Source: an uncultured SAR116 cluster alpha proteobacterium (GTDB lineage Bacteria > Pseudomonadota > Alphaproteobacteria > Puniceispirillales > Puniceispirillaceae). From it: a stretch of 64,000 nucleotides of DNA. How positions within the stretch are numbered: position 1 is the stretch's first letter; each line of letters starts with the position of its first letter. The notes below the pieces were generated by a model. The model saw nothing but the letters and a program-made list of their open reading frames with translations, did not search any database and was not told where the DNA came from. Positions 1 through 64,000 of this stretch are shown one piece after another. The DNA is taken from the NCBI GenBank assembly GCA_902622515.1, contig CACNQE010000004.1, forward strand, positions 62,001-126,000, in the 5' to 3' direction. The position numbers and the translations under genes were made by a program.

Positions 1-8
1 ATGTTACC

Positions 9-37
9 CTTGAATACTATTCTAGAGATGCCTAAAT
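9..37 (+). promoter_or_regulatory. Putative sigma-32 (heat-shock) promoter of htpG
   Basis: CTTGAA at 9-14 is followed by CCTAAAT at 31-37, with 18 bases between the CTTG core and the -10-like element. This resembles the alphaproteobacterial RpoH pattern CTTG-N17/18-CYTATNT (6 of 7 in the second box). The same arrangement and spacing occurs upstream of clpB (5037-5009, minus strand), which strengthens the call. Transcription would start near 45, leaving about 65 bases of leader. Promoter activity is inferred. Confidence 0.45.
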
Positions 38-108
38 GCTAGTCAGACAAAACATAATCTTTTGACGAGAAAAATTCGTTATCATAATCATAAAGGAATA
101 CGGTAAAA

Positions 109-1995
109 ATGACTATTGAAAATAGAGCCTTTGAAGCAGATACCAGTAAAATATTAGATATCGTTATTCATTCGCTTTATTCTAACCGGGAAATTTTTTT
201 ACGGGAATTAATATCTAATGCGTCTGATGCAATTGATAAAAGACGTTTTCTTGCCTCAACAAACCAGTCTATGCAAGCCAGTCAGGAATTACAAATTCAA
301 ATAAAGTCTGATAAAAAAGCCAAAATCCTCACTATTTCTGATAACGGCGTTGGAATGGACTCAGACGATTTAGTATCTTCTCTTGGTACGATCGCTCGCT
401 CTGGCACAAAGAGTTTCATAGAGCAACTCGAATCATCAAAACAAAATGACGAAAATAAGCTTTCTTTGATTGGGCAATTTGGTGTTGGTTTTTATGCGGC
501 ATTTATGGTCGCAGAGACTGTTGATGTTATCTCGAGAAAAGTGGGAAGTGACAAAGCGTATAAATGGCATTCAGACGGGTCTAATGGATATAGTCTTGAT
601 GATGCTGAACGTGGAGAAGAGGGGACGGACATTATTCTTCACCTGAAAAAAGATGCCAAGGAATTTTTAGAGGAGCAACGAATTTCATATATGGTCAAAA
701 AATATTCTGACCATCTTTCTGCTCCGATATATTGGCAAGATGGTGAAGCAAGCACTATGTTAAATAGCGCTTCCGCTATTTGGACGAGATCTAAGTCGGA
801 AATTACAGAAGAACAATACAACTCTTTTTATCAGCAAGCTAGCTCTGCTTACGACACACCCTATCTTACAATGCACAATGTAACTGAGGGTGTTACAAAT
901 TTTACAAGTCTTCTATTTATCCCTAGTACGCGACCTATGGATTTATTTAACCCTGAGCGCAAATCTCGACTACAACTTTACATTAATCGTGTTTTCATTA
1001 CCGACGAATGTGAAGAATTGGTTCCTAATTGGCTTCGATTTGTTCGTGGAGTGGTTGATACACCTGACCTTGATTTAAATGTAAGTAGGGAAATGCTACA
1101 ACAAGTTCCTGCTATTAATAAAATCAAAAAAACAATAATAAGACGTGTTTTATCTGAATTAAAAAAACAAGCGGGAAAAAAACAAGAGGAGTACCAGAAA
1201 TTTTGGCTGGATTTTGGTCTTGTTATCAAAGAAGGTTTATACGAGGATCAGGATTTTAGAGAGAAAATCCTCGAACTTTGCAGATTCTATTCATGTAGAA
1301 AAGGTGATTACATAAGTTTAGCGCAATACGTTTCGGAAATGAAAGAAAAACAAGAAGAAATTTATTATTTGTCCTCTGAGACAGTTGAGCAAGCTGAAAT
1401 GAGCCCACATATTGAAGGGTTCAAAGCACGTGATATAGATGTGATCGTGTTAAGTGACCCAATCGACGAATTCTGGATACCATTAGTTCCCGACTTTGAA
1501 GGTAAAAAATTTAAGTCTGCTAGTAGAGGCGCTCTTGACCTTGACAAATTTGAGTCAGAGAATTCCGAAAAGAAAAAAGCAGACCCCTCAAAATTTGATT
1601 TGCTTATAGCTCGAATTAAAACCAATTTGGGTGAGAAAATTTCAGATGTTCGTTTGTCATCAACTCTCACAGAGAGCCCCGTTTGCCTTGTTGCAGACGA
1701 AGGCGGTATGGATATCCAGATGGAACGTCTGATGAAAGCTCATAACAGAGATTTTCAAGGAGCACCTCGAATCTTGGAGATAAATCCAGACCACGAACTT
1801 GTGATTGCATTGAATAAATTGGCAGATGCGAAATCGAGTAGTAAAGAGAGCGAATTGGTGGATGACGCAGCATTACTTTTATTTGACCAGGCCCAAATTA
1901 TCGAGGGACGAATGCCTGCAGATTTAACAGCATTTTCTAAACGTATGACTCGTATAATGTCATTCTCATTAAAGAATGACTCAGGGCAAAAATGA
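109..1995 (+). CDS. htpG: Chaperone protein HtpG (Hsp90)
   Basis: This is the bacterial Hsp90 homologue, a cytosolic ATP-dependent homodimeric chaperone. At 628 residues it matches the family's usual length. The N-terminal GHKL ATPase shows EIFLRELISNASDA, then SDNGVGMD and GQFGVGFYAAF, which form the ATP-binding pocket and lid. The middle domain carries RVFI and the conserved run NVSREMLQ. The C-terminal dimerisation part ends without the eukaryotic MEEVD motif, as expected. The ATG lies shortly after an AGGA-type ribosome-binding site. A sigma-32-like promoter pattern lies upstream. It converges with clpB, a second heat-shock gene. Confidence 0.97.
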   Translation: MTIENRAFEADTSKILDIVIHSLYSNREIFLRELISNASDAIDKRRFLASTNQSMQASQELQIQIKSDKKAKILTISDNGVGMDSDDLVSSLGTIARSGTKSFIEQLESSKQNDENKLSLIGQFGVGFYAAFMVAETVDVISRKVGSDKAYKWHSDGSNGYSLDDAERGEEGTDIILHLKKDAKEFLEEQRISYMVKKYSDHLSAPIYWQDGEASTMLNSASAIWTRSKSEITEEQYNSFYQQASSAYDTPYLTMHNVTEGVTNFTSLLFIPSTRPMDLFNPERKSRLQLYINRVFITDECEELVPNWLRFVRGVVDTPDLDLNVSREMLQQVPAINKIKKTIIRRVLSELKKQAGKKQEEYQKFWLDFGLVIKEGLYEDQDFREKILELCRFYSCRKGDYISLAQYVSEMKEKQEEIYYLSSETVEQAEMSPHIEGFKARDIDVIVLSDPIDEFWIPLVPDFEGKKFKSASRGALDLDKFESENSEKKKADPSKFDLLIARIKTNLGEKISDVRLSSTLTESPVCLVADEGGMDIQMERLMKAHNRDFQGAPRILEINPDHELVIALNKLADAKSSSKESELVDDAALLLFDQAQIIEGRMPADLTAFSKRMTRIMSFSLKNDSGQK

Positions 1996-2111
1996 GCTGT
2001 ACCGGTGGAAAAACCAAACATTTGAGCAGTAAATAGTTTCGATATCTTTGTATCCTTAATAGGAAAGCACAAGAAATTTTTAAAGCGGATTTATTTCTTT
2101 GAAGGTGGACT

Positions 2112-2146
2112 AAACAATATTCAAAATTGTTTACGGCATTTTTTTC
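2112..2146 (+). terminator. Possible rho-independent terminator of htpG
   Basis: A perfect 7-bp inverted repeat, AAACAAT (2112-2118) and ATTGTTT (2126-2132), encloses a 7-base loop and is followed a few bases later by a T-rich run. It lies between the convergent htpG and clpB stops. The stem is AT-only, so it would be weak, and a T-run separated from the stem is not ideal. Confidence 0.35.
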
Positions 2147-2230
2147 TTTTTCGTTTTATATTTAATCAAGTCGTACATTTGTATACTTGCCATAAATAAA
2201 CAAAAATTAATTTTAAAATTGAATTATTTA

Positions 2231-4840
2231 TTATTTTATAATGGCTAAATCATTTTGTTTATGAAAAATCAGTCCGTCATCTACATCCGAAATATCAACA
2301 AAGATTTCATCACCGTCGGTATATGTACCTGCTATCAAGTCTTCAGCTAATGGATTTTGTACGTGTATCTGAATTTGTCTTCTAAGCGGGCGCGCCCCAT
2401 AACTAGGATCATACCCTTTCTCACCAAGCCAGGCTTTAGCTGCATCTGAGATTTCAATTATGATTGAACGCTCAGATAATCTGGCTTGAAGTTCTTTAAT
2501 TTGAATGTCAACGATTCTTCTCATACTTTGCTTTGATAAACGCTGAAATAGCAAAATTGCTTCCAATCTATTCAAAAATTCTGGTCTAAATGCAGAACGA
2601 ACTTCTGTCATTACTTGCTCTTTAACTTTTTCAACTGGTTCTGATTCTTTTAATTTCAGCAGGTATTCAGCGCCAAGATTTGAGGTTAATAGAATGAGTG
2701 TATTACGAAAATCCACACTACGCCCCTGACTATCAGTGAGCTTTCCCTCATCCAGCACCTGTAAAAGTATATTAAAAATGTCAGGATGCGCTTTTTCTAT
2801 TTCATCAAATAAAATTATTTGGTATGGGCGCCTCCGCACAGCTTCAGTAAGGCTACCTCCTTCTTCGTATCCAACATAACCAGGAGGCGCACCTATCAGT
2901 TTAGAAACAGAGTGTTTTTCCATATATTCTGACATATCAAGTCGAAGAATAGCCTCTTTCTTGTCAAATAAAAAAATAGCTAATGCTTTTGCTAATTCTG
3001 TTTTTCCTACCCCTGTTGGACCCAGCATTAAAAAACTACCAAGAGGCAAATTAGGATCGCTCAAACCAGAGCGAGAGCGCCTGATGGCGTTTGCGATTGC
3101 AGAAATTGCTTCATCTTGTCCAACTACGTGGCGCTCCATCTGCTTTTCCATCTTAAGAAGTTTTTCTTCTTCTCCTGCGAGCATTTTTGAAACAGGGATT
3201 CCGGTCCATTGGCTTATTATAAGAGCTATATGACGACTTTCAACTTGTTGTCCTACAGTATCATTGTTTTCAAATGCTTTTTTGGCAATATCTAACTCAT
3301 TTATTAGGCTTGGTAGGATAGAGTAGGTGAGCTCTGCTGCTTTTTCAAGATTGCCATCTCGCTGAGATCTCTCCAGAAGGTGGCGTGCATCTTCAATTTT
3401 TATTTGAAGTTGTTTAACTTCTTCTGACTTGGTTTTAACAGTTTGCCACTTTTCTGTGAGTGCTTCAGAGTCTGCTTCAAGTTTACCCAATTCAGTTGTA
3501 ATTTGTTCTAGCCTATGATTTTGGTCATCAGAAGTGGGCTCTTTTTGCAACGCTGCTTGCTCTATTTTCAATTGCAAAATAGACCTGTCAATTAAATCAA
3601 GTGCCTCGGGTTTGCTGTCAGATTGCATCCGAATAAAGCTTGCCGCTTCATCTGTTACATCAATTGCCTTGTCAGGCAGAAATCTATCATTTATGTAACG
3701 GTCCGTTAATTTTGCGGCAGCAACAAGTGCATCATCGGTTATACGTATACCATGATGAGCCTCATATTTTTCTTTAAGTCCACGCAAAATAAAAATCGTA
3801 TCCTCTATTATTGGCTCGCCCACATATACTGGCTGAAATCTCCGTGCTAATGCAGTATCTTTTTCAATATGGTTTCGGTATTCGTTTAGAGTCGTTGCTC
3901 CTATGCAGTGCAGCTCACCTCGTGCTAGTGCTGGTTTCAACAAATTAGATGCGTCCATTGCACCTTCTGTTTTGCCAGCACCAACTATTTGGTGCATTTC
4001 ATCAATAAATAAAATTACATCTCCCTCGCGCGACTGAATTTCATTTATTACTGCTTTTAGTCTTTCTTCAAACTCACCCCTGTATTTTGCCCCAGCTACC
4101 AATGCCCCCATATCTAACGCAAGAATAGACTTATTTAATAATGCCTCTGGCACATCCCCAGATATAATCCGCTGAGCAAGACCTTCTGCAATTGCAGTTT
4201 TGCCAACTCCAGGCTCTCCTATTAAAATAGGATTATTTTTAGTTCTTCTTGCTAGTATTTGCATCGTCCTTCTAACTTCTTCATCTCTACCTATTACAGG
4301 GTCTAACTTTCCGTTTAGGGCAGCATTTGTTAGGTCACGTGCATATTTACTCAGAGTTTCAAATAATTCCTCACCGCTATCACTTTCGACTTTGCGACCC
4401 TGGCGCAGTGTTTCAATTTCTTGCTTTAAACTAGTTACATTCAAATTGTGCTGTTTTAGCAATTTTCCTGCAGGTCCATTCACTTCTGAAATAGCAAGTA
4501 ATAGTGCATCACTAGCAATGAAACTATCTCCTCTATTTTTTGCCCATTGTTCTGATTTGGCTAAAATTTTTACGAGTGTTTGGTCAACTTGCAACTTTAC
4601 TTCTGTTGAACTGGACTGAAGCTTAGGGAGATTTTCAACAGACTGTGAAACAGAGCTACCAAGCTTAATTAGATCAACACCTGAACGATTTAGCAGTTTT
4701 GGAAGAGAAATTGAGTCATTTTTTAATAAAGAAGATAGAAGGTGAAGGTCAGTTAAGCTAGGGTTAGAATGAGCGAGTGCATGATTCTGCGCTTCTGTGA
4801 GAGCAGAGCGAGCAATAGTCGTAAAATTATTTAAATCCAT
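2231..4840 (-). CDS. clpB: ATP-dependent disaggregase ClpB (Hsp100)
   Basis: ClpB is a cytosolic hexameric AAA+ disaggregase that works with DnaK to pull proteins out of aggregates. The 869-residue protein has the full architecture: an N-domain (about 1-145), a first AAA+ module with Walker [10 protein letters not shown] at 208-216 and Walker B FIDEMHQ near 278-284, a coiled-coil M-domain (about 410-530), and a second AAA+ module with Walker [10 protein letters not shown] at 607-615. No IGF/L-type ClpP-docking loop is evident, which fits ClpB rather than ClpA. It has a long leader of about 160 bases below a sigma-32-like promoter, matching htpG. Confidence 0.97.
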
Positions 4841-5008
4841 ATTTAAATTCCTTAGCCTAAATAGTTCTAAGTAGCTGAAAGACTATTCATCCACGCGGTT
4901 TATCGGATATTTGTTGCTGTATTCTAGTTAGAATTTTTTTTTATTCCGCTAGAACAACGTTCGACCCTAAGGGATTAATAGTTTTTTTTAATAACTTTTA
5001 TATTTTAA

Positions 5009-5037
5009 ATGTAAGAGTTCCAGCTATTGCGTTCAAG
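5009..5037 (-). promoter_or_regulatory. Putative sigma-32 (heat-shock) promoter of clpB
   Basis: On the minus strand CTTGAA (5037-5032) is followed by CTTACAT (5015-5009), with 18 bases after the CTTG core. This fits the alphaproteobacterial RpoH pattern in 6 of 7 positions of the second box. The htpG upstream region has the same CCTTGAA core and the same spacing. Distance to the clpB ATG implies a leader of about 160 bases. Confidence 0.5.
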
Positions 5038-5083
5038 GCTTCATAGAATGCAAAAAAGTGGAGCTTTGTTCTGTTATAAGTTT

Positions 5084-7276
5084 CTACGTACTGCCAGATA
5101 ATCTTGATGCACGGTAATTATGAGTGCGCTTATGGTTTTCTAAAACCGCTTGTGTTGTTTCGAGCGCTGCATCGTTTATAGGAGTTCCAGGGCCAAAAAT
5201 CTTTGAAACGCCTGCCTTATACAAAAATTCATAATCTTGCTTTGGTATTACACCACCACAAATCACAAGAATATCCTCTGCTTTCTTTTCTTTCAGGTGA
5301 TGAATTAATTCTGGAATTAAAGTTTTATGGCCTGCCGCCAGTGAGGAAACTCCAATTACATTAACATTGTTCGAAATAGCACTATCTGCCGCCTCCTCAG
5401 GTGTTTCAAACAAATTACCGGCAATTACATTATAACCGAAATCAGCAAACGCACTTGCAATAATTTTAGCCCCCCTATCATGTCCATCTTGGCCTAGTTT
5501 TGCTAAATATAAAACCGGATTTTTATTTGTTTCTGTCCGGAACTGCCCGATAGCTTGGTATACTGGTTGTAGAACTTCTTCATTATCAAATGTATCTGTG
5601 TAGATATTACGGACAACCTCATTTATGCCTGTATGTCGCGTGTATATTTCGCTCAGTGCAGAAGATACTTCTCCAACCGTAGCTCTTGCTCGCATTGCCT
5701 CTATTGCAAGTGCCAATAAATTATTATCTCCTGTTCGCGCGGCGTTTTTTAAGCGAGATAGTGCTGTTGAAACTGCTTTATCATCCCGTGATGATTTTAC
5801 TTCCAATATCTGATTTATCTGTGCATTTCTTACAGCAGAATTGTCAATCTCTCGGACTTCAATTTGATCAATTTCTTCTGTTTTATATTGATTTACACCT
5901 ACAATTACAGTCTGCCCTGAATCTATAAGAGCTTGCTTTTTTGTTGCAACCTTCTCTATTTCTCTTTTTGGGAAACCCTGCTGAACAGCAGTTGTCATTC
6001 CGCCCATATCCATAATTTCCTCAATTAATATGTTAGCTTTTGATATGAATTGCGATGTTAAATTTTCGACATAATAAGAGCCAGCGAGGGGGTCGACGGT
6101 ATCAGTTAGGCCAGCCTCATGTTGCAGAATCAATTGAGTGTTTCTAGCAATTTTTGCAGCAAATTCTGATGGGAGTGCAATTGCCTCGTCAAATGAATTT
6201 GTATGAAGTGACTGGGTACCTCCAATTGTTGCTGCCATTGCTTCGATGGTTGTTCTAACGATGTTATTATATGGGTCTTGCTCTGTTAAACTTGCGCCGC
6301 TTGTCTGGCAATGAGTGCGTAGCATAAGAGACCTGGGATCTTCGGGTTTAAATAGTCGTTTCATCCAAACAGCCCACAAAGTACGTGCTGCCCTTAATTT
6401 AGCTATTTCAGCAAAAAAATTCATACCAATCGCAAAGAAAAAAGATAGTCGAGGTGCAAATTGATCAACATTTAAACCTCGTTCTGTTGCTGCTTTGACA
6501 TATTCAAGGCCATCAGCAAGTGTAAAGGCGAGTTCCTGTATAAGATTTGCGCCGGCCTCTTGCATATGGTAACCAGAAATTGAAATTGAGTTAAATTTGG
6601 GCATTTTTTCTGCAGTGTAAGCAATAATATCGGAAACTATTCGCATTGAGGGTTCGGGCGGATAAATGAAAGTATTTCGCACCATAAATTCTTTTAATAT
6701 ATCGTTTTGAATAGTGCCAGCAAGAGCTTCTTCTGGTACACCCTGCTCTGCTCCTGCGACAATAAAACTAGATAAAATAGGTAAAACTGCTCCGTTCATA
6801 GTCATTGATACGGACATTTTATCAAGAGGTATATCAGCAAAAAGACGCTTCATATCCTCCACGGTGTCAATTGCCACGCCTGCTTTGCCAACATCTCCAG
6901 CGACTCTTTTGTGGTCTGAATCATATCCTCTATGAGTTGCCAAATCAAATGCAACCGAAAGTCCCCTTTGACCTCCTGCTAGGGCCTGTTTAAAAAAGGC
7001 ATTTGTGTCCTCTGCGGTTGAAAAGCCAGCATATTGTCGAATTGTCCAGGGCCTGCCTGTATACATAGTCGCTTTTGGCCCACGTGTATAAGGAGCTTGT
7101 CCTGGTAAATTACCAAGGTGTTCACAATTCTTTAAATCATCTTCTGTATATAAAGGCTTAATGAGCAAATTATCTAAATTTATTTTTCCTTCAATCTTTG
7201 TGGCATCATTATTATATTCCTCTAACGCCATCGACTCCCAACGCGTATAATGTGTTTGTTTGCTCATCTTGGTCAT
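5084..7276 (-). CDS. scpA: Methylmalonyl-CoA mutase
   Basis: This adenosylcobalamin enzyme interconverts (R)-methylmalonyl-CoA and succinyl-CoA, linking propionate and branched-chain catabolism to the TCA cycle. The 730-residue chain is the single large catalytic type. The N-terminal TIM-barrel substrate domain shows the [15 protein letters not shown] segment, and RTHCQTSG lies in the barrel. The C-terminal cobalamin-binding domain has DGHDRG at 597-602, where H599 is the expected lower axial ligand to cobalt. The small subunit, epimerase and propionyl-CoA carboxylase are not in this window. ATG7276 is used; a second ATG three codons in is possible. Confidence 0.95.
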
Positions 7277-7392
7277 CTTGCTTATTCTATGTTTAAGTAT
7301 TGTCCATTAAAAAAAGATATAAACTCAAAAGATATCATAAAGTTTCAAGCTCATTAAGATAACACAGTATTGCGACTAATTCTACATGAACC

Positions 7393-8574
7393 CTATTCAA
7401 AAATAATATACCAACCATAAGCTACTATAAGCGCTGGAATGGAAGAATAAAGTGTTGCAACGATGGCTGTTTTTGGGGCAAGCGCAATAGCTGGAAATAA
7501 AGCATCTCCATCATTACTAATTGCATTTCCAATTTGCGCTGATAATGGAATGATTCCACCAATATACATACTGGTTACAATGACTTGCGGTCCACATCCT
7601 GGGAGTAGCCCTATGATAATTGTGATCAATGGTAAATATAAAGAAAAACTATTAAATAAACTTTCAAGGTCAACATTAAAACTAAAAATCCAAATCTCAA
7701 AAATTAAAAATGCAAACACAACCCATGCAGTCACAAAATTTGTATCAGCAATCGTATTTCTTAGGTAGGCGGGTATTTTACTATTATTAATTCTGCTTCC
7801 TTTTAGAATAGCAGGTGCTGCCCATAAAAACACGCAAAATGCCCCACCAAAAAATCCGAGGTATGTGCCAGGTTGTGGAATTAAAGGGTTTTGAAATAAT
7901 AAATCAATATCAACCTGAAAGGCAGCAAGGATGCCAAGAACAATTCCTGGAATAATTAGTGCAACCCAAATTCTTGTTACTAAAATTGAATTAGATTGTT
8001 GGCTCGCATGACTATTACTTTCGGGCATAGAAGGAGCTGTTTTAGGCCTCAAGAAATCACGGCCGTGAATTTTGTCAACAACATATCCAGAAATAGTTCC
8101 TACAATTAGACCCAATGCCATTATAAGTATACCGGTGGATGGTTCTTTTGCGATTAGAAGAAATGCCGCATCTCCCATGGTGGCTGTAAGTGTAGCAAGT
8201 ACAGAGCCAAAGCTGAGTGAGCCTGATACATAACGGGTAACGACAATAATAGCCCCACCACATCCTGGTAGCGCTCCGAGCAAGGCTGCGAAAAATACTT
8301 GAAGATTGCCTGATTCTGATAATTTTTTGGTTAGATCGATTTTAAACAGACGTTCTATACCATAAAATAGAAATAAAGTGGCAGCAACAAACGATGTTAC
8401 TTGGATATAAGCGTCGGCAATTGATGATATAATGATTTCACCAAATTCGTGATTTATTAGGCCATATACGAGCGCCAACAAGATGAATCCTGAGATTAAT
8501 AACTTTTGATTGAAAATCAATTTTGCTTTAGGTGGCTGTAATGAAGCTTCAGCGATGCTATTTCTCCATGACAT
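7393..8574 (-). CDS. Putative 10-TM metal/metalloid exporter-like membrane protein
   Basis: This is a 393-residue polytopic inner-membrane protein with two homologous halves. The first half has G-A-L-P-G-C-G (100-106) followed by MGDAAF (133-138). The second has G-L-L-P-G-C-G (332-338) followed by NDGDALF (364-370). A hydrophilic serine/histidine-containing linker lies near 175-195. This resembles the family annotated as putative 10/11-TM heavy-metal (manganese or arsenic) exporters. The substrate cannot be read from sequence. The paired LPGCG cysteines suggest a metal- or thiol-related role. It is transcribed alone, divergent from ferredoxin-NADP reductase. Confidence 0.7.
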   Translation of the reverse strand: MSWRNSIAEASLQPPKAKLIFNQKLLISGFILLALVYGLINHEFGEIIISSIADAYIQVTSFVAATLFLFYGIERLFKIDLTKKLSESGNLQVFFAALLGALPGCGGAIIVVTRYVSGSLSFGSVLATLTATMGDAAFLLIAKEPSTGILIMALGLIVGTISGYVVDKIHGRDFLRPKTAPSMPESNSHASQQSNSILVTRIWVALIIPGIVLGILAAFQVDIDLLFQNPLIPQPGTYLGFFGGAFCVFLWAAPAILKGSRINNSKIPAYLRNTIADTNFVTAWVVFAFLIFEIWIFSFNVDLESLFNSFSLYLPLITIIIGLLPGCGPQVIVTSMYIGGIIPLSAQIGNAISNDGDALFPAIALAPKTAIVATLYSSIPALIVAYGWYIIFE

Positions 8575-8763
8575 AAATAGTTTTGTAGTTCGTTAAAATA
8601 AATAATGCACTTATATAATTAGTCAAGACTAAACTTTTCCTGTTATGAATTTAATAAATTGACATGGATATTTAAGGATCTAAGTAGAGATATATTGCTT
8701 TTTATTTGCAATACGATTAAACGCTGTTGTTGATAAGACATGGCTGAAAAAAAGGTGAGCTAA

Positions 8764-9558
8764 ATGACTTTTTTTGAGGTTAGACCAGAGACAGATGATG
8801 CTGTTAAGGTTTTAGACGTCAAGCATTGGACAGATAAGCTTTTTTCATTTTCTGTTGAAAGACCAACGAGTTTTAGATTTCGTTCTGGTGAATTTATTAT
8901 GCTAGGTCTTCTTGATAAATTAGGAAAACCTTTATTAAGAGCATATTCAGTAGCTTCTCCTAGCTGGGATGAAAGGCTTTCATTTTACTCTATTAAAGTT
9001 CCAGATGGCCCCCTTACATCGAGACTGCAGAATATTCAGGTAGATGATTATATTATTATGCGTAAAAAACCTGTAGGGACATTGGTGTTAGATGCTCTGA
9101 TCCCGGGAAAACAAATTTATATGATCGCAACTGGGACAGGTATTGCACCATTTGCCTCTCTCATAAGAGATCCAGAGTTATATGATAAATATGAACAGGT
9201 TAATTTAATCCATACTTGCAGAAATAAAGATGAACTTGCTTATGGAAAAGAATTAGTTGATAGAACTAAAAGAGATCCTTTAATTGGAGAATTAGCGCTG
9301 GAAAATTTAGTTTATCTCTCAACAACTACTAGAGAGAATTCAGATGTAATGGGAAGGCCAACCGATTTAATTCAGAATGGAAAATTATTTTCGTTATTGT
9401 CCACCACTCCATTTTCTCCAGAAAAAGATAGAGTGATGATTTGTGGCTCTCTTGGAATGAATACGGACATGAAACTAATCTGTGAAGAATTTGGCCTTGT
9501 TGAAGGAGCCAACTCCCAGCCAGGTCACTATGTTGTAGAAAAAGCATTTGTTGGTTAA
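8764..9558 (+). CDS. fpr: Ferredoxin--NADP+ reductase
   Basis: This FAD enzyme exchanges electrons between NADPH and ferredoxin or flavodoxin. It supplies reductant for Fe-S assembly and oxidative-stress defence. At 264 residues it is close to other bacterial Fpr proteins. RAYSVAS at 59-65 is the FAD-isoalloxazine motif, GTGIAPF at 124-130 binds NADP pyrophosphate, and the chain ends in VEKAFVG, the C-terminal extension typical of the alphaproteobacterial class. A GGTGAG ribosome-binding site precedes the ATG. A TTGACA hexamer lies at 8659-8664, but its -10 partner is poor. Confidence 0.93.
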   Translation: MTFFEVRPETDDAVKVLDVKHWTDKLFSFSVERPTSFRFRSGEFIMLGLLDKLGKPLLRAYSVASPSWDERLSFYSIKVPDGPLTSRLQNIQVDDYIIMRKKPVGTLVLDALIPGKQIYMIATGTGIAPFASLIRDPELYDKYEQVNLIHTCRNKDELAYGKELVDRTKRDPLIGELALENLVYLSTTTRENSDVMGRPTDLIQNGKLFSLLSTTPFSPEKDRVMICGSLGMNTDMKLICEEFGLVEGANSQPGHYVVEKAFVG

Positions 9559-9591
9559 TTAAAGTTCATTTATTAATTTAATGCCCATGCT

Positions 9592-11313
9592 TTAAAACGC
9601 TTTTTCTAATTTACTTATATAAAGTCGTAAAGTTCTTGCTTGGTCAGAATCTGCTGGTATATGATTTAAAATATCGAACCAATGCCTTATCGCTTCTTCG
9701 TTATTTCCAATTTGTCGAGAATATTCACCTTGTAGAAATTTTATTGGATATGTTTTTTTTAAACTAATTGGAAGCATAGATAATTGTGCTCCAGCAAGGG
9801 CCGTTGATGAAGAAGATGGGTGCGAAAGAAGAGCGAATTCAATCAAAGAAATTCTCTCTTCATCTGAGTTAATAGCATAAGTAGCAGATATAAGAACATT
9901 GTCAGCCTGATTAGGTTTGTCTACCAAAAGATAGGATTGTGCAAGTTTTAGCCAACCATCGAAATTATCTGGCTCTTCTTGCAATTTTGATGAAAGTCGT
10001 TCAATCATTTTATTAATAAATTGGTTCTGCTCATTCTGCGACAAATCTGAAAATTGAGATAGTTTTTTTTCAAATATCTCCTTATTGACATCTATTAAAT
10101 TATTTTGGCTTTCAAGATCATCAATATTTACATCAGGAACATTTAAAAAGGTAAGGTTTGGTATTTCTATTTTGGCTAATTCTGCTGCCTGCTCAACATC
10201 AGATTTCAACCTATCTGCTAGAGGCGAGTTTGGCAAAATCTGCCTTGCTGTTGATTGCCAATAACTAATAGCTTCTTTTAGTTCTCCTTTTTGTGATAAT
10301 TCTAAGCCATGTAAATAAAGAGCGCGAATATTTTTTGGGTCACTTTGTAGAACTTCTGAAATGAGTTTTGATGCCAGCTTTGTCACTTGACCATCAGCTT
10401 GCCTTGTAAGCGTCTCTGCTAGTTGAGATTTAATTCTCGTGTCTCCTTCGCTTAACAATAATGCTTTTTTAAGGGCATTTATCTCATCTTCAATCGAACC
10501 AATTTGAGAAGCCGTTGCTGCTAACATGAATTGTGCGGATAAACTATCTGGGTTTTTTTCAACACGTCTTTTAGCTTCTTTAAAGGATTTGAGAGCTAAT
10601 TGATTTTTTTCCAATAGTTCATTTTCTGTTATTGCTCGAAGCGTATTATCATCTGATGGTGAATAATCAATAAGATCTGGCCTGCCTATGCTTAGGTATA
10701 TACCTGCGCTGAGAAGCAAGATAAGAACTGGCAACGCTAGTTTTATAATATTAGGTATTTGTCTACTTTGACCATAGTTTATTTCCTTATCGGTTTTGTT
10801 TTGTTCAAATGTTTTGGTCTTTAAATCTGAAAAAACTTTTGTGTCTGACGATGACTTAGGAAAATTGATTTTTGAGGATAAAAAAAGATTAGCTATCAAT
10901 AATAGGCCAATAGCAAGAATTAGCAGTGGAGCTCCCCAAAGCAAGTAGGTGGCAGGTTCAAAGGGTGGGGTTAGTAAAACAAATTCCCCATATTTTTCTG
11001 CTAAGTCCTGGAAAATCTGATTATCGGTCATGCCATCTTTCAAGTGCTCACGAACTTGTTTTCTTAAATCAATAGCAAGCTCAGCGTCGGATTCATCGAT
11101 TGATTGGTTTTGACAAACAAGACATCGAAGTTTAGCAGAAATATCTCGCGCTCTTCTTTCAAGAATAGTATCGCTCAGCATCTCTTCTGCTGTGATTGCA
11201 AATGCATCTTTTGATACAAAACCAGAAATATTAATCTTATCATTTATGAAGATTGCTATTAATAGGAAAAACAAACTTACAAAGAATTTCTCGATTAAGA
11301 ATAATTTCAACAT
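9592..11313 (-). CDS. ccmH: Fused cytochrome c maturation protein CcmH-CcmI
   Basis: This component of the system I haem-lyase step combines two proteins that are separate in many alphaproteobacteria. Residues 1-150 are CcmH-like: an N-terminal membrane segment, the LRCLVCQ redox motif (C64, C67) that reduces apocytochrome thiols, and a second TM at 123-145. A third TM (about 189-208) starts the CcmI/CycH-like part, whose TPR-rich periplasmic tail (about 230-570) would hold the apocytochrome C-terminus. The frame runs unbroken through both parts. Its ATG overlaps the ccmG stop by one base, so it is the last gene of the ccmEFGH/I unit. Confidence 0.9.
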   Translation of the reverse strand: MLKLFLIEKFFVSLFFLLIAIFINDKINISGFVSKDAFAITAEEMLSDTILERRARDISAKLRCLVCQNQSIDESDAELAIDLRKQVREHLKDGMTDNQIFQDLAEKYGEFVLLTPPFEPATYLLWGAPLLILAIGLLLIANLFLSSKINFPKSSSDTKVFSDLKTKTFEQNKTDKEINYGQSRQIPNIIKLALPVLILLLSAGIYLSIGRPDLIDYSPSDDNTLRAITENELLEKNQLALKSFKEAKRRVEKNPDSLSAQFMLAATASQIGSIEDEINALKKALLLSEGDTRIKSQLAETLTRQADGQVTKLASKLISEVLQSDPKNIRALYLHGLELSQKGELKEAISYWQSTARQILPNSPLADRLKSDVEQAAELAKIEIPNLTFLNVPDVNIDDLESQNNLIDVNKEIFEKKLSQFSDLSQNEQNQFINKMIERLSSKLQEEPDNFDGWLKLAQSYLLVDKPNQADNVLISATYAINSDEERISLIEFALLSHPSSSSTALAGAQLSMLPISLKKTYPIKFLQGEYSRQIGNNEEAIRHWFDILNHIPADSDQARTLRLYISKLEKAF

Positions 11314-11867
11314 TATCTTGTCGTTTCTTTAATAGAAGGGATTAGTAAAGAATTCAAAACTTCATTTGTTATCTCACCAGCATGACGTACAATTATTTTT
11401 CCTTCATTTGAAATTAGAAATGTTTCCGGAATTCCATAAACACCCCAATTAATCGATGTTTTTCCGTCATTATCAAAGCCAATCTTAATAAATGGATCTC
11501 CAAAACGTTCTAAAAAAATGGCTAACTGGTCCGACTTATCTTTATAAGCAACTCCAATTATGGGGATGTGATTGGATAACTTTTCCAGGAAGGGAGCCTC
11601 TTTTTGGCAGGGTGCGCACCAGCTTGCAAAAAAATTAACTGCAAATGGTCCATTCCCCATTAGTTGCTTAAGATCAACTTGTCGTTGAGATGTCGATAAA
11701 GTTGTATCAAATGGAACAAGAATAAGCTCAGGGGCATCTTTGCCAATTAACGGAGAGGGTAGTTGTTCTCTTGCTTGATCTCCATTTAACATTGACATCA
11801 TTGAGACAGCGGAAACGGCTACCAATGCCAAGAAAATCCCAATTGGCAAGAAAAAACGAGCATTCAT
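11313..11867 (-). CDS. ccmG: Thiol:disulfide interchange protein CcmG (DsbE)
   Basis: This membrane-anchored periplasmic thioredoxin keeps apocytochrome c or CcmH reduced before haem attachment. The 184-residue chain has an N-terminal signal-anchor (about 5-25) and a thioredoxin fold. The active site is WCAPC at 83-87, and the GVYGIPETFL segment carries the conserved cis-proline and Glu of the CcmG group. It overlaps ccmF by four bases (ATGA) and ccmH by one, which indicates translational coupling. Confidence 0.95.
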   Translation of the reverse strand: MNARFFLPIGIFLALVAVSAVSMMSMLNGDQAREQLPSPLIGKDAPELILVPFDTTLSTSQRQVDLKQLMGNGPFAVNFFASWCAPCQKEAPFLEKLSNHIPIIGVAYKDKSDQLAIFLERFGDPFIKIGFDNDGKTSINWGVYGIPETFLISNEGKIIVRHAGEITNEVLNSLLIPSIKETTR

Positions 11868-13822
11868 GATTGTAGAGCTTTTTTAGATTTTTTTTGGTAA
11901 TTAATATTTTTTAGTGCTGACACTGCTGCCCCTGATGCCATCAACAATACACCAAACCAAATCCATGATACAAATGGCTTGCGATATAGCCTAATGGTAT
12001 ATCCATCTGTTTGATTACCATCACCAAGTACTGCATAATAATCATGTGTCAGTTTTTGGCGTATTGCAGCCTCTGTAGTTGTCTCTCTCTCTACGGGATA
12101 AATCCTTTTTTCCGGATTTAAGGTTCCGATATAGTTGTCCTGACCATCAATAATGTGGAGTGTTGCAACCAGAGCTTCATAATTACTTCCTGTCCTTGTA
12201 GATATTGACTTCAGCTCTGCTTTGTTAGCACCAATTTGAATTTGTTCTCCTATTCGCATACGAGCGACAGTCTCATTTGTAAAAACACTCTCTCCAAGAG
12301 CGCCAATTAGAAAAATAACAACACCAAAGTGTGCTATCCACATACTCCATTGCAAATGAATAAGACGTTGCCAAAAATCAGATTTATTGTTTCGCTTTAA
12401 TGTGCGAACCTTAATCACCAGGTCACATACGATTGTTGCACCAAGCCAGGTAACAGTCGAAATGCCTGCAATGGCTCCTATAGATAAAACGGTGCTTGCT
12501 TGGACAACAAAAACGATTGTAAGAGCTGTAATGCCAATTCCAAACATCCAAATTTGTTTTGTTTTGCGCATTAAGCCTTGTTTCCAAACCATAAAGGGAC
12601 CAACGCCCATAATTATTACAAGCAGACCCATTATTGGATTAAAGGTTGCTTCAAAAAAAGGAGGTCCTACTGTGATTTTCATTCCCGTAGTCATTTCGAG
12701 TGCGATTGGGTAAAACGTTCCAATCAAGACGACAATAGTGGCACAAATTAGCAGAAAATTATTGGCTATTAATGCTGTTTCCCTACTCACTAAAACCAAG
12801 GGCCCATCTGTTTTTAACTTTGGGCCACGAATTGCGAATAGTATCAACGGCGGTCCGATAGAGATAATGAGAATTCCTAAAATAAATAATCCTCTTGTTG
12901 GGTCTGAGGCAAAGCTGTGGACCGATGTTAGAAGTCCAGAGCGAACAATGAATGTTCCAAGCAATGACAATGAAAACCCAATAATCGCTAGCAGAACAGT
13001 CCAACTTTTGAGTTGTTCTCGTTGCTCAACTACTATTACAGAATGCAATAAAGCAGTTGCAGCAAGCCATGGCATCAGAGATGCATTTTCAACTGGATCC
13101 CAAAACCACCAGCCCCCCCATCCGAGCTCGTAATATGCCCACCAACTTCCAAGGCCAATACCAAGCGTTAGTGCGCACCATGCTATTTGCACCCAGACAC
13201 GCATATACCGGGCCCAGTTTTTATCAAATCTATTTGTTAAAAGAGCAGCCACTGCAAATGAAAAGGCGAGTGATAATCCAACATAACCAACGTATAACGT
13301 TGGTGGGTGAAGCGCTAGCCCAATATCCTGCAACACAGGGTTCAAACCATTGCCGTTTAATGGGATATTCGATAGTCTCTCAAACGGGTTAGAAGTAAAA
13401 AGACAAAAAGCCAAAAATGCAGAACCAATAGAACCTTGAATGCCAAGTATCCAAGATTTTTGTGATATTGGCATTGTTTTTTGTGTAAGCGCTAACCCGG
13501 CGCCAAAAATGGATAAAATCAAAATCCACATTAACAGTGAGCCTTCATGGTTACCCCAAGTACCGGATATTTTATAGATTATTGGTTTTGAAGAATGGGA
13601 ATGCTCAGCTACAAGAGCTACTGAAAAATCGGAGACAATAAATGCCCAAACGAGACTCACGAAAGAGAGTAAAACGCAAATCGCATTCAATAATGTCATT
13701 TTTAGGGTGATTGAGTGCAACTGCTTAAAATTGGAGTTTGATGCAAAAATAGGAAAAACAAATTGGCTAACTGATAAAACAAAAGCGAGCACCAAACAAA
13801 AATGTCCCAACTCGACAATCAT
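11864..13822 (-). CDS. ccmF: Cytochrome c haem lyase subunit CcmF
   Basis: CcmF is the large polytopic inner-membrane protein that receives haem from holo-CcmE and, with CcmH/I, ligates it to apocytochrome c. The 652-residue chain has about a dozen or more hydrophobic segments. The tryptophan-rich WWD signature (WGGWWFWDPVENA) lies at about 235-247, with WGNHEGS at 89-95 and the LHPPTLYVGY histidine segment near 171-180. The start MIVELGHF is typical. It shares ATGA with the ccmE stop and with the ccmG start. Confidence 0.97.
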   Translation of the reverse strand: MIVELGHFCLVLAFVLSVSQFVFPIFASNSNFKQLHSITLKMTLLNAICVLLSFVSLVWAFIVSDFSVALVAEHSHSSKPIIYKISGTWGNHEGSLLMWILILSIFGAGLALTQKTMPISQKSWILGIQGSIGSAFLAFCLFTSNPFERLSNIPLNGNGLNPVLQDIGLALHPPTLYVGYVGLSLAFSFAVAALLTNRFDKNWARYMRVWVQIAWCALTLGIGLGSWWAYYELGWGGWWFWDPVENASLMPWLAATALLHSVIVVEQREQLKSWTVLLAIIGFSLSLLGTFIVRSGLLTSVHSFASDPTRGLFILGILIISIGPPLILFAIRGPKLKTDGPLVLVSRETALIANNFLLICATIVVLIGTFYPIALEMTTGMKITVGPPFFEATFNPIMGLLVIIMGVGPFMVWKQGLMRKTKQIWMFGIGITALTIVFVVQASTVLSIGAIAGISTVTWLGATIVCDLVIKVRTLKRNNKSDFWQRLIHLQWSMWIAHFGVVIFLIGALGESVFTNETVARMRIGEQIQIGANKAELKSISTRTGSNYEALVATLHIIDGQDNYIGTLNPEKRIYPVERETTTEAAIRQKLTHDYYAVLGDGNQTDGYTIRLYRKPFVSWIWFGVLLMASGAAVSALKNINYQKKSKKALQS

Positions 13823-14253
13823 CTGCTCGTATCCCCTTGCCAGACGCCTTGTTCTTTTAGCTTGTCTGCAACCTCACGGGGCATATATTTTTCATCATGC
13901 TTTGCCATTACTACGTTCGCTTTAAAAAATTTGTTTTCGAATTTGCCTTCTGCTATGACGCCTTGACCATCGCGAAAAATATCAGGAAGTGCGCCTGTGT
14001 AAATTACTATCTGCTGACTGGTCGCATCTTCTATGATAAAACGTGTAGTTAAGCCGTTAATATTTATACTGTCTTTTTTCACCAACCCTCCAATACGAAT
14101 AGAGCTACTACCAATTTCTGACCTGTCTAATTCTGAGGGTGTATAGAAGTAAACAATATTTTCTTCTAGGGCTGAAAGTGTCAGTACAGCTGCTAATATG
14201 AGAAAAGCTGCGGCCACACAAAAAAGTATTAATCTATTCGATTTCGGCGACAT
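13819..14253 (-). CDS. ccmE: Cytochrome c-type biogenesis haem chaperone CcmE
   Basis: CcmE is the periplasmic haem chaperone that binds haem covalently and passes it to CcmF. The 144-residue protein has an N-terminal membrane anchor (about 8-28) and an OB-fold. The haem-binding histidine is H119 in AKHDEKYMP, with Y123 as the likely iron ligand. It is the first gene of the ccmE-F-G-H/I unit. The ccmABCD genes that load CcmE are not in this window. Confidence 0.96.
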   Translation of the reverse strand: MSPKSNRLILFCVAAAFLILAAVLTLSALEENIVYFYTPSELDRSEIGSSSIRIGGLVKKDSININGLTTRFIIEDATSQQIVIYTGALPDIFRDGQGVIAEGKFENKFFKANVVMAKHDEKYMPREVADKLKEQGVWQGDTSR

Positions 14254-14662
14254 TTTTATCTCTTTTTAATTTATGTCCAATAAAATTTTGCAAATGACAC
14301 CTACATTAAAAACGGGGTATGTTATTACCAAAAAGAAGCCTCTTTTTAATAAATTAAAGTAATGAGATTGTTCATTGATTCAAGTGCAATGCGGCACTAT
14401 TTCACATGGTAATTTGAAATAAGAAAAAGTGTATATAAGGCAGTATAAAAGAATTTAGCCTTACTGACATTCTTGAAATAACAAATTAAATTAATGTTAG
14501 AATTTAAAAAAAAATTTTATAAAAATATGGAAAGAAGAAAATAATTTTATTTTTTTTGCTTAAATATTTAAAAATTAAAAAAACATTCTATATATCCACC
14601 AACTAGGAAACTTACAAATGTATTTTTCAGATTATGTAATTGATATTATGAAGAGAATTTAA
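14254..14662 (+). other. AT-rich divergent intergenic region between ccmE and the sulfur cassette
   Basis: This is a 409-base non-coding stretch. From about 14480 to 14640 it is very rich in A and T, with long A and T runs that could bend DNA. It should hold the promoters of both the ccm unit (minus) and the rhodanese-YeeE unit (plus). I could not assign boxes with confidence, and I see no RNA gene or credible small coding frame. Confidence 0.5.
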
Positions 14663-15637
14663 ATGAGAACTTTACTTAAAACTTTATTTTTCTGTTTTAC
14701 TACGGCTGTTTTAACAATATTCAATGTTGGCATCACCTTTGCAGCATCACCATTGGTTTCAGTGGATTGGCTATCGAAAAACCTTCAAGATCCTGAATTA
14801 GTTATTATTGATCTACGTAATTCACTGGATGGCGGTGGACATGAGACGTTCATAGAGGGCCATATCCCAGGTTCAATCCATTCAGATTATATGAAAGCGG
14901 GATGGCGCGTAGCTAGAAACGATATCCCTGGCTTAATTCCTTCAGAGGAACAATTTCAGACACTCGCACGCTCATTAGGCGTAAACCAAAACTCTCATGT
15001 GATAATCGTTCCAGCGGGTGTGTCGTCAACAGATTTTGGCTCTTCTGCCAGAGCGTATTGGACATTTAAATCATTCGGGCACGAAAAAGTATCTATCTTA
15101 AATGGTGGTTGGACAAACTGGAATGAGACCTATCCAGCTCAAATTGAAAGAGGAAATCCATTAGCTCCTAGGAAAGGCAACTTCATCGCTTTGTTAACAA
15201 CTGAAGACTACATTGATACAAACGGAGTGGAGCAAATCGTAATGGATAAAACCGCCAATACCATACTTCTTGATGGGAGACCTGAAAAGCAGTTTTGGGG
15301 AGAGGAAAAACACCCGAAGGTTTTAGCGACCGGACATATTCCTGGAGCAATCCTTTTAACCCAATCAAATGCCTATGACGAAATCAACAATAAGTTAAAA
15401 CCAACAAATATGTTGAATGAAATTTATAGTGATATGCAAAGCAAGCCAGTTGTGAGTTATTGTAACACTGGTCATTGGGCTGCTATGAATTGGTTTGTGT
15501 TATCGGAAATTCTTGGTAATGAAAACGTCACTTTATACGATGGCTCAATGGTGGAGTGGACAAAAGACTCAAACCGTCCATTAATCAAGGAGAAATCTAA
15601 TTTTACTAAAATTAAAGAATTCTTCCGTCTTGGATAA
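14663..15637 (+). CDS. Secreted two-domain rhodanese (thiosulfate/3-mercaptopyruvate sulfurtransferase)
   Basis: This sulfurtransferase moves sulfane sulfur from a donor such as thiosulfate to a thiol or cyanide acceptor. The 324-residue chain starts with a clear signal peptide (about 1-28, hydrophobic core 8-26), so it should act in the periplasm. It has two rhodanese domains. The N-terminal one (about 30-155) is structural. The C-terminal one (about 175-310) carries the active-site loop C-N-T-G-H-W with catalytic C267. It overlaps the downstream YeeE/YedE gene by eight bases, which suggests joint handling of thiosulfate or persulfide. Donor specificity cannot be read from the loop alone. 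Confidence 0.92.
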   Translation: MRTLLKTLFFCFTTAVLTIFNVGITFAASPLVSVDWLSKNLQDPELVIIDLRNSLDGGGHETFIEGHIPGSIHSDYMKAGWRVARNDIPGLIPSEEQFQTLARSLGVNQNSHVIIVPAGVSSTDFGSSARAYWTFKSFGHEKVSILNGGWTNWNETYPAQIERGNPLAPRKGNFIALLTTEDYIDTNGVEQIVMDKTANTILLDGRPEKQFWGEEKHPKVLATGHIPGAILLTQSNAYDEINNKLKPTNMLNEIYSDMQSKPVVSYCNTGHWAAMNWFVLSEILGNENVTLYDGSMVEWTKDSNRPLIKEKSNFTKIKEFFRLG

Positions 15638-16781
15638 GTTTTTAAAACTCAATGTTTTCGAATATCAAACCTTTAGTCTAAAATTGGGTGGTAAAAAAGA
15701 TAATAGTCTTTTATGTCTCCTCGGCGTTATAGCGGCAATAATTGCAGCTTTTGTGGCTATTGATACTGGAAGTAGAGGATTAAGCCTTTTTTTCATTGGT
15801 GGATTATTGGGGATCACATTTCTATATTTTCAATATGGATTTGCTTCCGGCTGGCGAAAATTAATTACTCGAGGTGATACCCGCCCAATTGGGTATCACT
15901 TTGTTTTAGTTGGTTTCTGTAGCCTAGTATATTTACCGATAAGTTACCTGGGACTGGGCTCTTCAGGCAGTTTTGCGCCAATATCCATTTCACTTTTGCT
16001 TGGGTCATTCATATTCGGAATAGGGATGCAGCTTGCAAATGGTTGTGGATCTGGTGTGCTGTTTACCTATGGTAGCGGTTCTGCACGAATGATTTTTGCA
16101 TTACCAGGGTTCATAATAGGGTCAGTTATTGGAAGTCTAATTTTGCCCACAATTTTAAATTTGGGTGCCTTAAACCCAATTGTTATTGGTGGGTCTTCAA
16201 GTTTACTTATTTATTATATATTAAATTCCTTTTTAATTTTTGGCGTGGCAGTCATTTTTTTCACAATCGCCATAAAGTCTGGGCAAAAATTGAGTATAAA
16301 TTGGCTTATTGGAACATCACTGATTTCTCTCTTATGCATTCTTGTTTTCATCATTTCTGGACACCCTTGGGGTGTAACATTTGGGTTTACCGTTTGGGGC
16401 GGCAAGATAGCTATGTTAGCAGGAATTCCCATTGATAAAACCGCATTCTGGCAATGGCCTGGGCCAGCCTTAGCGTTGAAGCAATCTGTTTTTGCAGATG
16501 TCAGTAGCCTGATGAATTTCGGTATGATTATTGGGGCAGGTTTCTGTGCAGCCGTAACGGCGAGTTTTGCTAACCAGCCATGGCCGCCCATCCGTCAATT
16601 AGTAGCTGCAATAATTGGTGGTCTGTTAATGGGCGTAGGGGCGAGATTAGGTTTTGGCTGCAATATTGGTGCTTTTGTTGCTGGTATTTCTTCTGGCAGC
16701 TTACATGGCTGGTTATGGGCATTTTTTGCTTTGCTTGGAAGTTGGGTAGGCATAAAAACTAGGCCTTATTTTGGATTTTAA
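15630..16781 (+). CDS. YeeE/YedE family thiosulfate permease-like protein
   Basis: This 383-residue inner-membrane protein has about nine to ten hydrophobic segments and the sulfur-transport repeats of the YeeE/YedE (TsuA) family. The first signature is LANGCGSG with C139, and the second is GFGCNIGAF with C344. In characterised TsuA, such cysteines line the path that relays thiosulfate. Translation starts at TTG, overlapping the last codons of the rhodanese by eight bases; no ATG fits upstream of residue 133. The pairing with a secreted rhodanese and a cysteine peptide suggests uptake or relay of sulfane sulfur. Confidence 0.88.
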   Translation: MDKFLKLNVFEYQTFSLKLGGKKDNSLLCLLGVIAAIIAAFVAIDTGSRGLSLFFIGGLLGITFLYFQYGFASGWRKLITRGDTRPIGYHFVLVGFCSLVYLPISYLGLGSSGSFAPISISLLLGSFIFGIGMQLANGCGSGVLFTYGSGSARMIFALPGFIIGSVIGSLILPTILNLGALNPIVIGGSSSLLIYYILNSFLIFGVAVIFFTIAIKSGQKLSINWLIGTSLISLLCILVFIISGHPWGVTFGFTVWGGKIAMLAGIPIDKTAFWQWPGPALALKQSVFADVSSLMNFGMIIGAGFCAAVTASFANQPWPPIRQLVAAIIGGLLMGVGARLGFGCNIGAFVAGISSGSLHGWLWAFFALLGSWVGIKTRPYFGF

Positions 16782-16786
16782 AGCAG

Positions 16787-16945
16787 ATGTTTAAATCCCC
16801 CAGAAATACACATGTGCTTTTGCTTTTACTAATATTTCTTCTTAGTAGTTTGGATCATTTAACAAGCCCTGTTACTAAAAGCCTAGCAGCTCCTGCGGAT
16901 AACGCAACGGCTTGTGCGCCATGCGGTGCGCCATGTCCAGAATAA
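16787..16945 (+). CDS. Small secreted cysteine peptide, unrecognised family
   Basis: This is a 52-codon frame starting five bases after the YeeE/YedE stop. It has positive residues K3 and R6, a leucine-rich hydrophobic stretch at 10-22, and a plausible signal peptidase site near S-L-A-A (32-35). The mature tail would be about 17 residues ending C-A-P-C-G-A-P-C-P-E, with cysteines at 43, 46 and 50. It could alternatively stay membrane-anchored. The tight spacing suggests translational coupling. I do not recognise the family. A role as a periplasmic sulfur or metal carrier for the adjacent transporter is a guess. Confidence 0.65.
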   Translation: MFKSPRNTHVLLLLLIFLLSSLDHLTSPVTKSLAAPADNATACAPCGAPCPE

Positions 16946-17110
16946 ACCATCCTTAAAATTAAATAATATATCAAGTTTATACCTCATTTTAATATCCTCA
17001 ACTTTCCCAATTTATTTTGAGCGGTTAAAGCTAAATCACATTGACCTCTGAATTTAAAATGGGCATTTATTAATTAAATCCATCTTCTATTTACAAAAGT
17101 TAAAAATAAA

Positions 17111-18037
17111 ATGTTAGTTCCTATTTTTCATCATTATCCGCAATCGCCAATAGCAGAAAAAATTCGGATGACATTCGGTATAATGGGTCTTGATTGGTAC
17201 TCTGTCCAAATACCACGTATTCCTCCGAAGCCACTGTTGACCCCACTTACTGGCGGATATCGGAGAACACCTGTCTTGCAAGTGGGCGCAGATATATTTT
17301 GTGATAGTCAGTGTATAGCTTTTCAACTTGGTAAGCTAAAAAGCGAGAAAGTGGCATATCTGTCATCCAATAGGGCGTTAGAGTTAATTTTAGGAAGTTT
17401 TGGAGAAAATATTTTATTTAAACTTACAGTAAGGATAGTACTGACCACGTCTATGGGAGTGGCGCCTGAAGATTTTATCAAAGATAGGAGTTCTCTGTAT
17501 TTCGAGCCTGGATGGACAGTTGAAGAGATGCAGAACTCTCTTCCAAGTGTTCTTTTACAATTGCAATCAGCGTTTGAGCTTATAAATCATCATCTCACAT
17601 CACACGGTCCTTATATGAATGGAAACAATCCAAGCTATGCAGATGCGGTAATACAACATTGTGTGTGGTTTCTATGTGGAAGATGGGATGGAGGTGATAG
17701 TTTTATTGCTCCCTTCAAAGCAATTATTAAACATCGTGATCTAATAACCCAAATGGGACATGGTTCTTTCATTGATTGTGCACCGGAGGAAGCATTAAAA
17801 ATAGCTAGAAACCATATTTCCACTGCCCCTAGCGGAATAAATTGTGCCTATACTGGAAAGTTAAAAATAGGAGAACGGGTTCTTATAAGGCCAAACGGCA
17901 AAACATCTGACCCCGATGTGATGGGGATTTTACGATATTTGGACCAAAATATTATTATTATAGATTATGAACATGAAGATGTTGGAATGGTTTCAATTCA
18001 TTTCCCAGTATTGGGGTATCAGTTGTCAGCCCTTTAA
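17111..18037 (+). CDS. Glutathione S-transferase family protein with extra C-terminal domain
   Basis: This is a 308-residue soluble protein. Residues 1-80 form a thioredoxin-like GST N-domain: the strand LVPIFHHYPQSPIAEKIR is followed by the RTPVLQV cis-proline strand and FCDSQCIA, which would contact the glutathione glutamyl group. A helical GST C-domain covers about 90-235. Beyond it, residues 240-308 form a small beta-rich extension (GERVLIRPNG) not found in ordinary GSTs. Substrate and reaction cannot be stated. It stands alone between the sulfur cassette and the septation-like gene. Confidence 0.75.
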   Translation: MLVPIFHHYPQSPIAEKIRMTFGIMGLDWYSVQIPRIPPKPLLTPLTGGYRRTPVLQVGADIFCDSQCIAFQLGKLKSEKVAYLSSNRALELILGSFGENILFKLTVRIVLTTSMGVAPEDFIKDRSSLYFEPGWTVEEMQNSLPSVLLQLQSAFELINHHLTSHGPYMNGNNPSYADAVIQHCVWFLCGRWDGGDSFIAPFKAIIKHRDLITQMGHGSFIDCAPEEALKIARNHISTAPSGINCAYTGKLKIGERVLIRPNGKTSDPDVMGILRYLDQNIIIIDYEHEDVGMVSIHFPVLGYQLSAL

Positions 18038-18086
18038 ATTAAATGAGCTCTCAAAATATCTCAAATTGAGACCAAAATTTATATAT

Positions 18087-18659
18087 TTAGTCAGACCTTG
18101 GTACTTTGCCCTTGATAGTTAGAGGTATAAGAGATGCCATGAATAAAGCCGTTGCTGGTGCGAAGATGAACACTTTCACGATCACCCAACCCTCATCATC
18201 GAGCAGTCTCCATGCGAATTCATTTGCGATCGCTAGACAAAGAAAAAATATTGACCATCGCATAGAGAGTTGCATCCATGTATAATGATTAAGAGAGAAT
18301 TGCTTTCCAAAGAATAATTTCATCACAGGATAGTTTCTAGCCCAGCCTAGTAACAATAAAAATGCAAACGCAATGTTAAATAAACTAGCTTGAATTTTTA
18401 TAAAAAAAGTTTCCTCCGTGATAAATGCTATTGAAACAAATAATATTGAAATGATGGTCGAAAATAGTGGAAAAAATAAAATCGATTTATCTTTAGCAAA
18501 TTGAAAAAAAATAAGGATAGCGGAGGCTAAGATAGCAGCAGCTGCGCCGATATGTAATGAGTAGAAAGATGTACCTATAAAAAGTGCAGCTAGAGGTGCG
18601 GTCTCCACCAAAACGGAAACAAACGGCTTTGCGGTTATATAAAATTTCCTTATTTTCAT
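18087..18659 (-). CDS. Inner membrane septation protein A family (IspZ/YciB)
   Basis: This 190-residue integral membrane protein has about five to six hydrophobic helices. It contains FGKQFSLNHYTWMQLSMRW followed by ANEFAWR, which match the conserved core of the septation protein A / YciB family. That family is linked to cell-envelope integrity and division, though its molecular activity is not settled. The gene is transcribed alone, convergent with the GST-like gene and divergent from phhB. Confidence 0.85.
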   Translation of the reverse strand: MKIRKFYITAKPFVSVLVETAPLAALFIGTSFYSLHIGAAAAILASAILIFFQFAKDKSILFFPLFSTIISILFVSIAFITEETFFIKIQASLFNIAFAFLLLLGWARNYPVMKLFFGKQFSLNHYTWMQLSMRWSIFFLCLAIANEFAWRLLDDEGWVIVKVFIFAPATALFMASLIPLTIKGKVPRSD

Positions 18660-18847
18660 AGTATTTTATTTAATTCTGAAATCAAAAAAAGGAAGAAGCC
18701 TGATAAATTTGATTTAATTATGTCTTTTTTTGAATGTGTTTTTTAATAAATGGTGTGTGTTATGCTAATTTAATTTAGCAAACTTAGGAATATACTTGTC
18801 ATATAAGTTGCTGCGTGTGATAAATTGCATAGTTGAAGTAAAAAAAT

Positions 18848-18869
18848 AAAATGTGTCAAAAAACATTTT
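18848..18869 (+). other. Hairpin just upstream of the phhB ribosome-binding site
   Basis: A perfect 7-bp inverted repeat, AAAATGT (18848-18854) and ACATTTT (18863-18869), encloses an 8-base loop and is followed by TT and then the GGAGA ribosome-binding site of phhB. It could be a weak attenuator or an RNA structure affecting translation, or simply chance in AT-rich DNA. Confidence 0.3.
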
Positions 18870-18881
18870 TTGGAGAAATAG

Positions 18882-19193
18882 TTGCCAATATTATTAGATG
18901 ATAATGCAATAGAAGTTCTAAAATCTGAGCAGAACAGTTGGTCATTTGAAACCGACGGTAGGGCGATGAATATAGAACTCAAGTTTGATGGCTTTCCTTC
19001 TGCCATAGGTTTTATTATGCAAGTTGCCATTATCGCTGATAAAATGAATCATCATCCTGAGTGGTCAAATGTATATAGCACAGTGAAAATAAGGCTCACT
19101 ACGCACGATGCAGGAGGTATTACGGACCTCGACGAAGCTCTTGCTAAAAAAATTGACAAAATAGCGTTGCAATTAGGTGCTATCAGCATTTAA
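18882..19193 (+). CDS. phhB: 4a-hydroxytetrahydrobiopterin dehydratase (pterin-4a-carbinolamine dehydratase)
   Basis: This small cytosolic enzyme dehydrates the pterin-4a-carbinolamine formed by aromatic amino acid hydroxylases, or a related pterin. The 103-residue chain has the hallmark KMNHHPEW segment with paired active-site histidines, followed by [16 protein letters not shown], typical of the DCoH/PhhB fold. Translation most likely starts at TTG18882, placed six bases after GGAGA. Its stop overlaps the start of the TauE-like gene by one base. No phenylalanine hydroxylase gene is nearby. Confidence 0.9.
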
Positions 19194-19948
19194 TGAATGA
19201 ATTTGCATCTGAATACTATTGGATAATTATTTCAAGCTCATTTTTTCTTGCTGGAATAGTTAAAGGAACACTCGGCCTTGGTTTGCCCACCACTGCGATT
19301 ACCATCTTAACTTTTTTTCTCCCTCCATTGGATGCGGTAATGATTAATGTTATCCCAGTCCTAATTTTGAATAGTTGGCAGTATTATCAAGCGGAGGACC
19401 ATCTTTTTGTAGTTAGAAAGTATTGGCGTTTAGCAGCCTGGATGATTGCAAGTCTGGCTGTATTTTCTTTTGTTACTGTTCATTTATCCAGTGAACTAAT
19501 CAAGCTCTGGATTGGTGTCGGTATAATAAGCTTTTTAGTTACAAATTTAAGAGGAAGTGGTTGGTATATTCGGCCTGAAAAGATGAGGATTTGGCAGCCC
19601 CTTGTTGGTATCATATCTGGTTTTGTCGGTGGTCCAACAGTGCTTTGGGCAATTCCGCTTACCATTTATCTAATAGCAGCGAAAATTCCAAAGAGGGAAT
19701 TTGTTGATACCATGGGTTTTCTCTTATTAGTAGGATGTATGCCTGTTTTGTTTGGATATTTGTCGACAGAGGTCTTAGTTCTTTCTGAAATTTGGTTTCC
19801 AAGTATAGTAGCAACATTGGTGGCAACTATGGGATTTGTTATTGGGCAATCAATACGGGAAAAAATATCGACTGATTTATTTAGAAATCTTTTATTATGG
19901 ATGTTCTTCATCATGGGGATGCGAATGATAGTAGAAGCAATCTTATAA
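19193..19948 (+). CDS. TauE/SafE family membrane transporter
   Basis: This is a 251-residue protein with about seven to eight hydrophobic helices. It contains GIVKGTLGLGLPTTAI near the N-terminus and a second GIISGFVGGPTVLWAIP in the middle, the two repeats of the sulfite exporter TauE/SafE fold. Family members export sulfite, sulfoacetate or other small organosulfur anions; the substrate here is not known. The ATG overlaps the phhB stop (TAATG), so the two are translationally coupled. Confidence 0.88.
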   Translation: MNEFASEYYWIIISSSFFLAGIVKGTLGLGLPTTAITILTFFLPPLDAVMINVIPVLILNSWQYYQAEDHLFVVRKYWRLAAWMIASLAVFSFVTVHLSSELIKLWIGVGIISFLVTNLRGSGWYIRPEKMRIWQPLVGIISGFVGGPTVLWAIPLTIYLIAAKIPKREFVDTMGFLLLVGCMPVLFGYLSTEVLVLSEIWFPSIVATLVATMGFVIGQSIREKISTDLFRNLLLWMFFIMGMRMIVEAIL

Positions 19949-19963
19949 TTAGGGTCAAACTAG

Positions 19964-20869
19964 ATGAGTAATAAAGCGTGGCTTTTATTATTGTTCTTAT
20001 CTCTCATATGGGGTAGCTCGTTTTACTTTATTGGCGAGGGTGTAAAGTCCGTTCCACCTCTTACACTTGTTTTCTACCGAATTTTTTTCGCAGGGCTTGC
20101 CCTATATTTAGTGCTTTTATGGCTTAGGCGAAGACTTCCAAAAAAGTTAGACTTTTGGATAAAGGTGTCGGTAATGGCATTATTAAATAACATTGTACCT
20201 TTCACGCTTATTGCATGGGGTCAACAAACAATAAGCGGTGGTCTTGCTTCAATTTTAAATTCCAATACTGCATTTGCAGCTGTGTTTCTCGCAGCAGCTT
20301 TTATTCCCTCAGAAAAATTAGAGATACGAAGAATAATTGGCACATTAATTGGGATTTTCGGAGTGACTTTAGTAACTGGCTTTGATGTTTTAAATGAAAT
20401 AACACTCACCTCGCTTAGCCAGTTAGCAGTCTTGCTTGCTTCTATAAGCTATGCGTTGGGGAGTGTTTGGGGACAAACACAACTCTCTGTTTATGAGCCT
20501 AAGGACATTGCTTGTGGCACCTTACTGATTGGTTCTTTAATTTCTGTGCCATTTGTAATTTTGACAAATGGAATACCAAATTTGGCAGTGTTTGATTTAA
20601 AATTTATTTTGATACTTTTTGGTTTGAGTATCGGTGGAACTGCCCTAGCTTATATCGTTTATTTTCAAATTTTGGAATTGGCTGGTGCCGCTAACCTTAT
20701 GCTTGTAACTATTATTGTACCAGTTTTTGCGATTTTGATCGATGTAATTCTACTACAGAAATGGATTTCTTTGCAAATTTTCTTGGGTTTTATTGTAATA
20801 AGTTTTGGTTTGTTGCTAATTGATGGAAGACTTTTGTGGGCTATTCTAAAAAAGTTAAAATCCAAATAA
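19964..20869 (+). CDS. EamA/DMT superfamily transporter (RhaT-like)
   Basis: This is a 301-residue inner-membrane protein with ten predicted helices in two five-helix EamA repeats. The first repeat shows LIWGSSFYFIGEGVKSVPP and the second shows YALGSVWGQTQLS. Members of this drug/metabolite transporter superfamily export amino acids and other metabolites, and specificity is unknown here. It follows the TauE-like gene by 15 bases, so phhB-tauE-eamA is probably one unit. Its 3' end overlaps the convergent azlD by 29 bases. Confidence 0.88.
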   Translation: MSNKAWLLLLFLSLIWGSSFYFIGEGVKSVPPLTLVFYRIFFAGLALYLVLLWLRRRLPKKLDFWIKVSVMALLNNIVPFTLIAWGQQTISGGLASILNSNTAFAAVFLAAAFIPSEKLEIRRIIGTLIGIFGVTLVTGFDVLNEITLTSLSQLAVLLASISYALGSVWGQTQLSVYEPKDIACGTLLIGSLISVPFVILTNGIPNLAVFDLKFILILFGLSIGGTALAYIVYFQILELAGAANLMLVTIIVPVFAILIDVILLQKWISLQIFLGFIVISFGLLLIDGRLLWAILKKLKSK

Positions 20870-21158
20870 CTGATAAACCAGATAAGATTGTAATGGCTGT
20901 TGACCTTGAGAAGTAAGCAACAAAAATAGCAACAATAGCAGCTACTATCCGCAGATTATCTTGAATTACGATATAACCTGTATCTTCTGAAATAAAAATC
21001 GCCGGTATTATTATCGCACTCAATACAGATACAGGTACGAATTTCATTGCTAATTGTAACCAATCAGGCAACTTTTCAGGCATCAATGGTGAAAGTGGCA
21101 AAAATCGTGTACCAAACGTAAGAAAACCAGTAAATATAATTGCAATCCAAACGCTCAT
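20841..21158 (-). CDS. azlD: Branched-chain amino acid exporter small subunit AzlD
   Basis: This is a 105-residue protein with about four hydrophobic helices and the typical start MSVWIAIIFTGFLTFGTRFLP. It is the small partner of AzlC in the AzlCD exporter of branched-chain amino acids. The ATG at 21158 overlaps the azlC stop by four bases. An upstream in-frame start would lie inside azlC and is unlikely. The 3' end overlaps the convergent EamA gene. Confidence 0.88.
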   Translation of the reverse strand: MSVWIAIIFTGFLTFGTRFLPLSPLMPEKLPDWLQLAMKFVPVSVLSAIIIPAIFISEDTGYIVIQDNLRIVAAIVAIFVAYFSRSTAITILSGLSVIWILTFLE

Positions 21159-21892
21159 TTTCGCTCCTGTATTTTTTTGATGTAATTTTTGGATACATAA
21201 CTGCTGAGGGTTCCTACTATAATTCCACAAAAAGCGGCAACAATTAGCCAAAGATTAAATGGCAGAAATTGGAATAGTAAAGCAGCTAAACCTGCTGAAA
21301 TAGCAGAAAATATTGCAGGAAAATGGCTCAGAGATGGAATGATGACCGCGATGAAGGTGAGAGGGATAGCAAATCCAAGTTGAAAACTTTCAGGTATTGT
21401 TGGGCCAGACAATATTCCTATAGCTGTAGAAACTTGCCAGCAAAACCATAACATAATGCCACTCCCCAATAAGTGATAGTGCATGAAATCTGAAGTAGGC
21501 CTTTGGGTATATCTCTGGTGAGATACAGCAAAGGCTTCATCTGTTAACAGATATCCCAGTGCAAGGCGCCATTTTAGCGGTAGATGCCGCAAATATTCTG
21601 ACATTACCATGCCGTAAAGCAAATGACGCAGATTTACCGCACTTACTGTTGCTACCAACACAGCGAATGGTGTCGCTGTTGCATGTAATTGTGTAAATAC
21701 AATTTGGCTGGCGCCTCCAAATAAGATTGAAGACATAAAAAAAGTCTGGAGTGGACTAAGACCGACCTCCAGCCCAACTATTCCAAATACGATACCAAAC
21801 GGTATAACGCCTATTTGAAGTGGTAGACCGTCTTTTAAACCTGAAACAAATTCATTTAGAGCTGAATTTTTATGAACAAATTTATTGGTCAT
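21155..21892 (-). CDS. azlC: Branched-chain amino acid exporter large subunit AzlC
   Basis: This 245-residue inner-membrane protein of the AzlC family contains LPLQIGVIPFGIVFG near the N-terminus and the conserved NLRHLLYGM and LTDEAFAVS segments. With AzlD it forms an exporter for branched-chain amino acids or related compounds. The two genes share ATGA. ilvBHC, which makes such amino acids, lies in the same window but about 16 kb away, so a link is only thematic. Confidence 0.92.
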   Translation of the reverse strand: MTNKFVHKNSALNEFVSGLKDGLPLQIGVIPFGIVFGIVGLEVGLSPLQTFFMSSILFGGASQIVFTQLHATATPFAVLVATVSAVNLRHLLYGMVMSEYLRHLPLKWRLALGYLLTDEAFAVSHQRYTQRPTSDFMHYHLLGSGIMLWFCWQVSTAIGILSGPTIPESFQLGFAIPLTFIAVIIPSLSHFPAIFSAISAGLAALLFQFLPFNLWLIVAAFCGIIVGTLSSYVSKNYIKKIQERK

Positions 21893-22020
21893 TTCTCACC
21901 GATTACAAAGAATATGATTAGATCTGAATTTGGTTGTATCATTTCAGTATACTGTATTGCTTTTAATAAATTATAGATGTAAGTCACAAATACCATTTAA
22001 TTCAAGAGGAACTTAAAAAA

Positions 22021-23220
22021 ATGAAAAATCACTACAAAGTGATTGATGAGGAACAAGTAAAAAATAAAAAAATCATCATGCGTGTTGATTTTAATGTGCC
22101 AATGAAAGGTAGTAAAATTTTAGATGATACGAGAATAAGACGTGTCATACCTGGTCTCAAAATTCTTGCCAATAGTGCTAAGCAAATTTTTTTAATTACA
22201 CATTTTGGACGTCCAAAAGGAGTTGTTAGCAAAGATTTTTCAGTTCAACCATTGCAGGATTATCTTAGGAAAGCATTATCATGCAATGTAAGTTTCCTAC
22301 CGTATGTTGAAAAACCATCAAAACTCAAAGAAAAAGCTGACCATGAAGAGAAAATTTGTCTGCTCGAGAATTGTCGTTTTTATCCAGGTGAGGAGAAAAA
22401 TGATCTCGATTTAGCAAGATCTTACGCAAATATTGCTGATATTTATGTAAATGATGCTTTCTCATGCTCTCATAGGGCGCATGCATCTATACAATCAATC
22501 ACAAGATTTTTACCAAGCTATGCTGGTCCAGTATTAGCAGCAGAGCTAAAAGCGCTCTCCAATACTTTGGAAAACCCAACTAGACCTTTTGCTGCATTTG
22601 TGGGAGGGGCAAAGATATCAACAAAACTATCAATACTAGAAAATCTAATTTCTAAAGTTGATAAATTGCTCTTGGCTGGAGCGATGGCAAATACCTTCCT
22701 CGCAGCAAAAAAAGTTCCAGTTGGAGCTTCTTTATATGAGCCAAACTTAATACAAACAGCAACTATGATTTTGAACTTAGCTAAAGAAAAAAAATGCCAA
22801 ATAATCTTGCCAATTGATGGGGTTGTAAGCAAAAGCTTGCAGGCTGGAGGTTTGTCAGACACTCGTGTAAATGGTATGGTCAAAGATGACGAGATGATAC
22901 TGGATATCGGAGCCGAGTCTATTGTTTTATTTAAAAAGCATATTGCCCAATCTAGAACCTTGTTATGGAATGGTCCGGCAGGTGCATTTGAGATTGCTCC
23001 TTATGATTTGGGGACTAAATCACTTGGAGAATATATTGGAAAAAGAACAAGCACCGGTTACCTTACAAGTGTTGCCGGTGGGGGAGATACTGTCGCTGCT
23101 GTGAAACTTGCGGGAGCGGGGAATGAGATTAGTTATTTATCACTTGCGGGTGGAGCATTTCTTGAATGGATGGAAGGGAAAAGTCTTCCAGGTATTGAAG
23201 CGTTAAACTCAGCAGATTAA
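22021..23220 (+). CDS. pgk: Phosphoglycerate kinase
   Basis: This glycolytic and gluconeogenic enzyme interconverts 1,3-bisphosphoglycerate plus ADP and 3-phosphoglycerate plus ATP. The 399-residue two-domain protein has RVDFNVP (21-27), HFGRP (61-65) and LENCRFYPGEE in the substrate domain. The nucleotide domain shows GGAKISTK (195-202) and the C-terminal GGGDTVAAV loop. A strong AGAGGAA site precedes the ATG. Unlike many genomes, no gap or fba gene is adjacent. msrA and rpmJ follow on the same strand. Confidence 0.97.
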   Translation: MKNHYKVIDEEQVKNKKIIMRVDFNVPMKGSKILDDTRIRRVIPGLKILANSAKQIFLITHFGRPKGVVSKDFSVQPLQDYLRKALSCNVSFLPYVEKPSKLKEKADHEEKICLLENCRFYPGEEKNDLDLARSYANIADIYVNDAFSCSHRAHASIQSITRFLPSYAGPVLAAELKALSNTLENPTRPFAAFVGGAKISTKLSILENLISKVDKLLLAGAMANTFLAAKKVPVGASLYEPNLIQTATMILNLAKEKKCQIILPIDGVVSKSLQAGGLSDTRVNGMVKDDEMILDIGAESIVLFKKHIAQSRTLLWNGPAGAFEIAPYDLGTKSLGEYIGKRTSTGYLTSVAGGGDTVAAVKLAGAGNEISYLSLAGGAFLEWMEGKSLPGIEALNSAD

Positions 23221-23263
23221 ATAATAGAATTATAAAGCCAAGTAGTGAAAAGAGAATTTATTT

Positions 23264-23908
23264 ATGTATTTTGATAATCCATTTAAAACAAGATTGCCAG
23301 AAACCCATGAAGCCTTGACTGGCAGACTGCAGGAAATACAAACATCCAAGTTTCACAGTGTGTTGAATACGCCGCTGCACCCTCCATTTCCGTATAATCT
23401 TGAAACACTCGTCGTGGGGATGGGGTGTTTTTGGGGTGCAGAAAGATTGTTTTGGAATTGTGATGGAGTTTACAGTACCGCTGTTGGATATGCAGGTGGG
23501 CAAACACCTAACCCAACTTATGAAGAAGTATGCTCAGGTCGCACGGGACACACAGAGGCAGTTCTTATTGTTTTTGATCCAAATATTGTTTGTTTAAACA
23601 GGCTGCTTGGTATTTTCTGGGAAGAGCATAATCCAACGCAATATATGAGACAAGGTAATGATAAAGGAACGCAATATCGGTCTGCTCTTTATGCATCTGA
23701 CAAGACACAGCTAAAAGTTCTAAGTGATTCAGCCAAACGATATCAAGAAGCTTTGACAGAGTCAGGTTTTTCAAAAATACAAACCGAAATAAAAATCTAT
23801 TCTCATTTTTATTATGCAGAAGCCTATCACCAACAATATCTGCACAAAGTGCCAAACGGTTATTGTGGACTTGCCGGTTGTGGTATTTCTTATAAATATG
23901 CCTCTTGA
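23264..23908 (+). CDS. msrA: Peptide methionine sulfoxide reductase MsrA
   Basis: This cytosolic enzyme repairs methionine-S-sulfoxide in proteins using thioredoxin. The 214-residue chain has GCFWGAER with catalytic C55 and the C-terminal [10 protein letters not shown] segment with resolving cysteines C201 and C206. The N-terminal extension of about 45 residues before the catalytic core is like that of E. coli MsrA rather than the short form. It sits 43 bases after pgk and upstream of rpmJ. Confidence 0.96.
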
Positions 23909-23966
23909 CCTCTAGCCTTCGCCAGTCTATAAACCTCGAAAATAGCGGAAAGTAATGGCGGATTAT

Positions 23967-24092
23967 ATGAAAGTTGTTAGTTCTCTAAAAACTATTAAAA
24001 CACGCGACCGTAATTGCCAAATCGTGCGTCGGCGCGGAAGGTTATATGTAATAAACAAAAGAAATCCTAGATTGAAAGCCCGCCAAGGTTAA
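23967..24092 (+). CDS. rpmJ: Ribosomal protein bL36, zinc-free type
   Basis: This 41-residue basic protein reads [14 protein letters not shown] at the start, then [15 protein letters not shown], and ends in KARQG. This is the alphaproteobacterial bL36 pattern, which lacks the C-x2-C/H zinc knuckle. Only one cysteine (C20) remains. bL36 binds 23S rRNA in the large subunit. An in-frame ATG four codons upstream (23955) is possible, but the family start MKV favours 23967. It stands apart from other ribosomal genes, as is usual for rpmJ in these bacteria. Confidence 0.93.
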
Positions 24093-24140
24093 AGATAAAA
24101 TATTCGGCAAATCATCATTTATATAAATGGACACTTCTAA

Positions 24141-25829
24141 TTAAGTATAATATTTTCCTGTGGGCAATCCACCAATCCCAGGGTTAAAGGTATTGGTAGG
24201 GTCCAATTCACGATAAAATTCAGCTAATTGTTTCTTTGCTATATAATGTCTGCCGACATTATGTTCCGCTGGATATTCAGCACCTTTTTTATCAAGAATT
24301 TTTAGCATCTTTTTTTTAATTATCTCAGGTGAAATTTTTTCCTTCAAAATGTAATCATGGTGCATCACGTGACAGAAAAAATGACCATAATAAAAAAAAT
24401 TATAAATATCTTTGTTTATAGTTTTTGGAAGAATTTCAAACCAATCTTCTTCATTTCTTTTCAGCGCAATATCCAGTGCTAAAATTGGTCCTATGCTATC
24501 GTCCAGAATATTTTTTTTTCGAATGACAGCGGCAGCAGTCACAAAACGATTAATTTCTGCAGATTTTGCCTCATTTTTATTACATTCAAACCAGTCACCA
24601 TTCTCCTTATTAAAAAATTGCTCAAGAAAAAATCTAGCCTCTTCAATACCGTTATTCTCCATTTTAAGTATGAGATGATGTTCAAACTTTTTTTTGAAAA
24701 ATTGAATTCTTTTTGGAAGGATACATGGAAGCAGGTTACAAAAAAATTGAAGAATATAGTCAGAAATATTTTCTTTTTTAAACAATCGTGCGAAGAGGTC
24801 ATCAAATTTTAATTTCAAAAAAAATAACTTATTGATGGCATTTGATCCAAAAAACTTAATTAATAGAGATAAATCTTTCCCATACTTTTGAGATACTTCA
24901 ACTGTTGGACGACTCATATATTCGCCTATCACAGGCAGAGAATTGAACTCTTTCAAAACAGACCTTCGTAATCTTTGCAACTGAACAGTGTCATTTGTGC
25001 CAATATAAAATGTTTTTAATCTGTCATGAGCAGGGAATGTATCCATGCATACCGCAAAAACGGCTACTTTCCCTGCGCATCCAGAAGCATGCTTTAGGCA
25101 AATAGGATTTGCATTGAAACGCGCTGGAGTATCAGCGTTAACATCACGAACAATTTGTTCATAATTGATATTTTTTTTTCCTTCTGTTTTCAGATTTATA
25201 TTAAAATTTTTAGGAAAACCCTTATCAAGTCTTTCTAACAATTTTACTGGGTCATTACCAAGATCAAAACCTAACTGATTAACGAGCTCCAACTCATTTT
25301 TTTCATTAATTCTAGCAAACAAAGATAGATCAGTGTAGGCAGGACCCCGATGAACAAGAGCTCCCCCAGAGTTGTTGCAAACGCCTCCAACTACTGATGC
25401 ACCAAAACAAGATGAGCCAAGAACAGAGTGAGGAAGTCTTCCATGCGGTTCTAATTTTTTCTCTAAATCGGATAAGGAGCAACCTGGAAAACACAATGCA
25501 TTTTCGTTGTTGTTCAACAAAAAAATTTTATTCATATTTAAGGTGTTTATGATTACTACGTCTCTATCATATGGTCCTGCCGGAGTAGAACCTTGAGTGA
25601 GCCCTGTATTTGCAGCTTGTATAATTATGATTTTATCATATTTTACACACAATTGTAAAACGTTCCAAAATTCAATTAACGTATTTGGCTTTACAACACA
25701 TAAGGCCTCTCCGACACCAGAACGGTAAGCGGTCCGGAAATGCTCTGTTTTGTCAGGGTGAGTAATTACATTTCGACATGCGACCACCTTTTGCAAGTTT
25801 TCAATAAATTTATTCATTTTTAAATTCAT
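24141..25829 (-). CDS. dld: Quinone-dependent D-lactate dehydrogenase
   Basis: This peripheral membrane FAD enzyme oxidises D-lactate to pyruvate and feeds the quinone pool. The protein, about 562 residues, has the FAD-binding PCMH fold with AANTGLTQGSTPAG and NNSGGALVHRGPAYTD, and a C-terminal Dld membrane-binding lobe (about 270-560) ending HNVGRHY and NPGIGGLPTG. ATG25829 is chosen by alignment with E. coli Dld; TTG25850 and ATG25817 are also possible and no ribosome-binding site decides. It follows lldD by about 33 bases, so both lactate enantiomers are covered by one operon. The gene has many long A and T runs. Confidence 0.92.
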   Translation of the reverse strand: MNLKMNKFIENLQKVVACRNVITHPDKTEHFRTAYRSGVGEALCVVKPNTLIEFWNVLQLCVKYDKIIIIQAANTGLTQGSTPAGPYDRDVVIINTLNMNKIFLLNNNENALCFPGCSLSDLEKKLEPHGRLPHSVLGSSCFGASVVGGVCNNSGGALVHRGPAYTDLSLFARINEKNELELVNQLGFDLGNDPVKLLERLDKGFPKNFNINLKTEGKKNINYEQIVRDVNADTPARFNANPICLKHASGCAGKVAVFAVCMDTFPAHDRLKTFYIGTNDTVQLQRLRRSVLKEFNSLPVIGEYMSRPTVEVSQKYGKDLSLLIKFFGSNAINKLFFLKLKFDDLFARLFKKENISDYILQFFCNLLPCILPKRIQFFKKKFEHHLILKMENNGIEEARFFLEQFFNKENGDWFECNKNEAKSAEINRFVTAAAVIRKKNILDDSIGPILALDIALKRNEEDWFEILPKTINKDIYNFFYYGHFFCHVMHHDYILKEKISPEIIKKKMLKILDKKGAEYPAEHNVGRHYIAKKQLAEFYRELDPTNTFNPGIGGLPTGKYYT

Positions 25830-25862
25830 GTTTTTTAAGAAAATCTTCAATAAGCGGAAGTT

Positions 25863-27008
25863 CTATCTGTACCGCAAATTATCTCGGGAGAGCTCACTAA
25901 TTTTCGTTACCCCCATTAGGCGCATATCTCGCTCTATTTCAGTGCGCATTAGCTGCAAAGCTCTCTTAACGCCATATTTGCCAGCTGCTGCCAATGCGAA
26001 TAAATAAAAACGACCACCACCGACAGCTTTAGCACCCAGAGATAATGCCTTGATAACATGGGTTCCTCTTTGAATCCCGCTATCCATTAAAACATCAATT
26101 TTATCTCCAACCGCATCAACAATCTCTGCTAATTGGTCGAATGGGGAACGTGAACCATCTAACTGTCTTCCGCCATGGTTAGATATGACGATGCCAGTAC
26201 AGCCAATATCAACTGCTTTTTTTGCGTCTTCCACACTCATTATGCCTTTAAGACAAAATTGACCGTCCCATAATTTCACCATCTCCTCAACATCCTTCCA
26301 ATTAAGGGTATGGTCTAACATTTCAGTAAAATATTTCCCAATCGAGATTGAACCTTTACTCATATCAACAAAATCGTCTAATTGAGGCAGGGTAAATTTG
26401 CCCTTAGTCAAAAAATTTATTCCCCAAGAAGGCTTAATGACAAAATCTAGAACGCCTTTTGGGGTAAGTCGTAACGGAATAGAAAATCCAGTTCTTAAAT
26501 CTCTCTCGCGATTCCCTCCCGTGATAGTATCGACGGTAAGCATCATTATATCAACACCTGCATCCTTAGCACTATTCAACATAGATCTGTTTAAACCACG
26601 ATCTTTGTGAAAATAAAATTGGTAGCATTGAGGAGTCTTATACTTTTCTCTGAGATCCACTAAGCTAGTGGTTCCTAAAGACGATACGCCAAACATAGTT
26701 CCAAAGTCTGAGGCAACTTCTGCTACGCCTTCTTCTCCTTGAAAGTGAAATAATCGTTGTAATGCAGTTGGAGAACAGTATATAGGCATATTTAATTTTT
26801 GTCCCATTATCTCGACGGACATATCTATTTCTTCAGTTCCGTTTAATACATTTGGGATAAGGTCTACACTATCAAAAGAGTTTGTATTCCTTTTATATGT
26901 TTTTTCATCGTCTGCTGCCCCATCAATGTAATTAAAAATCGGTCCAGGCAGACGTTTTTTTGCCAACAACCTAAAATCGTGAAAATTATGACAGTGTTCT
27001 AATCTCAT
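25863..27008 (-). CDS. lldD: L-lactate dehydrogenase (FMN-dependent, LldD family)
   Basis: This alpha-hydroxy-acid oxidase family flavoenzyme of 381 residues probably oxidises L-lactate to pyruvate with electrons passing to quinone. The active-site segment SNHGGRQLDG carries the catalytic base H278 and R281, and LPGPIFNYIDGAADDE at the N-terminus is typical of LldD. FMN-contacting residues lie in the TIM barrel (LTVDTITGGNRERDLR). The sequence alone does not exclude related substrates such as mandelate or glycolate, but the operon with dld favours lactate. Confidence 0.9.
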   Translation of the reverse strand: MRLEHCHNFHDFRLLAKKRLPGPIFNYIDGAADDEKTYKRNTNSFDSVDLIPNVLNGTEEIDMSVEIMGQKLNMPIYCSPTALQRLFHFQGEEGVAEVASDFGTMFGVSSLGTTSLVDLREKYKTPQCYQFYFHKDRGLNRSMLNSAKDAGVDIMMLTVDTITGGNRERDLRTGFSIPLRLTPKGVLDFVIKPSWGINFLTKGKFTLPQLDDFVDMSKGSISIGKYFTEMLDHTLNWKDVEEMVKLWDGQFCLKGIMSVEDAKKAVDIGCTGIVISNHGGRQLDGSRSPFDQLAEIVDAVGDKIDVLMDSGIQRGTHVIKALSLGAKAVGGGRFYLFALAAAGKYGVKRALQLMRTEIERDMRLMGVTKISELSRDNLRYR

Positions 27009-27201
27009 GTTTCTTTTCTTTTTGTTAGTTTATGTCAAATAAATCCGTTAATCATAATCAAGATTAAACTTATATCGTCAAGTTATATCTAATAGTTTTC
27101 TTGTAATATGAATACTTTTTGAGTTTTTATCCTTTGAAGGAATAATATCCAAGATATGGTAAACCAAAACAATGGCCGATAGTAAATATATTTTTATTTT
27201 A

Positions 27202-28812
27202 TCATATCCCTCTGTTGTAGAAATCATTACCTTTATCATCAATAACAATAAAAGCTGGAAAATTTTCAACTTCAATTTTCCATATAGCTTCCATACCAAG
27301 TTCAGAATACTCTAAAATTTCAATGTGCTTTATTGACTCTAGAGCGAGCTTCGCTGCAGCACCACCTATGGAACCTAGATAAAAACCTCCATATTTTGCA
27401 CACGCCTCTCGAACAGATCCACTTCTATTTCCTTTTGCCAGCATTATCATAGACCCACCTGCTGCTTGAAATCTGTCAACGTATGTATCCATTCTACCAG
27501 CTGTGGTGGGGCCAAAAGAACCAGAGGCCATGCCCGCTGGGGTTTTGGCTGGGCCAGCATAATAAATTGGATGATTTTTCACGTACTCTGGAAGTGTTCC
27601 TTTTGTTTCAAGAACCTCTAAAAGCTTTGCATGAGCAATATCACGAGCAACAATCATTGTGCCTGTAAGATTTACACGCGTTTTAATAGGATGCTGTGAA
27701 AGGGCTTCAAGAATTTTAGGCATTGGTTTTTGCAAATCAATCGCCACTACAGGCGTGGTCAGATTTTCTTTTATAGTTGGAAGAAATCGTGCTGGGTCAG
27801 TCTCTAGCTTTTCAATAAATAATCCCTCTGGGTTAATTTTAGCACGTATCTGGCGGTCTGCTGAACATGAAACACCAATACCTATTGGACAGGATGCACC
27901 ATGTCTTGGTAATCGTATTACTCTAACATCGTGACAGAAGTATTTTCCTCCAAATTGTGCGCCAATTCCCATTTTACGTGTCATTTCTAAGACGATCTTC
28001 TCCCACTCTAAATCTCTCCAGCCATGGCCAGAAATATCTCCAGTAGTAGGCAATTTATCTAAGTCTCTCACAGAGGCCGCCTTCACAGTTTTGAGAGTGC
28101 TTTCAGCAGATGTTCCACCTATAACAATTGCTAAATGATAAGGAGGGCAGGCAGCTGTGCCAAGATTAATTATCGTATCAGTTAAAAATTCTTTTAAACT
28201 ATCTGGGTTGAGAATAGCTTTTGTTTGTTGATATAAGAATGATTTATTCGCTGAGCCACCTCCTTTTTGAATAAACGTGAATTTATATTCATTACCAGAA
28301 CCACTGTAGATATCTATTTGAGCTGGAAGATTGTTTCCGGTATTTTTTTCCTCAAACATTGTTATTGGTGCAAGCTGTGAGTATCTGAGGTTACTACTTC
28401 TGTAAGTGTTGAAGATACCCTTGGACAAAGATTCGGCATCCGAACCACCGCTTATCACTCTCTCACCTTTCACAGCTGAAATTATTGCTGTACCAGTATC
28501 TTGACACATTGGGAGAACCTTATCTGACGCAATAACTGCATTTTTCAACAATTCTAAAGCAACAAAATGATCGTTATCACTTGCTTCTTTGTCATCTAAA
28601 ATATTTCTAAGTTGTTGAAGATGTGATGGCCTTAACAAATGACTTACATCTTCGAAGGCTCTTTGGGCAAGGAAGCTTAAACCTTCAGGGTCAATTTTCA
28701 GAAAAACATCACCATTCATAGAAAATCTGTCTACAAATCTATCAGTAATTTTTATAAATTCAGTAGTCTCTTCACCAACGGGAAGAAGCGGAGTATATGT
28801 AAATTCATTCAT
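27202..28812 (-). CDS. fumA: Class I fumarate hydratase (4Fe-4S)
   Basis: This TCA-cycle enzyme hydrates fumarate to L-malate. The 536-residue single chain fuses the alpha and beta parts. Cluster cysteines are probably C103 (PMCQDTG), C222 (AACPPYH) and C308 (GASCPIG). KGNRSG and [10 protein letters not shown] in the C-terminal part are catalytic-site segments. Oxygen-sensitive clusters are typical of this class. The ATG is three bases past the sspB stop, so it is transcribed with sspB and perhaps with the tmRNA gene. The start [11 protein letters not shown] is the usual one. Confidence 0.95.
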
Positions 28813-28815
28813 TTT

Positions 28816-29334
28816 TTAATTTGGGTTGGATGGTTGTTTGCGAAAGGAATCTAGTGACACTACATCAGCAGTTCTGTTTGTTTTAATTTCTTCAGCGGTT
28901 TTTTTATTTTTATCCTCTATAGAAGAAATAACCTCTGATAATTCAGAAGAATTCTTATCGTCATTGGTGCTGAATTGAAGGCCAAATCCAACGGATGGAT
29001 CTGTGAAATGTGTGACCGCAGCAAATGGAATAACAAGGTTCTGTTTAACACCGGAAAAGGAGAGAGTAACACTAAAAAGCTCCTCAGAAACAATTAAGTT
29101 CCAAAATTGATGCTGTAAAACTATGGTCATTTCATCAGGATTTATTTCTTTCAAACTTTCATCTATTTCCACTCCGGAAAATTGGGTCTTAAAACTAATG
29201 TAAAAATGAGCTTCTTCTGGAAGACCCGTTGTTTCAGCTATTTTTAGTGCACTCTTGACAACATCCCGCAATGCCTCTTCAACAAGGCTTTCATAGTCGA
29301 TGCTTGATGTCGTGTTATCCGTATCACTGCTCAT
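28816..29334 (-). CDS. sspB: SspB-alpha, ClpXP adaptor for tmRNA-tagged proteins
   Basis: This 172-residue adaptor binds ssrA-tagged proteins and delivers them to ClpXP. The N-terminal half has the DYESLVEEALRDVVKSAL helix and the HFYISFKT strand of the alphaproteobacterial SspB family. The middle carries PFAAVTHFTDPSVGFGLQF. The C-terminal tail is disordered and acidic then basic, as expected for a linker to a ClpX-binding peptide. An AGGGAG site (29348-29343) precedes the ATG by eight bases. The tmRNA gene lies directly upstream on the same strand, a fitting functional pair. Confidence 0.92.
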   Translation of the reverse strand: MSSDTDNTTSSIDYESLVEEALRDVVKSALKIAETTGLPEEAHFYISFKTQFSGVEIDESLKEINPDEMTIVLQHQFWNLIVSEELFSVTLSFSGVKQNLVIPFAAVTHFTDPSVGFGLQFSTNDDKNSSELSEVISSIEDKNKKTAEEIKTNRTADVVSLDSFRKQPSNPN

Positions 29335-29350
29335 TAGTTTTGCTCCCTTT

Positions 29351-29726
29351 AGTTTAGTGAGGGGCTTTCTGTTGCCAGGTGCACCCTCTAACCCCGCCTG
29401 CCAGAGCTCAATCCAACAGGGCTTAATTTTGGTTACTCAAACTGCATTATGCAGCCATTGCAACCGGAGCAGTGTTGTCATTTGCAACTACTACATTGAC
29501 CCGATAACGGTGGATATCATGCCGAGCGAAAATACTATCTTTACTACATGCGTCGATCCTATTTCGCCCCCAAAATAAATAGTTGATTAAATTCCAGTCT
29601 AATATCTAAAAAAACTGTTTATTTAATTTACTCTTTCCTCATAATGGTGGAGGCGCCGGGTACCGCCCCCGGGTCCGCTCTGCTTATTCCATACTACGTT
29701 TATCGCCATAGCCGACTTACATCGAC
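29351..29726 (-). ncRNA. ssrA: tmRNA, circularly permuted two-piece type
   Basis: The gene is read on the minus strand. The acceptor piece comes first and ends in CCA at 29647-29645. Its 3' acceptor strand (29655-29649) pairs with GGGGGCG (29571-29565), the 5' end of the coding piece, giving a 7-bp acceptor stem with one G-U pair. The T-arm is 5 bp with loop GGCGGTA. The coding piece has GGATCGACG as in other tmRNAs and the tag frame at 29485-29447. The AT-rich segment 29644-29572 would be excised. tmRNA rescues stalled ribosomes with SmpB. Both outer ends are estimates. Confidence 0.92.
29447..29485 (-). other. tmRNA tag-peptide reading frame
   Basis: The resume codon GCA at 29485 begins a 12-codon frame that reads A-N-D-N-T-A-P-V-A-M-A-A and ends in TAA at 29447. 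With the alanine carried by tmRNA the full tag is A-ANDNTAPVAMAA. ANDN is the part SspB recognises and the final A-A is the ClpX signal. The usual alphaproteobacterial ending is ALAA or AVAA; here it is AMAA. Confidence 0.9.
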
Positions 29727-29732
29727 TTATAA

Positions 29733-29761
29733 ATTATAGGACGAAAATACATAGGTTGAAA
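29733..29761 (-). promoter_or_regulatory. Promoter of ssrA
   Basis: A perfect TATAAT lies at 29738-29733 on the minus strand, with a weak -35 (TTTCAA, 29761-29756) 17 bases upstream. Transcription would begin near 29726, just before the acceptor piece. It probably also drives sspB and fumA through read-through, as no strong terminator is visible before sspB. Confidence 0.55.
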
Positions 29762-29838
29762 GATTTATCTTCACTTTCTTTATGAGTTAGAAATAAAATA
29801 GCATAAGTAACGCGAAAAAAATGGAGTTATTTTTTGTT

Positions 29839-30636
29839 ATGCAACAATATTTGGATTTGCTTTCACACGTGTTAAAGCATGGTAATCGTCGTGAGGATAG
29901 AACTGGAACTGGAACGCTATCAATATTTGGATGGCAGATGAGGTTTGATTTATCTGATGGGTTTCCCCTACTAACAACAAAAAAATTACATGCCCACTCA
30001 ATAATCCATGAGTTGATCTGGTTCATAAGTGGAGATACAAATATTCGTTATTTGCGAGATAATAAGGTGCGTATTTGGGATGAATGGGCAGATAAAAACG
30101 GGGACCTTGGACCTGTTTATGGACAGCAATGGCGTGAATGGCTATCCCCCTATGAAGGACAAAAAATTGATCAGCTCAGTAATGTTGTTGAGCAGATCAA
30201 AAACAATCCAGAATCAAGACGTTTGATTGTAAGCGCTTGGAACCCGTCAGACATTCCAAAAATGGCGTTGCCACCGTGTCATTGCTTATTTCAGTTTTAT
30301 GTTGCTGATGGCAGACTATCTTGTCAATTATATCAGCGGAGTGCTGATATATTTTTAGGAGTCCCATTTAACATTGCATCATATGCGCTACTGACTCATA
30401 TGGTTGCACATGTCTGTAAATTGCGAGTTGGAGATTTCATCCACTCTTTTGGAGATGCTCACCTTTATTTAAACCATCTTGAACAGGCCAGATTGCAACT
30501 CAAAAGAAATCCAACTAAATTGCCGAAATTGGTATTCAATAGTGCTCCTGATTCATTAGAAAAGTTTGAATTTAAGCATGTAGTCATAAAGGATTATTTT
30601 GCTGAGGCAAATATTAAGGCACCAATATCAGTTTGA
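29839..30636 (+). CDS. thyA: Thymidylate synthase
   Basis: This enzyme makes dTMP from dUMP using methylene-tetrahydrofolate and releases dihydrofolate. The 265-residue protein has [12 protein letters not shown] (20-31) and the nucleophile C147 in LPPCHC, with [11 protein letters not shown] for dUMP phosphate binding. It ends IKAPISV, close to the usual C-terminus. The start at 29839 (MQQYLDLL) matches E. coli ThyA; the GGAG at 29823-29826 is then its ribosome-binding site, so an ATG at 29821 is unlikely. It pairs with folA downstream, which recycles the dihydrofolate. Confidence 0.96.
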
Positions 30637-30692
30637 TTTTTTTTCCAATGTCTGGGTAATAATTATTTAATTTGGATTAGGAGATAAATATA

Positions 30693-31247
30693 TTGAAAAC
30701 TAGCTATGAAGAAACACAAAAATATCAGATGATTTGTGTAGTTGCGATGGCAAATAATAGAGTAATTGGAGATGGTGATGGTCTTGTCTGGCATTTGCCT
30801 GGAGACTTATCTCGTGTCAAAAACATTACCATGGGATGCCCTTTAATAATGGGACGCCGAACTTGGAGGTCGATTGGGCGGGCATTACCTGGCAGAGCAT
30901 CAATCGTTTTAACAAGAGATACTAACTGGAAAGAAAATGGTGCGATTGTTGTACATAATTTTTCAGATGCCATATCTCAAAGTAAACGTTGGCTTGTCCA
31001 ACAACAAACAAAAGAAAATAGACTGATTTTATTTGGTGGTGGGGAAATTTACAGTCTAGGCATAAATCTTTGCCAAGAAATTGAGTTGACAAAAGTAGAT
31101 ATTAGTCCTGAAAAAGGTGTTAAGTTTCCCGATATTAATTGGAATGATTGGGATGAAATTAAACTGAAAGATTTTGCACCTGGGCCTGACAATCCTGGGT
31201 TTTCTTATCATAGTTATAAATATAGAAAAATCACAAGATATGTATGA
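30693..31247 (+). CDS. folA: Dihydrofolate reductase
   Basis: This enzyme reduces dihydrofolate to tetrahydrofolate with NADPH, the partner step to thyA 56 bases upstream. The 184-residue chain has ANNRVIGDGDGLVWHLPGDL (substrate loop), MGRRTW (NADPH) and LFGGGEIY. TTG30693 is favoured because AGGAG lies nine bases before it. This adds 12 residues before the usual family start; an internal ATG (30729) would match E. coli length but has no ribosome-binding site. Position 28 of the usual motif, an Asp/Glu, corresponds to the D of LPGDLSR. Confidence 0.95.
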   Translation: MKTSYEETQKYQMICVVAMANNRVIGDGDGLVWHLPGDLSRVKNITMGCPLIMGRRTWRSIGRALPGRASIVLTRDTNWKENGAIVVHNFSDAISQSKRWLVQQQTKENRLILFGGGEIYSLGINLCQEIELTKVDISPEKGVKFPDINWNDWDEIKLKDFAPGPDNPGFSYHSYKYRKITRYV

Positions 31248-31302
31248 AAAATTCGAGACGCGGTAATTAAGTCTTGTTTCACAAAGAAATCTCAAAAATA
31301 TT

Positions 31303-32421
31303 TTAATCAAATATAATTTTAGGCCTTCTTACTTCCTGATTAGTAAGGTTACCCCATATTTTTTGAGCTATTTTCAAGTACGTTTTTGTATGCTTGTTTT
31401 CAGGATCTGAGGCTACTATAGGCTCTCCTGAGTCGGATGTTTGTCTAATAGTAACTTCAAGCGGTATTTCGCCAAGAAATGGTATGTTGAGTTTTGCAGC
31501 TTCTTTTTGAGCCCCACCAGTGCTAAAAATATCGTGCCGCATGCCACAATCGGAACAAATAAAATAACTCATGTTCTCTATAATTCCTAGAATTGGAACG
31601 TCAACCTTTCGAAACATATTTAGGCCTTTTCTTGCGTCAATCAAAGCAAGGTCTTGTGGGGTTGATATAATTACTACACCTGATAATGCTAAACGCTGAG
31701 ATAATGTAAGTTGAGCATCGCCTGTTCCAGGTGGTAAATCAATTACTAATACATCTAAATCTGACCATAATACATCTCGAATCATTTGCTCTATAGCACT
31801 CATAACCATTGGTCCACGCCAAATCATAGGCGATTCCGGTTCAACCAAAAACCCAATAGACATTGCTTGCAAACCCCAGGCGTCCAAAGGAATTAATTTC
31901 TTATTCTCATAGTCCGGTTTCCTGCTTGTTCCTATAAGTCGAGGGAGAGAGGGGCCGTATATGTCGGCATCTAATATTCCTACTCTAATTCCTTGCATTT
32001 TAAGTGCTAATGCAATATTAATTGAGGTTGTAGATTTACCCACCCCACCTTTACCAGATGCGATAGCGACCACATATTTTGCTGGTTTTAATAGCTTGCT
32101 AGAATTTTTTTCTGGTGAAGATAGTTTTTCTGTTCCTTTAGAAGTTGATTTTTTATGTGCAGTCATAACAGCAGTTGCCGAAATCACGCCTGACAATTTT
32201 CTCACTGCATCTTCCGCTTTACGACGCATCTCATCAGATTTTTTTGCTAATGAGGGGTCTATTTCTATCGAAAATCCTATGTGTCCATTTTTTATTACAA
32301 TACCTGAAACATCACCATCATCCACAATATTGTCTTTTGAATGGGTATATTTCACTTTTCTGAGGACTGATTTTACTTTTTCTAAAGTTATTTCTGACTG
32401 CATTCTTGATTTTCCGATCAT
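31303..32421 (-). CDS. mrp: Mrp/ApbC family iron-sulfur cluster carrier ATPase
   Basis: This cytosolic P-loop ATPase binds and transfers 4Fe-4S clusters to apoproteins. The 372-residue chain has an N-terminal MIP18/DUF59-type domain (about 8-85), a linker, and the ATPase domain with the deviant Walker A GKGGVGKS at 123-130. The C-x2-C cluster motif is CSDC (about 288-291). DADIYGPSLPRL is conserved in the family. It is convergent with folA and divergent from hflK. A second in-frame ATG at 32403 is an alternative start. Confidence 0.94.
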   Translation of the reverse strand: MIGKSRMQSEITLEKVKSVLRKVKYTHSKDNIVDDGDVSGIVIKNGHIGFSIEIDPSLAKKSDEMRRKAEDAVRKLSGVISATAVMTAHKKSTSKGTEKLSSPEKNSSKLLKPAKYVVAIASGKGGVGKSTTSINIALALKMQGIRVGILDADIYGPSLPRLIGTSRKPDYENKKLIPLDAWGLQAMSIGFLVEPESPMIWRGPMVMSAIEQMIRDVLWSDLDVLVIDLPPGTGDAQLTLSQRLALSGVVIISTPQDLALIDARKGLNMFRKVDVPILGIIENMSYFICSDCGMRHDIFSTGGAQKEAAKLNIPFLGEIPLEVTIRQTSDSGEPIVASDPENKHTKTYLKIAQKIWGNLTNQEVRRPKIIFD

Positions 32422-32547
32422 TACGTCAAATATAAGAGTAGCTTAAAATAAATTTTTTTTTTTTTAAATCCATTTATTTAAGTTGAATTTATTTTAGCCT
32501 TTTTAAGGCAGCTTCTAAATTTTAATTTTTACAGAACGGAGTGGCGA

Positions 32548-33666
32548 ATGCCGTGGAATAATCAAGGTGGAGGAAATGAGGGTGGTCCATGGGGCGGCGG
32601 CTCTGATAATGGCAAACAGTGGGGTAATGGCGGTAAACAGCCTAGTCAACCAACACCACCTGACTTAGACAAACTAATAAATGATGCTAAACGGAAGTTT
32701 AGTGGTCTTGGTGGATTTTCCAATGGTGGCGGATCGGGTAGGTTGTTTTTGATATTTCTCCTTATAGCGGCGATTTTGTGGCTATTGACCGGTTTTTACC
32801 GAGTGAATGCTCAGCAACAAGGTGTTGTTTTAAGATTTGGAGAGTGGGTTCGAACAACATCCCCTGGTCTCCATTATCATCTTCCCTACCCCATTGAGAC
32901 CGTCCTTAAACCCGAGGTAACGCGAGACAATAGACTTGAGATAGGTTTTAGGGAGATAGCTGGGCGCTCCAATACGAAGCGAGATATTGCTGATGAAAGT
33001 CAAATGATAACTGGCGATGAAAATATCGTAGACATTGATTTTGTGGTTTTTTGGAGAATAGCGGATGCTGGTGAGTATCTTTTTAATCTGGCTGACCCTG
33101 ATGATACCATTAAAGTAGCAGCTGAGGCGGTAATGAGAGAGACAATAGGGCAAACACCCATTCAAACTGCATTAACTGAAGGACGACAAAATATCCAAAT
33201 AAATGTGAAAGATAAACTTCAAGAGCTTTTAGATGATTATGAAGCTGGAATTAGGGTTCGTGAAGTCCAGCTTCTCGCTGTAGATCCACCAGCAGATGTT
33301 ATAGATGCTTTCAATGATGTTCAACGTGCACGTCAGGATAGAGACAGGTTGAAAAATGAAGCCGAGGCATTCAGGAATGACGTTGTTCCTAGAGCAAGAG
33401 GTGAGGGAGCAAGGTTGATAGCAGAATCAGAGGCTTATCAAGCAGAAGTTGTAAATCGGGCACGAGGTGATGCTTCTAGATTTGACCAAGTTTACAGCTC
33501 ATACTTAAAAAATAAAGATATAACGCTTGAGCGTATTTATCTAGAGACCATGGAAAATATTTTTAGAAATGTTGAGAAAATTATTATAGATGGTGATAAT
33601 GGGAATGGAGTAGTTCCCTACCTTCCATTAAAAGAATTAAACAGAAACGCAGGTCAGGGGAGCTAG
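32548..33666 (+). CDS. hflK: FtsH protease regulator HflK
   Basis: HflK is one subunit of the HflKC complex that surrounds and modulates the membrane protease FtsH. The 372-residue chain has a Gly/Asn/Trp-rich cytosolic N-terminus (1-50), one TM at about 65-83, then an SPFH/prohibitin domain in the periplasm (about 85-290) and a coiled-coil rich in Arg/Glu/Ala. It precedes hflC by four bases, and degP follows, which is the common alphaproteobacterial order. A 13-base T tract (32453-32465) lies upstream. Confidence 0.95.
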   Translation: MPWNNQGGGNEGGPWGGGSDNGKQWGNGGKQPSQPTPPDLDKLINDAKRKFSGLGGFSNGGGSGRLFLIFLLIAAILWLLTGFYRVNAQQQGVVLRFGEWVRTTSPGLHYHLPYPIETVLKPEVTRDNRLEIGFREIAGRSNTKRDIADESQMITGDENIVDIDFVVFWRIADAGEYLFNLADPDDTIKVAAEAVMRETIGQTPIQTALTEGRQNIQINVKDKLQELLDDYEAGIRVREVQLLAVDPPADVIDAFNDVQRARQDRDRLKNEAEAFRNDVVPRARGEGARLIAESEAYQAEVVNRARGDASRFDQVYSSYLKNKDITLERIYLETMENIFRNVEKIIIDGDNGNGVVPYLPLKELNRNAGQGS

Positions 33667-33670
33667 ATAA

Positions 33671-34537
33671 ATGAATATCAGAAACTTTTCTATTGGATTT
33701 GTAGCATTATTATTATTTACGATTTTGTCGGCTTTATTTACTGTAGATCAGACAAAACAAGCACTTGTGCTACAATTCGGAGAACCAAAACGAATAATCC
33801 AAGAACCTGGCCTAGCTATTAAGCTGCCATTTATACAAGATGTTGAGTATTACGAAAAACGGGTATTATCTCTTATACCGCAAGACGCTGAAGAAGTGAT
33901 ACTTGCAGACCAAAAACGTATTCTTGTCGACGCTTATGCTCGTTATCGCATATCTAATCCTTTGCTATTTTATCAAACCGTTAGGAATGAATTTGGAGCA
34001 CGGACCCGTCTTGAATCAATAATAGACTCCTCCGTTAGACGTGTACTAGGTAGCGAGACGCTAGCATCAATTCTTACCGGAATGAGAAACAATATAAATG
34101 ACAATATAAAAGATGAAGTTGAAGAGTCGGTGACATCACTTGGCATTGAGATAATTGATGTAAGACTTCGAAGAGCTGATTATCCGGAATCTACGAGTCA
34201 AAATATTTTTAATCGAATGAAATCTGAACGAGAAAGAGAGGCCAAAGAATTTCGAGCAACAGGGGAAGAAGAGGCGCAAAAAATTAGGGCAGACGCGGAA
34301 AAAACTAGAACCGTTATTGTTGCGGAGGCTGCAAGGAAAGCGCAAGAAAATAGGGGTCGTGGAGATAGTGAGGCTATCGAAATATATGCAGACAGTTTTG
34401 GAAAAGATGCAGATTTCTTTTCATTTTATCGGTCTATGGAAGCCTACCGTGCTGCAATCGGAGAATCTGAAACTTCTATGGTTTTATCCCCAGATTCAGA
34501 ATTTTTTAGGTTCTTTAAGAATAAAGCTGGTGAATAA
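33671..34537 (+). CDS. hflC: FtsH protease regulator HflC
   Basis: HflC is the partner of HflK in the periplasm-facing ring around FtsH. The 288-residue protein has an N-terminal TM (about 5-24), then an SPFH domain with QFGEPKRIIQEPGLAIKLPF and the DVRLRRADYP segment. A long Arg/Glu/Ala-rich coiled coil (about 185-245) follows. It starts four bases after hflK, so the two are made together. Confidence 0.95.
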   Translation: MNIRNFSIGFVALLLFTILSALFTVDQTKQALVLQFGEPKRIIQEPGLAIKLPFIQDVEYYEKRVLSLIPQDAEEVILADQKRILVDAYARYRISNPLLFYQTVRNEFGARTRLESIIDSSVRRVLGSETLASILTGMRNNINDNIKDEVEESVTSLGIEIIDVRLRRADYPESTSQNIFNRMKSEREREAKEFRATGEEEAQKIRADAEKTRTVIVAEAARKAQENRGRGDSEAIEIYADSFGKDADFFSFYRSMEAYRAAIGESETSMVLSPDSEFFRFFKNKAGE

Positions 34538-34670
34538 TTATTAAGTTTCCGAACATTGACGGTCAGATTTTTAACAAATTTAGACCACAAATTATTTTTA
34601 CCCTGATGATAAAGGTAAACTAAAGAAGAATTTGGACGATATTTTTTGATCTCTTTTTAAGGAATGAATA

Positions 34671-36188
34671 ATGGGAGCAGCTTCTAAAATATTAAAATCA
34701 AAACTTAATGAGCATTTTACAGATGGATTGTGGACATATAAACGCAACGGGGACAGCTTTTCTGCATTCTATTTGATGAAGAGCTCACTGTTTGCTCTTT
34801 TTTTCCTGCTCATAGGGAATGATTTAAACGCGACTCAAAGACCAGATAGCTTTGCCGATTTAGCTGAGCGCTTATCACCAGCCGTTGTAAATATTTCGAC
34901 GGCAACTTTAATCGATGGTGGTAATGATTTTGATTTACCACAATTTCCAAAAGGGTCACCATTCGAAGAATTTTTTAAAGAATTCAATCAAAGACCAGGA
35001 GCTCAACGGGCTCAATCATTGGGTTCAGGCTTTATAACTGATGCAAGTGGAATAGTGGTTACGAATAATCATGTTATCGAAAATGCGGACGAAATTACTG
35101 TTATTTTAGCGGATGAAACAGAATTTAAGGCTGAAATTGTAGGTCGTGACCCAAAAACAGATATAGCTGTGCTTCGCATCTCTCCAAAGGGAAAAGAGCT
35201 CGTTTCTGTTGCTTTTGGAAATTCGGATTATTTGAGAGTTGGAGATTGGGTGATGGCTATAGGCAACCCATTTGGACTAGGTGGAACAGTAACAGCTGGC
35301 ATTGTTTCGGCTAGAGGACGCGACATCGGTTCTGGTCCTTATGATGATTTTATTCAAACAGATGCATCTATTAACAGGGGGAATTCAGGTGGTCCATTAT
35401 TTGATCTAGAGGGAAATGTTATTGGAATTAATACTGCTATCTTTTCGCAATCTGGCGGTTCCGTTGGTATTGGCTTTGCCATTGCTTCTAACCTCGCTAA
35501 AGATACCGTTGACCAGTTAGTTAAGTACGGAAGAACTAGGCGTGGATGGCTTGGAGTATTCATTCAAGAAGTAACAGAAGACATAGCTGACAGCTTAGGT
35601 CTTGACGATGTTGCAGGTGCACTTGTTTCCGCTGTGACACCTGGAGGACCAGCAGAGAAAGCTGGTCTGGAACCAGGTGATACCATAATTTCTTTTGATG
35701 ATAAGAAAATAGATAGTGTTAAAGACTTGCCTCGTATAGTAGCTGAAACGCCAGTAGATAAGAAAGTATCTGTAAATATTATCCGGGAGGGTAAAAAGAT
35801 GTCTATCGATGTTACCCTTGGTGAATTAGAGCAAGCAGAGCAAAGTGGTGTTTTGAAAAGTGGTCCTTCGGAGGACGAACCTATTGTCATCGGGTCGCTT
35901 GGTATTGCTCTTGCAGATATTAATCCGAATATCATTGAGAAATACAACTTGGATGAAGACGAGAGTGGTGTGATTATCGTGGATGTGTTTGAGGGGGGTG
36001 CAGCGTTTGATATGAATATTCGAGAGGGTCATATTATTCGTCGTATTGGCCAGCGAAAAGCTGAAACAGTTGAAACAGTAGTTTCGGAAGTTGAAAGGCA
36101 ACTTGAAGCCGATAGAGGTGGAGTGCTAATGTTAATTGAAGCTGATGGTAGAAACCGATTTGTGCAACTACCTTTTGCAAGCAGATAA
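34671..36188 (+). CDS. degP: Periplasmic serine protease, DegP/Do family
   Basis: This is an HtrA-family envelope quality-control protease and chaperone of 505 residues. The catalytic triad is H134, D164 and S239 (GNSGG). The trypsin-like domain is followed by PDZ1 (about 290-380) and a weaker PDZ2 (about 405-500). AGGA lies about nine bases before ATG34671, but this start puts about 35 polar residues before the hydrophobic signal (about 37-50). An internal ATG at 34776 would give a normal signal peptide yet has no ribosome-binding site. It follows hflKC, a membrane protease regulator. Confidence 0.94.
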   Translation: MGAASKILKSKLNEHFTDGLWTYKRNGDSFSAFYLMKSSLFALFFLLIGNDLNATQRPDSFADLAERLSPAVVNISTATLIDGGNDFDLPQFPKGSPFEEFFKEFNQRPGAQRAQSLGSGFITDASGIVVTNNHVIENADEITVILADETEFKAEIVGRDPKTDIAVLRISPKGKELVSVAFGNSDYLRVGDWVMAIGNPFGLGGTVTAGIVSARGRDIGSGPYDDFIQTDASINRGNSGGPLFDLEGNVIGINTAIFSQSGGSVGIGFAIASNLAKDTVDQLVKYGRTRRGWLGVFIQEVTEDIADSLGLDDVAGALVSAVTPGGPAEKAGLEPGDTIISFDDKKIDSVKDLPRIVAETPVDKKVSVNIIREGKKMSIDVTLGELEQAEQSGVLKSGPSEDEPIVIGSLGIALADINPNIIEKYNLDEDESGVIIVDVFEGGAAFDMNIREGHIIRRIGQRKAETVETVVSEVERQLEADRGGVLMLIEADGRNRFVQLPFASR

Positions 36189-36236
36189 TTTATTAGAAAA
36201 GATATATATAAAATATTAAATAGTGATTAGCTTCTA

Positions 36237-37118
36237 TCAATATATGTCACTAACGTTATATCCTTGTAAAAATAATAAACCCACTAAATCTGTATGATTT
36301 AGCTGGGTTTTTATTTCTTTCTTTAATATCGGCTTTCCATTGAAAGCCACACCTAAGCCAGCTACTTTCAGCATTTCTAAATCATTAGCACCATCTCCAA
36401 TAGCTGCAGCATCCTTAGCTGAGATATTTTGCTTATTGCATAAATGTGTAAGCTTTTGAAGTTTAGAATGCATTCCAAAAATAGGGAAAGTTATGTTGCC
36501 AGTTAATTGCGAATCTTTTATTTCTAGTGAGTTAGAAAAAGAGCCATCGAAACCAATTTTCTTGGCTACTTGAGAAGTAAGAAAATCAAAACCTCCAGAT
36601 AAAATAAAACAATAAGCCCCATTTTTTTTCATTGTAGGTGCAATCAAATTTGCTCCGCTAGTTAAAACAGTCTCTTCAATAATCTCGTCTAATACAGTTT
36701 GTTTTACTCCTTTAAGTAATGACACACGGAGAATTATTGATTGGTAGAAGTCAAGTTCTCCATTCATTGTCTTAAGTGTTATTTTTGATATTTCTTCTCC
36801 CACTCCAACTTTATGGGCAATTTCATCTAGAGACTCACCTCTTATGAGAGTGCTATCCATGTCTGCCAGTAACAATTTTTTGCGCCTGTTAGTATTGCTT
36901 ATCAAATTTATGTCAAATTCGAATTGCCGGCCATTTTTTCGAAGTAGTTCAATGTTAATGTCATTGTGTCTAACATTACATTCAACTGCCCACTGATTTT
37001 CCTCTCCCTCTGCTAACCAACGGTGTAAGCCTAAGCCATTTGTTTTTATAAAATCAGACAAGTTAGTCTTTGTTTCAGAGTTATTATTTGACGAAGATAT
37101 TAGGATAAGAGCTTGCAT
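36237..37118 (-). CDS. serB: Phosphoserine phosphatase
   Basis: This is the last enzyme of L-serine synthesis; it hydrolyses O-phosphoserine. The 293-residue chain has an N-terminal regulatory-type extension (about 1-75). The HAD phosphatase follows with DMDST at 86-90, where D86 is the nucleophile and D88 the acid/base. LSGGFDF gives motif II and GDGANDLEM is the metal-binding motif. It is divergent from miaA with only 29 bases between the two favoured start codons. Confidence 0.95.
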   Translation of the reverse strand: MQALILISSSNNNSETKTNLSDFIKTNGLGLHRWLAEGEENQWAVECNVRHNDINIELLRKNGRQFEFDINLISNTNRRKKLLLADMDSTLIRGESLDEIAHKVGVGEEISKITLKTMNGELDFYQSIILRVSLLKGVKQTVLDEIIEETVLTSGANLIAPTMKKNGAYCFILSGGFDFLTSQVAKKIGFDGSFSNSLEIKDSQLTGNITFPIFGMHSKLQKLTHLCNKQNISAKDAAAIGDGANDLEMLKVAGLGVAFNGKPILKKEIKTQLNHTDLVGLLFLQGYNVSDIY

Positions 37119-37147
37119 CTATTTGCCTCGTGTTTTATGTCGGCATA

Positions 37148-38092
37148 ATGAGCGCTATTAATCAGATAAACTCAAGCGAGCATATCTTAGTCATAGCTGG
37201 GCCAACAGCTAGCGGTAAGTCATCCATTGCAATGGATATAGCTGAGAAATGCGAAAGTGTCATCATTAACGCTGACTCAATGCAAGTTTATTCAGATTTG
37301 TGGATACTTACTGCACGTCCATCATTGTCAAACATGGCAAATAAACCCCACGCTTTATATGGTGTTATTGATGGTGGAATAAGATGTAATGTTAGCCTAT
37401 GGTTGAAGTATGCAAAAAAAGAGGTTGAAAAGGCAAGGATGGAAGGACGCCTTCCAATTTTGGTAGGAGGTACAGGTCTCTATTTAAATGCAGCAAGATA
37501 TGGAATTTCGGAGATTCCAGAGGTCTCAGAAGAGATTCATAACAAGGCAGTGAGCCTTCACAAAGAAATTGGAGGACACTCATTTAAGAATTTACTTGCC
37601 CGTTTTGACTCAGCCCTGGCGTCTAGATTAGCTGATGGAGATAGTCAGAGACTTATAAGGGCAATGGAGGTTTTTTGGCAAACTGGAACCCCATTATCTA
37701 TGTGGCAAGCACAACCATTAACGGGAGCAATTTCTGGTGATTTCATCAATATAGCCCATCTCCCACCGCGTCAAATTGTATATAAATCTATTTATCAAAG
37801 AGTGTTAGAAATGTTTGAAAAAGGCGTTGTTGATGAAGTAAAGTTATTAATTGAACGTAATTTAGATAAATCACTTCCAGTTATGAAGGCGTTGGGTGTG
37901 AGGCACATCGCATCTTATCTGGATAGTAGCAGGGAAATTGATGCTGTTATTTCAAACATAGTTCAAGATACAAGAAATTATGCAAAACGCCAATTTACTT
38001 GGTTCAATAATAATTTTATATCTGAAATTGTCAGTACAAAGAAATATTCAAAAAGATTTGTTTCAGAAATCTTTTCAAAAATTCCCAATTAA
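37148..38092 (+). CDS. miaA: tRNA dimethylallyltransferase MiaA
   Basis: MiaA transfers a dimethylallyl group to A37 of tRNAs reading UNN codons, helping frame maintenance. The protein, about 314 residues, has the P-loop GPTASGKS near the N-terminus, then DSMQVY and the GGTGLYLNA segment of IPPT. ATG37148 is preferred; a GTG at 37130 is also open and neither has a strong ribosome-binding site. The serB start codon lies only 29 bases away on the other strand, so promoters must overlap. Confidence 0.94.
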   Translation: MSAINQINSSEHILVIAGPTASGKSSIAMDIAEKCESVIINADSMQVYSDLWILTARPSLSNMANKPHALYGVIDGGIRCNVSLWLKYAKKEVEKARMEGRLPILVGGTGLYLNAARYGISEIPEVSEEIHNKAVSLHKEIGGHSFKNLLARFDSALASRLADGDSQRLIRAMEVFWQTGTPLSMWQAQPLTGAISGDFINIAHLPPRQIVYKSIYQRVLEMFEKGVVDEVKLLIERNLDKSLPVMKALGVRHIASYLDSSREIDAVISNIVQDTRNYAKRQFTWFNNNFISEIVSTKKYSKRFVSEIFSKIPN

Positions 38093-38214
38093 AGGTTGAC
38101 AAAAATCTAATCCGAACGTAGGAATAGGGGAGTTTTCAAAGGATTTTTCAGTTATTTTTGTTAACAAAATTCTTTTCACAATTTATTTTATAATGGAAAA
38201 AATGTTGATTACAG

Positions 38215-40002
38215 ATGGCAGATAAACTTCAAAAGTATAGAACTCTAGAGCTTCCAGGTGCAGAATTATTGCTAAAATGTCTCGAGGACCAGAATGTCGA
38301 GGTTATATTCGGATATCCAGGGGGCGCTGTTTTGCCAATTTACGACGCTTTATTTAAGAACAATCATATTAAACATATTTTAGTCAGACATGAGCAAGCA
38401 GCAGTGCATGCGGCAGAAGGTTATGCGCGCTCTACTGGAAAAACTGGAGTTGTTCTGGTGACATCTGGTCCTGGAGCAACTAATGCGGTAACTGGATTAA
38501 CAGATGCTCTTATGGACTCAGTACCCATTGTTTGTCTCACTGGCCAGGTACCTACACATCTTGTAGGAACAGATGCCTTTCAGGAGGCTGATACTTCAGG
38601 AATTACTAGACAATGCACAAAACATAACTATCTTGTAACTAAGTCTGCTGACCTACAGGTGATAGTATCTGAAGCATTTCACGTAGCCAAAACTGGTCGA
38701 CCGGGACCTGTTCTAATTGATTTACCTAAAGATATATTGATGTTAGATGCGCCATACTCAAATTCTCCTGAGGTCCGTGAAGAAGCTACAAAAAGATATT
38801 ATCCTAAGATAACCCCAGATATTAAAGAAATAAAAAATGCTGTTCGAATTTTGAAGAGGGCAAAAAGACCCATTATTTATGGAGGAGGTGGTATCATAAA
38901 TAGCGGCCCTGGCGCATCAGAGAAGCTAAGAAAACTCGTAAAAATGACCGGGTGGCCGACAACCCTCACATTAATGGGCCTTGGTGCACTTCCAGCTGAG
39001 GATGAGCACTTCCTTGGTATGCTAGGCATGCATGGGACTTATGAGGCTAATTTAGCGATGTATAATTGTGATGTAATGTTAAATATTGGAGCCAGGTTTG
39101 ATGATAGAGTGACTGGTAAGCTTTCTGAATTTTCACCTCAATCAGAAAAAATTCATATTGATATAGATGCATCATCGATTAACAAGAATATTCAGGTAGA
39201 TGTAGGAATCATTGGAGACGCCGAAATCGTTTTAGATGAGTTAATGTCAGAGATGAAGGCACAAACTTTTGAACCAAATAGCAGTGCATTGAAAAAATGG
39301 TGGCATAAAATAAATGAATGGCGTTCAAGAAATTGCCTCGGATACAAACAAACTAGTCAAATAATAAAGCCACAATTTGCCATCGAAAGACTTTATCAAT
39401 TAACTAAAAATAAAGACACTTTTGTTACCACCGAAGTGGGTCAGCACCAGATGTGGGCAGCTCAATATTTCGGGTTTAATGAACCAAATAGGTGGATGAC
39501 ATCGGGAGGTCTTGGCACTATGGGGTATGGTTTGCCAGCAGCCATGGGTGTTCAAATAGCGCACCCAGATTCCCTGGTTATCGATATCTCGGGTGAAGGC
39601 TCATTCATGATGAATATGCAAGAGTTATCGACAATAGCTCAATACAACCTTCCAGTTAAAATTTTTATTTTAAATAATGAATGGCTTGGGATGGTTCGTC
39701 AGTGGCAGGAACTAATTCATGGCGGAAGATATTCGCAGAGTTACTCCGAATCACTCCCTGATTTTGTAAAATTGGCAGATACATTTGGAATGACTGGTCT
39801 TGTTGCTGAGACTGCATCTGGATTAGATGATGTGATAAGCCAAATGATAGAAACAGATGGCCCTGTAATTGCAGATATTAGAATTGAAAAGGAGGAAAAT
39901 TGCTTTCCAATGATTCCATCTGGTGCTGCTCACAATGAAATGATATTGGGGCCAGATGACCAAAATGGAGCTATTTCTGAAGCTGGAAAAATATTGGTTT
40001 AA
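38215..40002 (+). CDS. ilvB: Acetolactate synthase large subunit
   Basis: This TPP enzyme makes 2-acetolactate or 2-aceto-2-hydroxybutyrate, the first common step of branched-chain amino acid synthesis. The 595-residue protein has [14 protein letters not shown], catalytic E60 in RHEQ, and the FAD and TPP (GEGSF...NN) regions. A TATAAT at 38189-38194 lies 20 bases before the ATG; if that is the promoter, there is almost no leader, which leaves no room for a leader-peptide attenuator. ilvH and ilvC follow on the same strand. Confidence 0.97.
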
Positions 40003-40084
40003 AAAATTATAGGATATCAATTAGTGGTATTTTACAATTATCTGAGCATAGTAAGCACTGTTGAACAAAAAGGAATAATAGTAG

Positions 40085-40606
40085 GTGTTAGATACTCAAA
40101 CAATTGAAAGACATACCTTATCTGTGCTTGTAGATGATGAGCCTGGAGTACTCGCTCGTGTTGTTGGATTGTTTTCTGGCCGTGGTTACAATATTGAGAG
40201 TTTAACGGTATCTGTAGTTGATAAAAAGAAAAAAACTTCGAGAATATCCGTTGTCACCACAGGAACACCCCAGGTTATAAATCAAATAGAACAGCTACTT
40301 TCTAAGCTCATTCCCGTTCATAAAGTTGAAGATTTAACTAATGGACCATCTCACGTTGAACGTGAGTTGGCTCTGGTCAAAATCGTAAATAAGGGAGATA
40401 GTCGGATCGAGTCTTTACGCATTGCAGATAGCTTTAGAGCTCGAATACTAGATAGTTCTCTTAATAGCTTCGTATTCGAAGTTACAGGGGCTTCAGAGAA
40501 AGTATCTGCTTTTATTGACCTTATGGAATCACTAGGTAAAGTAGAAGTTGCAAGAACTGGAATATGTGGAATCACCCGAGGAAACAAAATTGATCTTGCG
40601 GACTAA
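40085..40606 (+). CDS. ilvH: Acetolactate synthase small (regulatory) subunit
   Basis: This ACT-domain subunit activates the large subunit and gives valine feedback. The 173-residue chain starts at GTG40085. It has the ACT core LSVLVDDEPGVLARVVGLFSGRGYN and a second ACT-like half ending in RTGICGITRG. ilvB lies 82 bases upstream and ilvC about 107 bases downstream, a conventional ilvB-ilvH-ilvC order. Confidence 0.96.
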   Translation: MLDTQTIERHTLSVLVDDEPGVLARVVGLFSGRGYNIESLTVSVVDKKKKTSRISVVTTGTPQVINQIEQLLSKLIPVHKVEDLTNGPSHVERELALVKIVNKGDSRIESLRIADSFRARILDSSLNSFVFEVTGASEKVSAFIDLMESLGKVEVARTGICGITRGNKIDLAD

Positions 40607-40698
40607 GATTTTCACACTATGGTGCCTACAATTATGCTAATATTTCCCTAAATAATGGCTTTAAAACGCCTATTTCTGTAAGTTCAGTATTTAAGTAA

Positions 40699-41733
<1,035 letters not shown>

Positions 41734-41877
41734 TTAATAACTCTGGTTAATTTAATTAAAAATGTGAATCCTAGAATAAAATTTGCTTATTTTTATATTG
41801 TAAGACCTAATATATAATAAAACTATTTTTTTTTGGTTAACTTGTAGATTATTATGTCGTAGTTGTATTGCGATTAA

Positions 41878-42942
<1,065 letters not shown>

Positions 42943-42952
42943 TTGTTAAAGA

Positions 42953-43876
42953 ATGGTCTGGTTAAAACAGATTAAAAGGAAACAATCTAATTCTCGTGTT
43001 CCTCAAATATTGATTATCTCATTTGGATTCTTATTAATTCTGGTTGGTAAAGCAGATTTAACTGCGGTACGCTACATGCAAGGTGGAGTGGTTGAAGTAA
43101 TTGCACCTTTTTATTCCATCGTTACAGTTCCAGTTAATAGCATGGAAAGTTTATTTGATGGGCTCCAGACAGTCGCATCTTTAAGGAAAAAAGCAAAAAT
43201 ACTCGAACTTGAAAATGAGAGATTGAAAAAATTACAAAGAATAGCTGAATCACTGGAGGTCGAAAATAGACAATTACGTACAGTTCTTGGGGCTGTTATC
43301 CCACAGGAATGGGACGCTATTACTGCTCGCGTTATCGCAGTGCCTGGGGGAAATTTTACACATAGTATGATTGTTGAACATGGAGCCAATCATGTTATAG
43401 CAAGAGGTAGCGCAGTTGTTACAGCAGAAGGTTTAGTTGGTTATGTCATTTCTAATGGAAAATATTTTTCGCGCATTCTTCTCTTGAGTGATGTGAATGC
43501 TAGGATTCCCGTTATTCTAAGCGAATCTTCCTGGCCGGGTCTTGCAGTTGGAAAAAATGGACTAATATTAGGGTTGGATTTTCTTCCTGCGGAATCTAAA
43601 CCATCTCTCAACGAGACAGTTGTTACATCAGGGCATGGCGGCTTACTTCCTGCTGGTATACCTGTTGGCAGAGTGTCTTCCATAACTAAAAAGCAAGTTT
43701 TGGTGACACCTTCAGTCGAACTGAGGAAACTGTCGTTTGTGACTATTCTTTCACGAAAGACAGTACCTGAATTTTTCGCAGATCCAGAACAAAGCGATAT
43801 TTTTTACTCCCCTTTGATAGACCAAAAAAAAGAACGTTTATTTGAAGGTTTAAATGTCAAAGAGATCCTGCAATGA
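42953..43876 (+). CDS. mreC: Rod shape-determining protein MreC
   Basis: MreC is a bitopic membrane protein that activates the PBP2-RodA synthase from the periplasm. The 307-residue chain has a TM at about 18-33, a periplasmic coiled coil at about 75-112 that is rich in Leu, Glu and Lys, and a beta-rich C-terminal pair of barrels. GLVGYV and TSGHGGLLPAGIPVG are conserved. It starts ten bases after mreB and shares ATGA with mreD. Confidence 0.95.
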   Translation: MVWLKQIKRKQSNSRVPQILIISFGFLLILVGKADLTAVRYMQGGVVEVIAPFYSIVTVPVNSMESLFDGLQTVASLRKKAKILELENERLKKLQRIAESLEVENRQLRTVLGAVIPQEWDAITARVIAVPGGNFTHSMIVEHGANHVIARGSAVVTAEGLVGYVISNGKYFSRILLLSDVNARIPVILSESSWPGLAVGKNGLILGLDFLPAESKPSLNETVVTSGHGGLLPAGIPVGRVSSITKKQVLVTPSVELRKLSFVTILSRKTVPEFFADPEQSDIFYSPLIDQKKERLFEGLNVKEILQ

Positions 43877-44415
43877 TAAAAAACCAATTGAATTCAAAGG
43901 TTAACAAAAATCATGCCGACTTTTCAAAAAAATTTTTAATTTTTGGAATTAGTTTGTTAATTGTATTTTTTGAACTTGCTTTAGCTAAATGGTCTCTTTT
44001 TTTTGGGTCAGCTCCAATGTTAAGCCTTTGCTATATATTCACACTTTTATTGTTATGTCCTCAACTTATATTTCCGATAACAATAATTTTACCATCATTA
44101 CTTTTTGAGGTAATGGGTGGAGATATGCTTGGAGTAAGGGTGACCGCTTTTTATATAGTGGCACTTCTTGTGACTACACGTTTAGTATCAAATGAGCATG
44201 ATGATTTTATTTCATATTGGGCTAATTTTAGTTTGATTTGTATTGGAGTAGTTTTGTTTAGATTGCTGGTATATATAGTTCTTTATTTTACTATGCCAAA
44301 CATATCTATGCTGGCATTTCAAATCGGTATCAGTATTGCATTATTTCCAGTATTTTTTGTAAGTACGACTATTCTTTTAAGTATGGCTGGATCTCATATT
44401 AAACAAATTGATTAA
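43873..44415 (+). CDS. mreD: Rod shape-determining membrane protein MreD
   Basis: MreD is a small polytopic partner of MreC. The 180-residue chain has about five hydrophobic helices and little charged sequence, with the FGSAPMLSLCYIFTLLLL segment near the middle. It is recognised mostly from its place between mreC and the PBP2 gene, plus length and hydropathy. It overlaps mreC by four bases. Confidence 0.88.
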   Translation: MIKNQLNSKVNKNHADFSKKFLIFGISLLIVFFELALAKWSLFFGSAPMLSLCYIFTLLLLCPQLIFPITIILPSLLFEVMGGDMLGVRVTAFYIVALLVTTRLVSNEHDDFISYWANFSLICIGVVLFRLLVYIVLYFTMPNISMLAFQIGISIALFPVFFVSTTILLSMAGSHIKQID

Positions 44416-44436
44416 GATTGGGACTTAAAAGATATT

Positions 44437-46389
44437 ATGGCTAAAAAACGAAAAGAAATACAGGAAGTTGCGAACCAAATTTCTAAAAGAATGTTTTTGG
44501 TTGGAAGCCTGCAAATAGGTTTTGGGTTAATTCTGATTGGACGATTATACCAATTGCAGATTTTAGATAGCGACTCTTACCTAAAATTATCAGACAAGAA
44601 TCAATTTGATCATCGCTTAGTGATCGCGCCCAGAGGAAGATTGCTTGATTCCAAGAATCGTTTACTTGCAGGCAATTCAGAGGTTTTCGAGTTGGTTGTT
44701 ATACCAGCGAGAACTATGAATTTAGAATTGCTTTTGATAGAAATTGACAATATTGTCGGACTATCCAAGAAAGAAATTGAAGACATATTAGTAATAGCCA
44801 AAAATCAACCAGATTTCATAGAAATTTCAATAAAATCTGACTTGACCCAGCGAGAATTATCTCACCTTGCGATTAGAAGTGCTCTTTTAGAGGGGGTATT
44901 ATTTCAAAAGAATTACAATCGAATTTATCCGCAAGGCAAGTTACTTTCGCATGTTACTGGTTATGTCTCAGGAATTACCGCAAGAGAGGTTGAAAAAGAT
45001 AGAAAATTACAGAGATTGGTTGGATTGAAAACCGGTAAATCTGGTCTTGAAAAGACCTTGGATGACTCTCTTCGAGGAATAGCTGGTAAAGAGCGTATTG
45101 AAGTAAATTCGCGTGGTAAGCCTGTCAGATTTATTTCTGATAGTGTGCCCAAACAGGGGAGGGATCATAAGCTTACAATTGATATGGATATTCAATCCTA
45201 TGCAGTAAATAGGTTGAAGTTGGGAAATTCCGAGCAGGTTGAAATGGCTCAAAGTTCTGTTCAAGAAGCTATTAACAACAATGATGAGTTAAAGGCGCAC
45301 ATTAATATCGGCGAAACAATGATATTAAAAGATGCGAATTCACGATATGTACCTCCTGAAGCAGGAGCTGTTGTGCTGATGGACATTCATACAGGTGCAG
45401 TTATTTCAATGGTGTCTTCACCTGCTTACGATCCAAATTTATTTGCAGGTCGAATATCAAATAGAGCTTGGCATAATATTAATAAACATCCAAGAGTACC
45501 CTTGCTAAATAGGGTTATAGCAGGATTATATTCGCCGGGCTCTACTTTCAAAATGGTTGTATATGCTGCTGCTCTAGAAGCTGGTGTTATTTCAACTGAC
45601 GCATCTTATAATTGCAAGGGTTTTTTTGAATTTGGTGATCGTGATTTTTATTGTTGGCAAGAAAAAGGCCACGGCGTGGTGAATGGTAGACAGGCAATAG
45701 CACAGTCATGTGACGTTTATTTTTATCAAATCGCCCTTAAAACAGGTATAGAACGTATTCATAATATGGCAAAACGAATGGGACTTGGGGAAATTACAAA
45801 TGTTGGAATACCTGATGAAAAAGTTGGGATAATGCCAAATCGTGAATGGAAAAAAAACACACGTGGAACTGTATGGACACCTGGTGAGACAGTGATTGCT
45901 GGGATTGGTCAGGGATTTGTTTTAACAACCCCTATTCAACTCTCTGTAATGACTGCTCGGCTAGCAAATGGAAAAAAAGCAGTGAAAGCAACGTTATTAT
46001 CTGAAGCAACAAAAAATCCTGACGATTTCCCGCCGTTAGATATTAGCAGTTCAGTATTAAGAGAAATTCAACGTTCTATGAGAAGCGTCATCTCTAGTGG
46101 GAGGGGTACGGCACGTAAATATGAATTGAATGGTTATGGACTAGCAGGTAAAACTGGCACTGTCCAAGTAAAAAGAATTTCAAAAGCGGAGAGAGAAGAG
46201 GGTATCATTGATAACATTGATAGACGTTGGAAAGACAGGGACCACGCTCTGTTTGTAGGTTACGCACCATATGATAAACCCAAATATGCTATAAGTGTAA
46301 TTGTAGAACATGGGGGTAGTGGTTCATCTATGGCAGCACCAATAGCCCGTGATATACTTCAATTTGCACTTGAGAGACATGTTACATGA
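44437..46389 (+). CDS. mrdA: Penicillin-binding protein 2 (elongasome transpeptidase)
   Basis: PBP2 is the D,D-transpeptidase of the rod complex. The 650-residue chain has a short cytosolic N-terminus, a TM at about 20-40 and the pedestal domain. The transpeptidase domain carries the catalytic S369-T-F-K372, then S424-C-D and KTGTVQV. Compared with the PBP2 sequences I recall, about 45 extra residues lie at about 253-298, between the pedestal and the transpeptidase domain, with a polar, asparagine-rich, probably flexible composition. The ATGA overlap couples it to rodA. Confidence 0.95.
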   Translation: MAKKRKEIQEVANQISKRMFLVGSLQIGFGLILIGRLYQLQILDSDSYLKLSDKNQFDHRLVIAPRGRLLDSKNRLLAGNSEVFELVVIPARTMNLELLLIEIDNIVGLSKKEIEDILVIAKNQPDFIEISIKSDLTQRELSHLAIRSALLEGVLFQKNYNRIYPQGKLLSHVTGYVSGITAREVEKDRKLQRLVGLKTGKSGLEKTLDDSLRGIAGKERIEVNSRGKPVRFISDSVPKQGRDHKLTIDMDIQSYAVNRLKLGNSEQVEMAQSSVQEAINNNDELKAHINIGETMILKDANSRYVPPEAGAVVLMDIHTGAVISMVSSPAYDPNLFAGRISNRAWHNINKHPRVPLLNRVIAGLYSPGSTFKMVVYAAALEAGVISTDASYNCKGFFEFGDRDFYCWQEKGHGVVNGRQAIAQSCDVYFYQIALKTGIERIHNMAKRMGLGEITNVGIPDEKVGIMPNREWKKNTRGTVWTPGETVIAGIGQGFVLTTPIQLSVMTARLANGKKAVKATLLSEATKNPDDFPPLDISSSVLREIQRSMRSVISSGRGTARKYELNGYGLAGKTGTVQVKRISKAEREEGIIDNIDRRWKDRDHALFVGYAPYDKPKYAISVIVEHGGSGSSMAAPIARDILQFALERHVT

Positions 46390-47486
46390 ATTGGACCTCT
46401 AGATTACTCTTAATTCCATGGCTAATGATAATAAGTATGTTTATCCTTGTTATCATAGGAACAATGGCGTTATACTCTGCATCTGACGGTGTATGGACCA
46501 TGTCTGTCAAACAACATTTGATACGTTCAGCAATCGGTTTTTTAATAGCCTTTTTTATCGCGTTTCTTCCGATTAATTGGTTGTTTAGAACCAGTTTCCT
46601 CGTATGGTTTGCCTTTGTCTGTGTTTTAATGCTCTTGCCATTTATTGGTGTAGGGGCTGGAGCAACTAGATGGATTAATTTAGGAGTTATGAATTTTCAA
46701 CCCTCTGAACCAACCAAAATAGCTGTTATTCTGCTATTAGCAAGATATTTATCCCTCAGAACATTTGATCAAATTGATAAAATTGCAATTTATATACCTG
46801 CAATATTTATAATAGGTATTCCTTCTGCGCTGGTACTTAGGCAGCCAGATTTAGGTACTGGTCTGATGATTTTAGTTGGAGGATTAGCAGTTATATTTGT
46901 TAGTGGTCTGCCAAAAAAATATGTTTTTCTAGGGTTAGGAACGGTTGGAGCTTCTATTCCTATTATCTGGGGACAGTTATATGATTACCAAAAAGCACGA
47001 TTATTAACTTTCCTTAACCCAGAAAAGGATATTTTGGGTGCAGGCTGGCAGATTACGCAATCAAAGATTGCTTTAGGATCTGGTGGTCTTTTTGGGAAAG
47101 GGTTTTTGCAAGGCTCACAATCGCAACTTGACTATTTACCAGAAAAACAAACAGATTTTGTATTTACCTTAATTGGAGAAGAATTTGGTTTTGTTGGCAG
47201 TATTACTATTATTCTGATTTATTTTTTGATTATTCTCTCTATTACTAGCATTGGTTTAAAATCAAAAAACAGATTTACCAGGCTTGTTTCAAGTGGACTT
47301 GGTATGATCGTTTTTTTATATGTTTTTATAAATATTGCTATGGTAACAGGTGTTTTACCAGTGGTTGGTGCACCATTACCGCTCTTATCGTATGGCGGTA
47401 CAGCAATGCTAACTGTTTTTGTTATTTTGGGAATTTGTATCAATTTATCAATAAATCGTGATAAAGAAGACCTTGAAATTAGTTGA
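46386..47486 (+). CDS. rodA: Peptidoglycan glycosyltransferase RodA (elongasome)
   Basis: RodA is a SEDS-family membrane enzyme that polymerises lipid II during lateral growth, working with PBP2. The 366-residue chain has about ten helices and the SEDS hallmarks: GATRWINLG near the first loop, FQPSEPTK, and KQTDFVFTLIGEEFGF with its acidic residues. The C-terminal LLSYGGT is typical. It overlaps mrdA by four bases. Confidence 0.97.
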   Translation: MNWTSRLLLIPWLMIISMFILVIIGTMALYSASDGVWTMSVKQHLIRSAIGFLIAFFIAFLPINWLFRTSFLVWFAFVCVLMLLPFIGVGAGATRWINLGVMNFQPSEPTKIAVILLLARYLSLRTFDQIDKIAIYIPAIFIIGIPSALVLRQPDLGTGLMILVGGLAVIFVSGLPKKYVFLGLGTVGASIPIIWGQLYDYQKARLLTFLNPEKDILGAGWQITQSKIALGSGGLFGKGFLQGSQSQLDYLPEKQTDFVFTLIGEEFGFVGSITIILIYFLIILSITSIGLKSKNRFTRLVSSGLGMIVFLYVFINIAMVTGVLPVVGAPLPLLSYGGTAMLTVFVILGICINLSINRDKEDLEIS

Positions 47487-47546
47487 TAGTTGCTAAAATA
47501 CCAATAAACTATTAAATTTTTATATAAATCCTGAAAGGGAGACTCT

Positions 47547-48548
47547 ATGTTTAGGTTTTTCACAACAAGAAAATGGTTTCTTTGGTCTTGGTTGGGTTCA
47601 ATTGCGATTTTATCTTCTTTATGGGTTCAAGTGCAAATCGATGTTGAGATAAATGAATGGTTTGGAGAATTTTATGACCTTATCCAAAAAGCCCTTGGTG
47701 AGCCTAATTCCATTACAATAGAAGAATATTGGAGTAGTCTTTTTAGTTTTATGTCTTTAGCGGCGATCTACGTAGCTATTTCGGTATTAGTAAGTTATTT
47801 TACAGCCCATTTCTTATTTAGGTGGAGAACATCGATGGTTGAGTGGTATCACTCAGTTTATCATAAGGCTAGAAAAATTGAGGGTGCGTCCCAGCGAGTT
47901 CAAGAAGATACTATAAAATTCACAAGGATTATGGAGGGTTTGGGGACTAGCTTCATAGAAGCAATAATGGTGCTAGTGCAATTTGTTCCTATATTGCTGG
48001 GACTTTCAATAGGAATTCCAATATTCTTTTTTGGTGATTGGGAATTTGGATTAGTTACGGGCGCTCTTTTGTGGAGTGTAGGAGGGACTATATTTCTTAT
48101 TGTATTAGGATGGCTACTTAGACTTGTTGGAATTGAATATGATCTTCAAAAAAAAGAAGCAGCGTATAGAAAAATTCTTGTAATAGCGGAAGATGATGAC
48201 GCTCAGAACGTTAGGCCAAAAACAATAGAAGAAATATTTTTAGATGTGAGGTCTATTCATTTTTTGTCTTACTTAAGATACCTCTATTTTAACATCGGTC
48301 GCGTGGCATATTTGCAAGCCAATGTATTATCGGCCTATATTTTCTTGGCCCCCGCCATAGTTGCTGGAGTTGTCACACTAGGAGTAATGCAGCAAATCAT
48401 CAGAGCCTTTGGGAGAGTTGAAGGCTCAATGCAATATCTTTTAAGGGCTTGGCCTACTATTATTGAATTATTAAGTGTATATAAACGTCTTAGAGAATTT
48501 GAACTTCAGATTTCTAACGACTATGCAGAAAATGGCATAGTGAATTGA
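47547..48548 (+). CDS. SbmA/BacA-like peptide transporter
   Basis: SbmA/BacA proteins are proton-driven inner-membrane importers of peptides and peptide antibiotics that lack a nucleotide-binding domain. This 333-residue chain is shorter than E. coli SbmA (about 406). It has about six hydrophobic segments; WRTSMVEWYHSVYHKARKIEG and VQEDTIKFTRIME fit the family core. AGGGAG precedes the ATG. It follows rodA by 60 bases, so it may be co-transcribed with the rod operon. Which peptides it handles is unknown. Confidence 0.85.
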   Translation: MFRFFTTRKWFLWSWLGSIAILSSLWVQVQIDVEINEWFGEFYDLIQKALGEPNSITIEEYWSSLFSFMSLAAIYVAISVLVSYFTAHFLFRWRTSMVEWYHSVYHKARKIEGASQRVQEDTIKFTRIMEGLGTSFIEAIMVLVQFVPILLGLSIGIPIFFFGDWEFGLVTGALLWSVGGTIFLIVLGWLLRLVGIEYDLQKKEAAYRKILVIAEDDDAQNVRPKTIEEIFLDVRSIHFLSYLRYLYFNIGRVAYLQANVLSAYIFLAPAIVAGVVTLGVMQQIIRAFGRVEGSMQYLLRAWPTIIELLSVYKRLREFELQISNDYAENGIVN

Positions 48549-48572
48549 GCACTTTTAATTTTTAGAAATTTA

Positions 48573-49898
48573 TTATTTTGTTTGTTTTTGATTTCTTTGA
48601 AACTTTTTGGCTCCATCCACCCTTATTTCTTGTTTTGCTCTTGATAGGCTCAAGCTGTCGTTGGGAGTGTTTTTGGTAATTGTAGAACCTGCCCCTATAA
48701 TCGTGTTTTTGCCAATATTCAATGGCGCTACCAAAGAGGAGTTTGAGCCAATGAATGAGCCTGAGCCAATTTTAGTTTTATATTTTTTATAACCATCAAA
48801 ATTACAAGTTATAGTTCCGGCACCTATATTTGTATTTTCTCCAATCAGTGTATCCCCAATATAACTGAGGTGGCTGATTTTGGTTCCCTTGCCAATGCTA
48901 GACTTTTTAACTTCCACAAAATTTCCAAGTTTTACATTTTGATCTGTTACAGTATCTGGTCTTATTCTAGCGAAAGGTCCAATTATGTTATTTTCTCCTA
49001 TTGAACACGCCTCTAAGTAACAAAATGATTTAATATGACATTTTTTTGCAATAGAGACGTTACTTGCAATGATAACATTTGGTTCAATAATAACATCTGG
49101 GCCAATTACAGTATCCTTTTGTAAAAAAACTGTTTCTGGTGCAATCATAGTTACGCCAGAAGACATTGCTGATTTTCGAAGATAATTTTGCGCAAGTGCT
49201 TCTGCAAAAGCTAATTGCTCACGATCATTTATCCCAATTACATATTCACACTCAGTCAGAATAAAATCGACATTGAGATTATTATCATTGCCAATAGAGA
49301 CTATATCGGTAAGAAAATATTCTCCTTTTGAATTAGATCGATTTATTTTGTTTATCATTTTTTCTATAATGTTGCCATTAATCGCCATTATCCCAGCATT
49401 TACATTTTTTATTATTTTTTCTGATGTGCTAGCCTCACTTTCTTCCACAATTGCTCTAAGCCCTCCTGTGGTAGATTGAATTAATCTTCCATATCCATAT
49501 GGGTTATCAGTATGAAATCCGAGGACACATATATCATTTCCTGAATTAATTTTATGATAAAGAGAAGAAATAATTTCTGCAGTTATAAATGGAGTATCTG
49601 CGTATAATACAATAACCGGCTGATTTAAATTTTTAATATGTGGTAAAGCCGCAACAACAGCATCAGCTGTGCCGTTTGCTTCCTTTTGAATTGCAGTAGA
49701 ATAATCTGATAGATAAGATGCCAAATCAGACATTTCTTTGCGAATAACAGGAATGATTTGCGCTGCACCAGCTTTCCTTGATGCCTCTAATACCCATTCA
49801 ATCATTTCGCAGCCTGCAATTTTATGCAAAGGCTTGGAAGTAGAAGACTTCATCCTGCTGCCGTTACCTGCAGCCAGTATAATAACAGTAAAACTCAT
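48573..49898 (-). CDS. glmU: Bifunctional GlmU: N-acetylglucosamine-1-phosphate uridyltransferase / glucosamine-1-phosphate acetyltransferase
   Basis: GlmU makes UDP-GlcNAc, the common precursor of peptidoglycan and lipopolysaccharide. The 441-residue protein has the N-terminal pyrophosphorylase signature LAAGNGSRM and a trailing left-handed beta-helix of hexapeptide repeats (about 235-425) that carries the acetyltransferase. It is divergent from glmS, which makes glucosamine-6-phosphate earlier in the pathway. It converges with the SbmA-like gene. Confidence 0.96.
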   Translation of the reverse strand: MSFTVIILAAGNGSRMKSSTSKPLHKIAGCEMIEWVLEASRKAGAAQIIPVIRKEMSDLASYLSDYSTAIQKEANGTADAVVAALPHIKNLNQPVIVLYADTPFITAEIISSLYHKINSGNDICVLGFHTDNPYGYGRLIQSTTGGLRAIVEESEASTSEKIIKNVNAGIMAINGNIIEKMINKINRSNSKGEYFLTDIVSIGNDNNLNVDFILTECEYVIGINDREQLAFAEALAQNYLRKSAMSSGVTMIAPETVFLQKDTVIGPDVIIEPNVIIASNVSIAKKCHIKSFCYLEACSIGENNIIGPFARIRPDTVTDQNVKLGNFVEVKKSSIGKGTKISHLSYIGDTLIGENTNIGAGTITCNFDGYKKYKTKIGSGSFIGSNSSLVAPLNIGKNTIIGAGSTITKNTPNDSLSLSRAKQEIRVDGAKKFQRNQKQTK

Positions 49899-50014
49899 TT
49901 GTAGATTATACCTAATTATTTATTTAGTATCAAAGGAATATCATAGTGCTTGATTGACCAAATAGATGAGATTAAGTATCTGTATTAGGCACAAAGTTGA
50001 TAGGATCAAATAAC

Positions 50015-51838
50015 ATGTGTGGAATTGTAGGATATATCGGAAATGAGGCGTGTCAGGAAATAATCTTGGGATCCCTGCAACGATTAGAATATCGTGGTTA
50101 TGATAGCTCTGGTATAGCAACGGTAGATAAAGACAGGTTACAATTGCGTCGCTCCGTTGGTAAACTCTCAGAATTAAAAGCAAAAATTTTGGAAGAGCCA
50201 GTTTATGGGACAGTAGGCATTGGGCACATTAGATGGGCGACACACGGAGGTGTTACAGAGCAAAACGCTCACCCACATAGTGTAAATGGCGAGATTGCAA
50301 TTGTTCATAATGGTATCATTGAGAATTATGCCTCCCTCAAAGAAGAGCTGATGGATAAAGGTTTTTTATTCTCAAGTGACACAGACTCAGAAGTGCTTGC
50401 ACATTTATTTTCTAATGCGATCATCAGCCAAGGATTAGACCCTAAAAGAGCATTGGAAGCTGTCTTAACAAAAATTGAGGGGGCTTATTCATTTGTGGCA
50501 TTGAGCAAATCTTATCCTGATTCATTGATGGTAGCCCGTAATGCTTCTCCACTAGCAATTGGTTTTTCAGATGATATGGTAATTGTTGCATCAGATGCAA
50601 CAGCCATGGCACATTTGACACAACAGGTTACTTACTTGAAAGACAAAGATTATGCCATTTTAACATCGAAAAGCCATGTTATTTATAATGGCGAAAACGA
50701 GATGGTGAATAGAGAAGTAGTAAAGGTTAAAGTAAGTCCAATTTTATTAGATAAGTTGGGATTTAGGCATTACATGGAAAAAGAAATCCATGAACAACCA
50801 GATGCGATTAGCTATACAATTTCAGCGATGACAGACCTCAATGGACGATTAACAACAGGGCTAGATGATTATAACCTATCTAAGATCAAGGGTATTGTGC
50901 TATTGGCAGCAGGAACAAGTTTCTATGCAGCGCAAATTGGTCGCTATTGGATTGAAAAGCTAGCGGGCGTGCCAGTAGTTTGTGAGGTAGCCTCTGAATA
51001 TCATTATCGAAATCCAGTCGCTTCATATCAGACCACAGCAATAGTTATTAGTCAATCTGGGGAAAGTATAGACTCATTAATGGCCGTAAGACATGCAAAG
51101 AAACTAGGTCTTTATACATATGGAATAGTAAATGTTGTAGATAGCACAATCTCAAGAGAGGTAGATAAAATCTTACCAACAAGAGCCGGACCAGAAATAG
51201 GCGTTGCAAGTACCAAGGCATTTACTGCACAATTGGTTGTATTAATATGCTTAGCAATATCTCTAGGCAGACAAAATGGAAAATTAGATGAAGATATCTC
51301 GAATAACATTCATCAAAAAATTCTAAAGATACCTGGTATCATTGGTAAATCGATGAACCTATTTGAGCCTATTCTTCCGATTTCTTTTAAATTAAAAAAT
51401 GCACATTCTTGTTTATTTTTAGGCCGAGATATGCTTTTTCCGCTTGCATGTGAAGGAGCTTTGAAATTAAAGGAACTTAGCTACATTCATGCAGAAGGAT
51501 TTGCATCTGGCGAAATGAAGCATGGTCCTATCGCACTTATAGAAGAGGGTCTACCAGTAGTTAGCTTTTTATCAGAGGATGAAATATCCAAGAAAGCCGT
51601 AAGTAATCTTAAAGAAGCAGAGGCTAGAGGAGCTTACATTATCGTTATAGGAACACAAACTGCAGTTAACATGATTGATTTTGCAACTGACAAGATTATT
51701 ATTCCAAATTGTGACCCTATTCTTACCCCAATAGTTAGCGCTGTACCTGCTCAGATACTTGCTTATTTAACAGCTCTCGAGAAAGGAACAGATATTGATC
51801 AACCTCGTAACTTAGCAAAGTCAGTCACCGTGGAATAG
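50015..51838 (+). CDS. glmS: Glutamine--fructose-6-phosphate aminotransferase
   Basis: GlmS makes glucosamine-6-phosphate from fructose-6-phosphate and glutamine. The N-terminal Ntn glutaminase needs Cys2 exposed after Met removal, so the start must be ATG50015 (MCGIVGYIG), not the TTG at 49997. RWATHG and SDTDSE follow in the glutaminase. Two SIS domains fill the rest, and the chain ends in PRNLAKSVTVE. The length of 607 residues matches E. coli. I see no glmS ribozyme. It is divergent from glmU and followed by a small nucleosidase. Confidence 0.97.
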   Translation: MCGIVGYIGNEACQEIILGSLQRLEYRGYDSSGIATVDKDRLQLRRSVGKLSELKAKILEEPVYGTVGIGHIRWATHGGVTEQNAHPHSVNGEIAIVHNGIIENYASLKEELMDKGFLFSSDTDSEVLAHLFSNAIISQGLDPKRALEAVLTKIEGAYSFVALSKSYPDSLMVARNASPLAIGFSDDMVIVASDATAMAHLTQQVTYLKDKDYAILTSKSHVIYNGENEMVNREVVKVKVSPILLDKLGFRHYMEKEIHEQPDAISYTISAMTDLNGRLTTGLDDYNLSKIKGIVLLAAGTSFYAAQIGRYWIEKLAGVPVVCEVASEYHYRNPVASYQTTAIVISQSGESIDSLMAVRHAKKLGLYTYGIVNVVDSTISREVDKILPTRAGPEIGVASTKAFTAQLVVLICLAISLGRQNGKLDEDISNNIHQKILKIPGIIGKSMNLFEPILPISFKLKNAHSCLFLGRDMLFPLACEGALKLKELSYIHAEGFASGEMKHGPIALIEEGLPVVSFLSEDEISKKAVSNLKEAEARGAYIIVIGTQTAVNMIDFATDKIIIPNCDPILTPIVSAVPAQILAYLTALEKGTDIDQPRNLAKSVTVE

Positions 51839-51885
51839 TATGACGAGTGTATATTCGCAATATGAAGCTTCACTTAGGAAATTAT

Positions 51886-52425
51886 ATGATTTTAATACTT
51901 GTTGCAGTAAAAGAAGAACTTAGTAAAAAAGACTTACCAAATATTCAGATTCATTATACTGGTGTAGGAAAAATTAATGCAGCAATTGAAACTTTAAAAG
52001 TGATCAAAAATTATGCTCCATCTCTAATAATTAACTATGGAACTGCTGGTAGTTTAAATAAAGAATTGCGGGGGTTAGTAGAAGTAACTCGATTTTTTCA
52101 AAGAGATATGGACGCTACGCCACTCGGATTTAAGATTGGTCAAACTCCGTTTGATGATATTTCGGAAATTAATTTAGGAAGTGGAGGATATAGTTGTGGA
52201 ACAGGAGATACTTTTGTAACACAAACCCCAAAATTGAAAACAGATTTAGTCGATATGGAGGCATATGCCATTGCTAAAGTTTGTTATCTCGAAAATATTA
52301 GGTTTAAATGTTTTAAATTTATCTCTGATCATGCTGATGAAGGCGCAAATAACGACTGGATTGAAAATGTCTCAATGGGCAAAAAACTATTTGTCAAAAG
52401 GATAAAAAACTTATGGGCCAACTGA
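51886..52425 (+). CDS. MTA/SAH nucleosidase-like protein (phosphorylase superfamily)
   Basis: This 179-residue member of the purine nucleoside phosphorylase/nucleosidase superfamily has NYGTAGSLN in the phosphate/ribose region. VDMEAYAIA contacts the ribose, and SDHADEGA carries the catalytic Asp as in MtnN. It is about 50 residues shorter than E. coli MtnN, mainly in the middle. ATG51886 follows AGGAA, so an upstream GTG is not used. The exact substrate (MTA, SAH, 5'-deoxyadenosine or futalosine-type) is open. It sits 47 bases after glmS. Confidence 0.78.
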   Translation: MILILVAVKEELSKKDLPNIQIHYTGVGKINAAIETLKVIKNYAPSLIINYGTAGSLNKELRGLVEVTRFFQRDMDATPLGFKIGQTPFDDISEINLGSGGYSCGTGDTFVTQTPKLKTDLVDMEAYAIAKVCYLENIRFKCFKFISDHADEGANNDWIENVSMGKKLFVKRIKNLWAN

Positions 52426-52629
52426 AAATGCTTTTTGCAATAATTTAGTGACTTTGCCTTGGTGCTTGATGTTTAATCAGCGTATGTTTCCAAGCGGAAA
52501 TATAATCAACTCTTTAGGGAAACAAAAATCGGATATTTGTGCTATAAAAAATGCTTATTTTTACCCAAAAAAAATTATTGGAATTTATTTTCGAAATATC
52601 AAGGGATTTTTACTTTAGCATTAAAATTC

Positions 52630-54798
52630 CTAGTTACGGTCATAAGGCACTCCCCCTAAATATTTAAAATTAAATAAAATTTGATAAGTTTCTGTTATTT
52701 TGATGTCTCTATCACTCTCTGGATCACGTTCATAGCGGAGAGATAACGCTAAACAATCTTGCAGACCATCTGACCAAGAAATAATAAAGGACGATTTATC
52801 TCTGCTCACCAAACTATTCGATAAATCCCAATTTTGAGATGCACGTAAATTAATATTATTATTTAAACTCTGAGACACAGAGACCGTTGCTTCTTCTAAG
52901 TCACCATCTGCAGAGGTAAAATAGTTTTGTGTTAATTGTGTGTGGGCTACAGTAAGCTTTGTATTTAAAATATTGGCACTGAATTTAGTGCGAGACTCAT
53001 CGAGATTTGATGATGTTGAGTTTATTCGTCCAGACCAACTTAACACATAAAGATTTTCTTTTTCCGCCGATACTGTGGCCACATAATCAGAGAGGTCTTT
53101 ATCATTGCCCGCAGTTAAACCAGAGGGCACTTCTCCTGTATGTCTTCGTGAGACACCTGCAAATCCATGCAATGAACCAAGGATCTTTGAGTTTGTAAAT
53201 GCCGAAAGGCCAATATCTGCCCTTGCACCAGGTAGCACATAATCATATCCCTGAAACCTATTGGTTAAAAACATATTCGCTGAGTCTATCCGGAAATCGG
53301 CCGAGTCTCTATTTGGAATATCATTGTTTTTATCGTCGCCTCCTATAAAGGTGAGCTTAATTTTAGGCTCAAAAATCAATGATTTTTTATTAACGGTATA
53401 GTTATAATATCTTCTCCAGGCAGAAGAAGCATGAATGTTAGTCCTTATTACTTCTCCAGTATTGGTAAAACCGTCATTTCGTTTGTTAACCTGATAAATG
53501 CTTCCCAAATATCCAATTTCATTTTCGAATATGCCTAATTTATTTTCATAAGAGTTAAAATTAGTTTGTTGAATATTCCATCTAGAAACATCATGTCCTA
53601 AATCTTGCCAAATATGGTTAGCATGTATTTTTGTTTTTAAGATGTGACCCTCGATAAATCCTTTTCCAGACTTTTCAACGGTTATGGACGGTAGTGTAAT
53701 TGGTGAATTTCGTTCAGAAGAGGTGTCAGTTAAATTTTGAACTTCAGAGAACTCAACGTGATAGTGACTATTATTTGTTGTTTTGTTTCCACTAAATTCA
53801 GATCTTAAAGCAGTTTCATCATCTAGGTCATATCGTCTAAGAAACGTATCTTGTGAACTTCTTTTGAAGTCAAGATTAATTTTCCAGCCATCTTGAATAG
53901 AAGAATTCATTTTAATATTTGCAGCTAAGACATCTTCCCTGTTTTTATCAAATGTGGATACATAACCAGTGAAGATAGTGGCGTTGAGGTCAGTCTTATC
54001 CCATAATTTGCGATATCTCGTTTCAAGTATATTGCCTCTATTAGCTGTCATATTAGGACGAAACTCAACATCACTTGTTTCATCAAGAACTACAAACATT
54101 GGAGAATTTACAACGGTACCAGTGTCTTCTGAAAATTTAAATTCAGGAATGAGTAAACCACTGCGCCGATTTACAGAAGGGTCTGGATGGGCAATCCATG
54201 GCAAGAATATAAATGGCAAGCCCAAAATATGCATTCTCACATTCTCATGACGTATAGTATTAGCCTGATAATCATGAAAAATTTTACTGGACCTTAAATC
54301 CCAAATAGGTGTCTCCCCTGCTTCATAATCACAAATACATGGAGAGAAAACCCCATTATTGTAAACAGCTTTTATACCCTCTTTTCTTTCTCCACTTTGC
54401 GCCCTAAAACGGCTCCCGTCGGAGAGTATAGTTAATAGTGGGGAAGCAACAATATTTTGGAAATTTTCATTTAATTGGAGCTTATCTGCCTTGGTTGTAA
54501 TACCGTCTTCATTCGTTACCGTCACATTACCATAGGCATTACCAATATCGGCTGATTGATTATAAATAACTTTATCAGCCCTCAATTTATATTGCCCTTG
54601 TTGAAAAAGAACATTTTTTTCTGCTATTATAACACCTTCATTTTGATTAATTTCTATGGTATCAGCTTCAAAAATAACTTCGGTTGTTTTTGTGGAATTG
54701 TCAGCAGTGTGTCCCGAGGAAACGTGTATAAAATTAGCAAATAAGACTACGAAAACTATAAACTTAATATTTTGATTATTTATTTTTTTTGAAAACAT
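52630..54798 (-). CDS. lptD: LPS-assembly outer membrane protein LptD
   Basis: LptD is the beta-barrel that inserts lipopolysaccharide into the outer leaflet, with LptE. The 722-residue chain has a signal peptide (about 1-31) and an N-terminal OstA/LptA-like beta-jellyroll (about 40-130, alternating strands with FEADTIEINQ and ADKVIYN). FSPCICDYE contains the cysteine pair expected near the hinge. A large beta-rich barrel follows (about 200-722). It stands alone, divergent from a GT9 gene, and not with surA-pdxA-ksgA as in many proteobacteria. Confidence 0.93.
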   Translation of the reverse strand: MFSKKINNQNIKFIVFVVLFANFIHVSSGHTADNSTKTTEVIFEADTIEINQNEGVIIAEKNVLFQQGQYKLRADKVIYNQSADIGNAYGNVTVTNEDGITTKADKLQLNENFQNIVASPLLTILSDGSRFRAQSGERKEGIKAVYNNGVFSPCICDYEAGETPIWDLRSSKIFHDYQANTIRHENVRMHILGLPFIFLPWIAHPDPSVNRRSGLLIPEFKFSEDTGTVVNSPMFVVLDETSDVEFRPNMTANRGNILETRYRKLWDKTDLNATIFTGYVSTFDKNREDVLAANIKMNSSIQDGWKINLDFKRSSQDTFLRRYDLDDETALRSEFSGNKTTNNSHYHVEFSEVQNLTDTSSERNSPITLPSITVEKSGKGFIEGHILKTKIHANHIWQDLGHDVSRWNIQQTNFNSYENKLGIFENEIGYLGSIYQVNKRNDGFTNTGEVIRTNIHASSAWRRYYNYTVNKKSLIFEPKIKLTFIGGDDKNNDIPNRDSADFRIDSANMFLTNRFQGYDYVLPGARADIGLSAFTNSKILGSLHGFAGVSRRHTGEVPSGLTAGNDKDLSDYVATVSAEKENLYVLSWSGRINSTSSNLDESRTKFSANILNTKLTVAHTQLTQNYFTSADGDLEEATVSVSQSLNNNINLRASQNWDLSNSLVSRDKSSFIISWSDGLQDCLALSLRYERDPESDRDIKITETYQILFNFKYLGGVPYDRN

Positions 54799-54915
54799 AT
54801 TATTAGTTCAATTATCTCGTTATAGTAGAATAAAGTTGATACCTAAATAATATAGCTAACATCTTGCATGCTCTGTTGTAAATTCTATTAAACAGAAAAA
54901 GCAGTAAGAATAAAA

Positions 54916-55881
54916 ATGAATGAAGCTAGTAAAGTTAAAAGAGATAAATATTTAATTATTAAACACGGTGCGCTTGGAGACATCCTTCAGGGATTAGACG
55001 CATTCGAGAGTCTCCGAACGAGTTTTCCATTAGCAAATTTAACTCTACTTACAAGCCCCGCATTTGCTTCACTAGCTAACTTAATGCCTTATTTTGACTC
55101 AATTATTATCGATGAAAGAAAACCATTCTACTATTTTCAAAAAACATATCAAATACGAAACCATTTTAGAAAAAACTGGACTGCAGTTATTGATTTACAA
55201 TGTTCAAAGCGAACGAAGGCTTATTTTGATTGGTTTTATAAACGGGGTGGTGGTAATTGGTATGGAACTGTAAAGGAATGCAGTCACCCAATGCCTGATT
55301 TCACAAATGTAAACAATAGAGACAGAATGTTAGAAGCAGTGAAAATGGCAGGAGCGTTGGAGGTTAAAGCTGAATTATCATGGTTAGTAAAAGATAGTAA
55401 AAAGGTATTTCAGAAGTTTAAAATTAAGAAACCATATTGTGTGATTATACCAGGTAGTTCACCACATAAACCAAGTAAAAGGTGGTCTGCTGAGAAATAT
55501 GCAAACTTGTCAAATTCGCTTTACGAATTAGGAATCACATCCTACCTAGCTGGAACTAAAATAGAGAAAAACATCGCCATGGAAGTTTGTACTTATAGTA
55601 GAGCCTCAGAAATCCTTGTTGATAAGACAAGCTTAGAGGAATTAGCGCAAATTTTCGCAAACGCACAATTTATTGTTGGAAATGACACGGGACCAACTTT
55701 CCTTGCCGCCAGGACAGGAGCGCCAACTTTAATGATAATGGGAGCCGATACAAACCCTCACATGTCTTCACCGACAGGGTCAGCGGCTGGGTTTATATAT
55801 AATGCCGATATTCAGGCAATTACAACCCAAGAGGTATTAAATAAAGTTCTAGAGCTAGGAGGTTTGTCTCATTTAAAATGA
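54916..55881 (+). CDS. Glycosyltransferase family 9 (heptosyltransferase-like)
   Basis: This 321-residue GT9 enzyme resembles ADP-heptose:LPS heptosyltransferases. The N-terminal Rossmann domain has KHGALGDILQ, and the C-terminal domain has GSSPHKPSKRWSAEKYA and GNDTGPTFLA, the nucleotide-sugar binding loop. It probably adds a sugar to LPS core, which fits its place next to lptD, but the donor is uncertain. Its 3' end overlaps the convergent DUF924 gene by nine bases. Confidence 0.87.
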   Translation: MNEASKVKRDKYLIIKHGALGDILQGLDAFESLRTSFPLANLTLLTSPAFASLANLMPYFDSIIIDERKPFYYFQKTYQIRNHFRKNWTAVIDLQCSKRTKAYFDWFYKRGGGNWYGTVKECSHPMPDFTNVNNRDRMLEAVKMAGALEVKAELSWLVKDSKKVFQKFKIKKPYCVIIPGSSPHKPSKRWSAEKYANLSNSLYELGITSYLAGTKIEKNIAMEVCTYSRASEILVDKTSLEELAQIFANAQFIVGNDTGPTFLAARTGAPTLMIMGADTNPHMSSPTGSAAGFIYNADIQAITTQEVLNKVLELGGLSHLK

Positions 55882-56430
55882 GGAGCCGGACTGATTAAGA
55901 AATATCAATTCTTCTTCGGTGTTTGGCCTATTTATTATTTGGTTACGATGAGGAAATCTTCCAAATTTTGCGATGATGTCTCTATGCTTTACTGCAAATT
56001 CATAGGTTCGCTTATTAGTGTGCTGTTTAAATAAAGGAAGTGACTTTTCCTGTATTGAAATGTCCTCGCTATGCATCATCGGCATTAATAGAAATTGTTT
56101 ATATGCCATGGATAATTTAGCAAACCATTCAGAATTTATTGATTTTTGACTGAGGACAAGTGCCATATCATCCCCAGAAAAAGCTTTTGGCGTATCTCTG
56201 AATATATTTCGGGTAAATTGATCTAATAATATAACTAAACTTACCGACCCGGTAGATGATTTTGACCATTTATCTAACTGACCATTCAATGCTTTTCTAA
56301 CAGCAGTTCCAGCTCTTTCTAATAGCATTGCATCGAATTTTTTATCTTTTTTGAACCATTGCTCTGGAGAGATCTCTTCAAACCAAAACTTAATTATGTC
56401 TTCTTTTGTTGAAATCAATTTGTTATGCAC
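55873..56430 (-). CDS. DUF924 family protein
   Basis: This is a 185-residue soluble helical protein of the DUF924 family. FWFEEISPEQWFKKD begins the chain, and LDQFTRNIFRDTPKAFSGDDMAL and MPMMHSEDI are conserved. The function of the family is not established to my knowledge. It follows the FAD-oxidase gene by 14 bases, so the two are probably one unit. Its stop region overlaps the GT9 stop. Confidence 0.85.
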   Translation of the reverse strand: MHNKLISTKEDIIKFWFEEISPEQWFKKDKKFDAMLLERAGTAVRKALNGQLDKWSKSSTGSVSLVILLDQFTRNIFRDTPKAFSGDDMALVLSQKSINSEWFAKLSMAYKQFLLMPMMHSEDISIQEKSLPLFKQHTNKRTYEFAVKHRDIIAKFGRFPHRNQIINRPNTEEELIFLNQSGSSF

Positions 56431-56444
56431 TTTTAGTATTCCTA

Positions 56445-57881
56445 TTAATTTATAATCCTACCTGGGTTAAGAAGGTTTTTGGGGTCTAGGCTATTTTTTA
56501 TTTTAGTCATTATGCGGTAATGATTTGGGTCTTTGGTGTTTTTAAGCTGGTTTGTTTTAAGCTGGCCAATTCCATGTTCAGCGCTAATCGAGCCAGAAAA
56601 TTTTTCAAGTGAGTCGTAAATCACCTCTAAGATTTGCGCTCTTTTATCTGACCAATTTGGATCACCTTTCTCAGCCTCTACAACATTGAAGTGCAAATTT
56701 CCATCACCTACATGTCCATATCCACAAATTCGACTTTTGTTACATATTTTTGCGACCTCAGTTGAAGCAAAATTATAAAACTGAGCTAGCTTATCTCTGC
56801 GAACAGAAATATCAGTATTTACGGGCCATGATTCTTGTTTGGTAGCTTGTGGAGCATTCTCACGTATTGTCCAGAAAGCTTGTCTCTGGGATTCATTTTG
56901 AGCAACGACTGCATTCGATATTAGATTATCATTAAAAGCCTGCTCCAAAAAACATTCCATGACATTTTGTAAAAAAGATTTTCCTGAAGTGCTATCTTCT
57001 AAATCGTCTGACTTTGATGAGCTTATCTCCATCAACAAAATAAAACCAGAGTCTAGTTTTATTGGGTGGGCAATATCTGGAAACTGTTTGTATACGATGT
57101 CTAGTAATGTTTTAGGCATAATTTCGAATGCATCTACCTGGTCTCCACAGTAGTTTTGTAACATTTCTAGCAATTTTAAAGAATGCTCAAACTTTTCAAT
57201 TGCGGCTATGGAAGTTGATTTGACTACTGGTTTTGATACTAATTTTAAACAAGAGGCTGTAATTATACCCAGAGTTCCTTCGGAACCTATGAACAGGTTC
57301 TTTAAATCATACCCGGTGTTATCTTTCCTTAGCGGTTCAAGTTGATTAATTATCGCACCATCGGCTAGTACAACTTCAAGTCCAAGGCATTGTTCTCTCA
57401 TACTACCATATCTTAACACATTTAAACCACCAGCATTAGTCGCCAGATTGCCCCCGATCGTACAACTGCCTTTTGCAGCGAGAGTTAACGGTAAGCAAAG
57501 ATTCTGTTTCTCTACCAACTCGTGGATTTGTTGTAATATACATCCTGACTGAGCAATGATTGTTCTATTTTCCGGTGAAAATTCAATTATTGAGTTCATT
57601 TTTTGAAGGCTTAAAATAACACTCTCGCCGGTTTTATCTGGAATACCTCCTCCGACTAAACCAGTATTTCCTCCTTGTGGCACGATAGTCTGGTTTTCTG
57701 TATCTGCAATTTGCATGATAGTCGAGACCATCTGAGTATTGGTTGGCGTTAATATCGCTTTCGCATTTCCTCTAAAGTTACCACGCCAATCTATTACATA
57801 GGAAGGCATCTTCGCTTCATCTTTTAAGATGATTGAACTGTCTATCTGCGCTTCAATTTTTTTTAAAAAATTATTTGCCAT
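56445..57881 (-). CDS. FAD-linked oxidase, D-2-hydroxyacid dehydrogenase type
   Basis: This 478-residue flavoprotein has the PCMH FAD-binding domain (PQGGNTGLVGG near 65-75, and ATNAGGLNVLRYG) and a C-terminal FAD-oxidase domain with GYGHVGDGNLHFNV and AEHGIGQLKT, which supply metal and substrate ligands. These motifs fit D-2-hydroxyglutarate dehydrogenase, GlcD or cytochrome-linked D-lactate dehydrogenase. I lean to D-2-hydroxyglutarate or a related D-2-hydroxyacid as substrate, because D-lactate is already covered by dld in this window. Electron acceptor unknown. Confidence 0.82.
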   Translation of the reverse strand: MANNFLKKIEAQIDSSIILKDEAKMPSYVIDWRGNFRGNAKAILTPTNTQMVSTIMQIADTENQTIVPQGGNTGLVGGGIPDKTGESVILSLQKMNSIIEFSPENRTIIAQSGCILQQIHELVEKQNLCLPLTLAAKGSCTIGGNLATNAGGLNVLRYGSMREQCLGLEVVLADGAIINQLEPLRKDNTGYDLKNLFIGSEGTLGIITASCLKLVSKPVVKSTSIAAIEKFEHSLKLLEMLQNYCGDQVDAFEIMPKTLLDIVYKQFPDIAHPIKLDSGFILLMEISSSKSDDLEDSTSGKSFLQNVMECFLEQAFNDNLISNAVVAQNESQRQAFWTIRENAPQATKQESWPVNTDISVRRDKLAQFYNFASTEVAKICNKSRICGYGHVGDGNLHFNVVEAEKGDPNWSDKRAQILEVIYDSLEKFSGSISAEHGIGQLKTNQLKNTKDPNHYRIMTKIKNSLDPKNLLNPGRIIN

Positions 57882-57916
57882 TTATTTTCTAACTATGTCT
57901 GAACCAATTCTTAATT

Positions 57917-58864
57917 TCAATTTCTAGGTGCTGCGGCGCGAGCAAGTCTTTCATTTATGGCCTCTCCGATACCAATATTTGGAATAGGAGCAACAGCTAT
58001 ACTGACAGGATTCAGTTTGTCTGCTACATGCAACATGTCAAATAATTTTGCAGCAGCTTCGATGAGGTCTCCAGATTCAGTTAAATGTAAATCAGCATTT
58101 GGAGTATTAAAACCGATAAATATTTCCCCTTTCTTCTTGTTGGTTGCATTAATTCTGACGTTTGCAAATGGTGCATAATGACTCTCAAGCTGGCCAGGCG
58201 CGATTGGTCTATTTCCTTGTGTTGATTTTGAATATATGCAGTGCATACTAGTCTGAGTATTTATATCAAGATTTGTTATTGGTCCAGTTCGTAGAATGAT
58301 GGGTGCTTCATTTCTTGCATCAATAATCGTGGATTCAATGCCAGCAGTGCATGTACCAGCATCAATAACTTCGGTGCAATGTGAAATAAGTACCTTATCG
58401 AGATGATTTACTTTTGTTGGGCTAAGTTTACCGCTGGGATTGGCAGATGGCGCAACAATGGGTACGCCTGCGATTTCCAATAATTTTTTGCATATTGGGT
58501 GACTTGGGACTCTTAAAGCAATACTATCTAAACCGGCTCTAGCGAGAGAACAGATGGGACTATTGTCAAGGCAGGTAAGTACAAGGCTCAATGGGCCCGG
58601 CCAAAAAATATCACCTAATTGCTTGGCAAGTTTGGTTACCTTAACCAGCTTAAATGCCATTTCTTGATTAGCACAGTGTACAATCAATGGATTAAACTGA
58701 GGTCTTTTTTTTACCTCATATAGCTTTGCGACGGCGTTTGGATTATTTGAGGCTGCGCCAATTCCATAAACAGTTTCTGTAGGAAAAACCACTAATTTTC
58801 CTTGTCTTAGGGCTAGTCCAGCACGTTCAATTGTTTTATTTTGATTGTGGGGTGCTAGTATCAT
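57917..58864 (-). CDS. L-threonylcarbamoyladenylate synthase (Sua5/YrdC/TsaC family)
   Basis: This enzyme makes threonylcarbamoyl-AMP from threonine, bicarbonate and ATP for t6A37 of tRNA. The 315-residue form is Sua5-like: a YrdC domain (about 10-200) with FPTETVYGIG, KKRPQFNPL and VAPSANPSGK, plus a C-terminal Sua5 domain (about 215-315). TsaB, TsaD and TsaE are not in this window. It lies 35 bases upstream of the FAD-oxidase gene on the same strand. Confidence 0.93.
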   Translation of the reverse strand: MILAPHNQNKTIERAGLALRQGKLVVFPTETVYGIGAASNNPNAVAKLYEVKKRPQFNPLIVHCANQEMAFKLVKVTKLAKQLGDIFWPGPLSLVLTCLDNSPICSLARAGLDSIALRVPSHPICKKLLEIAGVPIVAPSANPSGKLSPTKVNHLDKVLISHCTEVIDAGTCTAGIESTIIDARNEAPIILRTGPITNLDINTQTSMHCIYSKSTQGNRPIAPGQLESHYAPFANVRINATNKKKGEIFIGFNTPNADLHLTESGDLIEAAAKLFDMLHVADKLNPVSIAVAPIPNIGIGEAINERLARAAAPRN

Positions 58865-59011
58865 GACATCATTTAATTTTGGTTACGAGATAGGAATAGA
58901 ATTTAGAGTAAGAGGTTTACCATGTTGTTTTCAAGCAAGATATCTTAGACTTATAAAATAATTACATATTTTGAATTTTAAAATAAATTAATAATGTAGG
59001 ACGAAATAAAA

Positions 59012-59641
59012 ATGTGCGGAAGATTTACGCTAACTACCACAAATGAGGAGCTGTTGCATCGTTTTGCTATTAAAACAGAACAAAATTTTCCTAACCGCTG
59101 GAATATTGCTCCTTCCCAAACTAGTTTAACGCTTACCAGTGATGATGGTTTTAACCTTAGCCTAAATAATCAGGATAAATTTGGCATTTGGCAACCAGGC
59201 TTAAAAAAAAGAATAATTAACGCAAGGTCTGAAACAATTACAGTGAGACCAATGTTCAAAGAGGCTTTCAAATTTGCTAGATGCCTCATACTTGCATCAG
59301 GATGGTTTGAATGGGATGTTAATAAAACACCATATTATATTAGTCTGAAGGATAACAGGGTAATGGCGTTGGCTGGATTGCGGTTTAAGGAAAAAGAAAA
59401 CAATTCTTTTGTAATTTTAACGGGTTCTGCAAAAGGGGCACTTTCAGAGATACACAAGAGAACACCTTTACTTTTAAAGAGGAAATTTTGGTCTATTTGG
59501 CTTGGAGTTACAGAAAACACACCAAAAGAGTGCCTATTTTCTCCAGAGAGCCATTTTTTTCAATGGCATGAAGTATCATCACAAGTTGGTAATGTCGCAA
59601 ATGATAATGCTAGCCTTATACTTCCCATTTCTAAAATTTAA
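59012..59641 (+). CDS. yedK: SRAP/YedK (HMCES) abasic-site crosslinking protein
   Basis: This protein forms a thiazolidine link between Cys2 and an abasic site in single-stranded DNA and so protects it. The 209-residue chain starts MCGRF with C2, and N70 (NARSE), E100 (GWFEW) and H148 (IHKRTP) match the SRAP active-site residues. It is convergent with alkA, which creates abasic sites, so the two form a plausible DNA-repair pair. No LexA box was clear upstream. Confidence 0.93.
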   Translation: MCGRFTLTTTNEELLHRFAIKTEQNFPNRWNIAPSQTSLTLTSDDGFNLSLNNQDKFGIWQPGLKKRIINARSETITVRPMFKEAFKFARCLILASGWFEWDVNKTPYYISLKDNRVMALAGLRFKEKENNSFVILTGSAKGALSEIHKRTPLLLKRKFWSIWLGVTENTPKECLFSPESHFFQWHEVSSQVGNVANDNASLILPISKI

Positions 59642-59648
59642 TAATGTC

Positions 59649-60281
59649 TTAAATTGGCTTCCCATTACTTTTTATTCTTGCATATATATGCCACAGCATT
59701 AATGCTCCTGCACCTCGGTAAGGAAACCATTGTTCTGATAATCTATTCATCTCTTTGTTAGAAGGTCTTTCTCTTAATTTTTTTAAAATTTTCATTGCTT
59801 CTTGTAATGCAAGATCACCACCAGGCCACGCATCAAAATCCTGAAGAGCAAATAAGCGAAAATTGTCGGCAGTCCAATCTCCAACTCCCCTAAAAGAAGT
59901 AAGCTGTTCTTTTATTTTTTCTCCACTTTTTTTTGTTAGTTCATCAAAGTTCAGTTTTCCTTCAGTTGTAGCCTCAGCTATTCCTATTATGTATTCGGAT
60001 TTTCTGCGCGACAAACCAACTCGCATTAATTTTTCTGGATTAGAGCTAATTATATTACTGGTTAAGGTAAGGTTTTCTTCCTTAAGTCTCGTCCATATTG
60101 CTTCAGCTACTTTTCGAGATATCTGCTGTCCAATTATTATACGTGTAAGGGTTTCAAATGATGCAGGCATCTTCCTTTCTTTGGGATAACCATAAAATTT
60201 TACGGCCTCCTTTATGTCCTTATCAAGTTTGCCTAGTTGACCTAACGCCTGAGAGATTTTTAATTGGAACTTCTTCGACAT
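59649..60281 (-). CDS. DNA-3-methyladenine glycosylase II (AlkA family)
   Basis: This is a 210-residue HhH-GPD base-excision glycosylase that removes alkylated bases and leaves abasic sites. IIGQQISRKVAEAIWTRL leads the fold. The helix-hairpin-helix (SFRGVGDWTADN) lies at about 129-140, and the catalytic aspartate is D156 in WPGGDLALQ. It lacks the N-terminal domain of E. coli AlkA, as many short family members do. It is convergent with yedK. Confidence 0.9.
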   Translation of the reverse strand: MSKKFQLKISQALGQLGKLDKDIKEAVKFYGYPKERKMPASFETLTRIIIGQQISRKVAEAIWTRLKEENLTLTSNIISSNPEKLMRVGLSRRKSEYIIGIAEATTEGKLNFDELTKKSGEKIKEQLTSFRGVGDWTADNFRLFALQDFDAWPGGDLALQEAMKILKKLRERPSNKEMNRLSEQWFPYRGAGALMLWHIYARIKSNGKPI

Positions 60282-60351
60282 AATATTTTCTGCTATATTA
60301 AAATTATCGTATTTTCAAGTTTTTAATAATGAAAACAGTAGGAGAATAGAA

Positions 60352-61004
60352 TTGATTGTCTGGGATCTTCCTTTAAGATTGTATCACTGGTTATTAGTTA
60401 TTTGCGTAGTAAGTGCCTATATTACCGCTGATTGGAATGACCGAAATATTCATCAGTTCTTTGGAATGGCTGTACTAGGTTTGTGTGTGTTTCGCTTTAT
60501 TTGGGGGTTTACTGGAAGCCCATCTGCTAAATTTTATTATTTAATAAAATCTCCAAGTATAGTTATTTCCTATGTAATTCAGGTTTTAAAAAGAAAGGCT
60601 CATACTAGTGCAGGGCATTCACCTCTCGGCGGTTGGGCTACTATTGCACTTATTTCAATTACAAGCTGGTTTGCAATAACAGGGTCATTTTCAAACGACG
60701 GTATTTTATTTTATGGACCATTTGCTCATTTTTCCCATCATTAAGTGATCTCGCTGCTAAGTTTCATAAAAATGCAGAAATTTTTTTAATTTTAATCTTG
60801 CTTACACATTTAAGTGCAATTGCTTTTTATCGATTTTGGGTTGGCCATAACTTGGTCCCAGCAATGATACATGGCTCAAGAGAAGAAAAAGAAGGCCCCG
60901 GAGGAAAAATTTCATTTAGGCATACCATACTTGGACTAGTGTTATTATCACTCTGTTTATTGAGCGCTTTACTATTTATTTTTATAAAACCGGATTTTTT
61001 TTAG
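60352..61004 (+). pseudogene. Cytochrome b561 family protein, split by a single-base frameshift
   Basis: Two overlapping frames together read as one membrane-bound di-haem cytochrome b561 of about 217 residues. The first (60352-60744, TTG start after AGGAG) has the first helices with LYHWLL and IHQFFG. It ends in H-H-stop. The second frame continues with FFPSLSDLAAKF, a THLSAIAFYRF helix with His, and GHNLVPAMIHGS. The break lies at a run of five T (60731-60735); six T would restore the frame. This may be a real inactivating deletion, slippage, or a sequencing or assembly error. Confidence 0.75.
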
Positions 61005-61121
61005 ATTATTTTGTGTTAATAAAAAACTTGATTAGGGGTAGTAAAGTGAATTCGGAGATTAACTGGACGGTATTAAAAACTATTTTTAATTGTCGTGGTT
61101 ATTGTTGAAAGGTTGGCCTTT

Positions 61122-61625
61122 ATGTCTGATGGATTTATATTATCTGTTATGGGTGAGAGCGAAATAGAGACATTTGAAGTTCAACTCAAAAATAAACGCA
61201 TGTCATCGCAAGTGCATAATACAATAGAAGACCAGTTAAATTGGCTTGGTTCAATACTAGATGTTGGAACTGATACGAATTTAACTCAGGCTCATAAAGA
61301 AAATATTGCGTATATTGCTGAGTCATTTGTATTAGATAATTTAAAATCAGATTTTAAAAGCTATGTATTATTGCTTGTTCTTAGAGAAAAATGGCCAGTG
61401 GGACAAAAATCTAAGTTTAAAATAAGAGCTGACAAAGTTGGCTCAAATCATACTTATATTACGCATATCTGTGAACCTCAGGTAATTGGACCTTCTCCAG
61501 ATGAAAAGGATTTAAAAAAGGCTGAAGATAGTTCTCTTGCATCACAGCTTTCATTTCTTAAGAAAAATAAAAAACGGTTTGCAAATTCAAGTGCCATTCA
61601 TGAATTTATTCGTCAAAATAGATAA
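61122..61625 (+). CDS. Hypothetical protein, unrecognised
   Basis: This 167-residue soluble protein is of unknown family. It has no signal peptide or TM. The first 50 residues mix strands and helices with conserved-looking acid residues, and residues 90-130 hold a hydrophobic strand (YVLLLVLREKWPVG). The tail is Lys/Ser-rich and predicted helical. ATG61122 is taken as the start; a GTG at 61095 would add nine residues. It follows the frameshifted cytochrome b561 and converges with aacS. No function is proposed. Confidence 0.6.
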   Translation: MSDGFILSVMGESEIETFEVQLKNKRMSSQVHNTIEDQLNWLGSILDVGTDTNLTQAHKENIAYIAESFVLDNLKSDFKSYVLLLVLREKWPVGQKSKFKIRADKVGSNHTYITHICEPQVIGPSPDEKDLKKAEDSSLASQLSFLKKNKKRFANSSAIHEFIRQNR

Positions 61626-61655
61626 TTTGAGAACATTGTTGACCGCTATTAATTG

Positions 61656-63608
61656 CTAAATAACAAGCTCTGGTAAATTTTTGAATAACGCTAGAGCTTC
61701 GGGATTCGCTAGTGCTTCTGTATTTTTGACTTCTTTATTGTGTATCACGTCACGTACGGCGAGCTCAGTTATTTTTCCTGAGCGAGTGCGAGGAATATCC
61801 TTAACAGCAATAATTACCGCAGGCATATGGCGCGGAGTGGCCTTAGCTTTTATTTCCTTTTTAAGCCTATTTTTTAATTCATCATCCAATATTATGCCAT
61901 CTTTTAATCTAACAAATAATATTATACGAACATCGTCATTAATATTTTGTCCAATTACAAGTGCTTCTATTATTTCATTGAAAGATTCAACAGGCCTATA
62001 TATCTCTGCTGTTCCAATTCTAACTCCCCCTGGATTTAAGGTTGCATCCGATCTACCATGAATGATTATACCATCATTTTCTGTGAGAGTTGCCCAGTCA
62101 CCATGCCGCCAAACATTATTAAACATTTCGAAATAGGCAGAATAATATTTGCTTCCATCTGGATCATTCCAAAACCCTATAGGCATAGATGGGAAAGCAG
62201 ATTTGCAGCATAATTCGCCCTGTTCACCTTTTAGACTTAATCCCTGTTCAGAAAGAATATCCACATCCATGCCGAGGCCCCTACATTGTATTTCACCTGC
62301 ATAAACTGGTCTTATTGGGCAACCAAGCACAAAACAGGATACAATATCTGTTCCGCCAGAAATGGAAGCAAGCTGTACGTTAGATTTCACATGCTCATAA
62401 ATGAAATCAAAGCCCTCTACATTAAGAGGGGAGCCTGTTGAACAAATAACTTTAAGCTCAGTTAAATTTGCTATTTTTGCTGGATAAATACCTGCTTTTC
62501 TAGAAGCATCTATAAATTTTGCAGAGGTTCCAAGCAGATAAAGCTTCTCTTGTTCCGCCATTTTCCATATCCTTTCTGGACCGGGATAGAACGGGTTTCC
62601 TTCAAACAGTACTATCTTTGCCTGTATTGCAAGCGAAGACACTAGCCAATTCCACATCATCCATCCACAGGTTGTGAAATAAAAGACAGAAGCATTTTTT
62701 GTAATATTGGAATGAAGCCTATGTTCTTTAATGTGCTGCAAAAGTGTACCCCCAACGCTGTGTACAATACATTTTGGTGCACCTGTGGTGCCTGAGGAAT
62801 AAAGGATATATAAAGGATCGTTGAATTTAACAGGTTTGTATTCTTCTATTGGCGAATGTTCAAGGGCATCTGAATATAAGGATATTTTTGGTTCAGATGC
62901 TAAATCCCATGCTTTGCCAGAATAATCATGAACTAAAATATGAACGAGGCTTGGTAATTTTTCTTTAAGTTGACGAATGACGTCTACCCTACTAATTTTC
63001 TTGCCTGCGTAAAAATACCCATCAACAGTCACTAGCAATTTTGGCTCAATCTGACTAAAGCGGTCAAATACGCCATTAAATCCAAAATCAGGAGAGCAGC
63101 TTGAATAAATGGCTCCGAGTGATGCTGCTGCAAGCATTGTTTCCACTGCCTGCTGTATATTTGGGATGTAAGCGGCTACTCTATCTCCTTTGATAACGCC
63201 TTGAGATTGCATCCAGCCAGCAAGTGCAGTCACACGTCCCTTTAGTTCTTTTCGAGTAAGAGTTTCAATAGTACCATCCTCATGATGACTAGATAGCGCA
63301 GCCTGACCATCAGCATTAAATAGTAAGTTCTCAGCAAAATTTAAGGTTGAGTCTGGGAAAAATTGAGCACCAGGAATTTTGTCTCCATTTATCAGTGGTC
63401 TCTTCCCTTTACGCCCAATAACACCGTGCCATTGCCAAATAGAGTCCCAAAATAAATCTGGGTATTCCACTGACCATGACCATAAATTCCTGTATTTATC
63501 TCTCCAGTCAAACCCATGATGAGACTTTACCCAGTTTGCAAAATTACTTAATTCTGACTTTTTTATTTCCGAAGGGGTGGGTTGCCATAATATGGGAGTG
63601 GCTGTCAT
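61656..63608 (-). CDS. aacS: Acetoacetyl-CoA synthetase
   Basis: This ANL-superfamily ligase activates acetoacetate to acetoacetyl-CoA with ATP. The 650-residue chain has the family N-terminus (IWQWHGVIG and related), the adenylate motif YSSGTTGAPK (about 266-275), and the C-terminal K612 in TRSGK. The overall pattern and length distinguish it from acetyl-CoA synthetase. It would let the cell use acetoacetate or polyhydroxybutyrate-derived carbon, feeding the same C4 pool as methylmalonyl-CoA mutase. Confidence 0.93.
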   Translation of the reverse strand: MTATPILWQPTPSEIKKSELSNFANWVKSHHGFDWRDKYRNLWSWSVEYPDLFWDSIWQWHGVIGRKGKRPLINGDKIPGAQFFPDSTLNFAENLLFNADGQAALSSHHEDGTIETLTRKELKGRVTALAGWMQSQGVIKGDRVAAYIPNIQQAVETMLAAASLGAIYSSCSPDFGFNGVFDRFSQIEPKLLVTVDGYFYAGKKISRVDVIRQLKEKLPSLVHILVHDYSGKAWDLASEPKISLYSDALEHSPIEEYKPVKFNDPLYILYSSGTTGAPKCIVHSVGGTLLQHIKEHRLHSNITKNASVFYFTTCGWMMWNWLVSSLAIQAKIVLFEGNPFYPGPERIWKMAEQEKLYLLGTSAKFIDASRKAGIYPAKIANLTELKVICSTGSPLNVEGFDFIYEHVKSNVQLASISGGTDIVSCFVLGCPIRPVYAGEIQCRGLGMDVDILSEQGLSLKGEQGELCCKSAFPSMPIGFWNDPDGSKYYSAYFEMFNNVWRHGDWATLTENDGIIIHGRSDATLNPGGVRIGTAEIYRPVESFNEIIEALVIGQNINDDVRIILFVRLKDGIILDDELKNRLKKEIKAKATPRHMPAVIIAVKDIPRTRSGKITELAVRDVIHNKEVKNTEALANPEALALFKNLPELVI

Positions 63609-64000
63609 GTTTATACTCTACGGTGATAACTATTATATTTTTCTCTTTACAGATAATGCTTATAGCTAAGCACTGATTTTGAATTTTGCCAATCCACTTT
63701 GAACGAAAAAAGAGAAGTTAGGTTTGGAAATATACATAAAGTTTATCTCAATATATTTTTTTAACTATTTCTGGAATAATTAAATTAATTGGAATGCTAT
63801 CTAATTCAAATAAGTAAGCTAGTGTAAACAATTATAAAAATAACTTCTTATTTGGGTTAAAATTAATATATGAGTTGAGCTTGCAAAAAATAAAATTATT
63901 TAACTAACATTATCTTTCTGTTTTCTGATAAAAAAAATTTGCATAAAATTAATTTAGCAAATTACAAGGTTTCTCGACAACCTTTGTTTAAATAAGCTAT
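63609..64000 (+). other. AT-rich intergenic region at the window end
   Basis: This is a 392-base AT-rich stretch upstream of aacS (minus) that must hold its promoter. Near 63966-63984 an imperfect inverted repeat, AAGGTT-N7-AACCTT, is visible. No coding frame longer than about 60 codons looks real, and no tRNA is seen. A gene may begin beyond the window edge. Confidence 0.5.

Follow-up and report, generated by a model that had tools for sequence, protein, structure and literature searches.

The 52-residue frame at 16787..16945 (+ strand) of the window, by which we mean the whole 64,000-nucleotide stretch of SAR116 DNA that was analysed, is a genuine conserved gene. Its product appears to be an undescribed third component of a YeeE-family sulfur-import module; the family itself is solid, and we infer its chemistry. 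The best explanation, to which we give a probability of about 50%, is a three-gene sulfur module in which an exported rhodanese, a YeeE-type channel and a tethered thiol tail would together relay sulfur. The peptide (MFKSPRNTHVLLLLLIFLLSSLDHLTSPVTKSLAAPADNATACAPCGAPCPE, followed by a stop) begins 5 bases after the stop codon of the YeeE gene (16779-16781), and its C-terminal end is CAPCGAPCPE. Translation thus bears out an earlier note on this DNA, which had described 52 residues, a distance of five bases from YeeE and a C-A-P-C-G-A-P-C tail with three cysteines. The N-terminus is short and basic and is followed by one hydrophobic segment (residues 8-22, 16808..16852), predicted from its sequence and from an AlphaFold2 model of a relative (L033) to be a single membrane helix, by the juxtamembrane block DHLTSP (16853..16870), by a linker and by the CAPCGAPC tail (16913..16936) with Cys43, Cys46 and Cys50.

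A chance open reading frame is excluded, because both position and sequence are kept in relatives, the substitutions are biased by codon position, dN/dS is low and the tail is unchanged. Among four close relatives, substitutions at codon positions 1, 2 and 3 number 43, 6 and 95. The dN/dS values, a check proposed in the earlier note, are 0.06-0.37 between the window's peptide and its three closest relatives and mostly 0.04-0.45 in 36 within-group pairs of peptide genes. In these 36 comparisons (18 genes), the tail shows no nonsynonymous difference and many silent changes. The cysteines, whose conservation was likewise to be checked, are present in all 33 distinct sequences.

These data also bear on whether the frame is a cysteine-rich leader (attenuator) peptide, in which ribosome stalling at Cys codons would control a downstream gene. 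It is short and rich in cysteine, and a model of Cys-rich leader peptides is hit weakly by one member of the 33, at a non-significant E=0.058. However, the silent sites vary freely, the helix and the D-H-L-x-S block are conserved as protein, and the peptide gene is the last of its unit, the next gene being on the opposite strand in L034-L037. Gene order thus largely refutes a leader peptide, which we find scarcely credible.

The distribution of the peptide follows that of its neighbors. The 61 SAR116-family genomes were searched separately with YeeE and with the peptide; peptide homologues are present in 26 of them, a close YeeE is present in 26, and the peptide lies directly behind this YeeE in 26 of 26. 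The homologous frame that the earlier note expected beside the rhodanese-YeeE pair in relatives is therefore found. The peptide is absent from those of the 61 genomes that have no close YeeE, and in two genomes, G026 and G032, the sole YeeE is a distant one (36-37% identical) that has no peptide beside it. The same order of YeeE and peptide occurs in two other alphaproteobacterial lineages, SP279 and MarineAlpha2 (L036 and L037), and the peptide is also found in several gammaproteobacterial families, including Marinobacter guineae and Halomonas getboli, with a linker about 8 residues longer. Outside SAR116 the peptide is sparse: in a sample of 369 gammaproteobacterial genomes, eight have a match at E<=0.001, and one of the eight (L168) is a chance match. 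No match was found in phage records, plasmids or IMG/VR. The class- and phylum-level matches with E values of about 1e-4 to 1e-2 (L113-L125, L130-L135 and L168) are chance-like and none of them adjoins YeeE; L167 (E=1.7e-4) is a true divergent member that adjoins a rhodanese-YeeE pair. In Falsochrobactrum (L039), a 90-aa frame with a similar start overlaps the YeeE stop and has one hydrophobic segment, then ADYAVSD and two NPC motifs; it is possibly an analogous YeeE partner.

Every strong peptide match lies directly after YeeE, with a rhodanese recognisable upstream where the stretch is long enough. The exception is L126 (genome G498), in which YeeE is broken, with only fragments in several frames, and the peptide gene behind it has stayed intact and conserved. 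Among 80 YeeE loci from named genomes, the peptide is present at all 11 that have a rhodanese upstream and at none of the 69 that do not (Fisher p about 1e-13, for loci that are not phylogenetically independent). The linkage to the rhodanese-YeeE pair is strict. The genes outside the triad, listed as ORFs, differ among lineages and the triad stays together. Since the surrounding neighborhoods vary in this way, we take the rhodanese, YeeE and the peptide to be the unit. Downstream of the triad in the window's genus (17111-19948) lie a GST-like gene, an IspA family gene, a pterin-4a-carbinolamine dehydratase gene and a TauE/SafE sulfite-exporter-like gene, and the tested genes have the same order in L030-L032.

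Only five positions are invariant in the 33 sequences: D23, C43, P45, C46 and C50, the first of which is an aspartate at the membrane edge. The tail reads CAPCGAPC in 31 of the 33; the two variants are CAPCGQAC (L167) and CSPCAPC (L038), the latter with the second and third cysteines closer together by one residue (C-x2-C-x2-C). In the members, an uninterrupted hydrophobic segment of 13-16 residues follows the basic N-terminus and precedes the D-H-L-x-S block, and D23 with this context is conserved across two classes. Counted from D23, the first cysteine comes at a distance of exactly 20 residues in 19 members, of 21 in two others and of 23-33 in the remainder. The peptide does not have the mark of a bacterial lipoprotein: its first cysteine is 20-33 residues past the hydrophobic segment, and there is no lipobox. 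In an AlphaFold2 prediction of a read-through YeeE-peptide fusion of L033, YeeE and one helix for the hydrophobic part (pLDDT about 77-79) are predicted, and the tail is disordered (pLDDT about 38-52).

The earlier note had pictured a secreted peptide with a mature part of about 17 residues, i.e., one whose signal peptide is cleaved off to leave a soluble periplasmic tail. The periplasmic side of this proposal is still the favored reading, and the cleaved, free form is probably wrong. An A-x-A-like site (SLA-APA) does precede the tail in the window's own genus, but cleavage sites are weak or absent in several members (e.g., L036, ...DYLNSPNIKIKKNSISENSINC..., has no convincing one), and D-H-L-x-S is conserved directly after the hydrophobic core. 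We prefer an anchored tail because a conserved block of this kind would be needless in a discarded signal peptide and because the length of the linker is nearly fixed, and a free peptide seems highly improbable. The product is probably an uncleaved N-in/C-out single-pass anchor, as judged from hydrophobicity and flanking charges, and its tail would lie in the periplasm.

An anchor of this type could also be a structural or regulatory subunit of YeeE, with its helix packed on the transporter and its tail cysteines forming a disulfide or plugging the periplasmic mouth, so that no sulfur would be carried. The exact gene linkage to YeeE and the conserved juxtamembrane block would fit such a subunit, as would the 56-aa, Cys-free single-helix protein that adjoins SoxT1A (PMC11582611). 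However, it is the tail and not the helix that is most conserved, and the occurrence of the tail follows not only YeeE but also the rhodanese; we consider a subunit of this kind unlikely.

The two partners are sulfur proteins. The rhodanese-family sulfurtransferase (14663..15637, + strand) matches PF00581 (E=1.8e-30) and has a signal-peptide-like N-terminus, in agreement with the secreted rhodanese of the earlier note; its best PDB match is the E. coli 3-mercaptopyruvate sulfurtransferase 1urh (E=2.6e-33). The catalytic Cys267 (codon 15461-15463), in the CNTGHWAA active-site loop, is the only invariant cysteine among 10 triad rhodaneses. The YeeE/YedE-family (Sulf_transp) membrane protein (15630..16781, + strand; PF04143, E=2.1e-46) aligns with TsuA 6leo over its length (E=6e-14; Foldseek E=3.9e-10). 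In TsuA, thiosulfate is relayed from outside to inside via C293, C91 and C22, and C22 meets the TusA-like YeeD (PMC11073785). Cys139 (16044-16046) and Cys344 (16659-16661) of the window's protein correspond to C91 and C293, respectively, and both equivalents occur in all 41 sequences of the alignment; by alignment column counts, the C22 position is not a cysteine in triad YeeE. The family assignment in the earlier note was thus right, and the designation as thiosulfate-permease-like is uncertain for a protein that is without the cysteine that meets YeeD. Many non-triad YeeE relatives (among L040-L109; Acinetobacter, Bacillus, Duganella and Pseudomonas) end in a cysteine (LTGC, DTFC, QTGC), whereas the triad YeeE proteins have no C-terminal cysteine.

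Because the partners are constant, the cysteines invariant and the tail presumably periplasmic, we propose a relay from the rhodanese persulfide to the tail and on to the outer YeeE cysteine. Rhodanese Cys267 would be persulfidated by a sulfane-sulfur donor in the periplasm, such as thiosulfate or polysulfide. The small single-pass peptide, whose linker of 20-30 residues would hold CAPCGAPC in the periplasm, would bind this sulfur to its cysteines in persulfide or polysulfide form and offer it to Cys344 of YeeE, from which it would then pass inward. The persulfide chemistry and the direction of transfer are presumed. A periplasmic sulfur role, which the earlier note had found attractive along with metal binding, seems the most economical reading of the peptide.

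One point against the relay is that Cys-x-Pro-Cys motifs also serve in thiol-disulfide exchange or metal binding, and another is the low confidence of the tail in the structure model. The main rival is a thiol-disulfide partner, in which the CAPC/C dithiols would give electrons (or accept a disulfide), the rhodanese persulfide would be discharged as sulfide or polysulfide that enters via YeeE, and electrons rather than sulfur would be carried, a role that has been put forward for SoxS and for the DsbA-like protein beside SoxT proteins. The likeness of CAPC to CxPC redox motifs fits this, as does the placing of SoxS/DsbA-like thiol oxidoreductases beside SoxT in published models (PMC11582611). 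However, there is no thioredoxin fold or other domain to tune a dithiol, the third cysteine is equally invariant, and no constant extra partner that could feed electrons lies beside the triad in other lineages, and we regard this role as less likely than the relay. A metal-binding peptide, in which CxxCxxxC would hold a soft metal such as Cu(I) or Zn in the periplasm, is suggested by three cysteines within 8 residues at a free end and by the CcmE and CcmF-like cytochrome c maturation genes that adjoin the triad in the window (11864-14253, - strand, divergent and upstream of the rhodanese). But near triads of other genera than the window's no CcmE match was found, it is with sulfur proteins that the peptide is constantly associated and L038 alters the cysteine spacing, and metal binding appears quite improbable.

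Returning to the sulfur relay, we would tentatively go one step further and suggest that the CAPCGAPC peptides are an undescribed sulfur carrier, namely a minimal membrane-tethered swinging arm of about 50 residues that moves sulfane sulfur from a periplasmic rhodanese to a YeeE channel in organisms that mostly have no SoxYZ. If true, such an arm would do a job that is done elsewhere by a globular periplasmic carrier. It is an open question (PMC11582611) by what route sulfane sulfur gets across the inner membrane and which component offers it to YeeE-type channels from outside. The triad is a compact unit, is found both in bacteria abundant in the ocean and in the culturable Marinobacter and Halomonas, and offers a three-gene system with a single motif of three cysteines.

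The earlier note knew of no described family for the peptide, and the databases agree: when the 33 members were compared with Pfam, NCBIfam and PHROGs, no family was matched by more than two of them (best E=0.0084, one member), and there was no convincing match in the PDB. Pfam and NCBIfam thus lack a gene that is highly conserved and about 50 codons long. Absence from databases is not proof that it has gone unnoticed, and the peptide may carry the label "hypothetical" in automatic annotation. CAPCGAPC was not found in the literature searched, a scope that left most subscription papers outside, and no literature linking SAR116, rhodanese and thiosulfate was found there.

Several known systems resemble the triad in part. 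The window's rhodanese matches ExtH (NF040901), a rhodanese of selenite/tellurite operons, with E=9.4e-21, but at 74 bits it stays well short of the cut-off of 200 and does not belong to that family under the curated threshold. In the thiosulfate uptake system TsuA/YeeE and TsuB/YeeD (6leo, 8k1r), the importer is of the same family as triad YeeE, in which two of the relay cysteines, the first and the second, are retained. However, triad YeeE scores far under the cut-offs of the NCBIfam TsuA models, and it is partnered by a rhodanese in the periplasm and a peptide in the membrane. Because C22 is lacking and no YeeD/TusA gene lies in the unit, the triad is not a YeeE-YeeD system and its cytoplasmic hand-over must differ. 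TusA is encoded elsewhere in SAR116 genomes, in 22 of 26 with the triad and 27 of 35 without it, i.e., with no association; the assembly to which the window belongs gave no TusA match. Sulfite reductase (PF01077) served as a marker for a triad that takes the place of sulfate assimilation, an idea that was rejected: the enzyme is present in 9 of 26 and 7 of 35 of these genomes, respectively (p=0.25, no association).

The SoxT1A and SoxT1B modules likewise have a YeeE-like importer beside a periplasmic thiol protein, and a further neighbor of SoxT1A is the single-helix protein mentioned above (PMC11582611). In Hyphomicrobium denitrificans, a DsbA-like protein with a C-terminal CxxC lies beside SoxT1A and has a proposed role in sulfur delivery; in the SoxT models, DsbA-like and SoxS proteins are proposed either to act on sulfur or to hand it to YeeE-like importers (PMC11582611). 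Both the relay and the thiol-disulfide role thus have a precedent in these models. The differences are that the SoxT1A/SoxT1B partners are DsbA-like or SoxS proteins and SoxYZ, that the 56-aa protein has no cysteine, and that most triad genomes have no SoxY.

In the SAR116 family, SoxY is present in 3 of 26 triad genomes and 19 of 35 others (Fisher p=0.001), a negative association that weakens to p=0.06 in genomes that are at least 90% complete and that is confounded by phylogeny. SoxB is mostly absent from triad genomes, and both observations speak against a sox-linked SoxT module. In SoxYZ, sulfur is held by a SoxY cysteine close to the flexible C-terminal end. The peptide would work in an analogous way, with C-terminal cysteines on a flexible periplasmic arm, but no sequence relation was seen, and the peptide is predicted to be membrane-tethered and has three cysteines. 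The tendency of triad and SoxY to exclude each other is no more than suggestive, and it is consistent with another periplasmic carrier. SoxY/SoxB and the triad are rarely found together in the family and may mark two sulfur strategies within the SAR116 clade.
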